Positions 1-49,099 of a stretch of 49,099 bases of DNA are shown one piece after another (positions within the stretch are counted from its first letter, which is position 1; every line of letters starts with the position of its first letter). A model generated the notes under the pieces. The model saw only the letters and a program-made list of their open reading frames with translations. It did not search any database and was not told the origin of the DNA. The translations under genes and the position numbers were made by a program. The stretch lies in contig NZ_DF967965.1 of NCBI RefSeq assembly GCF_001050195.2, forward strand, positions 2,534,014 to 2,583,112, given 5' to 3'. This DNA comes from Anaerolinea thermolimosa (lineage in GTDB: Bacteria > Chloroflexota > Anaerolineae > Anaerolineales > Anaerolineaceae).

Positions 1-44
1 AGTGAGCGTGCAGGGGCTCGAACCCTGAACCAATGGCTTAAAAG
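1..44 (-). repeat. attL: attL: 3' half of tRNA-Lys(TTT), direct repeat copy 1
   Basis: The 44 bases are identical to 49056-49099. Read on the minus strand they give a tRNA 3' half: anticodon loop CTTTTAA (anticodon TTT), a T-arm with loop TTCGAGC between CAGGG and CCCTG, and an acceptor 3' strand CACGCTC. Tyrosine integrases often recombine in the anticodon-loop to 3'-end part of tRNA genes, and the integrase gene lies 45 bp away. I infer the left attachment site. The 5' half of the tRNA is not in the window. Confidence 0.85.
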
Positions 45-45
45 A

Positions 46-74
46 CTGCCTCTTCCTTTTACTGGAAGAGGCAG
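46..74 (-). terminator. Terminator after the integrase gene
   Basis: An 11-bp perfect hairpin (CTGCCTCTTCC and its complement, 7-nt loop) lies between the integrase stop codon and attL. On the minus strand it is followed by TCTTTTAA, so it probably ends integrase transcription before the tRNA fragment. Confidence 0.7.
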
Positions 75-88
75 ATTGCTGAAATCAG

Positions 89-955
89 TTAGTTCATGAT
101 CTTATCGTAGATTTCCTGAAGTTCATCGTGAGAAAAACGTCCGTAGAAGTCAATCGTAACCTGAACATTAGAATGTCCCATGAGATGACTCACTATACCG
201 ATACTGACACCCTCTGCAAGTAATTTGCGGGCATAGGCATGGCGAAAGGAATGTGGGTTCCATTTTCCGGTTATTTCTGATTTGCGAGCCAATCGTTTGA
301 ACAACTGGTAAATTCCGTTTGGCTTCAACAAGAAGACACGTTGATCTTCCGTTTCCCCTCTCTTTTCTAACCAGTTCTCCAGGGCAATCGCAGTGCGAGA
401 AGAAAAGAAAACCACACGCTCTTTTTGCCCTCCCCTCCCTTTTTCTAACACGATAGCACGCCGCTTATTTATATCCAAGCGATCTACGGTGAGACCGGCT
501 ACACCGCCTAATCTTACACCCGTGTCTGCTACAAATAAAACCAGCGCCAAGTCTCTTTCTGGCGTTCCTGTTTTTGATGCCGCATCTAACATTTTTGATA
601 AATCCTCTGCTTGAATTCCTGCCGGGGATTTCTGGGGAAGAGGCGGACGCCTCAATTTTTTTGCTGGATTCATAGCAATGTATCCCTCATCAACTGCCCA
701 GCGAAACAGCCTTTTCCATCCTCTAATAAAATTAAAAAGGGTATAAGGCTCACGATCATCTGTTCTCATCAAATGAAACAGATTGATAAGGTCGCTTGTA
801 GTTATAGAATTTGTTTCTCTGTCTCCAAGATGAGCCACAAGGGGACGCAGATAGAAGACATACCATCTCAGCGTAGAATCTGAAATAAAACCCTTTTGTG
901 ACTCCAAAAATACGTCAACCAATTCTTTGACAGTGGGGGTTTTGTTTGTAATCAT
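89..955 (-). CDS. int: Tyrosine integrase of the element
   Basis: Tyrosine recombinase of 288 residues, expected to catalyse site-specific integration and excision at the tRNA-Lys att site. An N-terminal SAM-like core-binding domain (about residues 8-95) precedes the catalytic domain. The catalytic set is visible: Arg in DTGVRLGG, H-x-x-R in HSFRHAY, His in LMGHSN and the Tyr nucleophile in FYGRFS. I chose the ATG at 955 because GAGGAGGT lies 4 nt upstream; a start at 1006 would add 17 residues without a better ribosome site. The gene is monocistronic, faces attL and ends in its own hairpin terminator. An inverted-repeat-rich region (1029-1144) lies upstream and may hold its promoter and arm sites. 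Confidence 0.93.
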   Translation of the reverse strand: MITNKTPTVKELVDVFLESQKGFISDSTLRWYVFYLRPLVAHLGDRETNSITTSDLINLFHLMRTDDREPYTLFNFIRGWKRLFRWAVDEGYIAMNPAKKLRRPPLPQKSPAGIQAEDLSKMLDAASKTGTPERDLALVLFVADTGVRLGGVAGLTVDRLDINKRRAIVLEKGRGGQKERVVFFSSRTAIALENWLEKRGETEDQRVFLLKPNGIYQLFKRLARKSEITGKWNPHSFRHAYARKLLAEGVSIGIVSHLMGHSNVQVTIDFYGRFSHDELQEIYDKIMN

Positions 956-1028
956 ATTTACCTCCTCGACGATGTAAGTTTTGGTATCGAGGAGCGATTC
1001 TCCCACCTCAAAACGGCTCTGAAAGTTA

Positions 1029-1144
1029 AAAAATTTGCTATACTAATACCCAAAGACAAATCAGCCCCGCCGGTCTCCGCGGCGAGGCTGAGAAGGCAAC
1101 GCGGTGAAGGCGCGTTGCGGCAAAACCTAGCATAGCAAATTTTT
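1029..1144. repeat. Compound inverted repeat upstream of the integrase
   Basis: A perfect 13-bp inverted repeat (AAAAATTTGCTAT at 1029-1041, complement at 1132-1144) encloses two GC-rich hairpins: one with arms CAGCC/GGCTG near 1062-1090, one with arms CAACGCG/CGCGTTG near 1098-1117. A third hairpin (GCCCGCGCA arms, about 1149-1180) follows. No ORF is credible here. It could be an integrase/Xis arm region, a small MITE-like insertion or a regulatory RNA. Confidence 0.5.
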
Positions 1145-1233
1145 GCCGCCCGCGCAAGTGAACCGCAACTGCGCGGGCGATCATACTTAACAGGTAAGGA
1201 CTTAATCAAATTTTTTTGATTTTGGAGTAACCG

Positions 1234-1876
1234 ATGAGCGAGCCGTTGCAAAAATTTCAAAGCCTGCTCCGTGAATTGTTTGAGTTCGACAGCGCCGACC
1301 TGGATTTCGGCATCTACCGCATTATGAACCGCAAGCGGCAGGTCATTGAGCGCTTTATCACCGAAGACCTGCCAAAAGCCGTTGCCGAAGAATTGCGCAG
1401 CGGCGCGCTGGCCGAACAAGAGCAGGCGCGCAAGGCTCTGGAGGAGGCCCGCCGAAAAGTGCTGGACGCCTTGGGTGAAGATGCGCTGGACGCAAACGGT
1501 AACCTAGCCGAAAAGTATCGTGAGACCAAAACCGGCAAGGAGTACCTGGAAGCCCAAACAAAAGCTGCGGATACTCATCCCATCGAGGCGCTGGAAGCCG
1601 CCATTTACAATCACCTCTACACCTTCTTTAGTCGCTACTGGCAGGACGGCGACTTTATCTCCAAACGCCGCTACTCCAAGAAAGAACGCTACGCCATCCC
1701 CTACAACGGCGAGGAGGTGTATCTCTACTGGGCCAATCACGACCAGTACTACGTCAAAACCGGCGAGTACTTCACCGATTACACCTACAAAGCCCCCAAC
1801 GGCGTGACCATACACTTCAAACTCCGGCAGGCCGATGTGGAGCAGAACAACGTCAAGGGTGATAAACGCTTCTTCC
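1234..1876 (+). pseudogene. Truncated type III-like DNA methyltransferase, N-terminal fragment
   Basis: The reading frame opens at an ATG after TTTTGGAGTAACCG and encodes about 210 residues resembling the N-terminal region of large adenine-specific site-specific methyltransferases (type III Mod / DUF559-free class). Recognisable segments include ELFEFDSADLDFGIYRIMN and FFSRYWQDGDFISKRRYS. Family members run to roughly 900-1100 residues, and the catalytic DPPY and SAM-binding motifs lie beyond the break, so this product cannot methylate. Near 1876 the sequence switches into the antisense strand of an HTH gene start (see 1877-1932), and the frame then stops at 1923. This is a deletion junction, not a natural end. 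Confidence 0.8.
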
Positions 1877-1932
1877 AGCCCGTACTTGCGGGCGGCTTCG
1901 GAAAGTGGTATAAATACAGGTAAGGTAGCCAT
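1877..1932 (-). pseudogene. Fragment of an excisionase-like HTH gene (first about 18 codons)
   Basis: From the ATG at 1932 the minus strand encodes MATLPVFIPLSEAARKYGL. This is nearly the same as the start of the HTH gene at the right end (MLTLPTFIPLSEAARKYGL, 48431). Nucleotide similarity also covers CCCGTACTTGCGGGCGGCTT. The gene breaks off at the junction with the methyltransferase fragment. It sits just behind the DUF6941-like gene, in the same direction. It is part of the remnant of a second related element. Confidence 0.8.
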
Positions 1933-1934
1933 GA

Positions 1935-2330
1935 TCAATCCTCAGGTATTACAGGCACGGCAAGGGTATGAACGAGATTACCGTTGAAATAAAACTCGAA
2001 CTGGTAATTTCCTGCGGTAGGGACATCAATGTCAAAGTGAAAAGTATTGGGGGCGGTGTGAGAAAAAGGGTCGAAAATGGCGCTAACGCGGTTGGTCTCA
2101 GCCACAATGCGCCGGTCTCCTTCGCTTCCAGTGACGGCAGTTACCTTTACAGAGAAATCCCCCTCGCTCTCTCCCTCGTCAGCCTCCCAGCCGCAGACAA
2201 TATCGAACCGAATTCTGGCGGGGAAATTTCCGGCGCTGAAGTAATCGAAAATTCCAATAGCTGAATGCCGCTTACGCCAGTGGTCGTATATCCCATAATC
2301 GCAAACAATGACGTATTTCGGTCGAATCAT
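1935..2330 (-). CDS. DUF6941-like protein
   Basis: A 131-residue soluble protein starting MIRPKYVIVCDYG. An N-terminal strand followed by cysteine and aspartate (IVCDYG) and a C-terminal beta-rich half (FHFDIDVPTAGNYQFEFY) match the pattern of the DUF6941 family, small proteins of unknown function common in bacterial genomes. The ATG at 2330 was chosen because upstream codons run into structured repeat DNA. The stop codon overlaps the region just before the truncated HTH gene, so the two formed an operon in the ancestral element. The present right end of the element has no such gene, so it is a leftover of the relic element or a cargo gene. Confidence 0.5.
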   Translation of the reverse strand: MIRPKYVIVCDYGIYDHWRKRHSAIGIFDYFSAGNFPARIRFDIVCGWEADEGESEGDFSVKVTAVTGSEGDRRIVAETNRVSAIFDPFSHTAPNTFHFDIDVPTAGNYQFEFYFNGNLVHTLAVPVIPED

Positions 2331-2361
2331 CCTGAACCTTGACAATTCCTCATGAGGTATT

Positions 2362-2493
2362 CCCGACACGGGGCGCAACGACCCTTCCTGCAGGCCAGGG
2401 TCACCGGTCGGCGGGTTAGCCACCGGTCTATCTGCGCGCTCGCTCGCCGGGTAGGCGAGCGTGGATCCTGGACAGGTCACGCCCCGTGTCGGG
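2362..2493. ncRNA. Conserved structured RNA or DNA element, copy 1
   Basis: A perfect 14-bp outer stem (2362-2375 with 2480-2493) encloses a stem CCAGG/CCTGG, a hairpin CCGGT-GGC/GCC-ACCGG and a variable GC hairpin. The right end of the element holds a second copy (48474-48605) in which the inner stem reads CGAGG/CCTCG, a compensatory change. Conserved unpaired blocks include GGCGCAACGACCC, CTATC and GACAGGTCA. In both copies it lies directly 5' of a leftward operon linked to the HTH gene. The transcribed strand is uncertain. Confidence 0.6.
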
Positions 2494-2671
2494 GGTATCT
2501 CCCCGTCTGAGTCGGAGACTGGAGAGGGAAAGGCAAGAAGCAAGAATGTTTATGACATTCTCACTCCCCTGTGACAGGGCTTGTGCGAAGAAGGGATCGT
2601 GTCCACCTCTTGCACTCGCTCACCCATCCCTTTCCATCTCCGACTGCATTTTTGTCTGGTAAAGTACACAA

Positions 2672-2728
2672 AACGCACCCAGGGATCCATCGGGTGCGTT
2701 GTGGGGACAGACAGGGATGGCATCCCTG
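2672..2728. repeat. att-proximal double hairpin of the relic element
   Basis: Hairpin AACGCACCC/GGGTGCGTT (2672-2680, 2692-2700) has loop AGGGATCCATC. A second hairpin CAGGGATGGCATCCCTG (2712-2728) can also pair with that loop. The same two-hairpin layout, with different stem bases, lies next to attR (48994-49046). Confidence 0.6.
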
Positions 2729-2734
2729 TGAAAG

Positions 2735-2776
2735 TCGCGGGGAGTGGATTCGAACCACTGACCTCCGGGTTATGAG
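2735..2776 (-). tRNA. 3' half of an initiator tRNA-Met(CAT), fossil att site
   Basis: The minus strand reads from anticodon loop CTCATAA through the CCC anticodon-stem strand, T-arm AGTGG-TTCGAAT-CCACT and acceptor strand CCCCGCG plus discriminator A. The three consecutive C residues after the loop and an acceptor that would pair with CGCGGGG are initiator-tRNA hallmarks. The 5' half is absent: the fragment stops at the anticodon loop, exactly as attL and attR do. It is not a functional tRNA gene. Confidence 0.75.
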
Positions 2777-2778
2777 GA

Positions 2779-3060
2779 TTAAAGCCCCCAGACTTTTACA
2801 GGTGAGGCACGCTGATGTACACCATTTATATCTGTTTGAGCAATTGCCAGGTATCTACGAACCATATCCAAGGTTTCATGCCCTAAAATTGCTTGCAGTG
2901 TAAAAACGTCTCCACCGTTTCTCAAGAAATTTATTGCGAAAGTATGTCGGAATCGGTGAGGATGAGCATCGTTTACACCAGCCCGGTCGCCAATTCGCCG
3001 AATAATCAATCTGAGTGCGTCTCGGCTAAGAACATTCCCTTGCTCTGTTTTGAATACATA
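2779..3060 (-). pseudogene. C-terminal fragment of a second tyrosine integrase
   Basis: About 93 codons remain, including HRFRHTFA (H-x-x-R), ILGHETLD (His) and RRYLAIA (Tyr nucleophile). The frame can be followed upstream through QGNVLSRDALRLIIRR to about 3060 without a start, so the N-terminal domain and the first catalytic Arg are lost. The stop codon lies 2 bp from the tRNA-fMet fragment, mirroring the integrase-att spacing at the left end of the present element. This shows that the relic was an element of the same kind with a different tRNA target. Confidence 0.85.
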
Positions 3061-3068
3061 TATATAAT
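3040..3068 (+). promoter_or_regulatory. Probable promoter of the cytosine methyltransferase gene
   Basis: TTGCTC (3040-3045), 17 bp, TATAAT (3063-3068) in a local AT-rich patch, 43 bp before the methyltransferase ATG. It overlaps the dead integrase fragment. Confidence 0.55.
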
Positions 3069-3111
3069 AAATTATAGTGCATCAAAAAATCCTAGGTATT
3101 CATTGCAAAAC

Positions 3112-4182
3112 ATGAAAGCAGCAAATAATTGTGCGGTGGTAGATCTGTTTGCGGGAGCAGGTGGGCTTACTCACGGATTCATCCTTGAGGGTTTCAATGT
3201 TGTTGCTGGCATAGAAGCCGATGAAACTTATCGCTATGCCTATGAACATAACAATCCCGGAGCAAGGTTTGTTCATTCTAGGGTCGAACACGTAACATCG
3301 GAATATCTTTGTTCTCTATATCCAAAAGGCAGCATCAAAATACTGGCCGGATGTGCACCATGTCAACCTTTCTCTTCTTACACGCGTACCCATCAGAAAC
3401 ATACTAGTTGGCAGTTGTTATACGAGTTCATTCGCCTAATAAAGGGAGTTCAACCAGAAATAGTTACGATGGAAAACGTCCCAAGGCTCAAAACCTACGA
3501 AAATGGTAAGGTCTTCGGGGATTTTTTGTCCGTCCTGCGAGAAAACGGCTACTTCGTCACATGGAACGACAGAATTTATGCTCCCGATTATGGAGTTCCT
3601 CAAAGTCGCTATCGTCTGATCCTTATTGCTTCCAAGTTTGGGGAAATTACATTCCTGCCTCCCACGCACACTCCGTCAAATTATCCAACGGTACGGGATG
3701 CTATCGGAAATTTAGAGCCCATTCCAGCTGGCGGGGTGAGTCCAAACGACCCACTTCATCGTTCGATGAATTTGTCCCTTTTGAACCTTGAAAGGATTAG
3801 ATTTTCCAAACCTGAAGGAACTTGGCGAGATTGGCCCGAGGAACTGAGAGCGAATTGTCACAGGAAACTTAGTGGAAAGTCCTATCACAATGTGTACGGC
3901 AGGATGTCTTGGGACAAGCCTGCACCAACCATCACTACTCAATGTTATGGTTTCGGAAATGGACGTTTCGGGCACCCGGAACAAGACAGGGCAATTTCCA
4001 TGAGAGAGGCTGCTCTTTTGCAAACCTTTCCCCCAAATTATCAATTCTTCGATCCTACGATCCAGAAAGTATCCATCAGTCGTTTGGCTATGATGATCGG
4101 AAACGCGGTACCTGTTGCCTTGGCACGGATGATTGCTCAGAGCATTAGCAATCACCTCTCTGAACATTTCGTAGGAAGTTGA
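3112..4182 (+). CDS. DNA (cytosine-5-)-methyltransferase
   Basis: Complete C5 methyltransferase of 356 residues that transfers methyl groups from S-adenosylmethionine to cytosine in a short DNA site. Motif I is DLFAGAGGLTHGF near the N-terminus, motif IV is GCAPCQPFS with the catalytic Cys, motif VI holds ENV, motif VIII is QSRYRLIL and motif X is MIGNAVPVALA. The target-recognition region lies between VIII and X, about residues 215-300. The ATG at 3112 gives the usual N-terminus; the frame is open further upstream but over the dead integrase. Low GC relative to the pilus genes suggests separate acquisition. No cognate endonuclease remains. It could be orphan or protect against host restriction. 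Confidence 0.92.
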   Translation: MKAANNCAVVDLFAGAGGLTHGFILEGFNVVAGIEADETYRYAYEHNNPGARFVHSRVEHVTSEYLCSLYPKGSIKILAGCAPCQPFSSYTRTHQKHTSWQLLYEFIRLIKGVQPEIVTMENVPRLKTYENGKVFGDFLSVLRENGYFVTWNDRIYAPDYGVPQSRYRLILIASKFGEITFLPPTHTPSNYPTVRDAIGNLEPIPAGGVSPNDPLHRSMNLSLLNLERIRFSKPEGTWRDWPEELRANCHRKLSGKSYHNVYGRMSWDKPAPTITTQCYGFGNGRFGHPEQDRAISMREAALLQTFPPNYQFFDPTIQKVSISRLAMMIGNAVPVALARMIAQSISNHLSEHFVGS

Positions 4183-4185
4183 ACG

Positions 4186-4536
4186 ATGCCATCCAAGATC
4201 AATTTCAGTGTGGATGCCCGTCTCCTTCAAGAATTGGGAGAAGGACTGGTTGGAAAACCTTCCACTGCACTAGCGGAATTGATAAAGAACGCCTATGATG
4301 CTGACGCAACATTGGTAAAGGTAAATGGTTTGAAGCAAAAAATATTAGAACTCCTTCAATCCCAGTCGGATATACTAACTATTCACTATGAACTACTGAA
4401 TCAAAATCCTGATTTATTTGGAACTTTTCGTAGAAAACACCTTACAAAAGCTCTAAGTGAGTTACAAGAGGAAGGTTGCATTGAACTCGATGGTGCACCA
4501 AGCAAAGAGATTACAAAAGTCTATCGCCTAAAATAG
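4186..4536 (+). pseudogene. Chimeric remnant: GHKL ATPase N-terminus fused to another gene's C-terminal winged helix
   Basis: The first 45 residues (VDARLLQELGEGLVGKPSTA, then ALAELIKNAYDADA) are the N-box of a GHKL/HATPase_c-type ATPase of the kind often encoded beside DNA methyltransferases. After about residue 46 the similarity ends. The remaining 70 residues (for example LLNQNPDLFGTFRRKHLTKA and ALSELQEEGCIEL) look like a small winged helix, fitting the C-terminus of a three-Cys-motif partner (TcmP) protein, the usual neighbour of DUF5131. I infer an in-frame deletion that fused two neighbouring genes. The ATP lid is missing, so no ATPase is expected. Four bases separate it from the methyltransferase stop. 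Confidence 0.65.
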
Positions 4537-4583
4537 AATATTAGTGCTATGATTTTATATGTAATAAGATTCTTAGGGAAAAT

Positions 4584-5309
4584 ATGTCTGCTAAGTCTTT
4601 GATTGAATGGACCGAATCCACTTGGAATCCTCTCACAGGTTGCAATAAGGTTAGTCCGGGTTGCAAACACTGTTATGCTGAACGGATGGCAAAACGCTTG
4701 AAAGCAATGGGTCAGGAAAAGTACAGGGATGGATTTCGATTAACATTGCATCCAGAAGTTCTCGAAGAACCCCTATCCTGGCATAAACCTCAGATAATCT
4801 TCGTCAACTCGATGAGCGATTTATTCCACGAGAACGTTCCTGTTGAGTTCATTCAAAGCGTTTTTGATGTCATGCGCCGCGCTTACTGGCACACTTTCCA
4901 GGTTCTTACTAAACGCGCCGAACGATTGCTTGAACTTGATCCAATTCTTGAATGGTCTGCAAATGTCTGGATGGGGGTTAGCGTTGAAAATCAGAATTAC
5001 ACCATCCGTATTGACCGTTTGAGGAACACTCATGCAAAAGTAAAGTTTCTATCGCTAGAACCTCTCTTAGGTCCAATTTCAAATTTGAATCTAGAAGGGA
5101 TAAACTGGGTTATTGTCGGCGGCGAATCTGGACCGCATGCCCGTCCCATCAAGCCTGAATGGGTGCGTGAAATTCGTGATCAATGCCTTGCGAATCATGT
5201 TCCCTTCTTTTTCAAGCAATGGGGCGGAACGAATAAGAAAAAATCGGGGCGGTTGTTGGATGGTGAGAGATGGGATCAAATGCCGATACTTGTCCCTTCG
5301 GGGGACTAA
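4584..5309 (+). CDS. DUF5131 (phage Gp37/Gp68-like) three-Cys-motif protein
   Basis: A 241-residue protein with the motif [17 protein letters not shown] (C-x6-C-x2-C) near residues 19-28, which gives the family its three-Cys name and resembles the cluster-binding loop of radical SAM enzymes. Other family signatures are [31 protein letters not shown] and [12 protein letters not shown]. The family is frequent in phages and mobile elements; its reaction is not established to my knowledge. It usually pairs with a TcmP gene, of which only a tail seems to remain just upstream. A hairpin terminator follows at 5353-5380. Confidence 0.85.
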
Positions 5310-5352
5310 ACTAAAACAATCACCCAATCAATTTTGAAATAACATAAAAACG

Positions 5353-5380
5353 CAAGAGAGGGCTTTTCTGCCCTCTCTTG
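5353..5380 (+). terminator. Terminator after DUF5131
   Basis: An 11-bp perfect stem CAAGAGAGGGC/GCCCTCTCTTG with a 6-nt loop lies 44 bp after the DUF5131 stop. Confidence 0.65.
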
Positions 5381-5383
5381 TGT

Positions 5384-5413
5384 TCCGTAGTTCGCGGATG
5401 CTCTGTCGAAGCG
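5384..5413 (+). other. Inverted partial copy of the downstream tRNA (5' half without most of the D-arm)
   Basis: The plus strand carries TCCGTAGTTC and GCTCTGTCGAAGCG, both identical to parts of the tRNA encoded on the minus strand at 5499-5571, with a 6-nt linker in place of the D-loop. It is an inverted, shortened duplicate. It is not a functional tRNA. Confidence 0.7.
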
Positions 5414-5462
5414 CTTTTATCATAGCAGTTATCTCGGAAAAATTCAAGTTTTGCAACAAAAA

Positions 5463-5487
5463 AGAGGGCTGGGTAAGCCCTCTTTTT
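5463..5487. terminator. Hairpin terminator, possibly bidirectional
   Basis: Stem AGAGGGCT/AGCCCTCT with loop GGGTA, flanked by A-rich and T-rich runs, lies between the tRNA-like copy and the tRNA gene. On the minus strand it would end the tRNA transcript. Confidence 0.65.
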
Positions 5488-5498
5488 CGGCAAGTGGG

Positions 5499-5571
5499 TG
5501 CCCCCGGCGGGATTCGAACCCGCATCTTACGCTTCGACAGAGCGCTATTCTATCCCTTGAACTACGGAGGC
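5499..5571 (-). tRNA. tRNA gene, anticodon GTC, isotype ambiguous (Asp by anticodon, Arg-like body)
   Basis: A 73-nt cloverleaf is complete: acceptor GCCTCCG/CGGGGGC, D-stem GTTC/GAAT, anticodon stem GCGCT/AGCGT with loop CTGTCGA, 5-nt variable loop, T-arm GCGGG-TTCGAAT-CCCGC and discriminator A. CCA is not encoded. Loop position 33 is T and 34-36 read GTC, which decodes Asp. However, the discriminator is A, not the usual G of tRNA-Asp, and the D-loop pattern GGATA with the acceptor sequence resembles tRNA-Arg. It is cargo of the element; whether it is charged is unknown. Confidence 0.85.
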
Positions 5572-5589
5572 ACGACCATTTGCCAAGGT

Positions 5590-5633
5590 CACCCTGGGCG
5601 GAGTTGCGCCGCCCCAAGACACTACGCAGGGTG
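5590..5633 (-). ncRNA. tRNA-top-half-like element, copy E
   Basis: The minus strand folds into a 7-bp acceptor-like stem CACCCTG/CAGGGTG stacked on a T-arm-like hairpin GGCGG-CGCAACT-CCGCC, with a 13-nt linker containing GTAGTG. It follows the Rad52-like gene and its terminator. It is one of at least eight such folds in the window (others at 6652, 8867, 8956, 9350, 9845, 47210 and 47315). Confidence 0.6.
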
Positions 5634-5636
5634 AGG

Positions 5637-5662
5637 AAAAAGCCGGACGGGGTCGTCCGGCT
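5637..5662 (-). terminator. Terminator after the Rad52-like gene
   Basis: On the minus strand AGCCGGACG/CGTCCGGCT forms a strong stem followed by a T-run, 18 bp after the Rad52-like stop codon. Confidence 0.7.
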
Positions 5663-5679
5663 CAGTTCCCGCAGGGGGG

Positions 5680-6453
5680 TTAGCCCGCATAGGCGGCTTG
5701 CAGACTGAGAAACGCCCGCGCCATGCGCTGCAAGCGGATGTTTTCGGGCTTGCCCTGGGGGTCAAATCCCTTGCCATCCGTGTTCGCAGCCCAGCGGATC
5801 CAGCCTTTTCCCGCCGCGCCGCTTGCCCACACCTCGGCAAGCGTTTTGTCTTTCATCTTGCCGAAGTGGATCACGGTCTGACCGGGGTCAGCCAATTCAC
5901 CTTCCGCAGCCGGTTCAGCGGCAGGCGCAGGCTGTGGCGCATTCACTTTGCCGTTGCCGTTCGGGACGTTCTGGAAGTCCTTGTGAGACCGCAGCCCGAG
6001 GTACACGCTTTCCTGGAAGCCAATGTTGGATACGGCGTTCCCCAAAGCGTTGGTGATCGCTCCCTTCATGGCGTAGGCAATGTTGGCGTTTTCGCTGGCC
6101 CCGGTGGCATGGACGGAGCAGTTGTACTGGGTGTTCCCGTCAACAAGCTTGTACCAGAAGCGCAGGTGGGTGAGAACGGCCACATAAACGCCGTATTCAT
6201 TGCCCCTCGCATTGGTGCGGGACTCGTAGCGGTGTTCCAGATCGCCGGGGGAAAATTCGTACCCCCAGCCGTAACCGCACAACCCGAAAATGTGATTCAG
6301 GACTTTCCGCATCCAGTTCGGGTCAATGTCGGTCAGGTCAACCGCTCCCGGTACCGCCTTGTACGCTCCGGCGGGCAACTCTTGGTCTAATTGCTGAACG
6401 GCTTGCTCCAGCGTCAGACCGGTCAAAGTGAAGATGGAAGAAAGAGTGGACAT
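5680..6453 (-). CDS. Rad52-like single-strand annealing protein
   Basis: A 257-residue protein related to Rad52/DdrA-type annealing proteins, which bind ssDNA and pair complementary strands. The core spans about residues 25-165: DIDPNWMRKVLNHIFGLCGY, then VTH-like strand VAVLTHLRFWYK, and the helix-turn segment ALGNAVSNIGFQESVYLG that matches the conserved end of the Rad52 domain. A Pro/Ala-rich linker (about 175-195) leads to a C-terminal domain with HFGKMKDKTLAEVW, similar to exonuclease-X/replication-associated C-terminal domains (putative quorum-like helper for nucleases). Start at 6453 is set by AAAGGAGG 8 nt upstream. It likely supports recombination or recircularisation of the transferred DNA, together with SSB (45783). 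Confidence 0.75.
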   Translation of the reverse strand: MSTLSSIFTLTGLTLEQAVQQLDQELPAGAYKAVPGAVDLTDIDPNWMRKVLNHIFGLCGYGWGYEFSPGDLEHRYESRTNARGNEYGVYVAVLTHLRFWYKLVDGNTQYNCSVHATGASENANIAYAMKGAITNALGNAVSNIGFQESVYLGLRSHKDFQNVPNGNGKVNAPQPAPAAEPAAEGELADPGQTVIHFGKMKDKTLAEVWASGAAGKGWIRWAANTDGKGFDPQGKPENIRLQRMARAFLSLQAAYAG

Positions 6454-6532
6454 GGTAAAAACCTCCTTTTGCGCCCCCGTCCGCAGCCGGGAGCAATAAC
6501 TAGTGTATTGCCCTGCTGCGTCAGGGGAGAGC

Positions 6533-6587
6533 CTCACGGCCTCGCTCCACCGCCTACCTTGGGTAAGCGGCAGAGGGAGACCGTGAG
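6533..6587 (-). promoter_or_regulatory. Hairpin in the leader of the Rad52-like gene
   Basis: Long-range stem CTCACGG/CCGTGAG encloses CCGCCTACC/GGGTAAGCGG-type pairing. It lies between copy A of the tRNA-like element and the Rad52-like ribosome site. Confidence 0.45.
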
Positions 6588-6621
6588 ACCGGGAGATTTA
6601 CCCGTCCCTTCCGCCTATGCG

Positions 6622-6693
6622 GTTGTTAAAGTTCTGCCCCTTGCGGGAAATCACCCCGGCGGACTTGCACCGCCTTATGCACTGTGCGGGGTG
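6622..6693 (-). ncRNA. tRNA-top-half-like element, copy A, with 3' tail
   Basis: Minus strand: stem CACCCC/GGGGTG, T-arm-like hairpin GGCGG-TGCAAGT-CCGCC, linker with CACAGTGC, then a GNRA hairpin CCCGCAAGGGG and the tail CAGAACTTTAACAAC. Copy B shares the AACNTTAACAAC tail, and D has a similar one. It precedes the Rad52-like gene leader. Confidence 0.6.
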
Positions 6694-6744
6694 GAATTTT
6701 CATTGGGGCAGGGCTGGGTAGCCCTGCCGGTGTTACTCGCTCGC

Positions 6745-6996
6745 CTAAAATGGGATTTTGGTAGGTGATCCCATGACCCATCCACGTTGGGTTTCTATGA
6801 AAACCGCAAGGTGGATTTTTTGTCCTTTAGGACGGGTCAGGTAAACAATGACCCTGCCGTTGTCCTGGATGCGGATGATCTTTTGGATGATCCATTTCGT
6901 CCGTCTAGAGACCACCAGGCTGCCGGGCCGCCACTCGCCCCGGTCTGGTGTGGGAAGGGATTGGATTTCCACGACTGCCGAGGACGCCGAGGACAT
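6745..6996 (-). CDS. Hypothetical small basic protein
   Basis: An 83-residue soluble protein, not recognised. The middle is rich in beta-strand residues (WIIQKIIRIQDNGRVIVYL), which suggests a small SH3/KOW-like barrel (inference). AGGGAGG six nt before the ATG at 6996 supports the start. Its start lies 2 bp from the stop of the SWIM-domain gene upstream, so the two are cotranscribed. A hairpin with loop GCTACCC follows the stop at about 6710-6730. Confidence 0.55.
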   Translation of the reverse strand: MSSASSAVVEIQSLPTPDRGEWRPGSLVVSRRTKWIIQKIIRIQDNGRVIVYLTRPKGQKIHLAVFIETQRGWVMGSPTKIPF

Positions 6997-6998
6997 TG

Positions 6999-7298
6999 TT
7001 AACCTCCCTGCTGCACGAACAGAATATGCTTGCAGGGGAACCACTGCCCGTTAGATTCAAAGTCCGGGCAGGTGCAGCCAAAAGCAATACGCCCCTGCGC
7101 TTCTACCCGTGAAACCACATACAGCCGGGGATACCGCCGGTGGGTATGGCTCGACCATACCTCCCAGAGGGTGATGGTTTTGCCCTCACCGCGATAAAAC
7201 TGCCGAGACTGAATTTGAAAGCAGTCTTTTTTGACAGCATCAAGCATTCGCTCTCGGCGTTTTGCAGCTTCGCTGCCGATAAAACCTCTTACGTTCAT
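6999..7298 (-). CDS. SWIM zinc-finger domain protein
   Basis: A 99-residue protein ending in FGCTCPDFESNGQWFPCKH, a C-x-C-x(n)-C-x-H pattern typical of SWIM zinc fingers, which bind DNA or proteins. The N-terminal half is basic (SEAAKRRERML) and the centre, WEVWSSHTHRRYPRLYVVSR, is beta-rich. Of two ATG codons, 7298 is preferred because AAAGGAGG lies 6 nt away; the one at 7304 abuts the Shine-Dalgarno. It is translationally linked with the next gene, whose ribosome site overlaps its stop codon. A two-hairpin leader precedes it (7313-7374). Confidence 0.75.
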   Translation of the reverse strand: MNVRGFIGSEAAKRRERMLDAVKKDCFQIQSRQFYRGEGKTITLWEVWSSHTHRRYPRLYVVSRVEAQGRIAFGCTCPDFESNGQWFPCKHILFVQQGG

Positions 7299-7312
7299 GG
7301 TCATCCTCCTTT

Positions 7313-7374
7313 GGGTCAGTGCCGCACCACTGACCCGGTGAAATGAATGGGTCAGTGGGCTGGAGCGGCAGCCC
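7313..7374 (-). promoter_or_regulatory. Two-hairpin leader, type 2, copy 1
   Basis: GGGTCAGT/ACTGACCC (7313-7336) and GGGCTG/CAGCCC (7357-7374) are separated by an unpaired stretch. The first abuts AAAGGAGG of the SWIM gene. A copy of the same design, with different bases, lies at 7618-7676 before the next gene. Confidence 0.5.
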
Positions 7375-7393
7375 AAATTCGGACTAGATCGGA

Positions 7394-7603
7394 CTAGAAC
7401 GGGACTTCTTCGGCTTTGGCAGGTGGCACGTTGTAGTAGCGCATGACGCGGTACTTCCAACTCCACCACCCGCGCTCGATCACCTTGAAGCAGTCGAGAC
7501 AAATCACGTACTCTTTGATGTCGTCCCAAACCCCAGCGGAGTAAGAGTAGTGATACCCGCCGGTACTAGCCACAATTGTGCGCCGATGAGGGCAGCGTTT
7601 CAT
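7394..7603 (-). CDS. Small zinc-ribbon-like protein
   Basis: A 69-residue protein with CPH near the N-terminus and CLDC in the middle, which could form one zinc site (inference). It is otherwise rich in aromatic residues (YHYSYSAGVWDD, GWWSWKYRVMRYY). GAAGGAGG eight nt before the ATG at 7603 fixes the start. It is the first gene of the leftward cluster 7603-5680 and diverges from the RHH gene at 7783. I do not recognise a family. Confidence 0.55.
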   Translation of the reverse strand: MKRCPHRRTIVASTGGYHYSYSAGVWDDIKEYVICLDCFKVIERGWWSWKYRVMRYYNVPPAKAEEVPF

Positions 7604-7617
7604 AGCAATCCTCCTTC

Positions 7618-7676
7618 GGGTCGGCTCCGCGCCGCCGACCCAGGGGTATGAGTCGGCGGGTTGGCGCGGCAACCCG
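7618..7676 (-). promoter_or_regulatory. Two-hairpin leader, type 2, copy 2
   Basis: GGGTCGGC/GCCGACCC (7618-7641) and CGGGTT/AACCCG (7657-7676) keep the shape of the leader at 7313-7374 although the stem bases differ. The first hairpin abuts the GAAGGAGG ribosome site. Confidence 0.5.
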
Positions 7677-7720
7677 AAAGAGAGACAGGCGAGCGATATA
7701 ACCTTGTTAAGGTGCGGGGG

Positions 7721-7758
7721 TTGACATTTGCAGCCATCTGTTATAACATCGTTATAAC
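7721..7758 (+). promoter_or_regulatory. Promoter and twin palindromic operator of the RHH gene
   Basis: TTGACA (7721-7726) is followed by two copies of the perfect palindrome GTTATAAC (7740-7747 and 7751-7758) separated by ATC. The first overlaps a TATAAC -10 box with a short 15-bp spacer. The arrangement suits autorepression by the ribbon-helix-helix protein it precedes. Confidence 0.6.
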
Positions 7759-7782
7759 AAATGACCGCTCGGAGACATCTTG

Positions 7783-8187
7783 ATGAAGATCAAAGGCTTT
7801 CGGCTTTCTGACGAAACTCAGACCCAGATTGCCTGGCTGGCTAAACGAAAGGGGGTGACAGCCACCGACATCGTCCGCATGGCCGTTGCTGAAATGTTCC
7901 AGCAGGAGATTGCACGCCTGCCCCGCTTCCGGTTGCGTGAACAGGTCTTGTATCTCAACGACCAACCTGTGGTGTTCTGCACCGACCGCTTGCTGACCGA
8001 ACTCCCCGAAACGTTTCTGCTCCAGCTGGAGCACGGTACGGCTGACCCGATGGAGACGATGATCTATCTCATCTTCACTATCGCCCGCATCGGGGAGCCT
8101 GTCCAGATTGATGAACAGGCTCTGAATGACTTGATCGGCTGGTCACTCCCGTCCCTAAAAGGCGATCAGGATGAGGGGCGCGGGTAG
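7783..8187 (+). CDS. Ribbon-helix-helix regulator
   Basis: A 134-residue protein. Residues 1-45 (MKIKGFRLSDETQTQIAWLA, then KRKGVTATDIVRMAVAE) have the strand-helix-helix pattern of CopG/Arc-type DNA-binding domains. The remaining 90 residues are mainly helical and not recognised; they could be an oligomerisation or effector domain. The ATG at 7783 is used; an upstream TTG is also in frame. It is the only rightward gene in this part of the element. Palindromes GTTATAAC in its promoter argue for autoregulation and perhaps control of the divergent leftward cluster. It converges on the gene at 8208. Confidence 0.7.
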   Translation: MKIKGFRLSDETQTQIAWLAKRKGVTATDIVRMAVAEMFQQEIARLPRFRLREQVLYLNDQPVVFCTDRLLTELPETFLLQLEHGTADPMETMIYLIFTIARIGEPVQIDEQALNDLIGWSLPSLKGDQDEGRG

Positions 8188-8207
8188 CGCCCCTCAGGGG
8201 GCAAGAG

Positions 8208-8441
8208 TCACATCTTGGGGCGCATCATCGCGATGGACACCAGGATAAGGCGGAGGGTCTCCAGGGCTTCAGGCGAAATCTCGACCTGCCGACCTGCAAG
8301 AAACTCTTCCACTTCCTTCCTGACTTTCGGGTCTCGAATGCGCTTGCGAATCTCACACACGAGTTCCTGCGCTTCTTTCTCCGAAAGAACACGCCCACCG
8401 ATGCGCACCCCACGCTCTTGCCAGTCACGGTTTCTTGGCAT
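8208..8441 (-). CDS. Hypothetical small helical protein
   Basis: A 77-residue, highly charged, mostly helical protein starting MPRNRDWQERGVRIGGRVLS with no recognised domain. GGAGGTG five nt before the ATG at 8441 supports the start. The segment RIRDPKVRKEVEEFLAGRQV is amphipathic. The gene is leftward, downstream of nearly 600 bp of noncoding structured DNA, and converges with the RHH gene. Confidence 0.5.
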   Translation of the reverse strand: MPRNRDWQERGVRIGGRVLSEKEAQELVCEIRKRIRDPKVRKEVEEFLAGRQVEISPEALETLRLILVSIAMMRPKM

Positions 8442-8866
8442 ACCGCACCTCCAGAAGGAATTGGGGCGGCAACCGTCCTGGCGGGTGACCTTCCCCCGTC
8501 TTTTCGAAATAAGACGGCGGAACATCACGCTTCCGAAAACCTTTGTGGGTTGTTAAGGTGCAGTCCGGGTTTATCCGCCCGGTCGGGAATTTGGCATGGC
8601 GGGCAGGATGGGTATCCTGCCCGGCGGGGGATTGGACGCCGCAACCCGTTCCCGGCTGTGCCGGAGTTTGCGCCCGCTCCCCCAATCAAATTTGGGTATT
8701 GCAGGCTCTCACCTCCTTTCGGGTGGATTTTGGCGTCCGGCGGGCAGAGCCGGAATTGTGGAATGTGCGGCTTCCGTTTTGCCGCACACATCTCCCGGTC
8801 TTGAAGGGAATGTTTGTGACATTCCCTATCTTGCAGGAGACGCCTGTTTATTCCGCCCCGCCAAAA

Positions 8867-8906
8867 CCGCCCTGCCGGAGTTGCACCGGCGGAACTACGA
8901 GGGCGG
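8867..8906 (-). ncRNA. tRNA-top-half-like element, copy F
   Basis: Minus strand: stem CCGCCC/GGGCGG, T-arm-like hairpin GCCGG-TGCAACT-CCGGC, linker with GTAGTT. Confidence 0.55.
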
Positions 8907-8955
8907 ATGGCAGACTTGTTGCGTTTGTAAGGTTCTGCGCCCCTTGCGGGCAGGT

Positions 8956-8999
8956 CACTCCTGCGGGACTTGCACCCACACACAGCACTCTGCGGAGTG
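8956..8999 (-). ncRNA. tRNA-top-half-like element, copy D
   Basis: Minus strand: stem CACTCC/GGAGTG, T-arm-like hairpin GTGGG-TGCAAGT-CCCGC, linker with AGAGTGC, followed by CCCGCAAGGGG and CAGAACCTTACAAAC. A hairpin with loop GGCTACCCG (about 9007-9030) separates it from the stop of the upstream gene. Confidence 0.55.
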
Positions 9000-9038
9000 A
9001 AGAGAGAGATGAGCGGGTAGCCCATCTCGTGGAACAAA

Positions 9039-9215
9039 CTATCTGCGCTTCAGCGCCCCGGTCAACACGCTCACCAGCGCCGCTCTGCGCTCTTCGTTAT
9101 CCCGGCTCAGTGCCAGGATGAGCAGCACCTTGAGCGCCAGCAAGCCGCCCAGGAACAGTATCGGCGTGACGACCAGCAACAGCGCCGCAAGCGCAAACGC
9201 CATTTGGGGATTCAC
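9039..9215 (-). CDS. Small membrane protein, 58 residues
   Basis: Starts with GTG at 9215, five nt after AGGAGGTG. The first 38 residues form one long or two short hydrophobic segments (ALAALLLVVTPILFLGGLLA, then LKVLLILAL), followed by a basic cytosolic tail (DNEERRAALVSVLTGALKRR). Family unknown. A 13-bp hairpin (9231-9280) immediately upstream could control access to the ribosome site. It may be an accessory component of the element's envelope machinery (inference from size and location only). Confidence 0.6.
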   Translation of the reverse strand: MNPQMAFALAALLLVVTPILFLGGLLALKVLLILALSRDNEERRAALVSVLTGALKRR

Positions 9216-9230
9216 GGTTCACCTCCTGTC

Positions 9231-9280
9231 TTTGGGATCCCCGTCCGCCGTCCCCCCTCACCGCAGGCGGGGATCCCAAA
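9231..9280 (-). promoter_or_regulatory. Large leader hairpin before the 58-residue membrane protein
   Basis: A perfect 13-bp stem TTTGGGATCCCCG/CGGGGATCCCAAA lies between copy B of the tRNA-like element and the AGGAGGTG ribosome site. Confidence 0.6.
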
Positions 9281-9349
9281 GCGGAGCGCCCGCGTCACCC
9301 GTTGTTAACGTTCCACGTCCTCACAGGGCTTGTGGCCACCGGGAGAAGT

Positions 9350-9394
9350 TGACCCGTGCGGACTTGCACCGCATTCCGGCACTGTGCCGGGTCA
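9350..9394 (-). ncRNA. tRNA-top-half-like element, copy B
   Basis: Minus strand: 7-bp stem TGACCCG/CGGGTCA stacked on T-arm-like hairpin TGCGG-TGCAAGT-CCGCA, linker with CACAGTGC. The downstream tail is GAACGTTAACAACG (about 9301-9314). It lies right behind a terminator T-run. Confidence 0.6.
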
Positions 9395-9397
9395 TAA

Positions 9398-9440
9398 CAA
9401 AAAAGCCAGAACCTGCCGCATCTGCGGGAAAGGCTCTGGC
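9398..9440 (-). terminator. Intrinsic terminator in front of copy B
   Basis: On the minus strand GCCAGA...TCTGGC closes a long stem followed by TTTTTTG. Together with the promoter at 9501-9528 it bounds a transcript of roughly 95 nt. Confidence 0.65.
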
Positions 9441-9500
9441 GGGTAGCCATCGCATCGGGGAGGCTTGTGGCCGTCCCTGAATTGTTGTTGTTCTGGTTGT

Positions 9501-9528
9501 ATTATAACAATTTTTTGGTCGTGTGCAA
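9501..9528 (-). promoter_or_regulatory. Leftward promoter
   Basis: Minus strand TTGCAC (9528-9523), 16 bp, TATAAT (9506-9501) in a local AT-rich patch. It lies between two terminators, so it starts either a small RNA or an attenuated transcript of the 58-residue membrane protein. Confidence 0.6.
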
Positions 9529-9530
9529 GT

Positions 9531-9560
9531 AAAAAAAATACGCAGGCGGGTAGCCTGCGT
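9531..9560 (-). terminator. Terminator of the 40-residue membrane protein gene
   Basis: Minus strand stem CGCAGGC/GCCTGCG with loop TACCC followed by a T8 run, 7 bp after the stop codon at 9568. Confidence 0.75.
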
Positions 9561-9567
9561 ATTGGCG

Positions 9568-9690
9568 TCAGCGCCGGACATACCGTTGCAATCTCTCTTC
9601 GATTGGGTAGTCGCGCTTCAGGTAGATCAACATCCAAATCCACCAGCCAACCATGCCACCGATGAGAAAAACAGCCAGAATGGTTTCCAT
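9568..9690 (-). CDS. Small membrane protein, 40 residues
   Basis: Encodes METILAVFLIGGMVGWWIWM then LIYLKRDYPIEERLQRYVRR: one transmembrane helix (about residues 4-23) and a basic cytosolic tail. AGGGAGG lies 6 nt before the ATG at 9690. It is followed at once by an intrinsic terminator, so it ends a transcript. GC-rich hairpins (about 9724-9800) and copy C of the tRNA-like element separate it from the upstream PD-(D/E)XK gene. Function unknown. Confidence 0.6.
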   Translation of the reverse strand: METILAVFLIGGMVGWWIWMLIYLKRDYPIEERLQRYVRR

Positions 9691-9844
9691 CTCTGCCTCC
9701 CTGTGTAGTCTGAAATTGGTGTTTCAGACCGCCCGCGGCGGTCTCCACCCGGCGGGGAACACAACTCTCCTCACCCGGCGGAGAAACCGCCGGGACGGGG
9801 AGACAGAGATTGTGAAGATTCTGCTTTTTGGCGCTTCCGCCAGT

Positions 9845-9888
9845 CGCACCGTAGGGACTTGCACCCTGCTCCGCACTATGCCGGTGCG
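9845..9888 (-). ncRNA. tRNA-top-half-like element, copy C
   Basis: Minus strand: 7-bp stem CGCACCG/CGGTGCG, T-arm-like hairpin AGGG-TGCAAGT-CCCT, linker with CATAGTGC, then hairpin GGCGGAAGCGCC and AGCAGAATCTTCACAA. It begins at the stop codon of the gene at 9890. Confidence 0.6.
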
Positions 9889-9889
9889 C

Positions 9890-11104
9890 TCACCATTCCT
9901 CCGCCCACAGCGGATCTTCCTCGTTCACCTCCGCAAACTTGCCCGCAATCAGCGTCTCCACGTCCGTGGCACAGCCGTGCGCCGCTACGTGACGGCAGTC
10001 CGCCGCCAGCACCCCGCGCTCCTCCACGTTGCGCGCTACAAGCATCACCCGTCCGCCGTTGAGTTCTGCATTCATGCGCCACTTGGCATTCCCCTCATGC
10101 AGGCGCGTGCCGGTTTCCACTTCGACGTACCCTCTCTGCCCGTCCTTTGAGATGCACAGATCCGGGCGCGCGTTGCCCTGCACCTCGGGCAGAATCTCCA
10201 CCGTCCATCCCCGCAGTCTTGCAGCGGTGGCAAACAGCAATACTGCCAGGGTATGCCCTTCCTGCTTCTCGCCTTCGTGGTCCTTCAGCAGGCGCTCCCA
10301 CTCGCCCTCCACCACCTGCCAGCCCAATGCACGGCAGAACTGCCTGCCTTCCTCGCTCAGCCGCGCCACCGCCAGCCGGGTGGGCATATTCCCGGTGACG
10401 CTCATCGAAAGCGTCTGCCGCACAATCAGCCCGCTCTCTTCCAGCGCCTCGAACACCCGCCGGATGGCGCCGCTGCGGTACTGCGCACCGGTGGCATCTC
10501 CCACGTACCGCCCAATCTCGACCTGCACGTTCAAGCCCTCCGCCAGGCACTTCAGCACCATCCCCCGCCGCTTCAGGTGCAGTTCCTCATCCGCCCTGCT
10601 CATCTGCCCGCGCACCTGCCAGCGGTATTCATACGCTCTGGGGATTTTCGGCATCACAAACCCCGCCAGCCGCCCCTCCGACGCAACCGGGACCGGAGGG
10701 GGTGCAGCGGGCAGCAGCGGATTGTCCACATCCACCCTGCGCTGGTAGGGTGACGCCTTTGCCAGCGCCAGTTCCCGCTCCAGCGCGGCAATCTTCGCCT
10801 GTAAGGCGGCGATTTCCGCCGCATGACCGTTGCCGTTCCCGTTACCGTTGGACTTGCCCCAGCCTGCCTGCGGTGTCAGCGAGACTGCCAGAAAGAAACT
10901 GCGCCAGTCCTCCGGCTTCCACGTCCCCGGCGCGCCCGGGTCCAGTTGCCGCATCCGCTCCAGACGCTCCCCGTCCAGCCGGTACGCCAGTTCGGTCAGC
11001 ACCCCCACCAGCGCGCGCACCTTGCGCTCCGCCATGTCGCGGAAGCCGCGCTCCGCCGTCAGCAGGTCATCCAGCATCTTCAACCGCAGATCATCCGCCG
11101 CCAT
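9890..11104 (-). CDS. Winged-helix and PD-(D/E)XK protein, paralogue 1 (replication-relaxation-like)
   Basis: A 404-residue protein. Residues about 1-110 are helical, a Gly/Asn linker (GKSNGNGNGNGHAAEI) leads to a coiled coil (IAALQAKIAALERELALAKA), the middle (about 190-290) looks like tandem winged helices, and the C-terminus has a PD-(D/E)XK-type core: ARPDLCI then GYVEVETG. The gene at 33923 shares the same ending (ARLRGW, PDL, CEVETR, ATD-x-x-TL). Proteins with wHTH plus this fold include replication-relaxation proteins of mobile elements, so it is a candidate for origin nicking or processing. It is the last gene of the pilin operon. The start at 11104 overlaps the preceding gene by 14 bp. 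Confidence 0.6.
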   Translation of the reverse strand: MAADDLRLKMLDDLLTAERGFRDMAERKVRALVGVLTELAYRLDGERLERMRQLDPGAPGTWKPEDWRSFFLAVSLTPQAGWGKSNGNGNGNGHAAEIAALQAKIAALERELALAKASPYQRRVDVDNPLLPAAPPPVPVASEGRLAGFVMPKIPRAYEYRWQVRGQMSRADEELHLKRRGMVLKCLAEGLNVQVEIGRYVGDATGAQYRSGAIRRVFEALEESGLIVRQTLSMSVTGNMPTRLAVARLSEEGRQFCRALGWQVVEGEWERLLKDHEGEKQEGHTLAVLLFATAARLRGWTVEILPEVQGNARPDLCISKDGQRGYVEVETGTRLHEGNAKWRMNAELNGGRVMLVARNVEERGVLAADCRHVAAHGCATDVETLIAGKFAEVNEEDPLWAEEW

Positions 11105-11531
11105 CCAGCGCCTCCAGCGCCGCCTGTACCGCCGCCACTGCGGCGTTGTACTCCCCGATTCCGCTCGCCCATTCCAGCACCGCCTGCGCCGCCGCATCCA
11201 CCTCTGCCCGTGCCGCAGCCAGGCTCTCCACCTTCTGCGTGGACAACCGCCGCCGCACAGCGCCCACCTCAACCTGCACCCGTGCCGGGTCGGGACGCTC
11301 CCCCGCCAGCAGTTCTGCCAGCCGGTTGGTATCCTCCAGCAGCTGCAGGCGCTCCGCCCGATACGCCTGCTGGAGCTTGCGCACCTGCCACTCCTGCCAG
11401 GTGAGCAGCCGCCCGCCTTCCGGGGTAAACACCCGTCCCAGCGCCATCAGCCCCAGCAGCGCCAGAAGTGTCATCACCGCGTACCATCCGCTCTCTTTCT
11501 TCACACCGCTCAAATCAATCTCCACCTGCAC
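11091..11531 (-). CDS. Membrane-anchored coiled-coil protein of the pilin operon
   Basis: A 146-residue protein with one N-terminal transmembrane helix (YAVMTLLALLGLMALG, about 17-32) followed by a long helical, Gln/Glu/Arg/Ala-rich region predicted to form a coiled coil (QQAYRAERLQLLEDTNRLAE). Family not recognised. It lies between the 46-residue membrane protein and the PD-(D/E)XK gene, in one leftward operon starting at the Flp pilin. It could be a periplasm-facing or cytosolic scaffold of the pilus; topology is not decidable by eye. Confidence 0.6.
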   Translation of the reverse strand: MQVEIDLSGVKKESGWYAVMTLLALLGLMALGRVFTPEGGRLLTWQEWQVRKLQQAYRAERLQLLEDTNRLAELLAGERPDPARVQVEVGAVRRRLSTQKVESLAAARAEVDAAAQAVLEWASGIGEYNAAVAAVQAALEALDGGG

Positions 11532-11598
11532 CTCCTCTTGAGAAAACGGCTGTGGTCGAGGGGTGCGCCCCCAGTGAGCGCCTGCCCTCCCTTGCCGG

Positions 11599-11739
11599 TC
11601 ACTGCATCAGGCGCAGCAGGGTGCGGGTCAGCCCCGCGTAGTATCCCGCCAGCGCCTCGGTCAATAACCGTCCCACAAATGCCGTAAGAGCCACTCGAAT
11701 CAGCATCGCCCACATGGCGCCTGCCAGACTTCTGGTCAT
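11599..11739 (-). CDS. Small membrane-associated protein, 46 residues
   Basis: Starts MTRSLAGAMWAMLIRVALTA, six nt after GGAGGTGA, and ends LTRTLLRLMQ. It is one amphipathic or membrane-spanning helical protein with basic ends. Its place between a TadG-like protein and a coiled-coil anchor suggests a structural role in the pilus operon (inference). Too short for a family assignment. Confidence 0.55.
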   Translation of the reverse strand: MTRSLAGAMWAMLIRVALTAFVGRLLTEALAGYYAGLTRTLLRLMQ

Positions 11740-11814
11740 CGCTCACCTCCAGTATGGGATGATGAGCGTCCACGCCCCAGTGACGTCGGACTGCCCCGGG
11801 GGTTCCTTCCGACG

Positions 11815-12267
11815 TCACTGCAATCCGGCAAAGCGCATTCGGGCGTTTACAGCCGTCCGAATGGTCACCTCCTGTCCGAATGTAACCATGAGAGGCACAC
11901 GGGCCTGTGCCCGGCACTCCGCCTGTCCGTTCTCCCAGTCCAGCCGCAGGGAAAGGCTGGGGGAATACTTCACCGCGCTCTTCTCCTCCAGCATCTGGTA
12001 GAACGTGTTCTGCGCCCGTCCTACCAGATACCAGTTCTGAAGGTAGCGGTCGTCCCTGATCCGCTGCCACGTTGTCCGGTCGGAAATGCTCCAGGACACA
12101 TCCTCACAGGCGGCATCCGTCGCCTGCGCCAGCCGTCCGCGCACGTACAGCAGTCGTGCGCCGTCTCCAACCAGCATCAGCAGCGGAATGAGCACCAGTC
12201 CCAGAAACGCCGCCGTCCATGCCAGGCTGGAGCCGCGCTCCCGTTCTCGCCGGGTTTTGGGAATCAT
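11815..12267 (-). CDS. TadG-like pilus assembly protein
   Basis: A 150-residue protein with a basic N-terminus (RRERERGSSLAW), a transmembrane helix (AAFLGLVLIPLLMLVGDGAR) and then RLLYVRGRLAQATDAA. This is the hallmark of TadG/TadE-type proteins, where a hydrophobic stem is followed by a helix with a QxAxDAA pattern. Classical TadG is several hundred residues long with a vWA domain; here only a short extracellular part follows. The start lies 2 bp from the TadE-like stop. It is a likely minor pseudopilin or envelope tether of the Flp pilus. Confidence 0.7.
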   Translation of the reverse strand: MIPKTRRERERGSSLAWTAAFLGLVLIPLLMLVGDGARLLYVRGRLAQATDAACEDVSWSISDRTTWQRIRDDRYLQNWYLVGRAQNTFYQMLEEKSAVKYSPSLSLRLDWENGQAECRAQARVPLMVTFGQEVTIRTAVNARMRFAGLQ

Positions 12268-12268
12268 C

Positions 12269-12682
12269 TCACCAGCCCTCCTGCCGGAATATAGCGTTCG
12301 CCCGTCCCTGAAACTCTGCCGGGGTGGATACCCCGAACAGCCTGCCCAGCCCGCCGAAGTAGTTCGGCACCCGGTAGGTCACCGATACGGTGATCGGGCT
12401 GCCGGGCTGTCCGCCGCCCGTCACGGATACGGTGTAGTTGCCCACCCGCACCGCTGAGAGTTTGTTCTGCGCCGCAGCGTAGGCGGCGCTGACCGGCGCA
12501 GTCTGCGCCATGCTTCCCATGCGCGCTCCGTACTCGGCGGCGTTCGCGGCGTTGATCGCCGCAAAGCCCAGCAATGCCAGGTTCACCAGTCCCAGCGAGA
12601 CCAGCAGCAGGACGGGCAGGGCGAAGGCGGCTTCGTCCAGTTCCGCGCGGCGCGATCCCAACCGTTGTATCCACCGTCTCAT
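12269..12682 (-). CDS. TadE-like minor pilin
   Basis: A 137-residue protein with basic N-terminus, AELDEAAFALPVLLLVSLGL as prepilin-like hydrophobic stem, and a 90-residue extracellular beta-rich domain (VRVGNYTVSVTGGGQPGSPI). TadE proteins are processed by the Tad prepilin peptidase and act as minor pilins. The motif AELDE just before the stem is shared with the Flp pilin upstream (AELDEKALLIALF), suggesting a common cleavage signal. It follows the pilin directly in the operon. Confidence 0.75.
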   Translation of the reverse strand: MRRWIQRLGSRRAELDEAAFALPVLLLVSLGLVNLALLGFAAINAANAAEYGARMGSMAQTAPVSAAYAAAQNKLSAVRVGNYTVSVTGGGQPGSPITVSVTYRVPNYFGGLGRLFGVSTPAEFQGRANAIFRQEGW

Positions 12683-12699
12683 CCCTGCCCTCCTTGCGC

Positions 12700-12864
12700 C
12701 TAACTGCCCAGCGTGGTTGCTAGCTGCTGGAACTTGGCAGCAATCGCCTGACCCAGCGGGGACAGACCCACAATTGCCGCGATGACGAACAGGGCGATGA
12801 GCAGGGCTTTTTCGTCCAGCTCAGCCCGCGCAGATTGAAGACGAACGTACAGTTTAGCAAACAT
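12700..12864 (-). CDS. flp: Flp-type pilin
   Basis: A 54-residue major pilin candidate: short basic leader MFAKLYVRLQSARAE, then LDEKALLIALFVIAAIVGLS and a short helical tail. Flp pilins of Tad systems have this size, an acidic residue at the start of the hydrophobic helix, and assembly through that helix. The start is set by GGAGGTTGTTGT before the ATG at 12864. A promoter (12949-12977) and an 80-nt leader precede it. It is the first gene of the operon down to 9890. The peptidase that would process it is at 15391. Confidence 0.8.
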   Translation of the reverse strand: MFAKLYVRLQSARAELDEKALLIALFVIAAIVGLSPLGQAIAAKFQQLATTLGS

Positions 12865-12948
12865 ACAACAACCTCCTTGAAATGAAATGGATTTAAAGCA
12901 AAACGAGCACCACCCCGGGGCAGGGGCTTTTGGTGCACGTCTGCCTGT

Positions 12949-12977
12949 ATCATACCGAAAACGAACCGTTCGCGCAA
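12949..12977 (-). promoter_or_regulatory. Promoter of the pilin operon
   Basis: Minus strand TTGCGC (12977-12972), 17 bp, TATGAT (12954-12949). The spacer contains the palindrome CGAACCGTTCG, and the operator at 12982-12996 lies just upstream of the -35 box. Confidence 0.6.
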
Positions 12978-12981
12978 GTTG

Positions 12982-12996
12982 CGCAGTTGTACTGCG
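12982..12996. promoter_or_regulatory. Operator-like palindrome O1
   Basis: CGCAGTTGTACTGCG has 6-bp inverted arms around TGT. The same sequence recurs at 14763-14777 and, inverted, at 14838-14850. It lies between the divergent promoters of the Flp pilin and the HTH-ImmA gene. Confidence 0.65.
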
Positions 12997-13014
12997 TGTT
13001 TTTTACATCCCTCG

Positions 13015-13027
13015 TATAATAAAGATA
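13015..13027 (+). promoter_or_regulatory. -10 box of the HTH-ImmA gene, probably leaderless
   Basis: A perfect TATAAT (13015-13020) ends 6 bp before the ATG at 13027, so the transcript would begin at or near the start codon. No Shine-Dalgarno fits. No clear -35 box is seen. Confidence 0.55.
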
Positions 13028-14232
13028 TGAATCCGTCAGGCAGAATTTCATCTTCTCCTCGTTTAAAAATCACCCCATCCCTGTTGAAATGGGCCCGAGA
13101 ACGCTCGCTGCTGGATTTCAATACCCTTGCTCGAAAAACAGGGGTAAAACCAGAAGTGCTCCAGTCGTGGGAACAGGGTGAGACAGCGCCTACCTACCGT
13201 CAGGCTGAGAAACTGGCGCATGCTCTTCACATTCCTTTTGGATATCTTTTCCTCTCCCAACCCCCCTTTGCGCCTTCTGCCGTCCCTGACTTCCGCAGAT
13301 TACCCGAATCCCAGATTGGACGTTTCAGCCCCGAACTGGAATCCGTGCTGAATGATGCAAAGCGTAAACAAGCCTGGCTGCATGAATGGCGGGTTGAGGA
13401 AGGCTTTTCGCCTTTGCCTTTTATCGGAAAATTTTCTCCGGAAGATAGCCCTCAAACGGTTGCAGAACAGATTCGTTCCGTCCTGGATCTGCCTTCCCCA
13501 ACCGCTAAAGGGTTATATTCCTGGAACGAGCATTTACAAAAGCTGGTGAAACATGCCGAAAAAGCCGGTATAGCGGTAATTCGCAACGGCGTTGTCCTTT
13601 CCGATAACCGCCGTCCGTTGAGTGTGGAAGAGTTTCGCGGTTTTAATTTACCTGACAATTATGCGCCGGTCATTTTCATCAACGCTCAGGATAGTATTGC
13701 AGGGCAGATCTTTACTCTTGCCCATGAACTGGCCCATCTTTGGATTGGGGCAGGGGGCATCTCCAACCCTTTGACCGCCGATAACCCACTGGATACTTCC
13801 GAAACCGAACGGTTTTGTAATCGCGTTGCCGCAGAACTTCTGCTCCCTCAGAACCCTTTTCTAGAACACTGGCCATCTGGAACAACAACGCTCCCTGAAA
13901 TCCTGAATGCGGCTCAACAGCTTGCCAGAGAGTTCAAAGTCAGCGCACCCGCTGTTTTGCTCCGGGCCTGTGAATTGAACAGACTGGATGCCCCTCTTTT
14001 TCGTGCTGCATACGAAGAAATATACCGGCAGGTAATTCCACTTAGAAAGAAAACAGGCGGTGGAAGTTTCTATGCTACCTGGCAGGCCCGCAACAGCCAG
14101 ACCGTTGTCACCGAAGTTCTTCAGGCGTTGAGACAGGGAAAGGTCCTTTATCGTGACGCGGCTCGCCTGCTCAATACCAACCTCGCTACCCTTGAGAAAG
14201 CCCTGAACAGGATGAAAACAGGTCGACTATGA
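13027..14232 (+). CDS. XRE-family HTH fused to ImmA/IrrE-type metallopeptidase
   Basis: A 401-residue protein: HTH domain about residues 20-75 (TLARKTGVKPEVLQSWEQGE), a linker, and a COG2856/ImmA domain with the zinc motif HELAH (ifTLAHELAHLW) near residue 236, followed by ETERFCNRVAAELLLP with the third ligand Glu. In ICEBs1-type elements ImmA cleaves the repressor ImmR to induce transfer; here regulator and protease are one chain. The ATG overlaps the next gene by 4 bp (ATGA), the standard pairing with DUF4411. It is divergent from the pilin promoter. It likely acts as antitoxin and operon regulator. Confidence 0.85.
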   Translation: MNPSGRISSSPRLKITPSLLKWARERSLLDFNTLARKTGVKPEVLQSWEQGETAPTYRQAEKLAHALHIPFGYLFLSQPPFAPSAVPDFRRLPESQIGRFSPELESVLNDAKRKQAWLHEWRVEEGFSPLPFIGKFSPEDSPQTVAEQIRSVLDLPSPTAKGLYSWNEHLQKLVKHAEKAGIAVIRNGVVLSDNRRPLSVEEFRGFNLPDNYAPVIFINAQDSIAGQIFTLAHELAHLWIGAGGISNPLTADNPLDTSETERFCNRVAAELLLPQNPFLEHWPSGTTTLPEILNAAQQLAREFKVSAPAVLLRACELNRLDAPLFRAAYEEIYRQVIPLRKKTGGGSFYATWQARNSQTVVTEVLQALRQGKVLYRDAARLLNTNLATLEKALNRMKTGRL

Positions 14233-15422
14233 AGTATTGCCTGGATGCCAATGTATTCATTGAGCCCAGCAAAGGGTGGTATGCTTTTGACATCGCTCCT
14301 GCATTCTGGGATGCCTTACTGGAATGGAGGCAAAAGCAAATCCTGTGCAGTATTTTGCCCATTTATGATGAGATTGTGGAGCACAAAGAGCAAAACGCCC
14401 TGGTGAGGTGGGTAAAAGAACATGGGAAGGATTTCTTTCTCCCCCTTGACGAAGATGCCTGGATTGAATTCGGAAACATCGCCGATTTGGTAAGGCGCCG
14501 CTATGAAGATCACATCGCAGAGGATTTTCTCGACTGTTCAGATCCCATGGTGATCGCATATGCCAGAGCGCACGGCCTGATCGTTGTGACTGAAGAGAAG
14601 TGGAAGAACGAGGACCAAAAATCTAATGGTAAGGTGGGCGGAAAGAAAATTCATATTCCCAACGTTTGCCAGCTTGTTGAGGTGCAGTGGATCAGCACCG
14701 TGGAAATGCTCAGAGATTTGAAGTTCCAGTTAGGTGAAATTTTAGCCGGTCAGAAAGTATTGCGCAGTTGTACTGCGTGTTTTTTGCCCCTTACGGGGGC
14801 AAAAACGGGCAGTTTTACCGCGTTTTCGGGCGTTTTACGCAGTACAACTGTAGTTGTACGGAATGTTTTGCGTTATAATCTCAACTGGAAAGTTCATCTG
14901 AGCCCATGCCTACCGTTCTGGTTATTGGCCCTTATCGCTTCTTTTTCGTTTCTCTGGATTACGGTGAACCGCCTCATATCCATGTGCAACGGGAAAAGTT
15001 TGTCGCTAAATTCTGGCTGGATCCGGTCCAACTGGAAAAATCCGGTGGGTTCAAAGCACAGGAACTTAACCAGATTGGTAAACTGGTTCAGGAAAACCAG
15101 ACGTATCTCTTGGAGCGTTGGTATGAGCACTTTGGTCAATGAAATCCAGCAGGCACGTGCCCAGTCCGTTCGGATTACTGAAGATATGCTCGTCGTGGAA
15201 CTGACCGACGGACGTGTTATCAGCGTCCCGCTCGCCTGGTACCCCAGACTGTGGTATGGTAGCGAGAGCGAGCGCGCTCATTTCGAGATTATCGGCGAAG
15301 GGGAGTACATCCATTGGCCAGAACTGGACGAGGATTTGAGTGTAAGCGGAATTCTTAAGGGACGCCGTTCCCTTGAAAACCCAGAATCCCTCAAGAAATG
15401 GCTGGCAAAACGCCAGAAATAA
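14229..15422 (+). CDS. DUF4411 PIN-like protein, stop codon lost; frame runs into DUF2442
   Basis: Residues 1 to about 172 are a PIN-like DUF4411 protein, a putative ribonuclease toxin: MKYCLDANVFIEPS with the first Asp, acidic residues in FLDCSDPMVIAYA, and VTEEKW near the end of the fold. Family members end near LRDLKFQLG, but no stop follows. The frame continues through the repeated operator, a terminator hairpin and, out of register, the whole DUF4160 gene, and then joins the DUF2442 frame in phase, giving 397 residues. The extension between about 175 and 298 is not protein-like. I infer loss of the natural stop when the promoter segment was duplicated. The terminator at 14781 probably limits the transcript. 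Confidence 0.75.
   Translation: MKYCLDANVFIEPSKGWYAFDIAPAFWDALLEWRQKQILCSILPIYDEIVEHKEQNALVRWVKEHGKDFFLPLDEDAWIEFGNIADLVRRRYEDHIAEDFLDCSDPMVIAYARAHGLIVVTEEKWKNEDQKSNGKVGGKKIHIPNVCQLVEVQWISTVEMLRDLKFQLGEILAGQKVLRSCTACFLPLTGAKTGSFTAFSGVLRSTTVVVRNVLRYNLNWKVHLSPCLPFWLLALIASFSFLWITVNRLISMCNGKSLSLNSGWIRSNWKNPVGSKHRNLTRLVNWFRKTRRISWSVGMSTLVNEIQQARAQSVRITEDMLVVELTDGRVISVPLAWYPRLWYGSESERAHFEIIGEGEYIHWPELDEDLSVSGILKGRRSLENPESLKKWLAKRQK
14763..14777. promoter_or_regulatory. Operator-like palindrome O2
   Basis: CGCAGTTGTACTGCG, identical to O1 at 12982, including the following TGTTTTTT. It is a duplicate of the HTH-ImmA promoter-operator segment behind the DUF4411 gene. Confidence 0.65.
14781..14805. 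terminator. Bidirectional hairpin terminator
   Basis: TTTTTGCCCC, TTACG, GGGGCAAAAA: a symmetrical stem with A and T runs between DUF4411 and DUF4160. Confidence 0.7.
14838..14879 (+). promoter_or_regulatory. Operator O3 and promoter of DUF4160-DUF2442
   Basis: An inverted copy of the operator (CGCAGTACAACTG, 14838-14850) abuts TAGTTGTACGG (14851-14861), forming the palindrome GTACAACTGTAGTTGTAC. A TATAAT box follows at 14874-14879, 27 bp before the DUF4160 ATG. Confidence 0.6.
14906..15142 (+). CDS. DUF4160 protein, putative toxin-antitoxin component
   Basis: A 78-residue protein with the family signature FFFVSLDYGEPPHIHVQRE, an aromatic N-terminal strand followed by E-PPHIHV. DUF4160 genes are normally followed by DUF2442, and the pair is regarded as a toxin-antitoxin module. 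The next gene overlaps its end by 20 bp. Low-copy promoter with operator O3 sits directly upstream, so it may share a regulator with HTH-ImmA. The gene is fully overlapped in another frame by the read-through extension of DUF4411. Confidence 0.8.
   Translation: MPTVLVIGPYRFFFVSLDYGEPPHIHVQREKFVAKFWLDPVQLEKSGGFKAQELNQIGKLVQENQTYLLERWYEHFGQ
15123..15422 (+). CDS. DUF2442 protein, partner of DUF4160
   Basis: A 99-residue protein with the DUF2442 pattern: LVVELTDGRVISVPLAWYPR (strand, turn, then PLxWYPRL) followed by FEIIGEGEYIHWPELDEDLS. The ATG at 15123 overlaps the end of DUF4160, indicating translational coupling. The extra C-terminal helix (RSLENPESLKKWLAKRQK) is typical of the longer members. 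The stop at 15422 lies inside the convergent prepilin peptidase gene (31-bp tail-to-tail overlap). Confidence 0.8.
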   Translation: MSTLVNEIQQARAQSVRITEDMLVVELTDGRVISVPLAWYPRLWYGSESERAHFEIIGEGEYIHWPELDEDLSVSGILKGRRSLENPESLKKWLAKRQK

Positions 15423-15801
15423 TCATCCACCCCACCACCCCCACCAGAAAGCCCACATAGCCCGGCATGCTGCGTTCGCGGCGCACCAGCCACCACAGCA
15501 GGTACACTCCAACCGTCCCCAGCCACGCCGCCAGGTACAGGCGCGGGTCAACCAGCGCCAGCGCCGCCAGCCCCTTCATGTCCCCGCCCGGCAGGACGCC
15601 CAGCAGGGTCAGCGCCACCGTCACCCCAGCCAGCGCCCACGCAAGCCACCCGTCCGGATGGAGCACCCGCCATACCAGCCCTGCCGCCACCGCGGGCAGG
15701 GTCAGCCAGTCGGGTACTTCCCGCCGCCGCAGGTCAAAGACGGCGCAAACCAGCAGCCAGAGGAATATGAAAACATCTCTTCCTTCGATTGTCACCTGCA
15801 T
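15391..15801 (-). CDS. Type IV prepilin peptidase (A24 family, TadV/CpaA-like)
   Basis: A 136-residue polytopic membrane aspartyl protease that would cleave the Flp pilin and TadE/TadG leaders. The two catalytic Asp are in FDLRRREVPDW (about residue 27) and GGDMKG (about residue 74, the GxGD motif). Four to six hydrophobic segments follow the TadV size class, without an N-methylation domain. The ATG at 15801 is used; a GTG two codons later has better spacing to AAGGAG. It stands alone, separated from both pilus operons by toxin modules, and converges on DUF2442. Confidence 0.8.
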   Translation of the reverse strand: MQVTIEGRDVFIFLWLLVCAVFDLRRREVPDWLTLPAVAAGLVWRVLHPDGWLAWALAGVTVALTLLGVLPGGDMKGLAALALVDPRLYLAAWLGTVGVYLLWWLVRRERSMPGYVGFLVGVVGWMIISGVLPAIS

Positions 15802-15812
15802 GCTCCTTGACG

Positions 15813-15835
15813 GTTGTACGCCAATGACGTACAAT
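15813..15835. promoter_or_regulatory. Operator-like inverted repeat O4
   Basis: GTTGTACG (15813-15820) and CGTACAAT (15828-15835) form an inverted repeat that shares the GTTGTAC half-site with O1-O3. It lies between the divergent prepilin peptidase and RelE genes. Confidence 0.5.
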
Positions 15836-15880
15836 CACTTTGCAGCAAAACCAGACTGAAACAGCCGCCGCCTCCGCCTT

Positions 15881-16201
15881 ATGCACTTCATCGAGACTTC
15901 CGTCTTCACCCGCCGCATTATCGAACTGCTCAGTGATGAGGAATACCGTCAACTTCAGCTCTACCTCGCTGAAAGACCCGATGCGGGTAAGATCATCCCG
16001 GGAAGCGGCGGACTGCGTAAACTTCGCTGGGGTGTGGATCAGACAGGGAAGCGCGGCGGCATCCGTCTAATTTATTACTGGGTCATTCGTCAGGACACCA
16101 TCCTGTTATTGTTCGCTTTCCGAAAGAACGAGCGTTCCGACCTGACACCGGAACAACTCCACATCCTGCGCCGGATTGTCGAGGAGGAGTACCATGAATA
16201 A
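15881..16201 (+). CDS. RelE/HigB-family toxin
   Basis: A 106-residue protein with the RelE fold pattern: FTRRIIELLSDEEYRQLQLY in the helical part, then GGLRKLRWGVDQTGKRGG, IRLIYYWV and LLFAFRKNERSDLTPEQ. Such toxins cleave mRNA on the ribosome or inhibit translation. Conserved basic residues (Lys/Arg in LRKLRW, RGGIRLIYY, FRKNER) are present. It overlaps the antitoxin gene by 8 bp. The toxin-first order with an HTH antitoxin is typical of HigBA and RelE-NadS modules. The module probably stabilises the element. Confidence 0.85.
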   Translation: MHFIETSVFTRRIIELLSDEEYRQLQLYLAERPDAGKIIPGSGGLRKLRWGVDQTGKRGGIRLIYYWVIRQDTILLLFAFRKNERSDLTPEQLHILRRIVEEEYHE

Positions 16202-16487
16202 CGAAACCTTTACCGAACTATTGAGCAGCATCCAGGAAGGGGCAGAAATTCTTCAAGGGCGGAAGCCCCCTTCCCGTGCTTTCGAGATCAATGCTGGAGA
16301 TGTGAAAGCCATTCGTGAACGGCTGGGGCTTTCCCAGCGCCAGTTTGCCGCCCTGATGGGTGTCAGCGTTGACACCCTGCAGAACTGGGAGCAAAACCGC
16401 CGTAAACCGCGCGGCGCAGCCAGAACCCTTCTGCTCATTGCCGCCAGACATCCCGAAGTGATACTGGATGTCCTGCACTCCTCTTGA
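16194..16487 (+). CDS. NadS-like HTH antitoxin
   Basis: A 97-residue protein with a Cro/C1-type HTH in its C-terminal half (IRERLGLSQRQFAALMGVSV, DTLQNWEQNRRKP), matching NadS/HigA antitoxins of RelE-like toxins. GAGGAG lies 6 nt before the ATG at 16194. The N-terminal 35 residues would bind the toxin. It is followed by a second HTH gene that overlaps its stop codon (TGATG). Confidence 0.85.
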   Translation: MNNETFTELLSSIQEGAEILQGRKPPSRAFEINAGDVKAIRERLGLSQRQFAALMGVSVDTLQNWEQNRRKPRGAARTLLLIAARHPEVILDVLHSS

Positions 16488-16801
16488 TGATTGGTCGAAT
16501 CTTTGAGATGCCACGAGACCTTTCTCCTGTCCATCCCGGTGAAATTCTCCTCGAGGAATTCCTCAAGCCTTTGGGGATCAGCCAGAATGCCCTGGCTCGC
16601 GCTCTGCGCGTTCCGCCCGACCGCATCAACGCCATCGTGCAGGGCAAGCGCAGCATTACCGCCGATACTGCCCTGCGCCTGGCACGCGCTTTCGGCACTA
16701 CTCCCCAGTTCTGGCTCAACCTTCAGACCCGCTACGACCTGGAAATCGCCCGTGAAGGTCTGGAAGGTCAGATCGAACGTGAAGTCCTGCCCCTGGTCTA
16801 A
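16487..16801 (+). CDS. higA: HigA-family HTH antitoxin without its own toxin
   Basis: A 104-residue HigA/VapI-type protein: SPVHPGEILLEEFLKPLGIS, QNALARALRVPPDRINAIVQ and TPQFWLNLQTRYDLEIA are signature blocks. The usual order is higB-higA; here the gene follows an already complete RelE-antitoxin pair, so it is a supernumerary antitoxin, perhaps neutralising host HigB or acting as a regulator. The ATG at 16487 overlaps the preceding stop. It converges with the amidase gene (4-bp overlap). Confidence 0.85.
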   Translation: MIGRIFEMPRDLSPVHPGEILLEEFLKPLGISQNALARALRVPPDRINAIVQGKRSITADTALRLARAFGTTPQFWLNLQTRYDLEIAREGLEGQIEREVLPLV

Positions 16802-17673
16802 CGTCCCCATATCGCCCTTCCCCGCGGATTGCCGTTGCGCTCCCAGAAGAGATTGAGCGCCGGACCCGGGTCGCGCTTGCCCTGCACGCGGTAGTGTCCC
16901 AACACATGGTCAGGGTCAACCGCAATGCCCCAGCGCACGGCAATATCCTCCACCAGCCGTTTCAGCGCATCCCGCTGCGCCTGCGGGTACTCCTCCCACC
17001 AGCGCCAGCCGAACGCCATCCCGTAGTCCTCGTACACCGCTCCCCGCCAGTCCTGCGGCACTTTGCCGCGGTTCACCAGTTCAATCCCGATACTGCGGCT
17101 CTCCGGTCTACCGTCCCCGCACAGAAACGCCGGGCAGGACGATACACAGCCTTCCACCCCGCAGGCGACATGGTACGCCACCGCCCGCTCCGGGACTAAC
17201 TGATACACCGTCCCGTCCCGATCTACCACGTAATGCGCGCTCACCCGGCTCTGCGGGTCGCGCAGGTGCGCCAGGGCTGCGGGCAATTCGCCCTCCGTGG
17301 CATGCACCACCACCGCCTGCGGACGGTTCTCCCCGCCGTGATTGCAGGACGCCGCCACCACCGCCCCGGCGTAGTCCGGCGTGAAAGCCGCCGCCCCACC
17401 CTTTCGACATCCCTCCAGATAGGTCTGGAGGTTGTCCGGCACAGCAGTGGGTGTGGGCATGGGTGTCGCCGTTGGCACAGCCATCGGGGTGGCGGTCGGT
17501 TCAAACACCGCCGCCGTCAGCAGGGGTGTGGGGGTCGGAGAGGGCAGGGCTTGCGCCGCTGCCACTCTCGCCCTGGGGACGTGCACCAGTGCCCCCCACA
17601 CCCCGCCCACCACCAGTCCGATCATCATCAGACCGGTGAGCAACTTTCTCGGCGAGACAATCTCAATCTCCAT
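16798..17673 (-). CDS. Membrane-anchored N-acetylmuramoyl-L-alanine amidase
   Basis: A 291-residue peptidoglycan hydrolase: transmembrane anchor (LTGLMMIGLVVGGVWGALV), a Pro/Thr stalk (about 45-80: TPTPLL, MAVPTATPMPTPTA) and an amidase_2/PGRP domain (about 110-285). Zinc-binding and catalytic elements are VVVHATEGE, SAHYVVDRDG and VLGHYRVQGKRDPGP. It would open the cell wall locally for pilus passage, the role played by lytic enzymes of conjugation systems. It is the last gene of the main leftward pilus operon. Its start overlaps the CAP gene by 11 bp. Confidence 0.85.
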   Translation of the reverse strand: MEIEIVSPRKLLTGLMMIGLVVGGVWGALVHVPRARVAAAQALPSPTPTPLLTAAVFEPTATPMAVPTATPMPTPTAVPDNLQTYLEGCRKGGAAAFTPDYAGAVVAASCNHGGENRPQAVVVHATEGELPAALAHLRDPQSRVSAHYVVDRDGTVYQLVPERAVAYHVACGVEGCVSSCPAFLCGDGRPESRSIGIELVNRGKVPQDWRGAVYEDYGMAFGWRWWEEYPQAQRDALKRLVEDIAVRWGIAVDPDHVLGHYRVQGKRDPGPALNLFWERNGNPRGRAIWGR

Positions 17674-18922
17674 GCGGTAACAGCACCCGCAACGGCAGAA
17701 TATCCAGCGGTTCGGTCGCCGTGGTGAACGTCCAGCGCACCTCCTGACTGCCCGCCCAGGTCACCCTCATCGTGTAGGTCTTTCCTGCCTGCAGCGGCAG
17801 ACGGGGTATGATCATCAGTGCGCCTCGCTCCGCCAGCGCGCTGCGTCCCTGCAGTTCCAGATCGCGGTTCGGATTGTGGTACGACCAGCCGTGAATCACG
17901 CAGTGCTCCAGCAGGGTACTGCCCTGCTGCAGGGTGGTGGACGCAATCGTCCCCGGCGGGTAGGGCAGGTACATTGCCAGCAGCGCTGCACCCGTCGGCG
18001 CCGTGTAGCCCGGGCAGGCCGTCAGCGGGTCGGGCTGCGCCAGCCCGTTGTACGAGAGCACCGGCAGCGTCCCGTTGTCCTTCGGGAAGGTGGTCGGCGC
18101 GGGAACCAGGCTCCAGTCCTGCCCGTGGAACACATCCAGCGCCGCGGCGCTGTAAGAACCGCTCCACACCGTTTCCAGCCGCGCGCTGCCAAAGCCCACT
18201 TCCACCAGCCGCCCGTCCAGCGCGTTCAGCGCATGGAACGGCGACGCCATCATCGCATCCACCGCCTGCTCATCGCCCGGGAACACATCCACCCCAAATG
18301 CAAGATTTGCCGCCTGCCCGCACGCATCGCCTTCAATCGTGTACCCCGGCAGTTCAGGGTCTTCCGTGTGCGCCGCAATCCCGTTGTTCACCATCCAGCG
18401 GGCATGCGCCCGGCAGGCGGAATGCAGTTCCAGATTGCCGCTCACCGCAGGCAGTCCCGCCAGCGAACGCCACCAGTTCAACCGTCCCACCGCCGCGACC
18501 GGGTCGTACACCGGTGGCGGTAACGGCGTGCCGCTACTCATAATCAGCGGCAGGTACACCCGGAAGGTCGCGCCTGCCTGCGCCGGGAACAGGCGCACGT
18601 CCCACGTCGTCACCGCATCCACCGCCGTGCCGCTGCGCACTTGCGTCTCGTATCCGTCCTTCGATACCACCACCTCATACGGCTCCAGACGCGGGATTTT
18701 CAGGATGAACGCCTGCCGTTCGGCGTTCCACACCCCGTAACGGGTGCAGGCGTCCGCAGGCAGACCCTCACAGAGCGGGTTCTCCACCTGCGCATCTGCC
18801 AGCACCACTCCCGTCACGCCGTCCCGCACCGTGACCCACATCTCCACCCACGGCAGGCTCTGCGCCTGCACGGGGAGAACCAGAAAAGCCATCTGCAAGA
18901 CAACCAGAAGCGCCCGCTTCAT
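17663..18922 (-). CDS. Secreted CAP/SCP-domain protein
   Basis: A 419-residue protein with a signal peptide (MKRALLVVLQMAFLVLPVQA), a carboxypeptidase-regulatory-like beta domain (VTVRDGVTGVVLADAQVENP) and a CAP domain (about 165-310): RLNWWRSLAGLPAVSGNLEL, ACRAHARWMVNNGIAAHTED. The C-terminal 90 residues form another beta domain (LPLQAGKTYTMRVTWAG). CAP proteins are extracellular and may act as adhesins or proteases. The ATG at 18922 lies 6 bp from the TadC stop. Being within the Tad operon, it may contact the recipient or pilus surface (inference). Confidence 0.8.
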   Translation of the reverse strand: MKRALLVVLQMAFLVLPVQAQSLPWVEMWVTVRDGVTGVVLADAQVENPLCEGLPADACTRYGVWNAERQAFILKIPRLEPYEVVVSKDGYETQVRSGTAVDAVTTWDVRLFPAQAGATFRVYLPLIMSSGTPLPPPVYDPVAAVGRLNWWRSLAGLPAVSGNLELHSACRAHARWMVNNGIAAHTEDPELPGYTIEGDACGQAANLAFGVDVFPGDEQAVDAMMASPFHALNALDGRLVEVGFGSARLETVWSGSYSAAALDVFHGQDWSLVPAPTTFPKDNGTLPVLSYNGLAQPDPLTACPGYTAPTGAALLAMYLPYPPGTIASTTLQQGSTLLEHCVIHGWSYHNPNRDLELQGRSALAERGALMIIPRLPLQAGKTYTMRVTWAGSQEVRWTFTTATEPLDILPLRVLLPHGD

Positions 18923-18927
18923 GCTAC

Positions 18928-19794
18928 CTACCCTCCCAGGAAGATTTGCAGCACCGGACGCAGGGAGGCAAACAAAAGCAGTCCCACGAACGGCACAAAG
19001 AAGAACAGCGCCACCACCAGCACCAGGCGGGAGTCCAGTTTCTCCACCTCGCTTTGCAGTTTGGCGCGGTACTCCTGTCCCAGGGCGCGGGCAATTTCGC
19101 TCATCAGCGCCGCCCCTGCCACGCCCTTGCTGGCGACCAGGTCTAACTGACTGCCAAAGGCGTGCAGGGCGGGAATGCCGCTGGCGCCCATCGCCTCGAC
19201 CAGCGTCCCGGAGATAGGCTTGCGCGAGAACAACGGCCTGCCCGTCCCGCGGCTCATCTCCACCGCTTCCCGCAGGAGCGTTGAGAGCGGTCCCGGAATC
19301 GCCGCCGCCCGCGCTACCGCCACGTCCGGAGCGGTGCCTGCCGCCAGTTCTGCGGCAATCAGCGCCGCCGTCTCCGGCAGGGTGCGGAACACCCGCTTGC
19401 GTACCGTGTTCGCCTTTGACCGCAGCCGCACCAGCGGGTAGGCGAACGCCATCACCGGCACCAGCAGACTCAGCGGCGCCGGGTTGACCATCACCACCAG
19501 CAAGCCTGCTCCAGCAAACAGCAAACTCTGGAACACCACCCCGCCGAGCGACTGCCCGACGTACTGCCCGCCGCGCTGCGCCCAGCGCAGGTGATCTTCC
19601 CACGTTTTCACCGAAAGCAGTTTGCCCGCCACCGCTTCGCCGATTGTTTCCTGCTTCGTCTTCTTCTCCGTGCGTTCGGCGTAGTATTCGCTCAAAGCTT
19701 TGGCGGCTCTGCCTCCGCCCACCTTCACGTTCTGCGCCACGCCCCACACCAGCAGGGCCAGGGACAGTGGGATGAGAATCTGCGCCGCTTCCAT
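18928..19794 (-). CDS. tadC: TadC-like pilus platform protein
   Basis: A 288-residue inner-membrane protein of the T2SF/GspF superfamily. Hydrophobic segments lie at about 5-22, 88-125 and 265-288, with a conserved cytosolic helical domain RVFRTLPETAALIAAELAAG (the T2SF signature FP-x-x-LP equivalent). With TadB it forms the platform that transduces TadA ATP hydrolysis to pilin polymerisation. It lies in the order TadB, micro-protein, TadC, CAP. Confidence 0.82.
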   Translation of the reverse strand: MEAAQILIPLSLALLVWGVAQNVKVGGGRAAKALSEYYAERTEKKTKQETIGEAVAGKLLSVKTWEDHLRWAQRGGQYVGQSLGGVVFQSLLFAGAGLLVVMVNPAPLSLLVPVMAFAYPLVRLRSKANTVRKRVFRTLPETAALIAAELAAGTAPDVAVARAAAIPGPLSTLLREAVEMSRGTGRPLFSRKPISGTLVEAMGASGIPALHAFGSQLDLVASKGVAGAALMSEIARALGQEYRAKLQSEVEKLDSRLVLVVALFFFVPFVGLLLFASLRPVLQIFLGG

Positions 19795-19797
19795 CCC

Positions 19798-19899
19798 TCA
19801 CCTCCGCTCCATGAAGAAGTCCCGCAGCACCTCAAAGGTGTAGCCCAGGGCAAAGCCAATCGAAAGCCCCAGCACCAGGAATCTCACCGCTTCGCTCAT
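19798..19899 (-). CDS. 33-residue membrane protein between TadB and TadC
   Basis: Encodes MSEAVRFLVLGLSIGFALGY then TFEVLRDFFMERR: one transmembrane helix with a basic C-terminal end. Its ATG overlaps the TadB stop codon (4 bp), and its stop lies 3 bp before TadC, so it is translationally coupled to both. This tight packing argues for a real gene and a possible platform subunit. Too short to assign. Confidence 0.6.
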   Translation of the reverse strand: MSEAVRFLVLGLSIGFALGYTFEVLRDFFMERR

Positions 19900-20819
19900 T
19901 CCATCACCTCCCGAATCATGTCGCCGATCACGTTCCACCCCAAGGCCGCCCACGCCAGGGCAAGCAGCAGTCCCAACTGCACCGCCGGGGTGTTGAACAG
20001 CCCTCCGCCCGCGCCGCTTGACATGGCCACCACCAGCGAGCCGCCCAGGGCCAGCAAAATCACCCGCACCGTCCCCCAGGCGCCGTCCGCCTTCGCGGCT
20101 GCCATGGCGCGCCCTTCCAGGATGGATGCCAGGTTGTCGCTGGCCAACCGGAAGGCTTCCACGTACCCGCTCCCGCCGGTCTCCCACAGGCGTTCCAGTT
20201 CCATCACCGCCAGCATGAGGGACGGGGAGATGGCTGCGGCTTCTTCGCGCATCTCCTCCAGCCCTTTGCGCCCGCCGGTCTGCATGGCGGTAAGCAGGCG
20301 TTTCATCCACGCCTGCAGCGGTCCCGCCGGATCCAGCGAGGCGGTGACGTCCGCTACCGCCTCCGGGACGTTGGGCGTGGCTTGGATGGTCGCGCTCATG
20401 CGCAGCAGAAACGTGGGCAGTTCCTTCTCCAGCGCCATGCGCATTTTGCTCCACGCGCCGTTCACCTGCCCGCTCACCACCACCCAGCCCAGCACCGGCG
20501 CCAGCAGGTACAGCGGCAGGGGCACGCCCAGGAACATGAGCGCCAGCAGCGCCGCCAGCGCGACGACCACCATCCCGCCGTAGTAGTACGCCTTCTCTTT
20601 GCCCACCACGTTCAGCCGGTACTGCACCCCCGCCAGGCGCACTTTGTGTTCCAGCGACCCCGTGCGGATGGGCTTTTCTTCCTGCGGGGTGAGCGGCTGG
20701 TAGTAGTCCGCCAGGGTCTTCGCTGCCCGTCCGCGGTTTTTCGCCACCGCTTCCAGGGCATAGTACGCCAGCGCCGCAAGCGACACGGCCATGAGAAGTT
20801 GCGCCAGTGTGTGGGTCAT
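19896..20819 (-). CDS. tadB: TadB-like pilus platform protein
   Basis: A 307-residue paralogue of TadC in the T2SF superfamily: N-terminal transmembrane helix (LLMAVSLAALAYYALEA), two adjacent helices around 80-115 (MVVVALAALLALMFLGVPLP), a cytosolic domain with ELPTFLLRMSATIQATPNVP and MAVMELERLWETGGSG-like helices, and C-terminal membrane helices (VQLGLLLALAWAALGWNVIG). It overlaps the ClpP-like gene by 4 bp. It partners TadC and the ATPase. Confidence 0.82.
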   Translation of the reverse strand: MTHTLAQLLMAVSLAALAYYALEAVAKNRGRAAKTLADYYQPLTPQEEKPIRTGSLEHKVRLAGVQYRLNVVGKEKAYYYGGMVVVALAALLALMFLGVPLPLYLLAPVLGWVVVSGQVNGAWSKMRMALEKELPTFLLRMSATIQATPNVPEAVADVTASLDPAGPLQAWMKRLLTAMQTGGRKGLEEMREEAAAISPSLMLAVMELERLWETGGSGYVEAFRLASDNLASILEGRAMAAAKADGAWGTVRVILLALGGSLVVAMSSGAGGGLFNTPAVQLGLLLALAWAALGWNVIGDMIREVME

Positions 20820-21406
20820 TTTTCCTCCACGTACATTCTCTCGTTGTGTCTCTCGTCCTTGATGAAAATCGTCGTCAGGGATACCTGCGAGGGGATGATC
20901 TCCGTCACAATCTCATCCACCAACCGGTATTCCCTGGCCTGTTCGGGCAGCAGCGTCAGGGCGTGGAACAGGTCCCGCTCCACTTTTTCCAGCGCTTGCC
21001 CGGTTGACTCGGCCAGCACGCGGCAGATATTGCGCTGGTCGGTCTCCATCTCGCCGACGATTTCCCGTAACTGTTCAGTGGTGTAAACGCCCCTCTCCAA
21101 CGGCGTTCGAATGCCGTGCAGCAAAAACCGCGTCTGCGGCGCTGCCAGACGCCGCTTTCCGGCGCAGTACACCACGACCCCAATCGAATCCACCTGCCCG
21201 ACGTTGTACGTCCACACCTCGATGGGCAGTCCGCGCAGCAGGGCGTAGAGCGTCAGACCGTAGGATACCGTGCCTCCGGGCGTGGAAAGCAGCAGGTGCA
21301 CCCGCTCCGTCCCGTCCAGTACAGCGTTCTGCAAGAGGTTCACCAAAAGCCCAAAACTCTCGCCGTTCACCGGCGCAAAGAACTGCACCCAGCGCTCCCG
21401 CTTCAT
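20816..21406 (-). CDS. ClpP/SppA-like serine protease in the Tad operon
   Basis: A 196-residue protein of the ClpP/crotonase fold: LLLSTPGGTVSYGLTLYALL, then VDSIGVVVYCAGKRRLAAPQ with the likely nucleophilic Ser in SIGV, LLHGIRTP with the His and EYRLVDEIV with the third residue of the triad. It lacks an ATPase partner gene and a signal peptide. It is inserted between TadB and the ATPase with 4-bp overlaps on both sides, so it is an integral part of the operon. ClpP-like proteases are not standard Tad components. Substrate unknown; it could process a pilus or regulatory protein. Confidence 0.75.
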   Translation of the reverse strand: MKRERWVQFFAPVNGESFGLLVNLLQNAVLDGTERVHLLLSTPGGTVSYGLTLYALLRGLPIEVWTYNVGQVDSIGVVVYCAGKRRLAAPQTRFLLHGIRTPLERGVYTTEQLREIVGEMETDQRNICRVLAESTGQALEKVERDLFHALTLLPEQAREYRLVDEIVTEIIPSQVSLTTIFIKDERHNERMYVEEK

Positions 21407-22638
21407 CCTGCACCTCCTCTCCGGCGGCTAATCTCCGCCATCTGCGACTCTCCCGCCTGGTAAAGTTTACGGAAGGTGACGTTGCCCGCTTTCAACTCCG
21501 GGTTCACCTCCCACACCCCCAGCACCTGCCGCCGCCCGTCCTTCCAGCCCACCTGCACCACCAGGTCTACCGCCATGGCAAACATCTCCTTGGCGGCTTC
21601 AATGCGCACCTGCGCGTCCGCCCACATCAACACCCCCAGGCGGTGGATGGCGGCTTCCGGCCCTTCGGCGTGCAGGGTGGACAACCCCGGATGATCGCTC
21701 ATCTGCGCCCGGAACAGCGACAGCGCCGCCGTCCCCGTGCGCACTTCGCCCACCATCAGCCAGTTCGGCGCCATGCGCATGGCGTCATCTACCCCATCGG
21801 AGAGTGAATAGCCAGGCACGTCGCTCCCCACCACCTGCGGTCGGGCTTCCAGCGTCACCACGTTGGGGTGCGGCAGCCAGATTTCCTCCGGGTCTTCAAT
21901 CTTCACAATGCGCGCCTCTTTCGGTATTCCATGCGCCAATGCCGAAAGGAAGGTCGTTTTACCGGTCGCCGTCCCGCCGATCACCAGCACGCGCAAACCG
22001 CCCGCCACCGCTTCCAGCAGAACGTCCATCACCGCCTGCGGGCAGGCGTTCCAGGCTACTATCTGCTCCGGCGGCACGGGGCGCGGCTCAAACAGGCGGA
22101 TGTTCACCGCCGGATACCCCAACCCCGGCGCCAGCACCGGATGGACGATTTTCACCCGCGCCCCGCCCATGCCTTCCATGCGCGGCAGTTTAGCGTCCAC
22201 CGAGGGCTGGGCTTCCGAGATCGCCCGTCCAATCGGCGCAAGCAAGGCTTCCACGCTGCGCCAGACCTCATCCAGTCCAGGTTGGCGGTTGTACTTCTCG
22301 AAGAAGCGCTCCCCCTTGCGCAGAATCCAGAGCGTCCCATCTGGGTTGAGGGTGATTTCGCTCAAATCCGTGCGCGCCGGCGGGAGCAGTTCGTCAAACG
22401 CCCCCAGCCCCCCGATGCGCGCCGCCACTGTCTTAGCCAGCGCCGCCTGCAACTGCGGGGTGAGCGATACCCCTAGACGGGTGGCCGCGCTCGCTACCGC
22501 CGCCTGCGACCGCGCCTGCAACTGCTGGCGGTCGCGCAAGACCGAGAGCGGCAGGCTTTTCAGTTCCCCAGAGGCCATTTCCACGATTCTGGCTTCCTGC
22601 TCCGGGGTGGTTTGCGCCATCAGTTCCAGCCAACTCAT
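21403..22638 (-). CDS. tadA: TadA/CpaF-type pilus ATPase
   Basis: A 411-residue secretion ATPase (VirB11/GspE superfamily) that powers Flp pilus extension and possibly retraction. Walker A is GGTATGKTTFLSALA at about residue 222, the Asp box is IVKIEDPEEIW, Walker B is NWLMVGEVRTG and the His box is GLSTLHAEGPEAA. The N-terminal domain contains DLSEITLNPDGTLWILRKGE, typical of CpaF. The gene overlaps CpaE and the ClpP-like gene by 4 bp each. In conjugation systems the same superfamily supplies VirB11. Confidence 0.9.
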   Translation of the reverse strand: MSWLELMAQTTPEQEARIVEMASGELKSLPLSVLRDRQQLQARSQAAVASAATRLGVSLTPQLQAALAKTVAARIGGLGAFDELLPPARTDLSEITLNPDGTLWILRKGERFFEKYNRQPGLDEVWRSVEALLAPIGRAISEAQPSVDAKLPRMEGMGGARVKIVHPVLAPGLGYPAVNIRLFEPRPVPPEQIVAWNACPQAVMDVLLEAVAGGLRVLVIGGTATGKTTFLSALAHGIPKEARIVKIEDPEEIWLPHPNVVTLEARPQVVGSDVPGYSLSDGVDDAMRMAPNWLMVGEVRTGTAALSLFRAQMSDHPGLSTLHAEGPEAAIHRLGVLMWADAQVRIEAAKEMFAMAVDLVVQVGWKDGRRQVLGVWEVNPELKAGNVTFRKLYQAGESQMAEISRRRGGAG

Positions 22639-23921
22639 ACCTTCACCCTCACTCCAAAAATTTCAAAGGCTTTTTTCCCGTTACTGTTCTGCGGCGCTTG
22701 CGCCCCCTGCGGAGAGAACAGCGCATCCGCCAGCGGCTTCAAGCCCCTGGCAAAAGCATCGCTCACGTTCACCGGCAATCTGCGGCTATCCTGTGCCTCT
22801 CCGACCCGCGGCTCGTCTGGAATCTGCGCCACCACCGGCGGGAAGGGTCTTCCGAGCAGGGCGGAGGCGGCTTTGTGCCATTCGTCCAGCGCCATGCGCC
22901 CGCCTGCACGGTTCAGCACCACATACACCCCGCTGGCAGGAATGTGGTGTTCGCCCGCCAGACGCTCAACCACCGTCCTATACGCCTCCACGGTGCGCAT
23001 CACCCCCTCCAGCGAGGGACGTGCCACCAGCACCAGTGTATTTGCTGCCGCCAGCGCCGCACTGGCCAGTGCGGTTGGCGGGGCATCCAGCACGATCACC
23101 GCATACCCCATATACGCCGCCGTCAGTACCAACTTGGGAAGGCTCTCCGGCGCATCGAGGGGCGTGGTGATCGCCCGCGCCTCGGATAAGACATCTGGGA
23201 AGCCTGCCAGCACATCCAGCGTGTCCACCTTCTGGAGCGCCAGTTTCAAGCCTTCGGCGGTCGGGTTTGCGCGCCAATGGTTGAGGTTGGGTTCGGGCTT
23301 CAAACCCAGAATTAGCGGTAAGTCGTCCGGCGCGCCCATCCCCACCAGCAGAGCGGGCAATCCCCGCCGTGCGGCTTCATAGGCGAGGTTCGAGGCGATG
23401 GTGGTCTTGCCCACCCCGCCCGCCTGATTCCACACCGCTACCACCCGCAAGCCCAGCGGCTGCCCGCCGCCCATACTTTGCGGACGGTTCCACAGCGCCT
23501 CCATGCCCGCGTTCAGGCGGCTTGTGCGCTGTGCGGTTGCGGCGGCATACATCTCCCCGGCAATTGCCACCAGGTTGATCTCCCCCTTGTACACCCCCTT
23601 CACACAGGGGATTTGGGCCACGCTGTCCATGGCTTCGCGGGACGCCTCCATGGGGAGAAGCACATACGCCGCGCCGTGATAACGGGTCAAGTCGTCTAGC
23701 AACGGCTGCGGACCGGGATAAATCCCCGCGTCCAGCACCAAAACATCCGGGTTTGTTACTAGTTTGCTCCGCAAATCCTGCGGGTCGCTGGCTTGCATTG
23801 CAACCCGAAAGCGGGCATCCGCCGCAAGCGCTGTGTACCAGGCCTGCAAGCGCGGGATAGACCCCGCCAGCAAGACCGTGACCGCCTCCGCAGACTGCAC
23901 CAGGTTATTTGCGTTCCACAT
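22635..23921 (-). CDS. cpaE: CpaE/TadZ-like ParA-family ATPase
   Basis: A 428-residue protein: N-terminal receiver-like domain (about 10-125, with PDVLVLDAGIYPGPQPLLDD) and a MinD/ParA ATPase domain with deviant Walker A VVAVWNQAGGVGKTTIASNL at about residue 165 and Walker B VIVLDAPPTALASAAL. CpaE/TadZ proteins place the Tad machine in the cell. The receiver domain lacks obvious phosphoryl-transfer context, as in other TadZ proteins. It lies between CpaB and TadA in the canonical Tad order. Confidence 0.85.
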   Translation of the reverse strand: MWNANNLVQSAEAVTVLLAGSIPRLQAWYTALAADARFRVAMQASDPQDLRSKLVTNPDVLVLDAGIYPGPQPLLDDLTRYHGAAYVLLPMEASREAMDSVAQIPCVKGVYKGEINLVAIAGEMYAAATAQRTSRLNAGMEALWNRPQSMGGGQPLGLRVVAVWNQAGGVGKTTIASNLAYEAARRGLPALLVGMGAPDDLPLILGLKPEPNLNHWRANPTAEGLKLALQKVDTLDVLAGFPDVLSEARAITTPLDAPESLPKLVLTAAYMGYAVIVLDAPPTALASAALAAANTLVLVARPSLEGVMRTVEAYRTVVERLAGEHHIPASGVYVVLNRAGGRMALDEWHKAASALLGRPFPPVVAQIPDEPRVGEAQDSRRLPVNVSDAFARGLKPLADALFSPQGAQAPQNSNGKKAFEIFGVRVKV

Positions 23922-23931
23922 CGTTCACCTC

Positions 23932-24792
23932 CTAGGGCTTCTTAGTCGGTTCGGGGGTTGACTCTGTCTGGGCAGAGGGCTGGCCTGTGGAAGTAGGCGT
24001 AGGCGTGTAGGTCGCATTGGGCGTCACCGCCAGTGCAGGCAGAGCAATGCCGCTGGTACGCACGTCCTGGGCCTGCTCCGGCTCCAGCACCAAACCAAAC
24101 TGTGCTCCCTGCGTAGTGAGCGCCGGAAGCACATCCACCAGGTACACCGGCTTGCTCTCGCTTACAGCACCTTGGAGGGAGAAGTCGTACACCAGCGTCT
24201 GGGCATCCACCGGAATTGCCAGCACGACCAGCCCCTTAGCCGCGCCGCCGCTATCCGTCTCCGGCGCGGAAGACCCGCCGCCGAACAGCCCGCCCGGCTG
24301 CGGCGTGCCCTGCGGGGCAACCGCTTGCTCCCGCCGGAAGGCCGGGTCCACCCACAAAACCCGCAACCCGCCCGCTAGGTACTTGGCGTAGGGCTGCTGA
24401 TTCGCCGTGACGATGACCGTCAGCCCGACGCGGTCCCCGGGCTTGAGCAGTCCTGCCAGCCCTTGCGAAGCGCTCACCGAAAGCGCCACCGCCCGCTCGT
24501 TGGGCTGGAGTTCCAGCACCTCCCCGCCCAGGTGCGCGGGCAAGATCGGATCGCCCGCGCTGCGCGCTACCCGCAACCGTTGCCCTATCAGGCGCTGCAC
24601 GTCACCCGCGGCTCCCTCAGGCGCCAGGCTCTTAGGCATTTCTTTGACGGTCAAATCCGCTTCGGACAGCACCTTGCCTTCGGGCAGGTCTGCCGCCGCC
24701 ACCACCACCGCTGCCTGTGGTTCGGGCTGGTTCAGCGCCAGCGCCACCGCAAACACGACAATCGCCAGTACAAGAGGTATAAACTTCTTCAT
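23932..24792 (-). CDS. cpaB: CpaB/RcpC-like SAF-domain protein
   Basis: A 286-residue protein anchored by an N-terminal helix (FIPLVLAIVVFAVALAL), followed by a SAF domain (about 28-95: VVVAAADLPEGKVLSEADLT) and a RcpC domain (GLLKPGDRVGLTVIVTANQQ), ending in a Thr/Pro-rich tail (TPNATYTPTPTSTGQPS). CpaB proteins act in the periplasm or wall zone during Flp assembly. In diderms they support the secretin, which is absent here, as expected for a monoderm. The ATG at 24792 is preferred, overlapping the upstream stop. Confidence 0.82.
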   Translation of the reverse strand: MKKFIPLVLAIVVFAVALALNQPEPQAAVVVAAADLPEGKVLSEADLTVKEMPKSLAPEGAAGDVQRLIGQRLRVARSAGDPILPAHLGGEVLELQPNERAVALSVSASQGLAGLLKPGDRVGLTVIVTANQQPYAKYLAGGLRVLWVDPAFRREQAVAPQGTPQPGGLFGGGSSAPETDSGGAAKGLVVLAIPVDAQTLVYDFSLQGAVSESKPVYLVDVLPALTTQGAQFGLVLEPEQAQDVRTSGIALPALAVTPNATYTPTPTSTGQPSAQTESTPEPTKKP

Positions 24793-24989
24793 GCTTTCTC
24801 CTTTTCGCTTGTGTATTTTTGTTTCTGTACGGCCAGCCATGCGGCTACGTCGGAGATTTCTCTCATGCCGTAGTCCAGCAGTTTCCAGTCTCCCTGCGGT
24901 TCGCGCTCCAGAATGAGCACGAACACCTCATCGAACAGCCGCCGTTCCCGCAGTCGCTCCAGCAGGTGCGTCAGTTCTTCTTCGCCCAT
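24789..24989 (-). CDS. Small cytosolic protein of the Tad operon
   Basis: A 66-residue acidic helical protein (MGEEELTHLLERLRERRLFD, DVAAWLAVQKQKYTSEKEKA) without recognised domain. It overlaps CpaB by 4 bp and follows the anchored stalk protein by 1 bp, so it is translated with them. It could be a small adaptor of the pilus ATPase complex (inference from position only). Confidence 0.55.
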   Translation of the reverse strand: MGEEELTHLLERLRERRLFDEVFVLILEREPQGDWKLLDYGMREISDVAAWLAVQKQKYTSEKEKA

Positions 24990-24990
24990 T

Positions 24991-25308
24991 TCACGGTCTC
25001 CTCGTCCATGTGGGTTGTGGGGTCGGCATCTCCACCGTGCGCACCGGCGGGATGTCCAGCTGCGGCGTGGGCGTAGACCGTCCCTCCACCGTCTCCGTGA
25101 CCTCCCGGGTTGGGTCAGCGGTCGGGCTGGGCGTCCAGGTCGCCACCCCGTTCCACCATCCGGGGGTGCGCGTTGCCGTGGCGGGCTGCGTCTTCAGGCT
25201 CACCGGCTGCGGATCCACCGGTCTGTCTGCACCGGACAGTTCTCCCGCCAGCAGTCCCACCAGCAGGACTCCCGCCAGCAAAAGAAAGACCACGATCGGT
25301 TTGTTCAT
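24991..25308 (-). CDS. Membrane-anchored Thr/Pro-rich protein
   Basis: A 105-residue protein: MNKPIVVFLLLAGVLLVGLL forms an N-terminal transmembrane or signal-anchor helix. The rest is low-complexity Pro/Thr/Arg-rich sequence (VATWTPSPTADPTREVTETV, PTPQPTWTRRP) that resembles the O-glycosylated stalks in other secreted proteins of this element. No catalytic domain. It overlaps the 47-residue membrane protein by 4 bp. Confidence 0.6.
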   Translation of the reverse strand: MNKPIVVFLLLAGVLLVGLLAGELSGADRPVDPQPVSLKTQPATATRTPGWWNGVATWTPSPTADPTREVTETVEGRSTPTPQLDIPPVRTVEMPTPQPTWTRRP

Positions 25309-25448
25309 TTCCAGCCTCCGGCATTGAAGACAACCCAGACGACATACGCCACGGACAGCAGCAGAGTGAGAACAACCCAGATGAAACACGCCGTGGAGAG
25401 CGTCAGGGTCTCGAATGTTGTTTGTTTATCGGTTCTCCAATCGCTCAT
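25305..25448 (-). CDS. 47-residue membrane protein next to the VirB4-like ATPase
   Basis: Encodes MSDWRTDKQTTFETLTLSTA followed by CFIWVVLTLLLSVAYVVWVV and a short tail. One transmembrane helix follows a 20-residue cytosolic N-terminus. Both ends overlap neighbours by 4 bp (ATGA), including the ATPase stop. The size and topology recall VirB3-like or TraA-like small channel subunits, but no sequence similarity can be claimed. Confidence 0.6.
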   Translation of the reverse strand: MSDWRTDKQTTFETLTLSTACFIWVVLTLLLSVAYVVWVVFNAGGWK

Positions 25449-28400
25449 AACGTAATCCTCCCCAGTTTTGCGGCAATCTCTTCATCCGTCGGTTCGGGAG
25501 CCACCACCGCCAGCGGTCGGAACAGGAACGGCTGCTGCATTTCCCGCTCAAAGGCATACGGGAAGCGCCCCAGGAACATGCCGATCTGCAAGTCCGCCAG
25601 AAACCGCCGCCAGGGCTCATCCACGAAGCCCTTCTCACTGCGCGCAATCCCGCTCAGGACAATGTCCTTGTCTTTGGGGTTCTTCAGGAAACCCACCACC
25701 AGGTTGTTGCAGGAAGAGATAATGTCCTGCGGGATCAGGCTCGGCGCCTGCGTGATGACGTGCAGGCGTGCTTTGTACTTGCGCGCATCCCGGAACATGT
25801 CCCCGAAGCGCTGGCTCAAACTCACTCCGCCGCTCTCGTCGTCTCCGCCTCCGGCGTCCACCCCGGCAAAAATCTTGTTGGCTTCTTCGAAGAAAATCTG
25901 CAAAATCGGCTCGTCTGTGTTCACCTCATGCACCCGCCGCGCCACCATGTCCGTGTACAGGTGCCAGCCTGCCCAGCCCAGCAGGAACGCCTTGCCGAAG
26001 TCGTCCAGAAACATGCCCCCCTCGATGATCGCCACTCCCCACGGCTTGGCCAGGTCTTCCATCGGCACGCAGTCGGGACCGGCGGAAAACTGCGCCGCCG
26101 CCGCTCCCTGCACCAGCGCATTCATGCGGTACAGGATGCCTTCCAGTACGCCCGTCAGCATGGTGTCCCGCGGGTTGACCCGCGAGAGTTTCTCCTCCAC
26201 CTGCCGGTACAGCGTGCTCAAATCCACCCGGCTCGAACGGTACACCGCCAGCCGCTGCCGCTGCGTCAGGCTCAATTCCCCCAGCGGCGTCCCGACAGGC
26301 GCTTCTGCCACCTCTACCTCGTCCGTCTGGACAAAGCCCCACTGCGCATCTCCGCGCACCTCGCGGTCGTCCACCAGCACCCCGGCTTGCAGGTACACCG
26401 CCCGCAGGGCGTCCAGCAGTTCCTGCTTCTGCCGCTTCACCCCCAGCCGTGCCACGCTCCCGAAGATGTCCGCAAACGCCCGCCACTGCGTCTCCGGGTT
26501 GATGTTCCTCCCGATTTGCAGCGGGTTCCAGCGCAAGGGTCTGGCTGCCGTCGGCCACAACTGCCGGATGTCCACGTGCCCCTCCAGTCCCGGGGCGTTC
26601 AGCAGACTGCGCCAGCCTGCGCCGAAGTCCAGCACCACCGTGCGCAAATGCCACTTCAGGGTGGTCTCATAGGCAAGGCGCATCGCCGCCACGCTCTTCC
26701 CGTAGCCGGTATCCGCGGCAAACATGGTGTGGAACAGGCGCTCCGCGTCCAGCCGTACCTGCGCCCGGGTCAGGTCGCGCGTCAGCGGGCTGTACTGGTG
26801 TCCCAGCACCACGTCCCCGGGCATGTTCGGGTAGAAGGTCAGCCCTTTCGGCGTCGGCGCAATCGTCACCACCGCCGTACTCTCCTCCACCAGTCCAGGC
26901 GCGGTGTAGGCGGCCAGCTGCCCTGCCGTGAGCAGCGTGCCGTACTTCGTCCACAGCACCCCGCCGAACGGGTCGTTCGGGTCGGCTTCCGCATACGGCA
27001 GGAACGCCAGGGCGTGCTCCCGCACGCGCGGGTCGTCCGCCCGCACCGTCAGGACGGGGGTGGGTACGGTCGTGCCGTGAAATGCCTGACTGGCCAGCGT
27101 CTCCCCGGCACGCGCGCCTTCCTCCGTGTCCACCAGCAGCAGCGCGTCCGTCATGAAGCCGCCCTCTGCCGCTGCCTGGTTGACCAGCCCCTCGAACTGC
27201 CGCAGGATTTCGGTCAGCCGGTCTGCCACGTCGTCCTCCAGCTGCCACGAACGTCCCACGTTCACCCCCGGCACCAGCCCGGTGGAGAAGCCGCCGGTAA
27301 ACGCCTGCCCGGTCATGCGGGATACCCCCTGCGCCGCGCTCTCGCCTTCGGCGTAACTGCGCCCGTACTGCTCGCTGGTGGTGTCGGTCGTGCCCCATGA
27401 TTCGCTCCTGCCCGTTGTGTGCGCCCACATGCGCGACTGAGACCACGATTCGCTGCCGCCCACCGTGGTGGTTTCGACATGCGATCCACCCACGCTGTCG
27501 GCAGTGCCGTGCGTTTCGGCGTGTCCGCTCATCGTGGTGGTGCTGGAGAAACTGCTCCCCCCGCTCATCCACGACTGGCTGGCTCCCGCGCTCCATCCGC
27601 TCGAGTCGGCCGTCCCCTGCGTACTGCTCACCGCCACCCCTTCAGAGGTCCCGCTGGAGACGCTCTGGCTGCTCGACTGCGTTCCCGAATAGCCCTCGCT
27701 GACCCCGGAACTCCACCCGCCGCCCACGCCCAGAATTTTGGCGTCTGCCGAGTAATTCGTGCTCATGCTTGCCGAATGGGACAGACTTTCTCCCGTCGAG
27801 GTGCTCACCCCGGAAGAGGTGCCGTGCGAGAGGGTCGTCCCGCTCCCGGCGCTTTCCGTGTGGCTTCCCGAGACCCCGCTGGAAATGCTCCCCCCGCTTG
27901 ACCAGGAACTGCCGCTGCCTACCGAGGTCGAGGTGGCGCTGGAATCGGTGGTGGCGTGACTCTCGGTGTGCGACCAGGACTGTCCCTCCGAGACCGATTT
28001 CGCCCACGACGTGCCCACGCTGTGCGTCTCCGAACCGCCGTTCGTCCAGGCTTCGCTCTTGCCCACGCTGTGGCTGTCCGAGTGCGCCTGCCCCCAGCCG
28101 TGCGACGTCCCCTGTGCGGTTGAGTGCGCCACCGCGCTCGAACCGCCCTGTCCGCCCGATACCGCCTGCCCCAGCGCCGCCATGAGGGGAATGCCCAGCG
28201 AGAAGCCGATGTTCACACTTCCCCGCCGCCGACTGGCAAACTGGCTCGCTACCCGCGCCACTTCCACCAGCGCCCGCGAGAGGCGCTTGCGGTCTACGTG
28301 CTCTGCCGCCACCTGGAAGACGAAATCCTGCCGCAGTTTTGCCAGCCCGCGAAACAGAATTTCGTTCTGTTCCTCCGCCAGGTCGTCTTCGGCGTAGTCC

Positions 28401-28906
28401 GGCAGGTTGCCGTCCGCTCCCAGTCCGCGCTTGCTGGCGCGCGGGTCGGGATGTCCCAGCAGTGCCAGCACGTTGCGTGCCCGCCGCGTGACGAACTCCA
28501 GATACCACTCGATCCAGCGCAGATCGGGCGGTCGGGTCTGCGACTGCGGGAAGTTTGCCAGGGCTGCCTGCACTGCCGCCGCGCCTTCCAGCGCCAGTGA
28601 CGCCGCTGTCTCCCGGCTTTCCCCTTCTCCCGCCGCCCCGTACAGCTGCACGATCCCCACATGCTCCGGGTGAAATATTCCCAGCGCCGTGTACAGGTAA
28701 TCCACCCCCGCGTTGTACACGCCCCGCAGCGCCGCCCACTGTCTGCCCAGCGTGTCGGTGTCCCGCGCCACGTCATACGGCACGCTGGCTAACTCACGGA
28801 AGGCGACGCAGCGGTAGCGTTCCCCTTCCGGCGTCTCCAGCCGGAACCAGGCGTACCGCAGTACGCCCTCTTCGATATGCAGTCCGTTGTCCAGCACTCT
28901 GATCAT
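25445..28906 (-). CDS. VirB4/HerA-like ATPase with a large Ser/Gly-rich insertion
   Basis: A 1153-residue protein, the largest of the element. The N-terminal 240 residues form an alpha/beta domain. Residues about 250-540 are low-complexity Ser/Gly/Thr/His repeats (for example SSGVSGSHTESAGSG, TTTMSGHAETHGTADS). The C-terminal 600 residues hold a FtsK/HerA-type ATPase: Walker A FAADTGYGKSVAAMRLAYE at about 730 and Walker B EPILQIFFEEANKIF near 985, then VITQAPSLIPQDIISSCNN. This architecture fits VirB4/TraG-type motors of DNA transfer more than pilus ATPases. It sits inside the Tad operon with 4-bp overlaps on both sides. I infer the DNA pump or coupling ATPase. Confidence 0.8.
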   Translation of the reverse strand: MIRVLDNGLHIEEGVLRYAWFRLETPEGERYRCVAFRELASVPYDVARDTDTLGRQWAALRGVYNAGVDYLYTALGIFHPEHVGIVQLYGAAGEGESRETAASLALEGAAAVQAALANFPQSQTRPPDLRWIEWYLEFVTRRARNVLALLGHPDPRASKRGLGADGNLPDYAEDDLAEEQNEILFRGLAKLRQDFVFQVAAEHVDRKRLSRALVEVARVASQFASRRRGSVNIGFSLGIPLMAALGQAVSGGQGGSSAVAHSTAQGTSHGWGQAHSDSHSVGKSEAWTNGGSETHSVGTSWAKSVSEGQSWSHTESHATTDSSATSTSVGSGSSWSSGGSISSGVSGSHTESAGSGTTLSHGTSSGVSTSTGESLSHSASMSTNYSADAKILGVGGGWSSGVSEGYSGTQSSSQSVSSGTSEGVAVSSTQGTADSSGWSAGASQSWMSGGSSFSSTTTMSGHAETHGTADSVGGSHVETTTVGGSESWSQSRMWAHTTGRSESWGTTDTTSEQYGRSYAEGESAAQGVSRMTGQAFTGGFSTGLVPGVNVGRSWQLEDDVADRLTEILRQFEGLVNQAAAEGGFMTDALLLVDTEEGARAGETLASQAFHGTTVPTPVLTVRADDPRVREHALAFLPYAEADPNDPFGGVLWTKYGTLLTAGQLAAYTAPGLVEESTAVVTIAPTPKGLTFYPNMPGDVVLGHQYSPLTRDLTRAQVRLDAERLFHTMFAADTGYGKSVAAMRLAYETTLKWHLRTVVLDFGAGWRSLLNAPGLEGHVDIRQLWPTAARPLRWNPLQIGRNINPETQWRAFADIFGSVARLGVKRQKQELLDALRAVYLQAGVLVDDREVRGDAQWGFVQTDEVEVAEAPVGTPLGELSLTQRQRLAVYRSSRVDLSTLYRQVEEKLSRVNPRDTMLTGVLEGILYRMNALVQGAAAAQFSAGPDCVPMEDLAKPWGVAIIEGGMFLDDFGKAFLLGWAGWHLYTDMVARRVHEVNTDEPILQIFFEEANKIFAGVDAGGGDDESGGVSLSQRFGDMFRDARKYKARLHVITQAPSLIPQDIISSCNNLVVGFLKNPKDKDIVLSGIARSEKGFVDEPWRRFLADLQIGMFLGRFPYAFEREMQQPFLFRPLAVVAPEPTDEEIAAKLGRITL

Positions 28907-29442
28907 GGCTTCCCCCGTGAACGAAAGTGGTAGATGATCTCATCTGCGTCCTGCTGCACCGGCGGGTGTACCAGCAGTCCCTGCGCCAGCAGTGCCAGAT
29001 ACCCCAGCGGCAGCAGGTACAGCGCAATCGAGGCGATGGCGTTGAGATAGGCCTGCCCCTGAAGCAGTGCCGGGGCGCTCAGGGCGGGCAGAAGCCACTC
29101 GCGGTAGGCGGCAAAGCCCAGACCTGTCAGGGCGTACAGCCCCAGCCCCCGCACCAGCATCCAGTGCGTGTTTTGCGGGTTGAACCGCTCCAGCCGCACG
29201 GCGAGCAGCCCGGCGAGGGTCATCACCAGCAGGAACAGCGCCACCGGGAAGGGCGCCAGCAGCCCTGCCAGCAGCGCCAGCACTGCCACCCCCAGCGTCC
29301 AGCGCTGCTGACTCACCGGTGCACGCAGGACGGCATACCCCAGCGCGCCTGCCAGCCCCACCTGCCACAGGTGCTCCACCAGCAGCCACACCAGCGCCAG
29401 CAATCCGTTTGCAATCCAAACGAACGGCGTGTACCACTCCAT
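28903..29442 (-). CDS. Polytopic membrane protein of the pilus/transfer operon
   Basis: A 179-residue hydrophobic protein with about five transmembrane segments (VWIANGLLALVWLLVEHLW, WTLGVAVLALLAGLLAPFPV, LFLLVMTLAGLLAVRL, a segment near LYALTGLGFAAY, and LYLLPLGYLALLAQGLLV) and a cytosolic acidic tail (QQDADEIIYHFRSRGKP). It immediately precedes and overlaps the VirB4-like gene, the position of a channel or VirB6-like protein in transfer systems; homology to VirB6 is not shown. GAGGTGGGGC before the ATG at 29442 supports the start. Confidence 0.65.
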   Translation of the reverse strand: MEWYTPFVWIANGLLALVWLLVEHLWQVGLAGALGYAVLRAPVSQQRWTLGVAVLALLAGLLAPFPVALFLLVMTLAGLLAVRLERFNPQNTHWMLVRGLGLYALTGLGFAAYREWLLPALSAPALLQGQAYLNAIASIALYLLPLGYLALLAQGLLVHPPVQQDADEIIYHFRSRGKP

Positions 29443-29450
29443 GCCCCACC

Positions 29451-30389
29451 TCACGGCTCCGGCGCCAGCAGTCGGCTTTCCAGCAGATAGACCTTGATCG
29501 GGTTGGGCAGCACCTTCGTGGTGCATTTGCCATCTGACTGGCAGGCGGTCACGTGCACGGTGTAGTCGCCCGGATCCCACGGGCGGAAAAAGCGGCAGTC
29601 CAGTTCGGCGTTCGGGGTGTTGATGCCGCTTGTCCCATACGTCCAGGCACAGTGAGCATACGGGTGAAGAGGATCGTCCGGGCGCTCCGGGTACTGCGGG
29701 TACTCACCCAGCACGTGCGCACCCGGATAGCGCTGTCCCAGCGTGTACACGATCCAGTCCCGCGATTCTTCCGTGAGTTCCACCCACACGGTCAGGCTGG
29801 TGATATTCGCCTGTCCGCTCCCGCAGGCGGTATCTGCCCCACCGTGGGCTTTGATGTCGTTGATGGTCATCCCCAACGCCTCACCGTAGGGCGGCTGCTC
29901 CTGCCGCCACGGCACCGGGTACGGCGGATCCACCGTGTAGGTGTCGTCTATCGTCGGGGGGGCGTATGAGGGCGTGCAGCCTCCACCACCAGTGGAACCG
30001 TAGCAGCAATCTACATACGCCCAAACTTGATTTTCCTTCCACACTCCATTCACGCAGTCTGGCAAATGAGCCTGCGTCCGCCCGTTGTAAATCCGCGTTT
30101 CATACGGCCACCCCATCCAATCAGTTACGTTGCAGTTTCCGGATGACGGGTTACACCGATAAGGCTGAGTAGCATACGTGGGTCCATTGCAACGTGTAAC
30201 GTACTTAATCCCACCCGTAAAGTCGCAGCATTTGCCTGTGCCACACCATTTATCGGATGGACGATCACACGTCTGTGCCACGGCGCACTGTGCCTGCGGG
30301 AACAGGGCAATACCGACGGCTATCAGCAGCCCCATGAGGGTAATCTGCCAGAATTTACTGAACACGAAACGCCAGTTGATGGTCATCAT
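29451..30389 (-). CDS. Secreted Cys-rich protein
   Basis: A 312-residue protein with a signal peptide (ITLMGLLIAVGIALFPQAQC, cleavage near AVAQT) and about 18 cysteines concentrated in the first 140 mature residues (DKWCGTGKCCDFTGG, RCNGPTYATQPYRCN, VDCCYGSTGGGGC), suggesting disulfide-rich folding outside the cell. The rear half (about 170-310) looks like a PKD/beta-sandwich domain (DYTVHVTACQSDGKCTTKV). No family recognised. It starts on the stop of the lipoprotein gene, GGAGGTGA providing the ribosome site. Confidence 0.65.
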   Translation of the reverse strand: MMTINWRFVFSKFWQITLMGLLIAVGIALFPQAQCAVAQTCDRPSDKWCGTGKCCDFTGGIKYVTRCNGPTYATQPYRCNPSSGNCNVTDWMGWPYETRIYNGRTQAHLPDCVNGVWKENQVWAYVDCCYGSTGGGGCTPSYAPPTIDDTYTVDPPYPVPWRQEQPPYGEALGMTINDIKAHGGADTACGSGQANITSLTVWVELTEESRDWIVYTLGQRYPGAHVLGEYPQYPERPDDPLHPYAHCAWTYGTSGINTPNAELDCRFFRPWDPGDYTVHVTACQSDGKCTTKVLPNPIKVYLLESRLLAPEP

Positions 30390-31111
30390 TCACCTCCAGG
30401 TAAATCCACTTTATCAAAGCCCGGCATTGTGTTTTTCTCGGTTGACGGGATCCAGTACCAGGCTAAAGCCCAACCCTCTGGAATGGGGTAATTAACTCCA
30501 ACTATTCCCAGTTCAACAACGCGATCCAGGTTGTAAGTTTCCTGCATGAAACGCCCAACCTGACAGAATGTACTCTCTCCACACTTTTGCCAATCAATTC
30601 CAGTCCGACTAACGAAATCTCCCTGAACTCGTGGAAAAATCAAACGTCCTCTTTCGAGAATGCGATTGTCGTCCAGATAGCGGAAGTACGATTCCCGGTC
30701 TGTCGGAAACTCATCGTAGGCTGGAAAGAGATAGGGCGTGTAGGTATTCCCGTCCCATACTCCGAGGACGAGAGGATAAAAAACAACACTAGCGTTTCGT
30801 TCATAAACCCAGAGAACATCCAATGTCCACTTTCCGGCAGTCATTTGACCGGTTTCTCCCGTAGATACCGTCATTGCGACAAAGTAATTCCCTTCAGGCG
30901 GTTCGTAATAACGGCTTGGAAAAGTATCTGATGGTAATTGATTGACTAAACTGGTTCGGATATCAGGTGAAACTGTTGGGTAATACCGCACCTCTTCGGT
31001 CGGCGTAGGCGTTGGGCGGGGTGCGGCAGTCGGCGTTGGTGTGGCGCGCAGCGAACACCCTGCCAGAAGCACCAGCGCAAGCATGAACACAATCGTTTTT
31101 CGCATCTTCAC
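30386..31111 (-). CDS. Lipoprotein, first gene of the main Tad operon
   Basis: A 241-residue lipoprotein with lipobox LALVLLAGC at residue 19, a Thr/Pro stalk (RATPTPTAAPRPTPTPTEEV) and a globular beta-rich domain (NYFVAMTVSTGETGQMTAGK, WTLDVLWVYE, DFVSRTGIDWQKC). Family unknown. It would be tethered to the outer face of the membrane. It is the first gene of a run of about 16 leftward genes that overlap or nearly overlap down to 16798. A terminator for the WD40 gene upstream (31230-31266) means the operon promoter must lie at 31112-31230, but I see no clear boxes. Confidence 0.7.
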   Translation of the reverse strand: MKMRKTIVFMLALVLLAGCSLRATPTPTAAPRPTPTPTEEVRYYPTVSPDIRTSLVNQLPSDTFPSRYYEPPEGNYFVAMTVSTGETGQMTAGKWTLDVLWVYERNASVVFYPLVLGVWDGNTYTPYLFPAYDEFPTDRESYFRYLDDNRILERGRLIFPRVQGDFVSRTGIDWQKCGESTFCQVGRFMQETYNLDRVVELGIVGVNYPIPEGWALAWYWIPSTEKNTMPGFDKVDLPGGE

Positions 31112-31142
31112 CTCCGTTTATCACTGGCGTTAACGAAAAGAA

Positions 31143-31168
31143 CCCACACCCGAAAGGTGTGGGCGCTT
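31143..31168 (-). terminator. Hairpin upstream of the Tad operon
   Basis: CCCACACC/GGTGTGGG with a 5-nt loop, flanked by CTTTTT on one strand and TTCTTTTC on the other. It may be a bidirectional terminator or leader attenuator. Confidence 0.5.
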
Positions 31169-31229
31169 TTTCAAAGCGGAGACCACCCGTACAACCGGGC
31201 TATGGGTTCACGTCTACCCAAAAGCATAC

Positions 31230-31266
31230 CAAAAAATTACGCCGGGCGCAAATGAACCCGGCGTAA
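31230..31266 (-). terminator. Terminator of the WD40-like lipoprotein gene
   Basis: A 10-bp perfect stem TTACGCCGGG/CCCGGCGTAA followed on the minus strand by a T6 run, 26 bp after the stop. Confidence 0.8.
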
Positions 31267-31291
31267 GATCACCCCGAAAAAGACCTTACAA

Positions 31292-33292
31292 TCACCTTAC
31301 AGGCGCATCTTCCGGAACCACTGCCCAGATACGGATGAAGCCGTCTGCCTGGGTGGCAAAGAACCGCCCGTTTGGAGAAAACATGAAACTCGAGAAGGGA
31401 TACCCGCCATCCAGTAAAGGCAACACATACACAGGATCGCTTTTTCCTGCATTCAGGAAATTGTTCAGGTCTAAAAAACGAATACCCGGGATTCTCCACC
31501 AATACAGATTGTCCACAATTAGATTGGCACGTTCCGAAACAATGGCTTGACTACCCCTGCCATACCCACCTAATGGCAACTCGACTCGACTGGTTGTGTT
31601 ATCTGATAAATTAACCACCAAACCCTTGAACATTCCAAACAGGAACAACCTCTGTCCTTCTCTGTCAAGGGTGTGAAAGTAGTAATCAGAATAAGAGAGT
31701 TTTTTGAATGCGCCTTTGTTCCCCAGCAGAACATGGTAAAGATTATCCTGCACATACCCAACGCTGACAAATTCATGACTTACCGAAAACCTGGCAATTG
31801 TGCCTGGTGAAGAAAACACCTGCTTGCCGTTTTTCAAGTCAAAAACAGCAAAACCGCGAGGAGGATACTCGCTTTTAACTTGCATAAACCAAGAGATAAC
31901 CGCAAAGTCGTTGAGAATTGTCACGCCGTTATCCAACCAACTGCCAATAGCATATCCTGCGGGTACTCTAAATTCAACCGCAACTTCTTTGTTCTTTAGC
32001 AATTGCCACCCGTTTTCGGATTGGAGCAAGGTATAGCAATTCAGATGTTCATCAACGGCAACACATTCTTTGGGACGATACCTCACAGTCCCATCGTCTT
32101 CGACGCTGAATAATTCCCCAATCTCTCCTTCAATCTCTCCTTCCGTCTTCCACGAGAACTCCCGCATCTTCTCGTCATCGAACCAGAGAAAGCCGTCCGG
32201 GGCGTCCTCATCCATCAGCCACTTCCCGCTGGCAATATCCACAAGGATCGCCTTCGCCTTGACAACAATCAGCACCTGTTCACCAGCGGGTGCGAATTGC
32301 ACCTGCGGCAGGGTGTACCGATCCAGCACCTCCCACCCGCTGACCTGCCGCACCAGTTTACGGGTTTCCACCTGGTACACATCCACCCGCCCGGCGCGCA
32401 CCACTGCCGCCAGTGTGCCGTCCGGCGAGAAGACCAGCCCGCAGGTGTCCTCACCGCACCACGGCAGGGTCTCTCTGGGCAGGCGCTTCTCCCAGCCCTG
32501 TCCCAACTCCGCTACCGGATACAGCCGCACGGAAGCATCGAACACCGTCGCCAGGTACTTCCCGTCCGGGGAAAACTGCGCTCCCATACCGCGCACCGTA
32601 TCCACCAGACTGCCGTCTTCTACCCGGTACACGTCCACCCTGTCCGGCTCCACCACCTGCCCTCTCGGACGCTGCACCGCCAGCAGGGAACCGTCGGGAG
32701 AGAGCGCCACCGCATTCAGCGCCCAGGCATCTCCCGCTTCCAGCGCAAACTCCCGCACCTTCTGCCCGTCCTGACGCCACACCGTCAGGGTGTCCCCGGC
32801 CCGGGTGAGGATAAAGCGTCCATCCGGGCTCATGTCGAACGCCCGCAGGAACTCCACCTCGAACCCGCCGTTTTTTGCCTGGGTGCGGGCATCGTAGAAC
32901 TCGATCCCGGCGGTCGTTCCCACCACGATCGTCTTCCCGTCTGCGGTCAGGCGGTAAGGGTTCTCGTCCAGCAGACGCGGGTAGCCGTAGCGGGCAATCT
33001 CGCGCAGACGGTGGACGTTCTCCGCCGTGATGACCTCATAGGGCAGATCGGGAACCGGCGTCCCGTTGGTCACCGGCAGGGAAATCAGCATTGGGGTTGG
33101 TGTAGCGGTCGGCGTGGGAGACCCCGTTGCGGTTGCCGTTGGCAAGAATGTTGCGGTTGGGGTTGGCGTAGCAGACGCCGCTGCGGTCGCTGTGAGGGTC
33201 ACGGTTGACGTTAGCCCAGCGTTATCAACCACCTGCGGAGCGCAAGCAGTCAGCAGAGTGAGAAAAAGAGCAAAGAGAATCGCGTTTTTCAT
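31292..33292 (-). CDS. WD40-like beta-propeller lipoprotein
   Basis: A 666-residue lipoprotein: lipobox LLTAC at residue 17, Thr/Pro stalk (PTPTATFLPTATATGSPTPT), then a propeller of repeats with the blade signature x-FSPDG (ALSPDGSLLAVQ, FSPDGKYLATVFD, VFSPDGTLAAVV, MFSPNGRFFATQADGFIRIW). Such propellers serve as extracellular protein-binding platforms. The middle (about 330-560) has drifted and is less GC-rich. It lies between the MazF module and the Tad operon but has its own terminator. A role in recognising a partner cell or anchoring the pilus is possible and unproven. Confidence 0.8.
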   Translation of the reverse strand: MKNAILFALFLTLLTACAPQVVDNAGLTSTVTLTATAAASATPTPTATFLPTATATGSPTPTATPTPMLISLPVTNGTPVPDLPYEVITAENVHRLREIARYGYPRLLDENPYRLTADGKTIVVGTTAGIEFYDARTQAKNGGFEVEFLRAFDMSPDGRFILTRAGDTLTVWRQDGQKVREFALEAGDAWALNAVALSPDGSLLAVQRPRGQVVEPDRVDVYRVEDGSLVDTVRGMGAQFSPDGKYLATVFDASVRLYPVAELGQGWEKRLPRETLPWCGEDTCGLVFSPDGTLAAVVRAGRVDVYQVETRKLVRQVSGWEVLDRYTLPQVQFAPAGEQVLIVVKAKAILVDIASGKWLMDEDAPDGFLWFDDEKMREFSWKTEGEIEGEIGELFSVEDDGTVRYRPKECVAVDEHLNCYTLLQSENGWQLLKNKEVAVEFRVPAGYAIGSWLDNGVTILNDFAVISWFMQVKSEYPPRGFAVFDLKNGKQVFSSPGTIARFSVSHEFVSVGYVQDNLYHVLLGNKGAFKKLSYSDYYFHTLDREGQRLFLFGMFKGLVVNLSDNTTSRVELPLGGYGRGSQAIVSERANLIVDNLYWWRIPGIRFLDLNNFLNAGKSDPVYVLPLLDGGYPFSSFMFSPNGRFFATQADGFIRIWAVVPEDAPVR

Positions 33293-33627
33293 GCCTCAAC
33301 TACCAGTTGAATACTTTGAACAATTTTCTCCATGTCTTCGGGAGACAGTCTCCCAATTTTTCGCACAAGGCGCATGGTCGAAACCGAACGCACCTGAAAA
33401 CAATCCGCTGCCGAGTCTTTGTCCAGCCCGTTGCTGGATGCGGCTTTTATCTGCACCATCCACGGCGCCACACTGTAACGCTCTTTCCAGTCGGTCAGCG
33501 GAACGATCACCCGCAAGGGCAGAACACCCACCAGGTCACTGGAAACGATCACCGCCGGACGAGATTTGCGCATCTCCGCTCCCAGGGTTGGGTCGAGATT
33601 GACCAGCCAGACTTCACCGCGTTTCAT
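33289..33627 (-). CDS. mazF: MazF/PemK-family endoribonuclease toxin
   Basis: A 112-residue PemK-like toxin: MKRGEVWLVNLDPTLGAEMR, SRPAVIVSSDLVG and VIVPLTDWKERYSVAP are family blocks. The catalytic Arg is in KSRPAVI and the Thr in VIVPLTDW. MazF enzymes cut single-stranded mRNA at short sites. The start at 33627 is inside the antitoxin gene end (14-bp overlap), the standard antitoxin-toxin order. It serves as an addiction module. Confidence 0.9.
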   Translation of the reverse strand: MKRGEVWLVNLDPTLGAEMRKSRPAVIVSSDLVGVLPLRVIVPLTDWKERYSVAPWMVQIKAASSNGLDKDSAADCFQVRSVSTMRLVRKIGRLSPEDMEKIVQSIQLVVEA

Positions 33628-33859
33628 CCCAATCCTCTCCATCCAGCGCCGTGAAAGCGGTCAATTCAGGGTCGTTCTGGTAATCCTCCTGCAGGATTTG
33701 GGCAGCCATCTCCATCTGACGGCGCTGACGCTCCCGCAGAGCAAGGCGGATCAATTCTCGCGCCACCTCGGAAATGGATTTGCCCTCTTCGTGGGCGATT
33801 TGACTCAACTGTTCGTGCTGTTGTTTTTCGAGAATAATTTGCGCTCTATACAGGTTCAT
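33614..33859 (-). CDS. RHH antitoxin of the MazF module
   Basis: An 81-residue protein beginning MNLYRAQIILEKQQHEQLSQ, then EEGKSISEVARELIRLAL: a ribbon-helix-helix DNA-binding domain in the first 45 residues. The acidic C-terminus (LTAFTALDGEDWDETR) would cover the toxin active site. GGTGAGGTGT precedes the ATG at 33859. The promoter carries GACACAC/GTGTGTC inverted repeats, consistent with autoregulation. Confidence 0.85.
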   Translation of the reverse strand: MNLYRAQIILEKQQHEQLSQIAHEEGKSISEVARELIRLALRERQRRQMEMAAQILQEDYQNDPELTAFTALDGEDWDETR

Positions 33860-33907
33860 GACACACCTCACCGCGTTTATTTTATACATATCTTTTTAGT
33901 GTGTCAA
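33860..33907 (-). promoter_or_regulatory. Promoter and operator of the MazF module
   Basis: Minus strand TTGACA (33907-33902), 17 bp, TAAAAT (33884-33879). The inverted repeat GTGTGTC/GACACAC (33899-33905 and 33860-33866) brackets the core promoter. Confidence 0.6.
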
Positions 33908-33922
33908 GTAGGTGTGTGTTAA

Positions 33923-34705
33923 TCACCACTTCTCCAGCCAGAACCGGCTCAAATCGCCCGCCTTTGCCTGCTGTGCCAGCGTGCGCAAATCGGTGGCGCG
34001 TCCGGGAATGCCCATGTCCTTCAACCTCCGCACCATCCAGTGCCGTGTGGTCGGTGTGGGTACGATCAGATTTGCCTGCCGCATTCTCGCCCATTTATCG
34101 GGGTTATCACGTGAGCGGGTTTCCACCTCGCAGTAGTAGAACCACCCCTCAGGGTCGGTCACTTTCAGGTCGGGCTGAAACCAGGGCGTTTCCTGCGGGT
34201 CGAACGGCATAACCTCTGCCTTCCACCCCCGCAGTCGTGCCTGGTAGGCAGCAAATAGCACCGCTCCCCCGTGTACCACCTGTTCCTCGCCGCGGTGCAG
34301 GCGAATGATTTTCTCCCAGTCGCTTTCCACCGGCTCAACCCCCAGCGCCCGGCACAGGTCTTTGCCGTAGTCGGTTAATTGCAAAACATTCATCGTAAAA
34401 AAACCACCCAGACCGGAAAGCCGAACCGAAAATTGATCCACCATCTTGTGGGACACCTGCTCATCCGCCAGCGCGCCATAAACGACATTGCGCAGGGAAT
34501 TTGCGCGCATTTCAACCCCGGTTTTTTGAGATAGCAACAGCAGCAAATCCAGCGCAGTGGAAACGCCCGTTTCTCCCAGCGTCTTCACCGCCATGATGAC
34601 GCGCGGCCAGAACTGACTGTTCCACCGCCATGCAATCCACTGATGTCCTCGTGGCAAAGTGCTTGCTTTTTTGGCTCTGCTAATTCTGTTCATCCCTTCC
34701 AGCAT
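33923..34705 (-). CDS. Winged-helix and PD-(D/E)XK protein, paralogue 2
   Basis: A 260-residue relative of the protein at 9890. It shares ARLRGWKAEVMP, FQPDLKV, YYCEVETRSRDNPDKWARMR and the ending ATDLRTL. The N-terminal half contains winged-helix segments (LLLLLSQKTGVEMRANSLRN). The conserved PD and E-x-E residues point to a PD-(D/E)XK nuclease core, as in replication-relaxation proteins. Its start is uncertain: ATG at 34705 or 34693, without a clean ribosome site. It stands alone between MazE and the 34886 gene. Both paralogues are the best candidates for a nicking or relaxase function in this element. Confidence 0.6.
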   Translation of the reverse strand: MLEGMNRISRAKKASTLPRGHQWIAWRWNSQFWPRVIMAVKTLGETGVSTALDLLLLLSQKTGVEMRANSLRNVVYGALADEQVSHKMVDQFSVRLSGLGGFFTMNVLQLTDYGKDLCRALGVEPVESDWEKIIRLHRGEEQVVHGGAVLFAAYQARLRGWKAEVMPFDPQETPWFQPDLKVTDPEGWFYYCEVETRSRDNPDKWARMRQANLIVPTPTTRHWMVRRLKDMGIPGRATDLRTLAQQAKAGDLSRFWLEKW

Positions 34706-34885
34706 ACGAATATTTACTCTTGCCCGCAAGGAAACTTACAAATCTGCAAAGTGGGGCTACTGTCCCACTCGTAAAAACTGGTGATTCAGGCCAGCCCCCC
34801 TATCCTTTTCCCCCCTCTCTCCCCGCCTTTCCGGCGGTTTGCGCGCCATCGGGCAGTGCTGACCCTGCCGCCTCTACCCCGCCTT

Positions 34886-35419
34886 TCACGGCTCGTACCT
34901 GCGGATCTCCTCGTCCTCCAGCAGGTACAGCAGGATGTCCAGCGCAAGGTGCAGCAGTACGGCGTCCCTGTCGTTGTCTGCGTCCTCTCGCGTTGTTCCC
35001 CGCTTCCACGGCGGTCGAATCATCGCCATCACCGCCTCGCGCAGGGGCGTCTCTCCCCGCGTGTGGTACAGGTCGGACACCCACCAGCCTACAAAACGAT
35101 CCGTCACCGCCGCAGTGTTTCCGCCACCCAGAAACGGCAGCAGGTACGGCGGAACCCGCCGCTTTTTCTGCGCCAGCGGATACGCCCGTACCACCGGGAG
35201 CATGAAGCCGTTATCGAGAATCAGTGCAGGCAGGTCGTACTCCCCCTCGTCCTTCGGGAGGATGTCCCGTACCGTCCGCTCCCCGGCTTTCAACGCCAGC
35301 CATTCCATCAGGCACACCGGCTGTGCCTGTGCCGTGACCTGCATCAGCGGACAGCCGTGTTTCTCACAGCGGTCGAATTCGTTCAGGTTGTAGTCGTGTC
35401 TGCGAAACGCGAAACTCAT
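34886..35419 (-). CDS. Hypothetical protein with N-terminal Cys cluster
   Basis: A 177-residue soluble protein. Residues 17-40 contain CEKHGC and a further Cys (CLMEWLALKAGER), which could hold one zinc. The C-terminal half is helical and acidic (LHLALDILLYLLEDEEIRRY). Family not recognised. It starts on the stop codon of the XerC-like gene (4-bp overlap), so the pair is cotranscribed. Confidence 0.55.
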   Translation of the reverse strand: MSFAFRRHDYNLNEFDRCEKHGCPLMQVTAQAQPVCLMEWLALKAGERTVRDILPKDEGEYDLPALILDNGFMLPVVRAYPLAQKKRRVPPYLLPFLGGGNTAAVTDRFVGWWVSDLYHTRGETPLREAVMAMIRPPWKRGTTREDADNDRDAVLLHLALDILLYLLEDEEIRRYEP

Positions 35420-36297
35420 CACCCCTCCAGTCTGCTCAGTGCCCGCTCCAGATCACGCTCTCCGGGTGTCACGTACACCCGGGTGGCGTTCAAACTGCTG
35501 TGTCCCAGCAGCGCCGCCACCTCCTGCAATCCCACCCCGGCATCCACCAGGTTCTTTGCCAGCGTGTGCCTGAGCGTGTGCGGGTGTACTTCCACCCCCG
35601 CCCGCCGTCCCATCTCCGCCAGACGCCGCTGCACCCCCGATACGGTCATCTCAAACATCCGTCCCGGCTGTCCTCCGCGCTCTTCCAGCCACGCCTTCAG
35701 CGCCCGCCGCGCTTCGGCATTCAACGGCACTTTGCGCGCCTTCGCCCCCTTGCCGCTGCGCACCTGCACCCACCCTGACCGTTCACCCATCTGCACATCC
35801 GAGACCTCCACCGCACAGGCTTCGCTCACCCGCAGCCCGGTGTGCAGCAGAAACACCACCAGCGCCCAGTCCCGCACCGCCAGCCGACGCCGGGCAGGTG
35901 TATCTGCCGCCTGTATCCCCCGTTCCGCTTCCCGCACCAGCCGCCACTGCTCGCTCCGCTCCAGCCAGCCCGGTGAGAGTTTCTCCTCCCGCGGCATCTT
36001 CAGCCGCGCCGTCGGGTTGCGCTCGATTTTTCCAGCCGCCATCCCCCACCGGCAGTACGCCCGTAAGGCCATCAGCCGCCGCCGGATCGTGGCGGCGCTT
36101 GCCTTCTGCACCGTTTGCAGCCATGCACGGTACTCCCGCACATCCGCCGGGGTGACGTCCTCAACCCGCAATCCTCGCCCATTGGTCTGCTCAAACCAGC
36201 GTTCAAACTGGCTCATGTCCGCCAGGTATCCCCGCACCGTCACATCACTGCGGTCTTGCTCCCGCAGCCAGGTTTCAAAGTCTTGCAAATCTGTCAC
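35419..36297 (-). CDS. XerC/D-like tyrosine recombinase
   Basis: A second complete tyrosine recombinase, 292 residues. N-terminal core-binding domain about 1-95 (VRGYLADMSQFERWFEQ), catalytic domain with Arg in LHTGLRVSEAC, Lys in SGKGAKARKVPL, HTLRHTLAKN, LLGHSSLNATRVYV and the Tyr in RVYVTP. It is far from the att sites and therefore more likely resolves multimers of the excised circle or acts at another site. It overlaps the gene at 34886 and the metalloprotease gene by 4 bp each, which makes it part of an operon, unlike the terminal integrase. Confidence 0.88.
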   Translation of the reverse strand: MTDLQDFETWLREQDRSDVTVRGYLADMSQFERWFEQTNGRGLRVEDVTPADVREYRAWLQTVQKASAATIRRRLMALRAYCRWGMAAGKIERNPTARLKMPREEKLSPGWLERSEQWRLVREAERGIQAADTPARRRLAVRDWALVVFLLHTGLRVSEACAVEVSDVQMGERSGWVQVRSGKGAKARKVPLNAEARRALKAWLEERGGQPGRMFEMTVSGVQRRLAEMGRRAGVEVHPHTLRHTLAKNLVDAGVGLQEVAALLGHSSLNATRVYVTPGERDLERALSRLEG

Positions 36298-36776
36298 GGT
36301 TCACCTCCATGGAGTCTCAAACCTTCCCCGACCCTCCTTGTCACCTGCCCCTTCATGCCCGCCAGCCGTATCCAGTCCGCCAGATCATCCGCACTGCCCA
36401 GCAGCCACACCAGCGCCGTCAGCAGTCCCTGACGCTCATCGAAAATCGCCACCAGCCCGCCAAACACCACCGGTAACAGCAGCGGCGCTGCCATCACCCG
36501 CCGGTAACCCCGCACGTCCATCGGCTTCTCCACCCGGAACCGCATCCAGCCCGCTTTCACCCCGTCCCACGATGTCCCCTGACGCAGCGCTTCCCGCAGG
36601 TGCAATCCCTCATGCAGCACTCCTCCCAGCAGTACCGCCACGCCAAAAGTCGCCAGCAACCTCACGACATACTCTCTCTCCCACAACCACGGCTCGATCA
36701 GCCTCCAGATCCCCAGTCCGGTCAGCCCTACCACCAGCCCGTACACCCCGTACCAGCGCCAGTCCTGCATTCTCAT
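36294..36776 (-). CDS. Membrane protein with HExxH motif (DUF3267-like)
   Basis: A 160-residue membrane protein with about four hydrophobic segments (YGVYGLVVGLTGLGIWRLIE, LLATFGVAVLLGGVLHEGLH, LLLPVVFGGLVAIF, LLTALVWLLGSADDLADW). The segment LHEGLH gives an HExxH zinc-protease motif inside a membrane helix, and SADDLADW may carry the third ligand, as in DUF3267 putative proteases. The ATG at 36776 is preferred over an upstream GTG at 36791. It overlaps XerC by 4 bp. Confidence 0.65.
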   Translation of the reverse strand: MRMQDWRWYGVYGLVVGLTGLGIWRLIEPWLWEREYVVRLLATFGVAVLLGGVLHEGLHLREALRQGTSWDGVKAGWMRFRVEKPMDVRGYRRVMAAPLLLPVVFGGLVAIFDERQGLLTALVWLLGSADDLADWIRLAGMKGQVTRRVGEGLRLHGGEP

Positions 36777-36787
36777 CCCCGCACCTT

Positions 36788-37408
36788 TCACACCGGATAG
36801 ATCACGCTCCCCGTATTCAATATCACAGCCCCCTGAACCTCACCGCCGAAAGAACTCCATCCGTCTCGCATTTCTACCCACCGCTGCAATGTTTCCAGAG
36901 CAAAACGCCCCCGCTTCACCACCTCATGCAGGTCTTTTGCCCCTTCCGCAAGGCGTCCCTGGGTCACCATGGACTGAAAGGTTTCGTCTCCTGCGGCAAT
37001 CGTCCGTATCAACCTCTCGCCTCTCATGGTCATCCCTTCAATCACGCTCCCTTCTCGCCTTACTTCAACCCGAAAGCAGCGTTTGAATCCCTCCACAACG
37101 TCACAGGCAAAGAACAGCACCGGCTGCTTCCCCGGCAGGCTCTCTTTCCACCTCCGCTCTGCCGCTTCTGCCAGTCCCCACGCCAGTCCTTCCGCCTCCC
37201 AGTCCTTCTTCTCGCCCTGCCGCTCAAACATGAATGTCTCCAGTTCCTCATCCCTGCCAGCATATCCAAGATGCAGCACAACGACACGACCAATCACCCA
37301 CACTTTCCGCGAACGGTCTGTAACCACTTCCCGCCCGCGGGTTTTTCGTCCATCCGCCAGTACCACCAGCCCCTGTGGATGCAGTACCACCAGTCCGGCG
37401 CTCATCAA
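36788..37408 (-). CDS. Possible Ntn-hydrolase (HslV/proteasome-like) protein
   Basis: A 206-residue protein. The start MMSAGLVVLHPQGLVVLADG, then RKTRGREVVTDRSRKVWVIG, and VVVLHLGYAGRDEELETFMF follow the strand pattern of proteasome-beta and HslV subunits (nucleophile, A-D-x-R-x-T, K-x-x, G-x-x-G-x-x-x-D). The nucleophile would be Ser3 after Met removal, where HslV has Thr. No HslU-type ATPase accompanies it. Fold assignment is by eye only; a wrong call is possible. It is cotranscribed with the metalloprotease gene. Confidence 0.45.
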   Translation of the reverse strand: MMSAGLVVLHPQGLVVLADGRKTRGREVVTDRSRKVWVIGRVVVLHLGYAGRDEELETFMFERQGEKKDWEAEGLAWGLAEAAERRWKESLPGKQPVLFFACDVVEGFKRCFRVEVRREGSVIEGMTMRGERLIRTIAAGDETFQSMVTQGRLAEGAKDLHEVVKRGRFALETLQRWVEMRDGWSSFGGEVQGAVILNTGSVIYPV

Positions 37409-37418
37409 CCCGCTCCTC

Positions 37419-37616
37419 TCAGTTCACTTCTGGCTCCGGCCCCTCAACTTCACCCACCGTTACGCTCCACCGCTCGATTTCCGCTTCCCCTTCCCGCCGG
37501 TGCACCACCAGATGCACCTCGAACCTCGTCACCAGACGCGCCAGTACCTGTACCACCGCTTCAGGGTCCGCTTTCACCCACGCACGTAAAACCTCCAGCA
37601 CTTCCGTCTCGCTCAT
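37419..37616 (-). CDS. Small acidic protein, related to 37688
   Basis: A 65-residue protein: a helical N-terminus (SETEVLEVLRAWVKADPEAV) and a beta C-terminal half (RFEVHLVVHRREGEAEIERW). Its pattern (EAVVQVLARLVTRFEVHLVV) parallels EVVAALLLGLAQGGRFEVVI of the gene at 37688, so the two may be diverged duplicates. Function unknown. Confidence 0.5.
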   Translation of the reverse strand: MSETEVLEVLRAWVKADPEAVVQVLARLVTRFEVHLVVHRREGEAEIERWSVTVGEVEGPEPEVN

Positions 37617-37687
37617 CCCCGCACCTCCACGCTACAATCCGTTTCTCCCATCGGCGGCACACTCAAGTTTGCCGCGATCACGCCGAC

Positions 37688-37900
37688 TCAGCCCTTCCGC
37701 ACAATCTCGTAGTCATACCCCGCCCCGCCTTCCGCCCAGGCAATGCCCTCGCCGGACGGCTTCGGCTGTTCCTCCCGGATGACCACCTCGAACCGCCCGC
37801 CCTGCGCCAGCCCCAGCAGCAGCGCCGCCACCACTTCCGGCTCTTCCCGCACCAGGCGGGTCAATCGTTCCCGCAAACGATACGCTTCAACCTCGTTCAT
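37688..37900 (-). CDS. Small acidic protein, related to 37419
   Basis: A 70-residue protein, MNEVEAYRLRERLTRLVREE then PEVVAALLLGLAQGGRFEVV, with the same helix-then-strands layout as the 65-residue neighbour. It overlaps the DUF1874-like gene by 4 bp, so it is translationally coupled. No family recognised. Confidence 0.5.
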   Translation of the reverse strand: MNEVEAYRLRERLTRLVREEPEVVAALLLGLAQGGRFEVVIREEQPKPSGEGIAWAEGGAGYDYEIVRKG

Positions 37901-38196
37901 CTCCGCACCTCCACCCGCAAAATCTCCAAATCTTCCACGTCCGCCTCGACCTCGCTCCCCCGCGGCGCCGTCCCCGGTTTCAAGCGCACCACCAGGTACA
38001 CGTCCCCAACCTCCGGGCTGTAAAATCCACCATTCGGCTCTTTACCCAGCAATTTCGCCGTTCCCGTATGACGCACGTAGTGCGGCGTCCCTGCCTCAAC
38101 CGCCGCGGTTACATCCGCCCACGTCGCCCGTTCAATCCACAACCCCGCCGGTAATTCCACCGGCGGCACCAGCGCATTCACGATCGCCGCAATCAT
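37897..38196 (-). CDS. DUF1874-family protein (viral ring nuclease/AcrIII-1-like)
   Basis: A 99-residue protein with the DUF1874 layout: IVNALVPPVELPAGLWIERA, a helix TWADVTAAVEAG, the conserved YVRHTGTAKLLG with the putative active-site His, then VYLVVRLKPGTAPRGSEVEA and C-terminal LEILRVEV. Members such as SIRV1 gp29 (AcrIII-1) degrade cyclic tetra-adenylate and block type III CRISPR defence; others are host or phage proteins of unknown role. The His is present here; the Glu that assists catalysis cannot be placed with certainty. AGGAGGTTG before the ATG at 38196 fixes the start. Likely an anti-defence function. Confidence 0.6.
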   Translation of the reverse strand: MIAAIVNALVPPVELPAGLWIERATWADVTAAVEAGTPHYVRHTGTAKLLGKEPNGGFYSPEVGDVYLVVRLKPGTAPRGSEVEADVEDLEILRVEVRR

Positions 38197-38289
38197 GTCA
38201 ACCTCCTGAAGAGTGAATCTGGCAAAAAATTTTTTGCATAATTCCATGCGCCTGCCCGCTCCCTCACGGCGGACTCACCGTCCCGCCCC

Positions 38290-38871
38290 CTAACCCTCTG
38301 GCGCTGCGCGCCGAGGGGCGGGGGGCGTGGACGTCAGGCCGCCCCATGCGCCAGCAGGCGCTCCATGCCCCAAAGCCGTCAGGCTGAGGGGCTCCCGCGC
38401 TTCCCGTGCCTCCCGCACGATGCGGTACATCAGCACCCGATCCGCTTCCCGAATCTCCTCCCAGCCGTACACAATCTCCCGCAGCCGGTGATCCACCAGC
38501 AGCCGCAGCAGTCCCGCTTCGGGTGTCGAGAGCACGGTCACGTGCTTCACGTTCACCACCCCATCTACCAGACGCCCTTCCACCGCCACGAAAGGTTTGC
38601 CATCCAGGTGCACCACCTCGAATCGGCTGCCGTTGATGCTCACCAAGGCGCTGCCCCCCTCGGTCGGGTTGAACTTGCGCAGCATCTCCAGCAGCCCCAG
38701 CGCGGGTTTGTCCGCCAGCACCACCCGGTGGCGCTCTAGCCCCGCCGCGTCCGTCCACAGCCAGCCGTGCAGCACCGGCGCGGACAGTTCGCTTGTTTCG
38801 TCCAGCGCAATTTGCTCCGCCCGCTCAATCTCCAGATACCCCTGCAAGACCACCCGGTTTGCAAATCTCAC
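38290..38871 (-). CDS. Hypothetical protein, SSB-like N-terminus
   Basis: A 193-residue protein starting with GTG at 38871, four nt after GGAGG. The beginning (VRFANRVVLQGYLEIERA) and PVLHGWLWTDAAGLERHRVV resemble the first strands of OB-fold SSB proteins (N-x-V-x-L-x-G). The central region (FVAVEGRLVDGVVNVKHVTV) is another set of strands. The tail from about 165 is low complexity. It overlaps the GxxExxY gene by 4 bp. An OB-fold ssDNA-binding or accessory role is an inference. Confidence 0.45.
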   Translation of the reverse strand: MRFANRVVLQGYLEIERAEQIALDETSELSAPVLHGWLWTDAAGLERHRVVLADKPALGLLEMLRKFNPTEGGSALVSINGSRFEVVHLDGKPFVAVEGRLVDGVVNVKHVTVLSTPEAGLLRLLVDHRLREIVYGWEEIREADRVLMYRIVREAREAREPLSLTALGHGAPAGAWGGLTSTPPAPRRAAPEG

Positions 38872-39269
38872 GTTTCCTCCCGCTTCTCCAGCCACACCCG
38901 CCGGAATTCTAACCGCTCTCCGCCAAAACCCAACAGCAGCCCAACCGCATCGCCCTCGTAGGCTCGCAAGTACCGCCGCAACTGGTCAAAGTCCGCCTGC
39001 TCAAACTCCTGGCTAGCCAACTTGCACTCGATGAGCACTGTTGAATTGCCCTTGCGCACCAGGAGATCCGGCACCACCTCACCCACCGCCTGCCCGTTGT
39101 AGCGCACTTTCAAGCGCGGCTGGTACAAAACCGTCTCGCCTGCACTCCGCAGTTCGTGCAGCAGCGCCCGGTGGTACACCATCTCGGCATGACCCGGTCC
39201 TAACTCCCGCAGCACCCGCCGCGCATGGCGGATGATCTTGCCCACCACCGGCAGATATTTAGCGTTCAT
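38868..39269 (-). CDS. GxxExxY protein (PD-(D/E)XK superfamily)
   Basis: A 133-residue member of the GxxExxY family: GPGHAEMVYHRALLHEL gives the G-x-x-E-x-x-Y motif, VVPDLLVRKGNSTVLIECKL provides PD and E-x-K of a nuclease-like core, and QLRRYLRAY follows. Family members are common in bacteria near mobile DNA; the enzymatic activity is not settled. It overlaps neighbours at both ends. Confidence 0.8.
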   Translation of the reverse strand: MNAKYLPVVGKIIRHARRVLRELGPGHAEMVYHRALLHELRSAGETVLYQPRLKVRYNGQAVGEVVPDLLVRKGNSTVLIECKLASQEFEQADFDQLRRYLRAYEGDAVGLLLGFGGERLEFRRVWLEKREET

Positions 39270-39504
39270 CCGCCCTCCGTTCCCGCAGGACGCTCTCTAA
39301 CGCCATGACCGCAATTTGCCGCGACAAGTTCCGCCCGGCGTCCACCGCAACGCTCACCGCCGTTTGCAGGTCTTTCGCCAGCGGGTGGCTCTCGTCCAGC
39401 AGCGCGGCTTCCAACTCGGCAGTCTCCGCTTCCCGCACAAGTTCGGCAACCAACTCCCCGCCAAACCGCTCTTGCAGCGCCCTAATGCTCGATGAGGTCG
39501 GCAT
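39259..39504 (-). CDS. Hypothetical small helical protein
   Basis: An 81-residue, nearly all-helical acidic protein (MPTSSSIRALQERFGGELVA, LVREAETAELEAALLDES). It starts inside the end of the replication initiator gene (23-bp overlap) and ends inside the GxxExxY gene, so it is part of the replication operon. Function unknown. Confidence 0.5.
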   Translation of the reverse strand: MPTSSSIRALQERFGGELVAELVREAETAELEAALLDESHPLAKDLQTAVSVAVDAGRNLSRQIAVMALESVLRERRADER

Positions 39505-40501
39505 ACGGCCCCTCCAGGTAACGGCGGCGGTCATCGGTTTGCTTTTTCGGCGGCAGCAGCCCGGAACGCAGACCGTTCAAAAAGCGGGCGGGCGCATATT
39601 CTTTGGGCTGCGTCAAAGCCCATTCTAACCACGCCTTGAACGCTTTGCGGTCGGCGCGGTAATGCTCCGCCAACTCCGCTGTGTTCCCGTTCCAGCCGAT
39701 TTCTTGCAAACCCGCCGCCATGCTTTTGGGCAACCGCGGCTTGACCGGTTTTGGGCGTCCGTTCGATTGGCTTGGTTCTGCCATTTGCGCTTCTGCCCGC
39801 TCTTGCAAGTCCTCCCGCTCGATGTCTAAATCCCAGTTCGGATCGCTCACCGCTTTGACCAGCCAGCCGGGACCATCCGCCCGCCCCACCTTGACCGCCA
39901 ATGGGTATAACGCCAAGCACTTCTCGATCCGTTCCAGCGGAAAATGATCCAGTAAAAATCTTGCCGTTTTCGCGTAAATTCCAATTTTGTGCAATTGCGA
40001 AAAAAGGGCATTTTTTGCGTCATTTTCGGGCGTTTTTTGCGAAAAATTTGCGCTCGCGCTTAAGTTAAGCAAAGTTAAGTTTGTTGTTGATTCTTCTGAA
40101 TCATTAACAACATCTTTGCTTTGCTTTGCTTTAATAGGCGTAATCGGTGGAAAATTTCCACCGATAAATCGAGGCCTGAGTTCGTACACGTACATGGTGT
40201 GACCGCGATAGCCGGTCATCTCGAAGCGCATCAGCAGCCCCCGTTTCATCGCCCGCTCAATGCCAACCAGTACGGATTTGCGATCCAGACCGGTCATCGT
40301 CTCAAACTCCGACAGCGTGATCGGCTCTGCCCCGCCCACCTGCATCAGCCGGGCAACCGCCGCAATTACGACTTTCAACTCCGCCAGGCTCATCCACGGC
40401 AAGAGCATCACCACTTCCGGCGGCAAGACCACCGTGTCCGGTATGCTGATACCGTCCAAAACGGGACCAAAAGCCTTGCTGTCATCGCTAGTTTCACCCA
40501 T
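39482..40501 (-). CDS. Replication initiator-like protein
   Basis: A 339-residue protein, the likely plasmid-type initiator. The N-terminal 110 residues are a winged helix (LAELKVVIAAVARLMQVGGA, ITLSEFETMTGLDRKSVLVG, IERAMKRGLLMRFEM) of the kind found in DnaD/RepA/phage O proteins. A Ser/Asn-rich linker (about 125-155) leads to FSQLHKIGIYAKTARFLLDH and GPGWLVKAVSDPNWDLD, a pattern common in DnaD-like and phage replication proteins. The iteron cluster 134 bp upstream supports the assignment. It does not resemble HUH Rep proteins. Confidence 0.65.
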   Translation of the reverse strand: MGETSDDSKAFGPVLDGISIPDTVVLPPEVVMLLPWMSLAELKVVIAAVARLMQVGGAEPITLSEFETMTGLDRKSVLVGIERAMKRGLLMRFEMTGYRGHTMYVYELRPRFIGGNFPPITPIKAKQSKDVVNDSEESTTNLTLLNLSASANFSQKTPENDAKNALFSQLHKIGIYAKTARFLLDHFPLERIEKCLALYPLAVKVGRADGPGWLVKAVSDPNWDLDIEREDLQERAEAQMAEPSQSNGRPKPVKPRLPKSMAAGLQEIGWNGNTAELAEHYRADRKAFKAWLEWALTQPKEYAPARFLNGLRSGLLPPKKQTDDRRRYLEGPYADLIEH

Positions 40502-40634
40502 TTCTGACCTCCTCCTTCCAATCGTTTCTGCAAAAACTGAAATTAGCCATTTTTAGGGGGTATTTTCAATCTACCCATATAGACATAGCCACCCCACCCA
40601 GAAAGGCGGCTTGTAGGGCTTCTAGGAGGACGAA

Positions 40635-40711
40635 CGTGAGCGTCAACGTGAGCGTCAATGTGAGCGGAGCGTGAGCGGGACGTGAGCGGAGCGTGAGCAA
40701 AACCGCTCACG
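40635..40711. repeat. oriV: Iterons: six direct and one inverted CGTGAGCG units
   Basis: Direct units start at 40635, 40647, 40659, 40670, 40681 and 40692 (spacing 12, 12, 11, 11, 11 bp, about one helical turn); the third reads TGTGAGCG and the last CGTGAGCA. An inverted unit CGCTCACG lies at 40704-40711. The cluster lies between the initiator and the RHH adaptor genes. Iterons beside an initiator gene mark plasmid origins, so the excised circle probably replicates. The same block may serve as an autoregulatory operator. Confidence 0.8.
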
Positions 40712-40758
40712 TTGATTTTTAGGCCCTCAAAAAACATTACGATTTTCTCGACCATGGT

Positions 40759-41433
40759 TTACTGCCCTTCCTTCCACTGCGCGCTTGCGTCTTGTTTTGG
40801 GTGGGAAATCAAGCGCAGAACGCCCTGTTCATAACGGTTGGCGCTGTGTTTGAGCAGCAGACCAACCAGTTCCCCGATGGGCACACTGTGGCGTTCTGCC
40901 CTCTCTTTGAGCCTTTTGACCAACTCATCAGGCAGCCGATAGGCCACCCAGCGAGACCACAACCGCGGCTCTTCTGCCCCTTTCTGCTTGCGCCTGCGCT
41001 TCTCGCTCAGCACTGCCTTCGGGGTTGGGTTCCATCCTTCCTCTACCCAGCCGTGCTGTTTCGTCCAGCCGCTGTCCAGCGGGTAAAGCGTCATGCGCGT
41101 CCCTTTGACTTTGGGTTGAATCGTCAGGGTTTCCCGCTCCATGCAAAAGAGGCCATACTCCAGAAATGCCCTTGCCACCTCATCCGCCGTCACGCCCACC
41201 TGATCGGCAATCGCTACCACTCTTGCGCTTACTTCCTCAGGCACACTCCGAAAGGTCTTAGCACGATGTGCCTTTTCCCAAGTGCGATTACGCGGCTTCT
41301 TGGGACCTTTCATCAGATCCACCACGCTGATCTGCGGCAATGCCAAAGGTACAGTCCCCCCTGTGTTAGTCTGTTCTTCTTCCTGGCTTTTGCCAGCCCA
41401 GAATGTCCTACGCTCTGCCATTCTTTTACTCAC
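40759..41433 (-). CDS. RHH-like partition adaptor or regulator
   Basis: A 224-residue basic protein with two helical segments resembling RHH/CopG domains (KTFRSVPEEVSARVVAIADQ, then GVTADEVARAFLEYG; and SRWVAYRLPDELVKRLKERA, then ERHSVPIGELVGLLL). It follows a ParA gene with a 1-bp gap, the usual place of a ParB-type centromere-binding protein. It lacks the ParB/Srx fold, so it would belong to the RHH adaptor class (type Ib/III-like). Start ATG at 41433 or 41421. Confidence 0.6.
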   Translation of the reverse strand: MSKRMAERRTFWAGKSQEEEQTNTGGTVPLALPQISVVDLMKGPKKPRNRTWEKAHRAKTFRSVPEEVSARVVAIADQVGVTADEVARAFLEYGLFCMERETLTIQPKVKGTRMTLYPLDSGWTKQHGWVEEGWNPTPKAVLSEKRRRKQKGAEEPRLWSRWVAYRLPDELVKRLKERAERHSVPIGELVGLLLKHSANRYEQGVLRLISHPKQDASAQWKEGQ

Positions 41434-42210
41434 TTACCACTTCAACACTTGATCCACTAAACACGCATATTCCTGTGCGGCTCGGCTTGTTGGGGCTTTT
41501 TCAAAAACAGTTTGTCCTTCGGCAATACATTCCCGAAATACCGTTGCTCGGTGGATCGGCGGTAATACCGTTTCACTAAATCCTGCTTTCAGGTCTTCCT
41601 CAATTTTTTTCGTCTCCCGCGTTACATCATCGTAAAACGTGGGCAGTATTCCACCCAGTGACCCCCGCCAGCCTTTGTTCTCTTTCAAATTCCGCATGAT
41701 ACCTACGGTCTTGTTCAGTCCTTCCAGTGAGCCAAATTCCATCGCCACCGGTACAATCACAAAGTCGGATGCCCAAATTGCTCGCTCTTGCAACCCGCCC
41801 AATGACGGACTGGTGTCCATTACAATGTAATCCAAGCCATTTCGTATGAAAACCTGAATCGCATCCCGTATGTACGACACCGGCTTATCTAATGCAGATA
41901 GGGAGTTCTGAGCAACAGCAGTCTCCTGACTACCCGGTATGATCCACAAATTCGCTCGACCCGTCCCCCTCACTTGTTGACGGAGGAGAATTAACTCATT
42001 TTTCTCTAGTGGTTTAATCGACGACATCAATAAGAAAAAGATACCCGGTTCTTGCTTCAACCCTAGATAACTGGCACTTTGACCCTGTGGGTCAAAATCC
42101 AAAATTAATACTTCTTTTCGCCGCAGCGCCAAGCCGTGAGCCAGACTGAGGACAGTGGTGGTCTTTCCCGCCCCCCCTTTTTGATTCGCAATCGTGATGA
42201 CTTTTGTCAT
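41434..42210 (-). CDS. parA: ParA-family partition ATPase
   Basis: A 258-residue ATPase: deviant Walker A ANQKGGAGKTTTVLSLAHGL at residues 8-20, switch I in LILDFDPQGQSASYLGL, and VMDTSPSLGGLQERAIWASD. It drives segregation of plasmid-like DNA together with an adaptor. Absence of an N-terminal HTH places it in the small ParA class. It overlaps the next paralogue by 4 bp. Confidence 0.88.
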   Translation of the reverse strand: MTKVITIANQKGGAGKTTTVLSLAHGLALRRKEVLILDFDPQGQSASYLGLKQEPGIFFLLMSSIKPLEKNELILLRQQVRGTGRANLWIIPGSQETAVAQNSLSALDKPVSYIRDAIQVFIRNGLDYIVMDTSPSLGGLQERAIWASDFVIVPVAMEFGSLEGLNKTVGIMRNLKENKGWRGSLGGILPTFYDDVTRETKKIEEDLKAGFSETVLPPIHRATVFRECIAEGQTVFEKAPTSRAAQEYACLVDQVLKW

Positions 42211-42950
42211 CCATTCACCTCCTCGTTCAATCTCGTCAAGAAGCGTTGAATAGCCTTCCTATACTCAAAATTCGCTCGAATGCGTACTTTCCGCCCCGGA
42301 GATAACCCCTGCCAGCCCAGTCCAATCAAGTCCTGGTTTTCCATCGAAATCTCTCCAATAACCGCCTCTTTCATTTCGAATCGCTCGTAGTCCTCTGCCT
42401 CTAAATCATCATTCCTTACTTTGGTCAGCAAGATACTTACATTTTTTCGTTCGGAATCTTCACGAACACTTTCATACGCCGCCACGGTATGCCCAACTGT
42501 CTTGAACGCTAAAAAATCTTTCGTAGTCGGAATCAGTAAATGATCACAAATTGCCATGCTCACATAGGTCGTGTGCGTGGGAAATGGGTGAGTGTCTATA
42601 ATTACCCACTCAAATCCACTTCGGCTTAATAATTCCTTAAGTTCATCAACTCGCTCTCTGAATAATTCCCCTACTTTGATTATTTTTTCTACACTCGAGT
42701 CAATTAGCCACAGTCTAGGGCTAACAGAAGACAAGTGGTGAGCAAAATCTAATCCTCCTTCAAGCAGCTTCTCATAATCAGCGAGGGGAGAGACATACTC
42801 AATTTCAAAAAATCTTTTATGTTGATTTGCCCGTCCAAAGTTCAGCAGTAGTACCCGCCCCTCAAGAGAAAGATTGTAGGCGAATTGGATTGCCGTGATT
42901 GTTTTGCCGGTATTCTCCCGCAAGTGAGTAACCGTAATCACTTTTCCCAT
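42207..42950 (-). CDS. ParA paralogue with altered Walker A
   Basis: A 247-residue ParA-like protein. The nucleotide loop reads HLRENTGKTITAIQF, lacking the KGG of ParA but keeping GKT, and the aspartate after strand 3 (usually DxDPQG) is replaced by LLLNFGRANQHKR. The rear part keeps WVIIDTHPFPTHTTYVSMAI and LLIPTTKDFLAFKTVG. It may bind nucleotide weakly and act as a partner of the canonical ParA. The DNA is less GC-rich here than around it. Start at 42950 (ATG overlapping the upstream stop) or 42953. Confidence 0.75.
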   Translation of the reverse strand: MGKVITVTHLRENTGKTITAIQFAYNLSLEGRVLLLNFGRANQHKRFFEIEYVSPLADYEKLLEGGLDFAHHLSSVSPRLWLIDSSVEKIIKVGELFRERVDELKELLSRSGFEWVIIDTHPFPTHTTYVSMAICDHLLIPTTKDFLAFKTVGHTVAAYESVREDSERKNVSILLTKVRNDDLEAEDYERFEMKEAVIGEISMENQDLIGLGWQGLSPGRKVRIRANFEYRKAIQRFLTRLNEEVNG

Positions 42951-43219
42951 CATCCCGCCTCCCCAAACAAACTCAACTGTGGCTGCGCTTTCTTCTCATG
43001 CGTCAGCCACACATCAAACGAAAGCAGGTTGCTTGCCCGCTCAATCTCCAACCCGTCCGCTTCTTCCAACAAAGCCAGCAGCCACGCCGGGGCTTTCTCA
43101 CTCACCCGCGCATAGCGGGGTCTCACCCCCTTGCGTTTCTCGTACAACGCAATCGCCGCTGCCAGTTCGTCCCTGTCCTCGATGCGATAGACCCGCCATT
43201 CGGTCCTGTCCATGTCCAT
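42950..43219 (-). CDS. Hypothetical protein upstream of the ParA genes
   Basis: An 89-residue protein starting MDMDRTEWRVYRIEDRDELA. It is basic and helical in the middle (AIALYEKRKGVRPRYARVSE) and ends with PQLSLFGEAG. No family recognised. Its start lies inside the gene at 43098, in another frame, with 122 bp of overlap. Both frames look coding from composition, so either the upstream gene ends earlier by frameshift or the overlap is genuine. Confidence 0.5.
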   Translation of the reverse strand: MDMDRTEWRVYRIEDRDELAAAIALYEKRKGVRPRYARVSEKAPAWLLALLEEADGLEIERASNLLSFDVWLTHEKKAQPQLSLFGEAG

Positions 43220-43430
43220 TACCTCCGTCCAGCCATTCGATATAACTTGCTCCGCCGTGTCCATGCACGGTCACTAAATCCTCGATTTTCAGGTACACAT
43301 TCAACCCATGCGGCTCGCGCTTCCAGCGCAGTACCGCCAGCCCGTCCGAAAACTCCACTCCCTCGGCGACCACGCCCGTACCGCTCACTCCACTCGGGTC
43401 GCTCTCCCGCACCAGCACAAACCGCCGCAT
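43098..43430 (-). CDS. Small conserved phage/plasmid-type protein
   Basis: A 110-residue frame. The first 68 residues (MRRFVLVRESDPSGVSGTGV, VEFSDGLAVLRWKREPHG, VHGHGGASYIEWLD) match a short beta-rich protein type frequent in phages and plasmids, with S-G-V-S-G-T-G-V-V-A-E-G-V as hallmark. Such proteins normally end about at WLD. Here the frame continues for 42 Gly/Arg-rich residues over the start of the next gene, so the tail is doubtful. Function unknown. Confidence 0.6.
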   Translation of the reverse strand: MRRFVLVRESDPSGVSGTGVVAEGVEFSDGLAVLRWKREPHGLNVYLKIEDLVTVHGHGGASYIEWLDGGNGHGQDRMAGLSHRGQGRTGSGDCVVRETQGGETPLCAGE

Positions 43431-43433
43431 CGC

Positions 43434-43682
43434 TCATTTGCCCTCTAATAACACCCGTATCTTGCTCTTTCCCGCTTCGGTCAACCGCCATTCGCCTGCA
43501 ATCATCTCCATCAACCCCCGCCGTTCCAAGCGTTCATACACCCCCGGAAAGGTCTGCTTCATGCGGGCGTGCAGGGGGGTATGCAGCCGCACGTAATTCA
43601 AGCAGCGCGCCTCAACCGGTGTCAGCCCCAAGGCCTTGCAACGATACGGATTGAATTTGACCAGTTCGTTGTCCAGTTCCAT
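43434..43682 (-). CDS. Winged-helix-like small protein
   Basis: An 82-residue protein, MELDNELVKFNPYRCKALGL, LTPVEARCLNYVRLHTPLHA, ERLERRGLMEMIAGEWRLTE. The pattern helix-helix-LERRGLhhhhxxxWhLT is that of a winged helix, so a DNA-binding regulator is likely. The ATG at 43682 follows directly on a block of 10-bp repeats (43683-43734), which may be its operator or a slippage-prone leader. Confidence 0.55.
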   Translation of the reverse strand: MELDNELVKFNPYRCKALGLTPVEARCLNYVRLHTPLHARMKQTFPGVYERLERRGLMEMIAGEWRLTEAGKSKIRVLLEGK

Positions 43683-43734
43683 TGTTCTGCCCTGTTCTGC
43701 TCTGTTCTGTCCTGTTCGCCGTTCTGTTCGCCGA
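43683..43734. repeat. 10-bp phased direct repeats
   Basis: TGTTCTG occurs at 43683, 43693 and 43703, then TGTTCG at 43713 and 43726, with the palindrome GTTCGGCGAAC at the end (minus strand reading). The 10-bp spacing puts the units on one face of the helix. It lies immediately upstream of the winged-helix gene. It is a candidate operator or centromere for the ParA/RHH pair. Confidence 0.6.
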
Positions 43735-43743
43735 ACAATTCCT

Positions 43744-44655
43744 CTACTCCACTGGGGCAGGGGAGAGGACTGCCCGCCGTTCTCCCACCGCATAGTACAA
43801 CTCTTGCAGGGTGGCGTACTCCCCTGTTAGATACGTCCCCTTGCCCGGCTGGGTCTCGACATAGCGCGACAAGGACCGCACCGCCTGACTCCACACTTCG
43901 GCGCTCCAGCCCAATTCACGCCAGCCGGGAATTCGATTCGACTGCGCTCCAACCGCCTGGATGCTCTCCCGCAGCAAGCGCAGTGCCAGCCGCTTGTGCG
44001 GGTCTGCCCGGCGCTGAATGAAGCCAACCAGTTCCCCATCCACTGAATACGGAATAGGCTCGGTCTCGCTCTCATCCCCTTCATCCGGCAGCCCGGTAGG
44101 CAGGGCCGGTTGGATGACCTGCACCCGCACCGGCGGGGCGTTCCCGGCTAGAAGCAGCAAAGTACCCGCCCGGCTCTCCACCAACTGCCTGCGGCGGGAC
44201 TGCCAGGCTATCCACTCGTTGCCCGCTCTCCACACCAGCACAACCACCACCCCGCCGAGTGCCAGCAGTGTCAAGAGCAGGATCAGCAGTGCCAGTAATT
44301 GCAATAAACCTTCCTGCCGCTGCGCTTGCGCTTCCCGCTCGGCCTGCCGCCGGACGGCTTCGGCGGTGGCCGTCATCTGATACGCCTGTTCAGCCAGAGC
44401 AAGGGCCTGCTTTGTGGCTTCCACGCTGACCGCCTGGCGGGTGGCTTCCAGCCTGACCGCTTCGGCGGTCTGGCGCAGGGATGTTTCCTGCGCCGATTGG
44501 GTGGCGCGTGCCTGCTCTTCCACCTGCCCGGCCAGCGCTTCGGCAGCCTGGGCGGTGGCGCGCAGGGCGGCCGGGTCGGGCGGGGCATATTGCACCGGAG
44601 GTGTACTTACACAGCCGGTCAGCAGCAGCAAGACGATAATCACTACTCGCTTCAC
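43744..44655 (-). CDS. Lipoprotein with coiled coil, membrane helix and winged-helix-like tail
   Basis: A 303-residue protein starting with GTG at 44655. Lipobox VVIIVLLLLTGC at residue 15, then a long Ala/Gln/Glu coiled coil (AQAAEALAGQVEEQARATQS, ALALAEQAYQMTATAEAVRR), a transmembrane helix (LLALLILLLTLLALGGVVVV, about 120-145) and a cytosolic domain ending with IPGWRELGWSAEVWSQAVRS, LSRYVETQPGKGTYLTGEYA. A lipid anchor plus a membrane span would fix the coiled coil as an external hairpin or loop. No family recognised. It starts on the stop of the upstream membrane protein. Confidence 0.6.
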   Translation of the reverse strand: MKRVVIIVLLLLTGCVSTPPVQYAPPDPAALRATAQAAEALAGQVEEQARATQSAQETSLRQTAEAVRLEATRQAVSVEATKQALALAEQAYQMTATAEAVRRQAEREAQAQRQEGLLQLLALLILLLTLLALGGVVVVLVWRAGNEWIAWQSRRRQLVESRAGTLLLLAGNAPPVRVQVIQPALPTGLPDEGDESETEPIPYSVDGELVGFIQRRADPHKRLALRLLRESIQAVGAQSNRIPGWRELGWSAEVWSQAVRSLSRYVETQPGKGTYLTGEYATLQELYYAVGERRAVLSPAPVE

Positions 44656-45161
44656 CAGACCAGTACTCCAACCAGCAGGAAAATCAGGGCTAAAGCAAGC
44701 AGCGGCAGGCAGCCCGCCTCTTTGTGCCCCATTCGGGGTACTTTGGACCGCCATTCGGCCCGGCGGATACTGCCGTCTGCGCTGCGCTCCAGTTTGTCCC
44801 AGCGTACCCGCCGGTCTACCGCCGGTTCGCCCTCGTAGTGCAGTACCACATCCACCGCTCCGGCTTCTTCCTCCAGCCAGCGCAGGCTGCGCCGTAAGTC
44901 CGAATCGTGACGGGTCATCTCCGCCCGGCCCGGCAGGTGCAGGTGGACGACCTCATCGCCGTATCTGCCCCCCAGCCAGCGGCCCTGTACCTCATCCACC
45001 ACCCCCATCACCGCCCGGTAGGTCACAGCCGGGTCAAGGCTGCGCCCCCCCACATGCCGCTCCGGCGGCGGGGTGGACTGTTCCGCTTTCGCCCGCAGCC
45101 CCAGCGTCAAGTACAGCACCACTGCCAGAAACAAGATCAATCCGAGGATACACCCGTCCAT
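44652..45161 (-). CDS. Membrane protein with two terminal helices
   Basis: A 169-residue protein: MDGCILGLILFLAVVLYLTL at the N-terminus and GCLPLLALALIFLLVGVLVW at the C-terminus are transmembrane helices. Between them lies a charged domain of about 120 residues (RRSLRWLEEEAGAVDVVLHY). Hairpin topology, with the soluble domain on one side. Start at 45161 is inside the upstream gene end. Coupled by 4 bp to the lipoprotein gene. Function unknown. Confidence 0.55.
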   Translation of the reverse strand: MDGCILGLILFLAVVLYLTLGLRAKAEQSTPPPERHVGGRSLDPAVTYRAVMGVVDEVQGRWLGGRYGDEVVHLHLPGRAEMTRHDSDLRRSLRWLEEEAGAVDVVLHYEGEPAVDRRVRWDKLERSADGSIRRAEWRSKVPRMGHKEAGCLPLLALALIFLLVGVLVW

Positions 45162-45433
45162 TGTCTCAACTCCACCGCCCGGCTGCCCTCGGCCTGCACG
45201 ACCTTGCCCCGCTGAATCACCACCCGCTCGCCGGTCTTGACGTTCTCGAACACCGTCCCGCTCGGCCACGGGCAGGGTATCCGGCGGCTCTCCTCATCCC
45301 AACCCGGCAGGACGATGTCCGTCCAGCGGAAGTGTCCGCCGTAGAAGATACCCGGTTCGTCCCCGCTGCGGGTCGGGTCAACCACCACTTTCCAGTAGTA
45401 ACCCGGCGGGGTCTGCCACAGCCGCCTGGTCAT
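45137..45433 (-). CDS. Hypothetical protein
   Basis: A 98-residue, beta-rich, soluble protein with many aromatic residues (LWQTPPGYYWKVVVDPTRSG, YGGHFRWTDIVLPGWDEES, GTVFENVKTGERVVIQRGKV). It could be a small beta-barrel. No family recognised. AGGTGAGCG before the ATG at 45433. It overlaps the following membrane protein by 25 bp. Confidence 0.5.
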   Translation of the reverse strand: MTRRLWQTPPGYYWKVVVDPTRSGDEPGIFYGGHFRWTDIVLPGWDEESRRIPCPWPSGTVFENVKTGERVVIQRGKVVQAEGSRAVELRQWTGVSSD

Positions 45434-45436
45434 CGC

Positions 45437-45712
45437 TCACCTCACCCCCAGCCGCTCTCGGAGTTCCTCCCACAGCGGGTCATCCGCAGGCAGTCCTTCC
45501 AGCCGAAACAGGATTTCAAACTTGCGCTCTTCCCGCTCACGCACTTCGGCTTCGAAGGCAATTAACTCGTCCAGTTCGTCAGCCGTTAGTCCGCCAAACT
45601 CCGGGTTGGCACAGTCCTGACAAACCCGCAGCGGCGTCCCGTCCGGCTCTCTCAGCCACACCGCTTCGCCTTCAATCACATCCCCGCAGTTTTCACAGAT
45701 GCGTTTGTCCAT
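45437..45712 (-). CDS. Zinc-ribbon protein
   Basis: A 91-residue protein with ICENCGDVIEGEAVWLRE and VCQDCANPE: two CxxC knuckles 26 residues apart form a treble-clef or zinc-ribbon site. The C-terminal part is an acidic helix pair (ADELDELIAFEAEVREREER). A DNA- or protein-binding accessory role is likely. It is preceded by the SSB gene (70-bp gap) in the same operon. Confidence 0.65.
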   Translation of the reverse strand: MDKRICENCGDVIEGEAVWLREPDGTPLRVCQDCANPEFGGLTADELDELIAFEAEVREREERKFEILFRLEGLPADDPLWEELRERLGVR

Positions 45713-45782
45713 CTCCCACGCTCCGCCCTTTCGACATCCGGTCGAACATCGCCTTTCCCTTTCGATTGTGCAGCCGAGAATT

Positions 45783-46118
45783 TCAGTACGGCAGTTCTTC
45801 GCCGCCGTTGCCTTCCGCCTTGCCGCCACCCAGGAATTGCACCACCTGGGCGGTCACTTTCAGGCTGGCTCCTGCTTCACCGTTCTTGCGGGTGTAGGCT
45901 TCCACCGCAGGGACACCCCGCACGAACACCTGCCGCCCCTTCGCCAGATACTGGTGGCAGCGTTCGCCTAACTCCCGCCAGGCACTCACGTCCACCCACA
46001 CGGTCTCGTCCTTGCGGGTCTTGACCGCCACCGGAAAACTGCACACCAGCACCCCTTCGGGGGTGTAGCGCGCTTCCGGGTCTTTGCCCAGATTGCCGAT
46101 GAATTGAATTTCCAGCAT
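45783..46118 (-). CDS. ssb: Single-stranded DNA-binding protein
   Basis: A 111-residue SSB: OB-fold from MLEIQFIGNLGKDPEARYTP through VCSFPVAVKTRKDETVWVDV, SAWRELGERCHQYLAKGRQV and FVRGVPAVEAYTRKNGEAGA, and a short tail ending in EELPY. The tail lacks the usual long Gly/Pro linker and the canonical DDDIPF tip, so interaction with host partners may be weak. SSBs carried by plasmids protect incoming single strands during establishment. It overlaps the ribosome site of the PolX-like gene end. Confidence 0.9.
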   Translation of the reverse strand: MLEIQFIGNLGKDPEARYTPEGVLVCSFPVAVKTRKDETVWVDVSAWRELGERCHQYLAKGRQVFVRGVPAVEAYTRKNGEAGASLKVTAQVVQFLGGGKAEGNGGEELPY

Positions 46119-46119
46119 G

Positions 46120-46638
46120 TTACAGCCTCTCTTGTGGTGAAATAAAATCCAGCCCAAGAAGAGCGAAAAAATCGCTCTCTTCGGGCGTGGGAACAACCTC
46201 GCCGGTGTCTTGCCGCCGCACCGCTCCATCTCGGATGATGTACAAAGACGGCAGATAGCCGCCGTACTTTTTTGAAGTTACCAGTTTCCGCGAAAACTCC
46301 GCCCCGCCCGTGCGCAGGGCAAAGATTACGCCCCATTGAGCAGGGGGCAGGACAATGAACAAGTCAAGGTTCAGTCCTTCGGGCAGAGCATACTGCTTGT
46401 AGCGCTGCCCGCTCTTGTTGACCAACACACCCGCTAGAATCGGGTCGTGATAACCGTTGGGATGACCAAACAGGTCAACGAACGGACGCGGTTTGACCAC
46501 AATCTCGATGTCCCCCACTTCCGCTTTTCGCCGTCGGATACTCCCGGCTATCTCAATACGCTCGCAGTACGGTGTCAGTATGTCGGCGTACCGGCGGGCA
46601 ATCCTCTCGGCTTCATCCAGCGGTATTCTGACCTTCAT
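46120..46638 (-). CDS. DNA polymerase X-like nucleotidyltransferase domain protein
   Basis: A 172-residue protein with AGSIRRRKAEVGDIEIVV, the G-S-x(n)-D-x-E pattern of the polymerase-beta/PolX catalytic palm, followed by ALPEGLNLDLFIVLPPAQWG with the third acidic residue (LDLF) and TGGAEFSRKL, like the region after the palm in DNA polymerase beta. Length equals palm plus thumb only; the 8-kDa and PHP domains are missing. Similar stand-alone proteins occur in phages. It may fill gaps during establishment or repair. It lies between SSB and a zinc-ribbon gene. Confidence 0.75.
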   Translation of the reverse strand: MKVRIPLDEAERIARRYADILTPYCERIEIAGSIRRRKAEVGDIEIVVKPRPFVDLFGHPNGYHDPILAGVLVNKSGQRYKQYALPEGLNLDLFIVLPPAQWGVIFALRTGGAEFSRKLVTSKKYGGYLPSLYIIRDGAVRRQDTGEVVPTPEESDFFALLGLDFISPQERL

Positions 46639-46844
46639 GGTTGTTTACCCCCATCCAACATCTGCCAGGCTTCCTCGTTTAGCCATTCAAAGCAGTACAT
46701 ACACACATAGCCACCCTCCCCTTTCAGCCAGACATGACGGCAGGTAGGACTCTGCCCCCAATAGCCATAGCCTTCCAGCACCGCCCCGCAGTCCAGGCAG
46801 GTCAAACCGTAATTGTCGCCAACTTTGTTTCGATGCTCACACAT
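46635..46844 (-). CDS. Zinc-binding small protein, first gene of the right operon
   Basis: A 69-residue protein with MCEHRNKVGDNYGLTCLDCG and GGYVCMYCFEWLN: Cys/His pairs for one or two zinc sites (C-x-H, CLDC, CRH, CMYC). The start ATG at 46844 is used. It is the first gene of the leftward operon that continues to 43744 and possibly on to 39482. Tandem repeats at 46866-46982 lie just upstream and probably hold the control region. Confidence 0.6.
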   Translation of the reverse strand: MCEHRNKVGDNYGLTCLDCGAVLEGYGYWGQSPTCRHVWLKGEGGYVCMYCFEWLNEEAWQMLDGGKQP

Positions 46845-46865
46845 GGGAAACCTCATCCAGAAATT

Positions 46866-46982
46866 GTCCCTTGCACCACAGGGGGACAAAACGCTCGTTT
46901 TTCTGGCAAAACGTGGTCAAAAACCCGTCCCTTGCACCACCGGGGGACTTCCTCGTTTTTCGGCGGGGGAACGTGGTCAAAC
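46866..46982. repeat. Two 61-bp tandem repeats upstream of the right operon
   Basis: Both units begin GTCCCTTGCACCAC and end AACGTGGTCAAA, with a shared CTCGTTTTTC in the middle (46866-46922, 46927-46982). GTCCC/GGGAC closes a small hairpin in each. On the minus strand each unit starts with TTTGACCACG, which contains a -35-like TTGACC. No -10 box is obvious. Confidence 0.6.
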
Positions 46983-47209
46983 CCCTGTGCGTTATCTCGA
47001 ATTCGCACCCCTCGCTCAACCTGGATAGTCGGTTGCCCATGCCGGTCTTTCCCGGCTGTCCCCCACCATTGCAGGCGGAGTAGTATTCCCGTCTCTCCGG
47101 GCCGTCACCCTGCCTGTTTCCCGGCGCTCATGTCTCTTGCCTTTCCGCTCACCACGTGTAGGGTGCGCCGGGCTGCACCTGCCTCGCTAGCAAGGTCAGG
47201 TTCGCCAGT

Positions 47210-47274
47210 CCAGCCGGGTGAGATTTGCACCCACCGCAGGATCGGGGAGCATCCCGCCCATCTTTGGCGGCTGG
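47210..47274 (-). ncRNA. tRNA-top-half-like element, copy G
   Basis: Minus strand: perfect 7-bp stem CCAGCCG/CGGCTGG, T-arm-like hairpin GTGGG-TGCAAAT-CTCAC and a longer linker (about 38 nt) than in the other copies. Confidence 0.5.
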
Positions 47275-47314
47275 TTTGTTTGGAGGATCACCATGTCGCT
47301 TGTCAAGGTGCTGT

Positions 47315-47362
47315 TTCAGGCGGACGGGACTCGAACCCGTCATCACGCACCTGCCGCCTGAA
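47315..47362 (-). ncRNA. tRNA-top-half-like element, copy I, canonical T-loop
   Basis: Minus strand: 8-bp stem TTCAGGCG/CGCCTGAA, linker of 12-13 nt (CAGGTGCGTGAT) and a T-arm ACGGG-TTCGAGT-CCCGT with the standard tRNA T-loop. D-arm and anticodon arm are absent, so it is not a tRNA gene but an acceptor/T-arm mimic. Confidence 0.6.
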
Positions 47363-47414
47363 TGGAGGGAAAGAAGTGAGCCAACACCGCTAAACAAAAA
47401 CCCTGCCGGGGTCG

Positions 47415-47557
47415 TTGCAGGGTTCTGTTCTCGTGCTATACTTTGCGCGAGGTGAGCAGTCGCGACCTGCTTGCCTCACCGTGAGCGTGCGACCACACGG
47501 CTCACGGAACGCCCCGGTCGGGCGCACAACGCCCTCACGCCGGGGCGTTGTGTTTGA
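47415..47557 (+). ncRNA. Candidate small RNA with promoter and terminator
   Basis: Promoter TTGCAG (47415-47420), 16 bp, TATACT (47437-47442). The expected transcript (about 47449-47557) contains a hairpin around GGTGAG/CTCACC, a hairpin CGTGAGC/GCTCACG (47480-47506) whose arms match the iteron core, and a terminal 10-bp stem CACAACGCCC/GGGCGTTGTG (47525-47552) followed by TTTGAGG. No ORF with a ribosome site is present. Confidence 0.55.
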
Positions 47558-47610
47558 GGCATTCGGTTGGATTTTGGTTTGGGAAGGTGCTATGGGGAGT
47601 ATAGCATACT

Positions 47611-47640
47611 TATCTATGTTTGTCAACAAAAACATAGATA
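47611..47640. repeat. AT-rich inverted repeat
   Basis: TATCTATGTT and AACATAGATA form a perfect 10-bp inverted repeat with a 10-bp centre TGTCAACAAA; ATATCTAT follows. It could be a protein-binding site. Confidence 0.55.
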
Positions 47641-47648
47641 ATATCTAT

Positions 47649-47675
47649 AAAAAAAAAGAGGTGGTAGCCCACCTC
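47649..47675 (-). terminator. Terminator of the zinc-finger membrane protein gene
   Basis: Minus strand stem GAGGTGG/CCACCTC followed by a T9 run, 22 bp after the stop codon at 47698. Confidence 0.85.
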
Positions 47676-47697
47676 AAATTTAATGGGTTAATTGTTA

Positions 47698-47976
47698 CTA
47701 GTGTATTAACTGCCACCAAATACCCAGAGCAAATATAAGTAAAGCCAATATTGCTACAATTGGTCCCAAAATTCTTTCAATTTTGCCTTGCTTTTCTAGC
47801 TGTTCCCAGCACAAGTCACAATAATTTCCTACGCCACTGTGTGAAACCCCAAGTGCGAATTTAGGATTGCCATATCGAATATGAAGATCGCAATAAACTT
47901 TGCCACACTTAGTACATTTTTTTCGTGCTTGGTTTGAACAAGTTTCATGTTGACATACACCATTGCCTTCTTTCAT
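47698..47976 (-). CDS. Zinc-finger protein with C-terminal membrane helix
   Basis: A 92-residue protein: CQHETCSNQARKKCTKCGKV, YCDLHIRYG and NYCDLCWEQ give a B-box/AN1-like array of Cys, Asp and His that could bind two zinc ions, followed by a transmembrane helix (ILGPIVAILALLIFALGIWW). AT-richer than the pilus genes. It overlaps the HTH gene by 4 bp, so the two are an operon at the right end. The tail-anchored design suggests a membrane-bound adaptor. Confidence 0.65.
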   Translation of the reverse strand: MKEGNGVCQHETCSNQARKKCTKCGKVYCDLHIRYGNPKFALGVSHSGVGNYCDLCWEQLEKQGKIERILGPIVAILALLIFALGIWWQLIH

Positions 47977-48431
47977 AAGGCACTCCTCTGTACTGGAATC
48001 CCATTAGCTGCAAATATTTTTTTGCCTTGCTTTTTCTGTGGACGGTATATTAATTCACAGAAAGCCACATCCTGTTCACTAATCAGTACTTTCTGACCTG
48101 CTTTCCCCTTTACAGAAATAAAACCTCTCCTTATCCATTGATAAAGGGTAGTGTACGGTATGCGATATTTTTTAGATGCCTCGTTAATACCAAGATATGA
48201 ATTACTAAGAGATGAAAATTGTTGGTACTCCGGCAAATCCTCTTTTCGCGCACCAGAGCCCCTTTCCTGCTCCGCCCGTTTTTTGACTTCATCTTCGCTC
48301 ACAACCATTTCTCCCGCGATCACTCCCGCCCTGATTTTACCTTTCTCAACCAGGGCGCGCAAGCGAGCCTCGTCCAACCCGTACTTGCGGGCGGCTTCGG
48401 AAAGAGGTATAAAGGTGGGTAGGGTAAGCAT
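47973..48431 (-). CDS. Tandem excisionase-like HTH protein (candidate Xis/RDF)
   Basis: A 152-residue protein with two MerR/AlpA-type winged HTH units: FIPLSEAARKYGLDEARLRA, VEKGKIRAGVIAGEMVVSED (about 5-50) and YLGINEASKKYRIPYTTLYQ, WIRRGFISVKGKAGQKVLIS (about 85-130). Small proteins of this kind act as excisionases or recombination directionality factors next to tyrosine integrases. AAAGGA before the ATG at 48431 supports the start. A broken copy of its first codons lies at 1877-1932. The structured element at 48474-48605 lies directly upstream. Confidence 0.75.
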   Translation of the reverse strand: MLTLPTFIPLSEAARKYGLDEARLRALVEKGKIRAGVIAGEMVVSEDEVKKRAEQERGSGARKEDLPEYQQFSSLSNSYLGINEASKKYRIPYTTLYQWIRRGFISVKGKAGQKVLISEQDVAFCELIYRPQKKQGKKIFAANGIPVQRSAL

Positions 48432-48473
48432 GTCAATCCTTTCGTCTTGAACCTTAGTAATCCGAGTTACCTC

Positions 48474-48605
48474 CAGGGCAGGGCGCAACGACCCTCTCCG
48501 CGGGCGAGGATCACCGGTCGGCGGGCAGCCACCGGCCTATCAGCGCACAGCCCCAACGGGTGGTCGGGGCGGATCCTCGACAGGTCATCCCCCGGTCCCG
48601 GGTTG
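48474..48605. ncRNA. Conserved structured RNA or DNA element, copy 2
   Basis: Shares with copy 1 (2362-2493) the blocks GGGCGCAACGACCCT, ATCACCGGTCGGCGGG, AGCCACCGG, CTATC and GACAGGTCA. Stem CGAGG/CCTCG replaces CCAGG/CCTGG of copy 1. The outer stem is weaker here. On the plus strand it is followed after about 110 nt by an intrinsic terminator (48714-48750), which would suit a plus-strand RNA; on the minus strand it would be a 5' leader of the HTH gene. Confidence 0.6.
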
Positions 48606-48713
48606 CCTCAAAACAATCTGCCGCGCGGGCCTGACGTCCCCAAGCAGCATCAGCCGGGGTAGGCTGAGGGAGGACACGGACGGCAGACGGGTAGTCTGCA
48701 CGATCAGGCTTTG

Positions 48714-48750
48714 GCAACCGGAGACCGGGTGGGTCTCCGGGTTGCTTTTT
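48714..48750 (+). terminator. Rightward intrinsic terminator
   Basis: GCAACC-GGAGACC pairs with GGTCTCC-GGGTTGC, followed by TTTTT on the plus strand. No plus-strand gene precedes it, which suggests a plus-strand noncoding transcript from the 48.45-48.7 kb region. Confidence 0.65.
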
Positions 48751-48756
48751 AATGTG

Positions 48757-48936
48757 CTACGATTTGCTTTTCAGCAAAAAAGACAGGACAACGCCTAAAA
48801 CGGCTGAAACTCCAATCCCAATCGCCAAAGCAATCAACGGCGACTGGGAAAGAACCGGAAAACGATCCAAAAAAGCTTGACCAATTACTGCACCTGCTAT
48901 TACAATTACAACTGTTGCAAGATTTTCGATTTTCAT
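48757..48936 (-). CDS. Small two-helix membrane protein, 59 residues
   Basis: Encodes MKIENLATVVIVIAGAVIGQ, a short turn (AFLDRFPVLSQSP) and LIALAIGIGVSAVLGVVLSF ending in LLKSKS: two transmembrane helices in a hairpin. GAAAGGAAATT precedes the ATG at 48936. AT-rich for the element. Size and topology are holin-like, but no lysis genes are present; an envelope accessory or leaky-membrane function cannot be distinguished. It is the rightmost gene, transcribed away from attR. Confidence 0.65.
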   Translation of the reverse strand: MKIENLATVVIVIAGAVIGQAFLDRFPVLSQSPLIALAIGIGVSAVLGVVLSFLLKSKS

Positions 48937-48993
48937 AATTTCCTTTCTTCAGTCCCGGTAACCGCCCGGGACTGAATCTTTAATCCAGATACA

Positions 48994-49046
48994 CGCAAAG
49001 CGCCCAGGGAATCCATCAGGCGCTTTGCGGGGGACAGGGATGGAAT
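48994..49046. repeat. att-proximal double hairpin of the present element
   Basis: An 11-bp perfect hairpin CGCAAAGCGCC/GGCGCTTTGCG (48994-49029) has loop CAGGGAATCCATCA. The following hairpin AGGGATGGAATCCCT can also pair with the loop (AGGGAATCCAT against ATGGAATCCCT). The same layout occurs at 2672-2728 beside the fossil att site. It may be an accessory recombination site or a terminator for the tRNA. Confidence 0.6.
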
Positions 49047-49055
49047 CCCTGCGGG

Positions 49056-49099
49056 AGTGAGCGTGCAGGGGCTCGAACCCTGAACCAATGGCTTAAAAG
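49056..49099 (-). repeat. attR: attR: 3' half of tRNA-Lys(TTT), direct repeat copy 2
   Basis: Identical to bases 1-44. Together they bracket the whole element. Whichever end joins the chromosomal 5' half restores an intact tRNA-Lys gene. Confidence 0.85.

Follow-up and report, generated by a model that had tools for sequence, protein, structure and literature searches.

A relic tRNA-fMet attachment junction inside a tRNA-Lys element of Anaerolinea thermolimosa

Composite islands are mostly inferred from neighbors with one shared target. The accretion in tandem of ICEs, IMEs, and decayed CIMEs that have a target in common is well described in a review (PMC5704250), which cites Pavlovic 2004 and Bellanger 2011. 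The present locus resembles such cases, in which decayed neighbors leave att cores beside a live element and tandem or composite forms arise by site-specific recombination. However, the elements there share one target and the relic is at the border (PMC5704250), whereas the relic described here lies inside the element and belongs to another tRNA, its core being tRNA-fMet and the outer cores tRNA-Lys. CGI48 of Shewanella putrefaciens, with GI21 inside it, is similarly an island in a tRNA gene that holds a second island of other specificity, but GI21 is whole and excisable (PMC8978831), whereas only an apparently dead attP-type junction, with no attL/attR pair, is present here. A third likeness is to the tripartite ICE3 of Mesorhizobium, a single element with attP sites for several integrases that differ in target; its three integrases and the directionality factors work (PMC5882170), whereas the second integrase and excisionase are broken here and the tRNA-fMet integrase is reduced to residues 238-330. 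No paper on this element family was found in the literature on integrative elements of Anaerolinea/Anaerolineae, among the matches listed, which hints that the family may be undescribed.

The window, i.e., the whole stretch of 49,099 nucleotides analyzed (C1:2534014-2583112 of the own genome, G000), is one tRNA-Lys element, as indicated by flanking tRNA-Lys halves, an integrase gene on the left, and an excisionase-type gene on the right (Table 1). It spans the first base of the left core to the last base of the right core, and the two cores, each a 44-bp 3' half of tRNA-Lys(TTT) (1-44 and 49056-49099), are identical. An intact tRNA-Lys lies just past the right end (L010:3757-3829), so that the window combines direct tRNA 3'-half repeats, an integrase at one end, and an intact tRNA at the other, as expected of a tRNA-integrated element. 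The right arm is 98.7% identical over 557 bp to that of a tRNA-Lys element in another genome (G034). The term "element" is used instead of ICE because no relaxase was found among 25 distinct window frames scanned, each against at least one library; matches among these frames included a secretion ATPase (T2SSE), CpaB/RcpC, and a serine-rich HerA-like ATPase (NF033849). Beyond N runs of 476 and 601, of which a part may represent withheld sequence, exactly 85 bases of the element ends recur in both flanks. As 85 bases exceeds the core length, these repeats suggest an assembly branch that may stem from right end-core-left end sequences of the present element, present in the sample as circles or tandem copies.

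Table 1. Positions of the features of the tRNA-Lys element, its relic junction, and its flanks
Feature	Position	Strand	Details
Left att core, present element	1-44	-	tRNA-Lys(TTT) 3' half from anticodon loop; identical to 49056-49099 and to intact tRNA-Lys
Tyrosine integrase, present tRNA-Lys element	89-1006	-	PF00589, E=6.8e-27; 99% to integrase of G034 tRNA-Lys element
Folded noncoding element beside integrase start	1032-1181	+	Matches in left ends of other elements
Variable cargo zone holding the relic	1126-5345		Gap in G034 tRNA-Lys element
Type III-like DNA methyltransferase, N-terminal remnant	1234-1867	+	Cut by junction 1; PADLOC MTase_III, E=2.4e-42, profile 11-194 of 1057
Junction 1	1868-1876	+	Nine bases common to methyltransferase and excisionase
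Excisionase (HTH) 5' stub, second element	1868-1932	-	About 21 codons; 83% to present xis start 48367-48432
DUF6941 gene, right end of second element	1935-2330	-	PF22091, E=1.6e-10; 97.2% to G003 element at tRNA-Arg
Folded element of right end	2354-2501	+	98.6% to two G003 right ends
Double hairpin directly before core	about 2660-2732	+	86% to right end of same-genome tRNA-Cys element
Relic att core, tRNA-fMet 3' half	2733-2776	-	43/44 to native gene; 44/44 to G003 left-end core
tRNA-fMet integrase, C-terminal piece	2779-3061	-	PF00589, E=3.2e-14 for 2779-3009; cut by junction 2
C5-cytosine DNA methyltransferase, cargo right of junction	3112-4182	+	PF00145, E=5.1e-61, profile 3-323 of 324, full length
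Excisionase, present element (right end)	47973-48432	-	TIGR01764, E=2.3e-6, just below cut-off; PHROG excisionase, E=1.1e-10
Right arm, present element	48481-49099	+	Folded element, double hairpin 48990-49055, core 49056-49099
Flank repeats of element ends	L009:14440-15001 and L010:3070-3799		85 bases = 44-bp core + 41

Within this element, positions 1868-3061 hold, in order, the truncated 5' end of an excisionase gene, a DUF6941 gene, a folded element, a double hairpin, half of a tRNA-fMet, and the C terminus of an integrase. The layout repeats the right end, core, and left end of the present element with other sequences. Such a right end-core-left end shape is expected only in a circle or tandem array, not in a single integrated element. 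The core covers tRNA-fMet from the anticodon loop to the 3' end (44 bp). Its fMet label follows the earlier note, ARAGORN calling tRNA-Met(CAT), and a GGG/CCC anticodon stem is typical of initiator tRNAs. The excisionase stub is 94-95% identical to the excisionase genes of two elements in G003, and the folded element is 78-79.5% identical to the copy in the present right end (match span 2371-2496; 122 bases). All pieces that the earlier note had listed at 1877-3060 were present in the order given, with collinear matches to G003 (97.2% and 98.8%) that exceed chance. Its claim that both neighbors are truncated held for the HTH and integrase genes, but the HTH stub has about 21 codons rather than 18.

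Donor ends were located in other genomes. An integrase near-identical to the relic piece (99-100% of 93 residues) occurs in a long open frame in two of 150 relatives besides the own genome: G003, a genome of the same genus (330 residues, L040/L059), and G086 (329 residues, L038/L062). The next best match is ≤67%. In both genomes, the integrase gene directly adjoins a tRNA-fMet half, and the relic piece is 98.9% identical to residues 238-330 of the 330-residue G003 frame. G003 has one right end at an intact tRNA-fMet (L060) and one at tRNA-Arg(GCG) (L058); L059 and L060, which are on different contigs, are inferred to be the two ends of one element. The relic matches the G003 tRNA-fMet right end at 94.4% (1868-1938), 97.3% (2320-2501), and 92.2% (2649-2776), including 43/44 bases of the tRNA within the core. 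DUF6941 is missing from that right end and is therefore optional in right ends of the family. The left-end matches are 98.8% over 2733-3061 (329 bp) in G003 (L059) and 99.7% over 2734-3061 in G086 (L062), while the G003 tRNA-Arg right arm gives an 867-bp match at 97.2% (1868-2732), which stops one base before the core.

The G003 tRNA-fMet right-end and left-end matches overlap at 2733-2776, exactly the 44-bp core, and this meeting of right and left matches identifies an attP site or an internal tandem junction. Positions 1868-3061 are thus almost certainly an attP-type junction (right arm-core-left arm) of a tRNA-fMet element of the same family. A second related element with a tRNA-fMet target, as envisaged in the earlier note, therefore has known counterparts in the tRNA-fMet ends of G003 and G086: the search for such elements in relatives was positive (G003 L059/L060, G086 L062), integrase and right end both match best there, and unrelated genes did not match better than family ends. 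Chance order of unrelated fragments was rejected by the collinear 97-99% matches. The present element was likewise rejected as the source of the junction, since the G003 ends match better. The relic right arm is closer to the G003 tRNA-Arg and tRNA-fMet right ends (93-99%) than to the present right end (78-84%), which indicates that the junction was imported.

The core-integrase junction is rare: an exact pattern scan of genome_contigs gave two stretches in other genomes, a shorter exact pattern gave none in viral_contigs, and a search with ≤3 mismatches across 396 genomes of the class gave two, the own genome among them. These counts bear on the idea that the locus was misassembled as a chimera from the DNA of two organisms or replicons, which is scarcely credible. 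A contamination estimate of 4.69%, a contig bounded by gaps, and two gene-cutting junctions would fit a chimera, but neither junction lies at a gap, the relic differs from both G003 and G086 by mismatches, and, with only two other-genome records in the exact scan, there is no third copy to explain a misjoin.

The import appears, from sequence identity, to be recent, because the relic is 92-99% identical to the donor ends, compared with 73.6% and 71% for host DNA. Host DNA beside tRNA-fMet is largely collinear between the own genome (G000) and G003, with identities of 70-83% across ten BLAST pieces, two of them off the diagonal, and a weighted value of 73.6% for 4,381 bases; the 71% comes from another chromosomal stretch, which we read as sdh genes. 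The native tRNA-fMet (C1:913,916-913,987, + strand) lies 1.62 Mb from the relic core in the opposite orientation. No family element was found at this locus, which is otherwise collinear with that of G003. A donor still residing at the tRNA-fMet of this genome was rejected, as the locus has only a degenerate recombinase piece, which is 42.7% identical over 143 residues to the L054 integrase type beside tRNA-fMet in G015 and less similar to the relic integrase (29.3% over 164 residues).

Both the excisionase and the integrase are truncated at the relic, and the junction is accordingly predicted to be dead. That the relic core and right arm still form a putative attP for the tRNA-fMet integrases of other elements is highly improbable, as is the corollary that the tRNA-Lys element could be moved in trans or could invert the 1.62 Mb between the cores. 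A core 100% identical to the G003 left-end core, a right arm conserved up to the core, and the opposite orientation of the relic core and native tRNA-fMet would be compatible with a working site; however, neither recombination gene is whole, the left arm is truncated at 3061, and tRNA-fMet in this genome (L014) showed no family element.

Two breaks delimit the relic. Junction 1, placed by aligning the window with G029, G001, and the two G003 excisionase genes, joins it to a methyltransferase: methyltransferase similarity runs to about 1890, excisionase similarity begins at 1868, and 1868-1876 is identical in the G029 methyltransferase and the G003 tRNA-fMet excisionase (9-bp microhomology). 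The G029 homologue is a 1,039-residue open frame, of which only residues 25-244 are present in the window; the rest of the type III methyltransferase was not found elsewhere in the window. At junction 2, identity with the tRNA-fMet integrase ends at 3061, and the window holds no close copy of this integrase beyond residues 238-330, its two other recombinases being 24-28% identical to it. The earlier note had spoken of a methyltransferase remnant joined to the relic. The C5 gene to the right, at 3112-4182, covers profile positions 3-323 of 324 and is no remnant; the truncated methyltransferase is the type III one to the left (1234-1867). Within 3112-4536, a stub at 4186 resembles BbrUII/HgiDII restriction enzymes (NF050001, E=9.3e-6, far below the whole-protein cut-off) and is fused to a weakly matched winged-helix piece. 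The C5 methyltransferase is probably the orphan of a broken restriction system. Both breaks fall in a stretch (1126-5345) that is regarded as a variable cargo zone because its flanks abut in the G034 tRNA-Lys element: sequence matching 2-1125 (96.5%) is directly followed there by sequence matching 5346-5501 (93%), and G034 has lost part of the left folded element at the abutting point.

The history that we hold, with moderate confidence, to be the right one is that a tRNA-Lys and a tRNA-fMet element fused, most of the second then being lost in deletions. A tRNA-fMet element in circular (or tandem) form would have joined the tRNA-Lys element, probably through homologous recombination in end or backbone sequences common to both, and the product would have been a two-core cointegrate seated at tRNA-Lys by the Lys integrase. 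A first deletion may then have run from inside the left-end type III methyltransferase gene to inside the tRNA-fMet excisionase gene, at the 9-bp microhomology, and a second deletion, or replacement of cargo, would have cut the tRNA-fMet integrase, so that the second core survived as a relic within the cargo zone. Donor matches that overlap by exactly the core, high relic identity against diverged host DNA together with a native tRNA-fMet locus that lacks a family element, the microhomology, and the absence from the window of the lost methyltransferase and integrase parts all favor this history, as do the 85-base flank repeats if read as circles or tandem copies. Against it, the window has one backbone only, with no second copy to prove a cointegrate, and the right flank of the relic (the C5 methyltransferase) is unlike the type I restriction genes recognized by eye beside the tRNA-fMet left ends of G003 and G086. 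Moreover, the large serine-rich backbone ATPase of the window matched 7 of 11 genomes but not G003; the donor backbone may thus differ, so that homologous recombination through the backbone is a conjectural route.

The main rival, although unlikely, is that an excised circular tRNA-fMet element broke and one of its pieces, with the attP, was end-joined into an already rearranging cargo zone with no cointegrate. The piece is only about 1.2 kb, the microhomology at junction 1 would suit end joining, and the zone has other cut genes (the restriction stub at 4186 and the type III methyltransferase). However, after a plain insertion the remainder of the methyltransferase should lie on the far side of the insert; as this is absent from the window, a deletion would be needed even in the case of fragment capture.

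Another junction of this kind indicates that tandem or circular forms occur in the family and so adds to the case for fusion followed by deletions. At G007 L102:2384-3555, a right end that is truncated is followed by a tRNA-Lys(CTT) core (43 bases at 100%) and then by a frame resembling an integrase; we take this to be a same-target tandem junction, left of a presumed single element ending at L065. This is an ordinary case of same-target accretion, unlike the window relic. It would provide a precedent for a same-target tandem at tRNA-fMet, the internal junction of which was later moved into the tRNA-Lys element by homologous recombination, but no such tandem was seen at tRNA-fMet in the loci read and one more step is required, making this origin improbable. 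The interpretation in the earlier note of a related element with another tRNA target, once in tandem with or recombined into this one, appears supported. Elsewhere in G007 (L064:7400-9190), a right end at a partial tRNA-Val core continues, by eye, into another island with an integrase-like frame.

The structures that flank the relic core are shared across the family. A double hairpin precedes the core in 19 right ends with eight kinds of tRNA target [Lys(TTT), 4; Lys(CTT), 2; fMet, 2 (relic included); Arg, 1; Cys, 2; Pro, 5; Val, 2; Asn, 1], a nonexhaustive set consisting of those met in BLAST comparisons and excluding the tRNA-Met right ends L012 and L109, in which BLAST found no hairpin, and the L011 stub. 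Seventeen pairs are predicted for the double hairpin, and two of them show two-sided changes, in 6 of the 19 sequences each, which gives modest support. For the right-end folded element (2354-2501 and 48481-48603), 42 pairs are predicted from seven right ends, eight with changes on both sides. The left-end folded element at 1032-1181 (15 aligned sequences) has 27 predicted pairs, four with changes on both sides, and its counterparts are at L059, L062, L015, L016, L094, L096, L097, L101-L105, L107, and L093. It adjoins the integrase start in left ends with a recognized integrase; several of 19 places, e.g., L015, L093, L097, L101, and L103-L106, were not used as left ends, no integrase having been found nearby. 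No Rfam match to the folded elements was found, either in 1-6000 with E values up to 1 or across the whole window with gathering scores; both scans reported the tRNA-Asp, and the 1-6000 scan also gave four subthreshold hits elsewhere.

Right arms are shared between elements with different targets: tRNA-Arg of G003 and the relic (97.6% over 700 bp), tRNA-Cys of G086 and the window (94.8% over 504 bp), tRNA-Lys(CTT) of G007 and tRNA-Pro of G086 (97.5% over 321 bp), and tRNA-Asn and tRNA-Lys of G056 (94.8% over 291 bp). Same-target right arms range from 98.9% (window versus G034) down to 74.4% (tRNA-Lys of G056 versus G086). Integrases of different targets are 24-45% identical, and left ends of different targets become homologous again near 995-997, where the integrase starts. 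Over 265 residues, the tRNA-Pro integrases of G028 and G007 share 83.8% identity, although their right ends, paired by target since they are on different contigs, differ in hairpin type. Hairpin-region distance averaged 0.102 within genomes (17 pairs) versus 0.166 between genomes (154 pairs; permutation P=0.0006), and 0.138 for the same target (20 pairs) versus 0.163 for other targets (151 pairs; permutation P=0.079), several genomes in the test being of one genus and the labels therefore not independent. Right arms follow the host genome rather than the tRNA target. Their sharing across targets favors the fusion history, whereas the slightly closer, nonzero relation of same-target right ends and the fact that the nearest hairpin neighbor of the relic is the same-target G003 element count against it, as does the partial nonindependence of the genomes.

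Since right arms track genome and not target, co-resident elements seem to trade targeting cassettes. We conclude that right arms and core-integrase units have been exchanged between co-resident elements, and the relic is best explained as a remnant of such a fusion. Less certainly, such fusions may be the family's way of exchanging the targeting cassette (core plus integrase). The targeting unit would be an att core and integrase cassette between two conserved folded flanks, the double hairpin in the right arm and the folded element by the integrase start, which would be brought together on either side of it only when the element is circular or in a tandem array. Elements that reside in one genome but differ in tRNA target might fuse through these flanks and swap cassettes, with the losing cassette decaying. 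This reading, under which the window element would have passed through a two-cassette (Lys and fMet) state, is tentative and below even probability. A relic attP of different tRNA specificity inside an element, with donor ends at 92-99% identity, is close to direct evidence of different-target joining and, with right arms common across tRNA targets, offers a testable route by which integrative elements change insertion site. It suggests that islands fuse and trade the parts that choose their insertion site.

A comparison with 40 tRNA genes of the own genome, 6 cut from its loci, and a library of 35 3' halves gave only short matches in the window besides the tRNA-Lys ends, the tRNA-fMet core, and a whole tRNA-Asp. 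Among the 51 tRNA matches in the genome, one is this tRNA-Asp, and four (C6:108822, C1:2526524, C1:3138576, and C1:2526673) were left out of the comparison and are taken for duplicates because each scores the same as a fetched one. The tRNA-Asp carried by the element (5495-5572, - strand) is 78% identical to a chromosomal copy, with counterparts of 89% and 83% in G007:C1 and G086:C87 and none at the matching place in G034. The short matches cluster at 47318-47345, where a tRNA-like minihelix (47318-47366, - strand) with an acceptor-like stem and T arm was recognized by eye and is not called by ARAGORN; it sits in a noncoding stretch common to the right ends of other elements. The element also contains a second complete-looking tyrosine recombinase (35419-36297, - strand; PF00589, E=1.2e-31). 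Elsewhere in the chromosome, a lone 46-bp piece of an excisionase gene of the family occurs at L011:8389-8438 (G000:C1:358,392), away from the tRNAs called in that locus.
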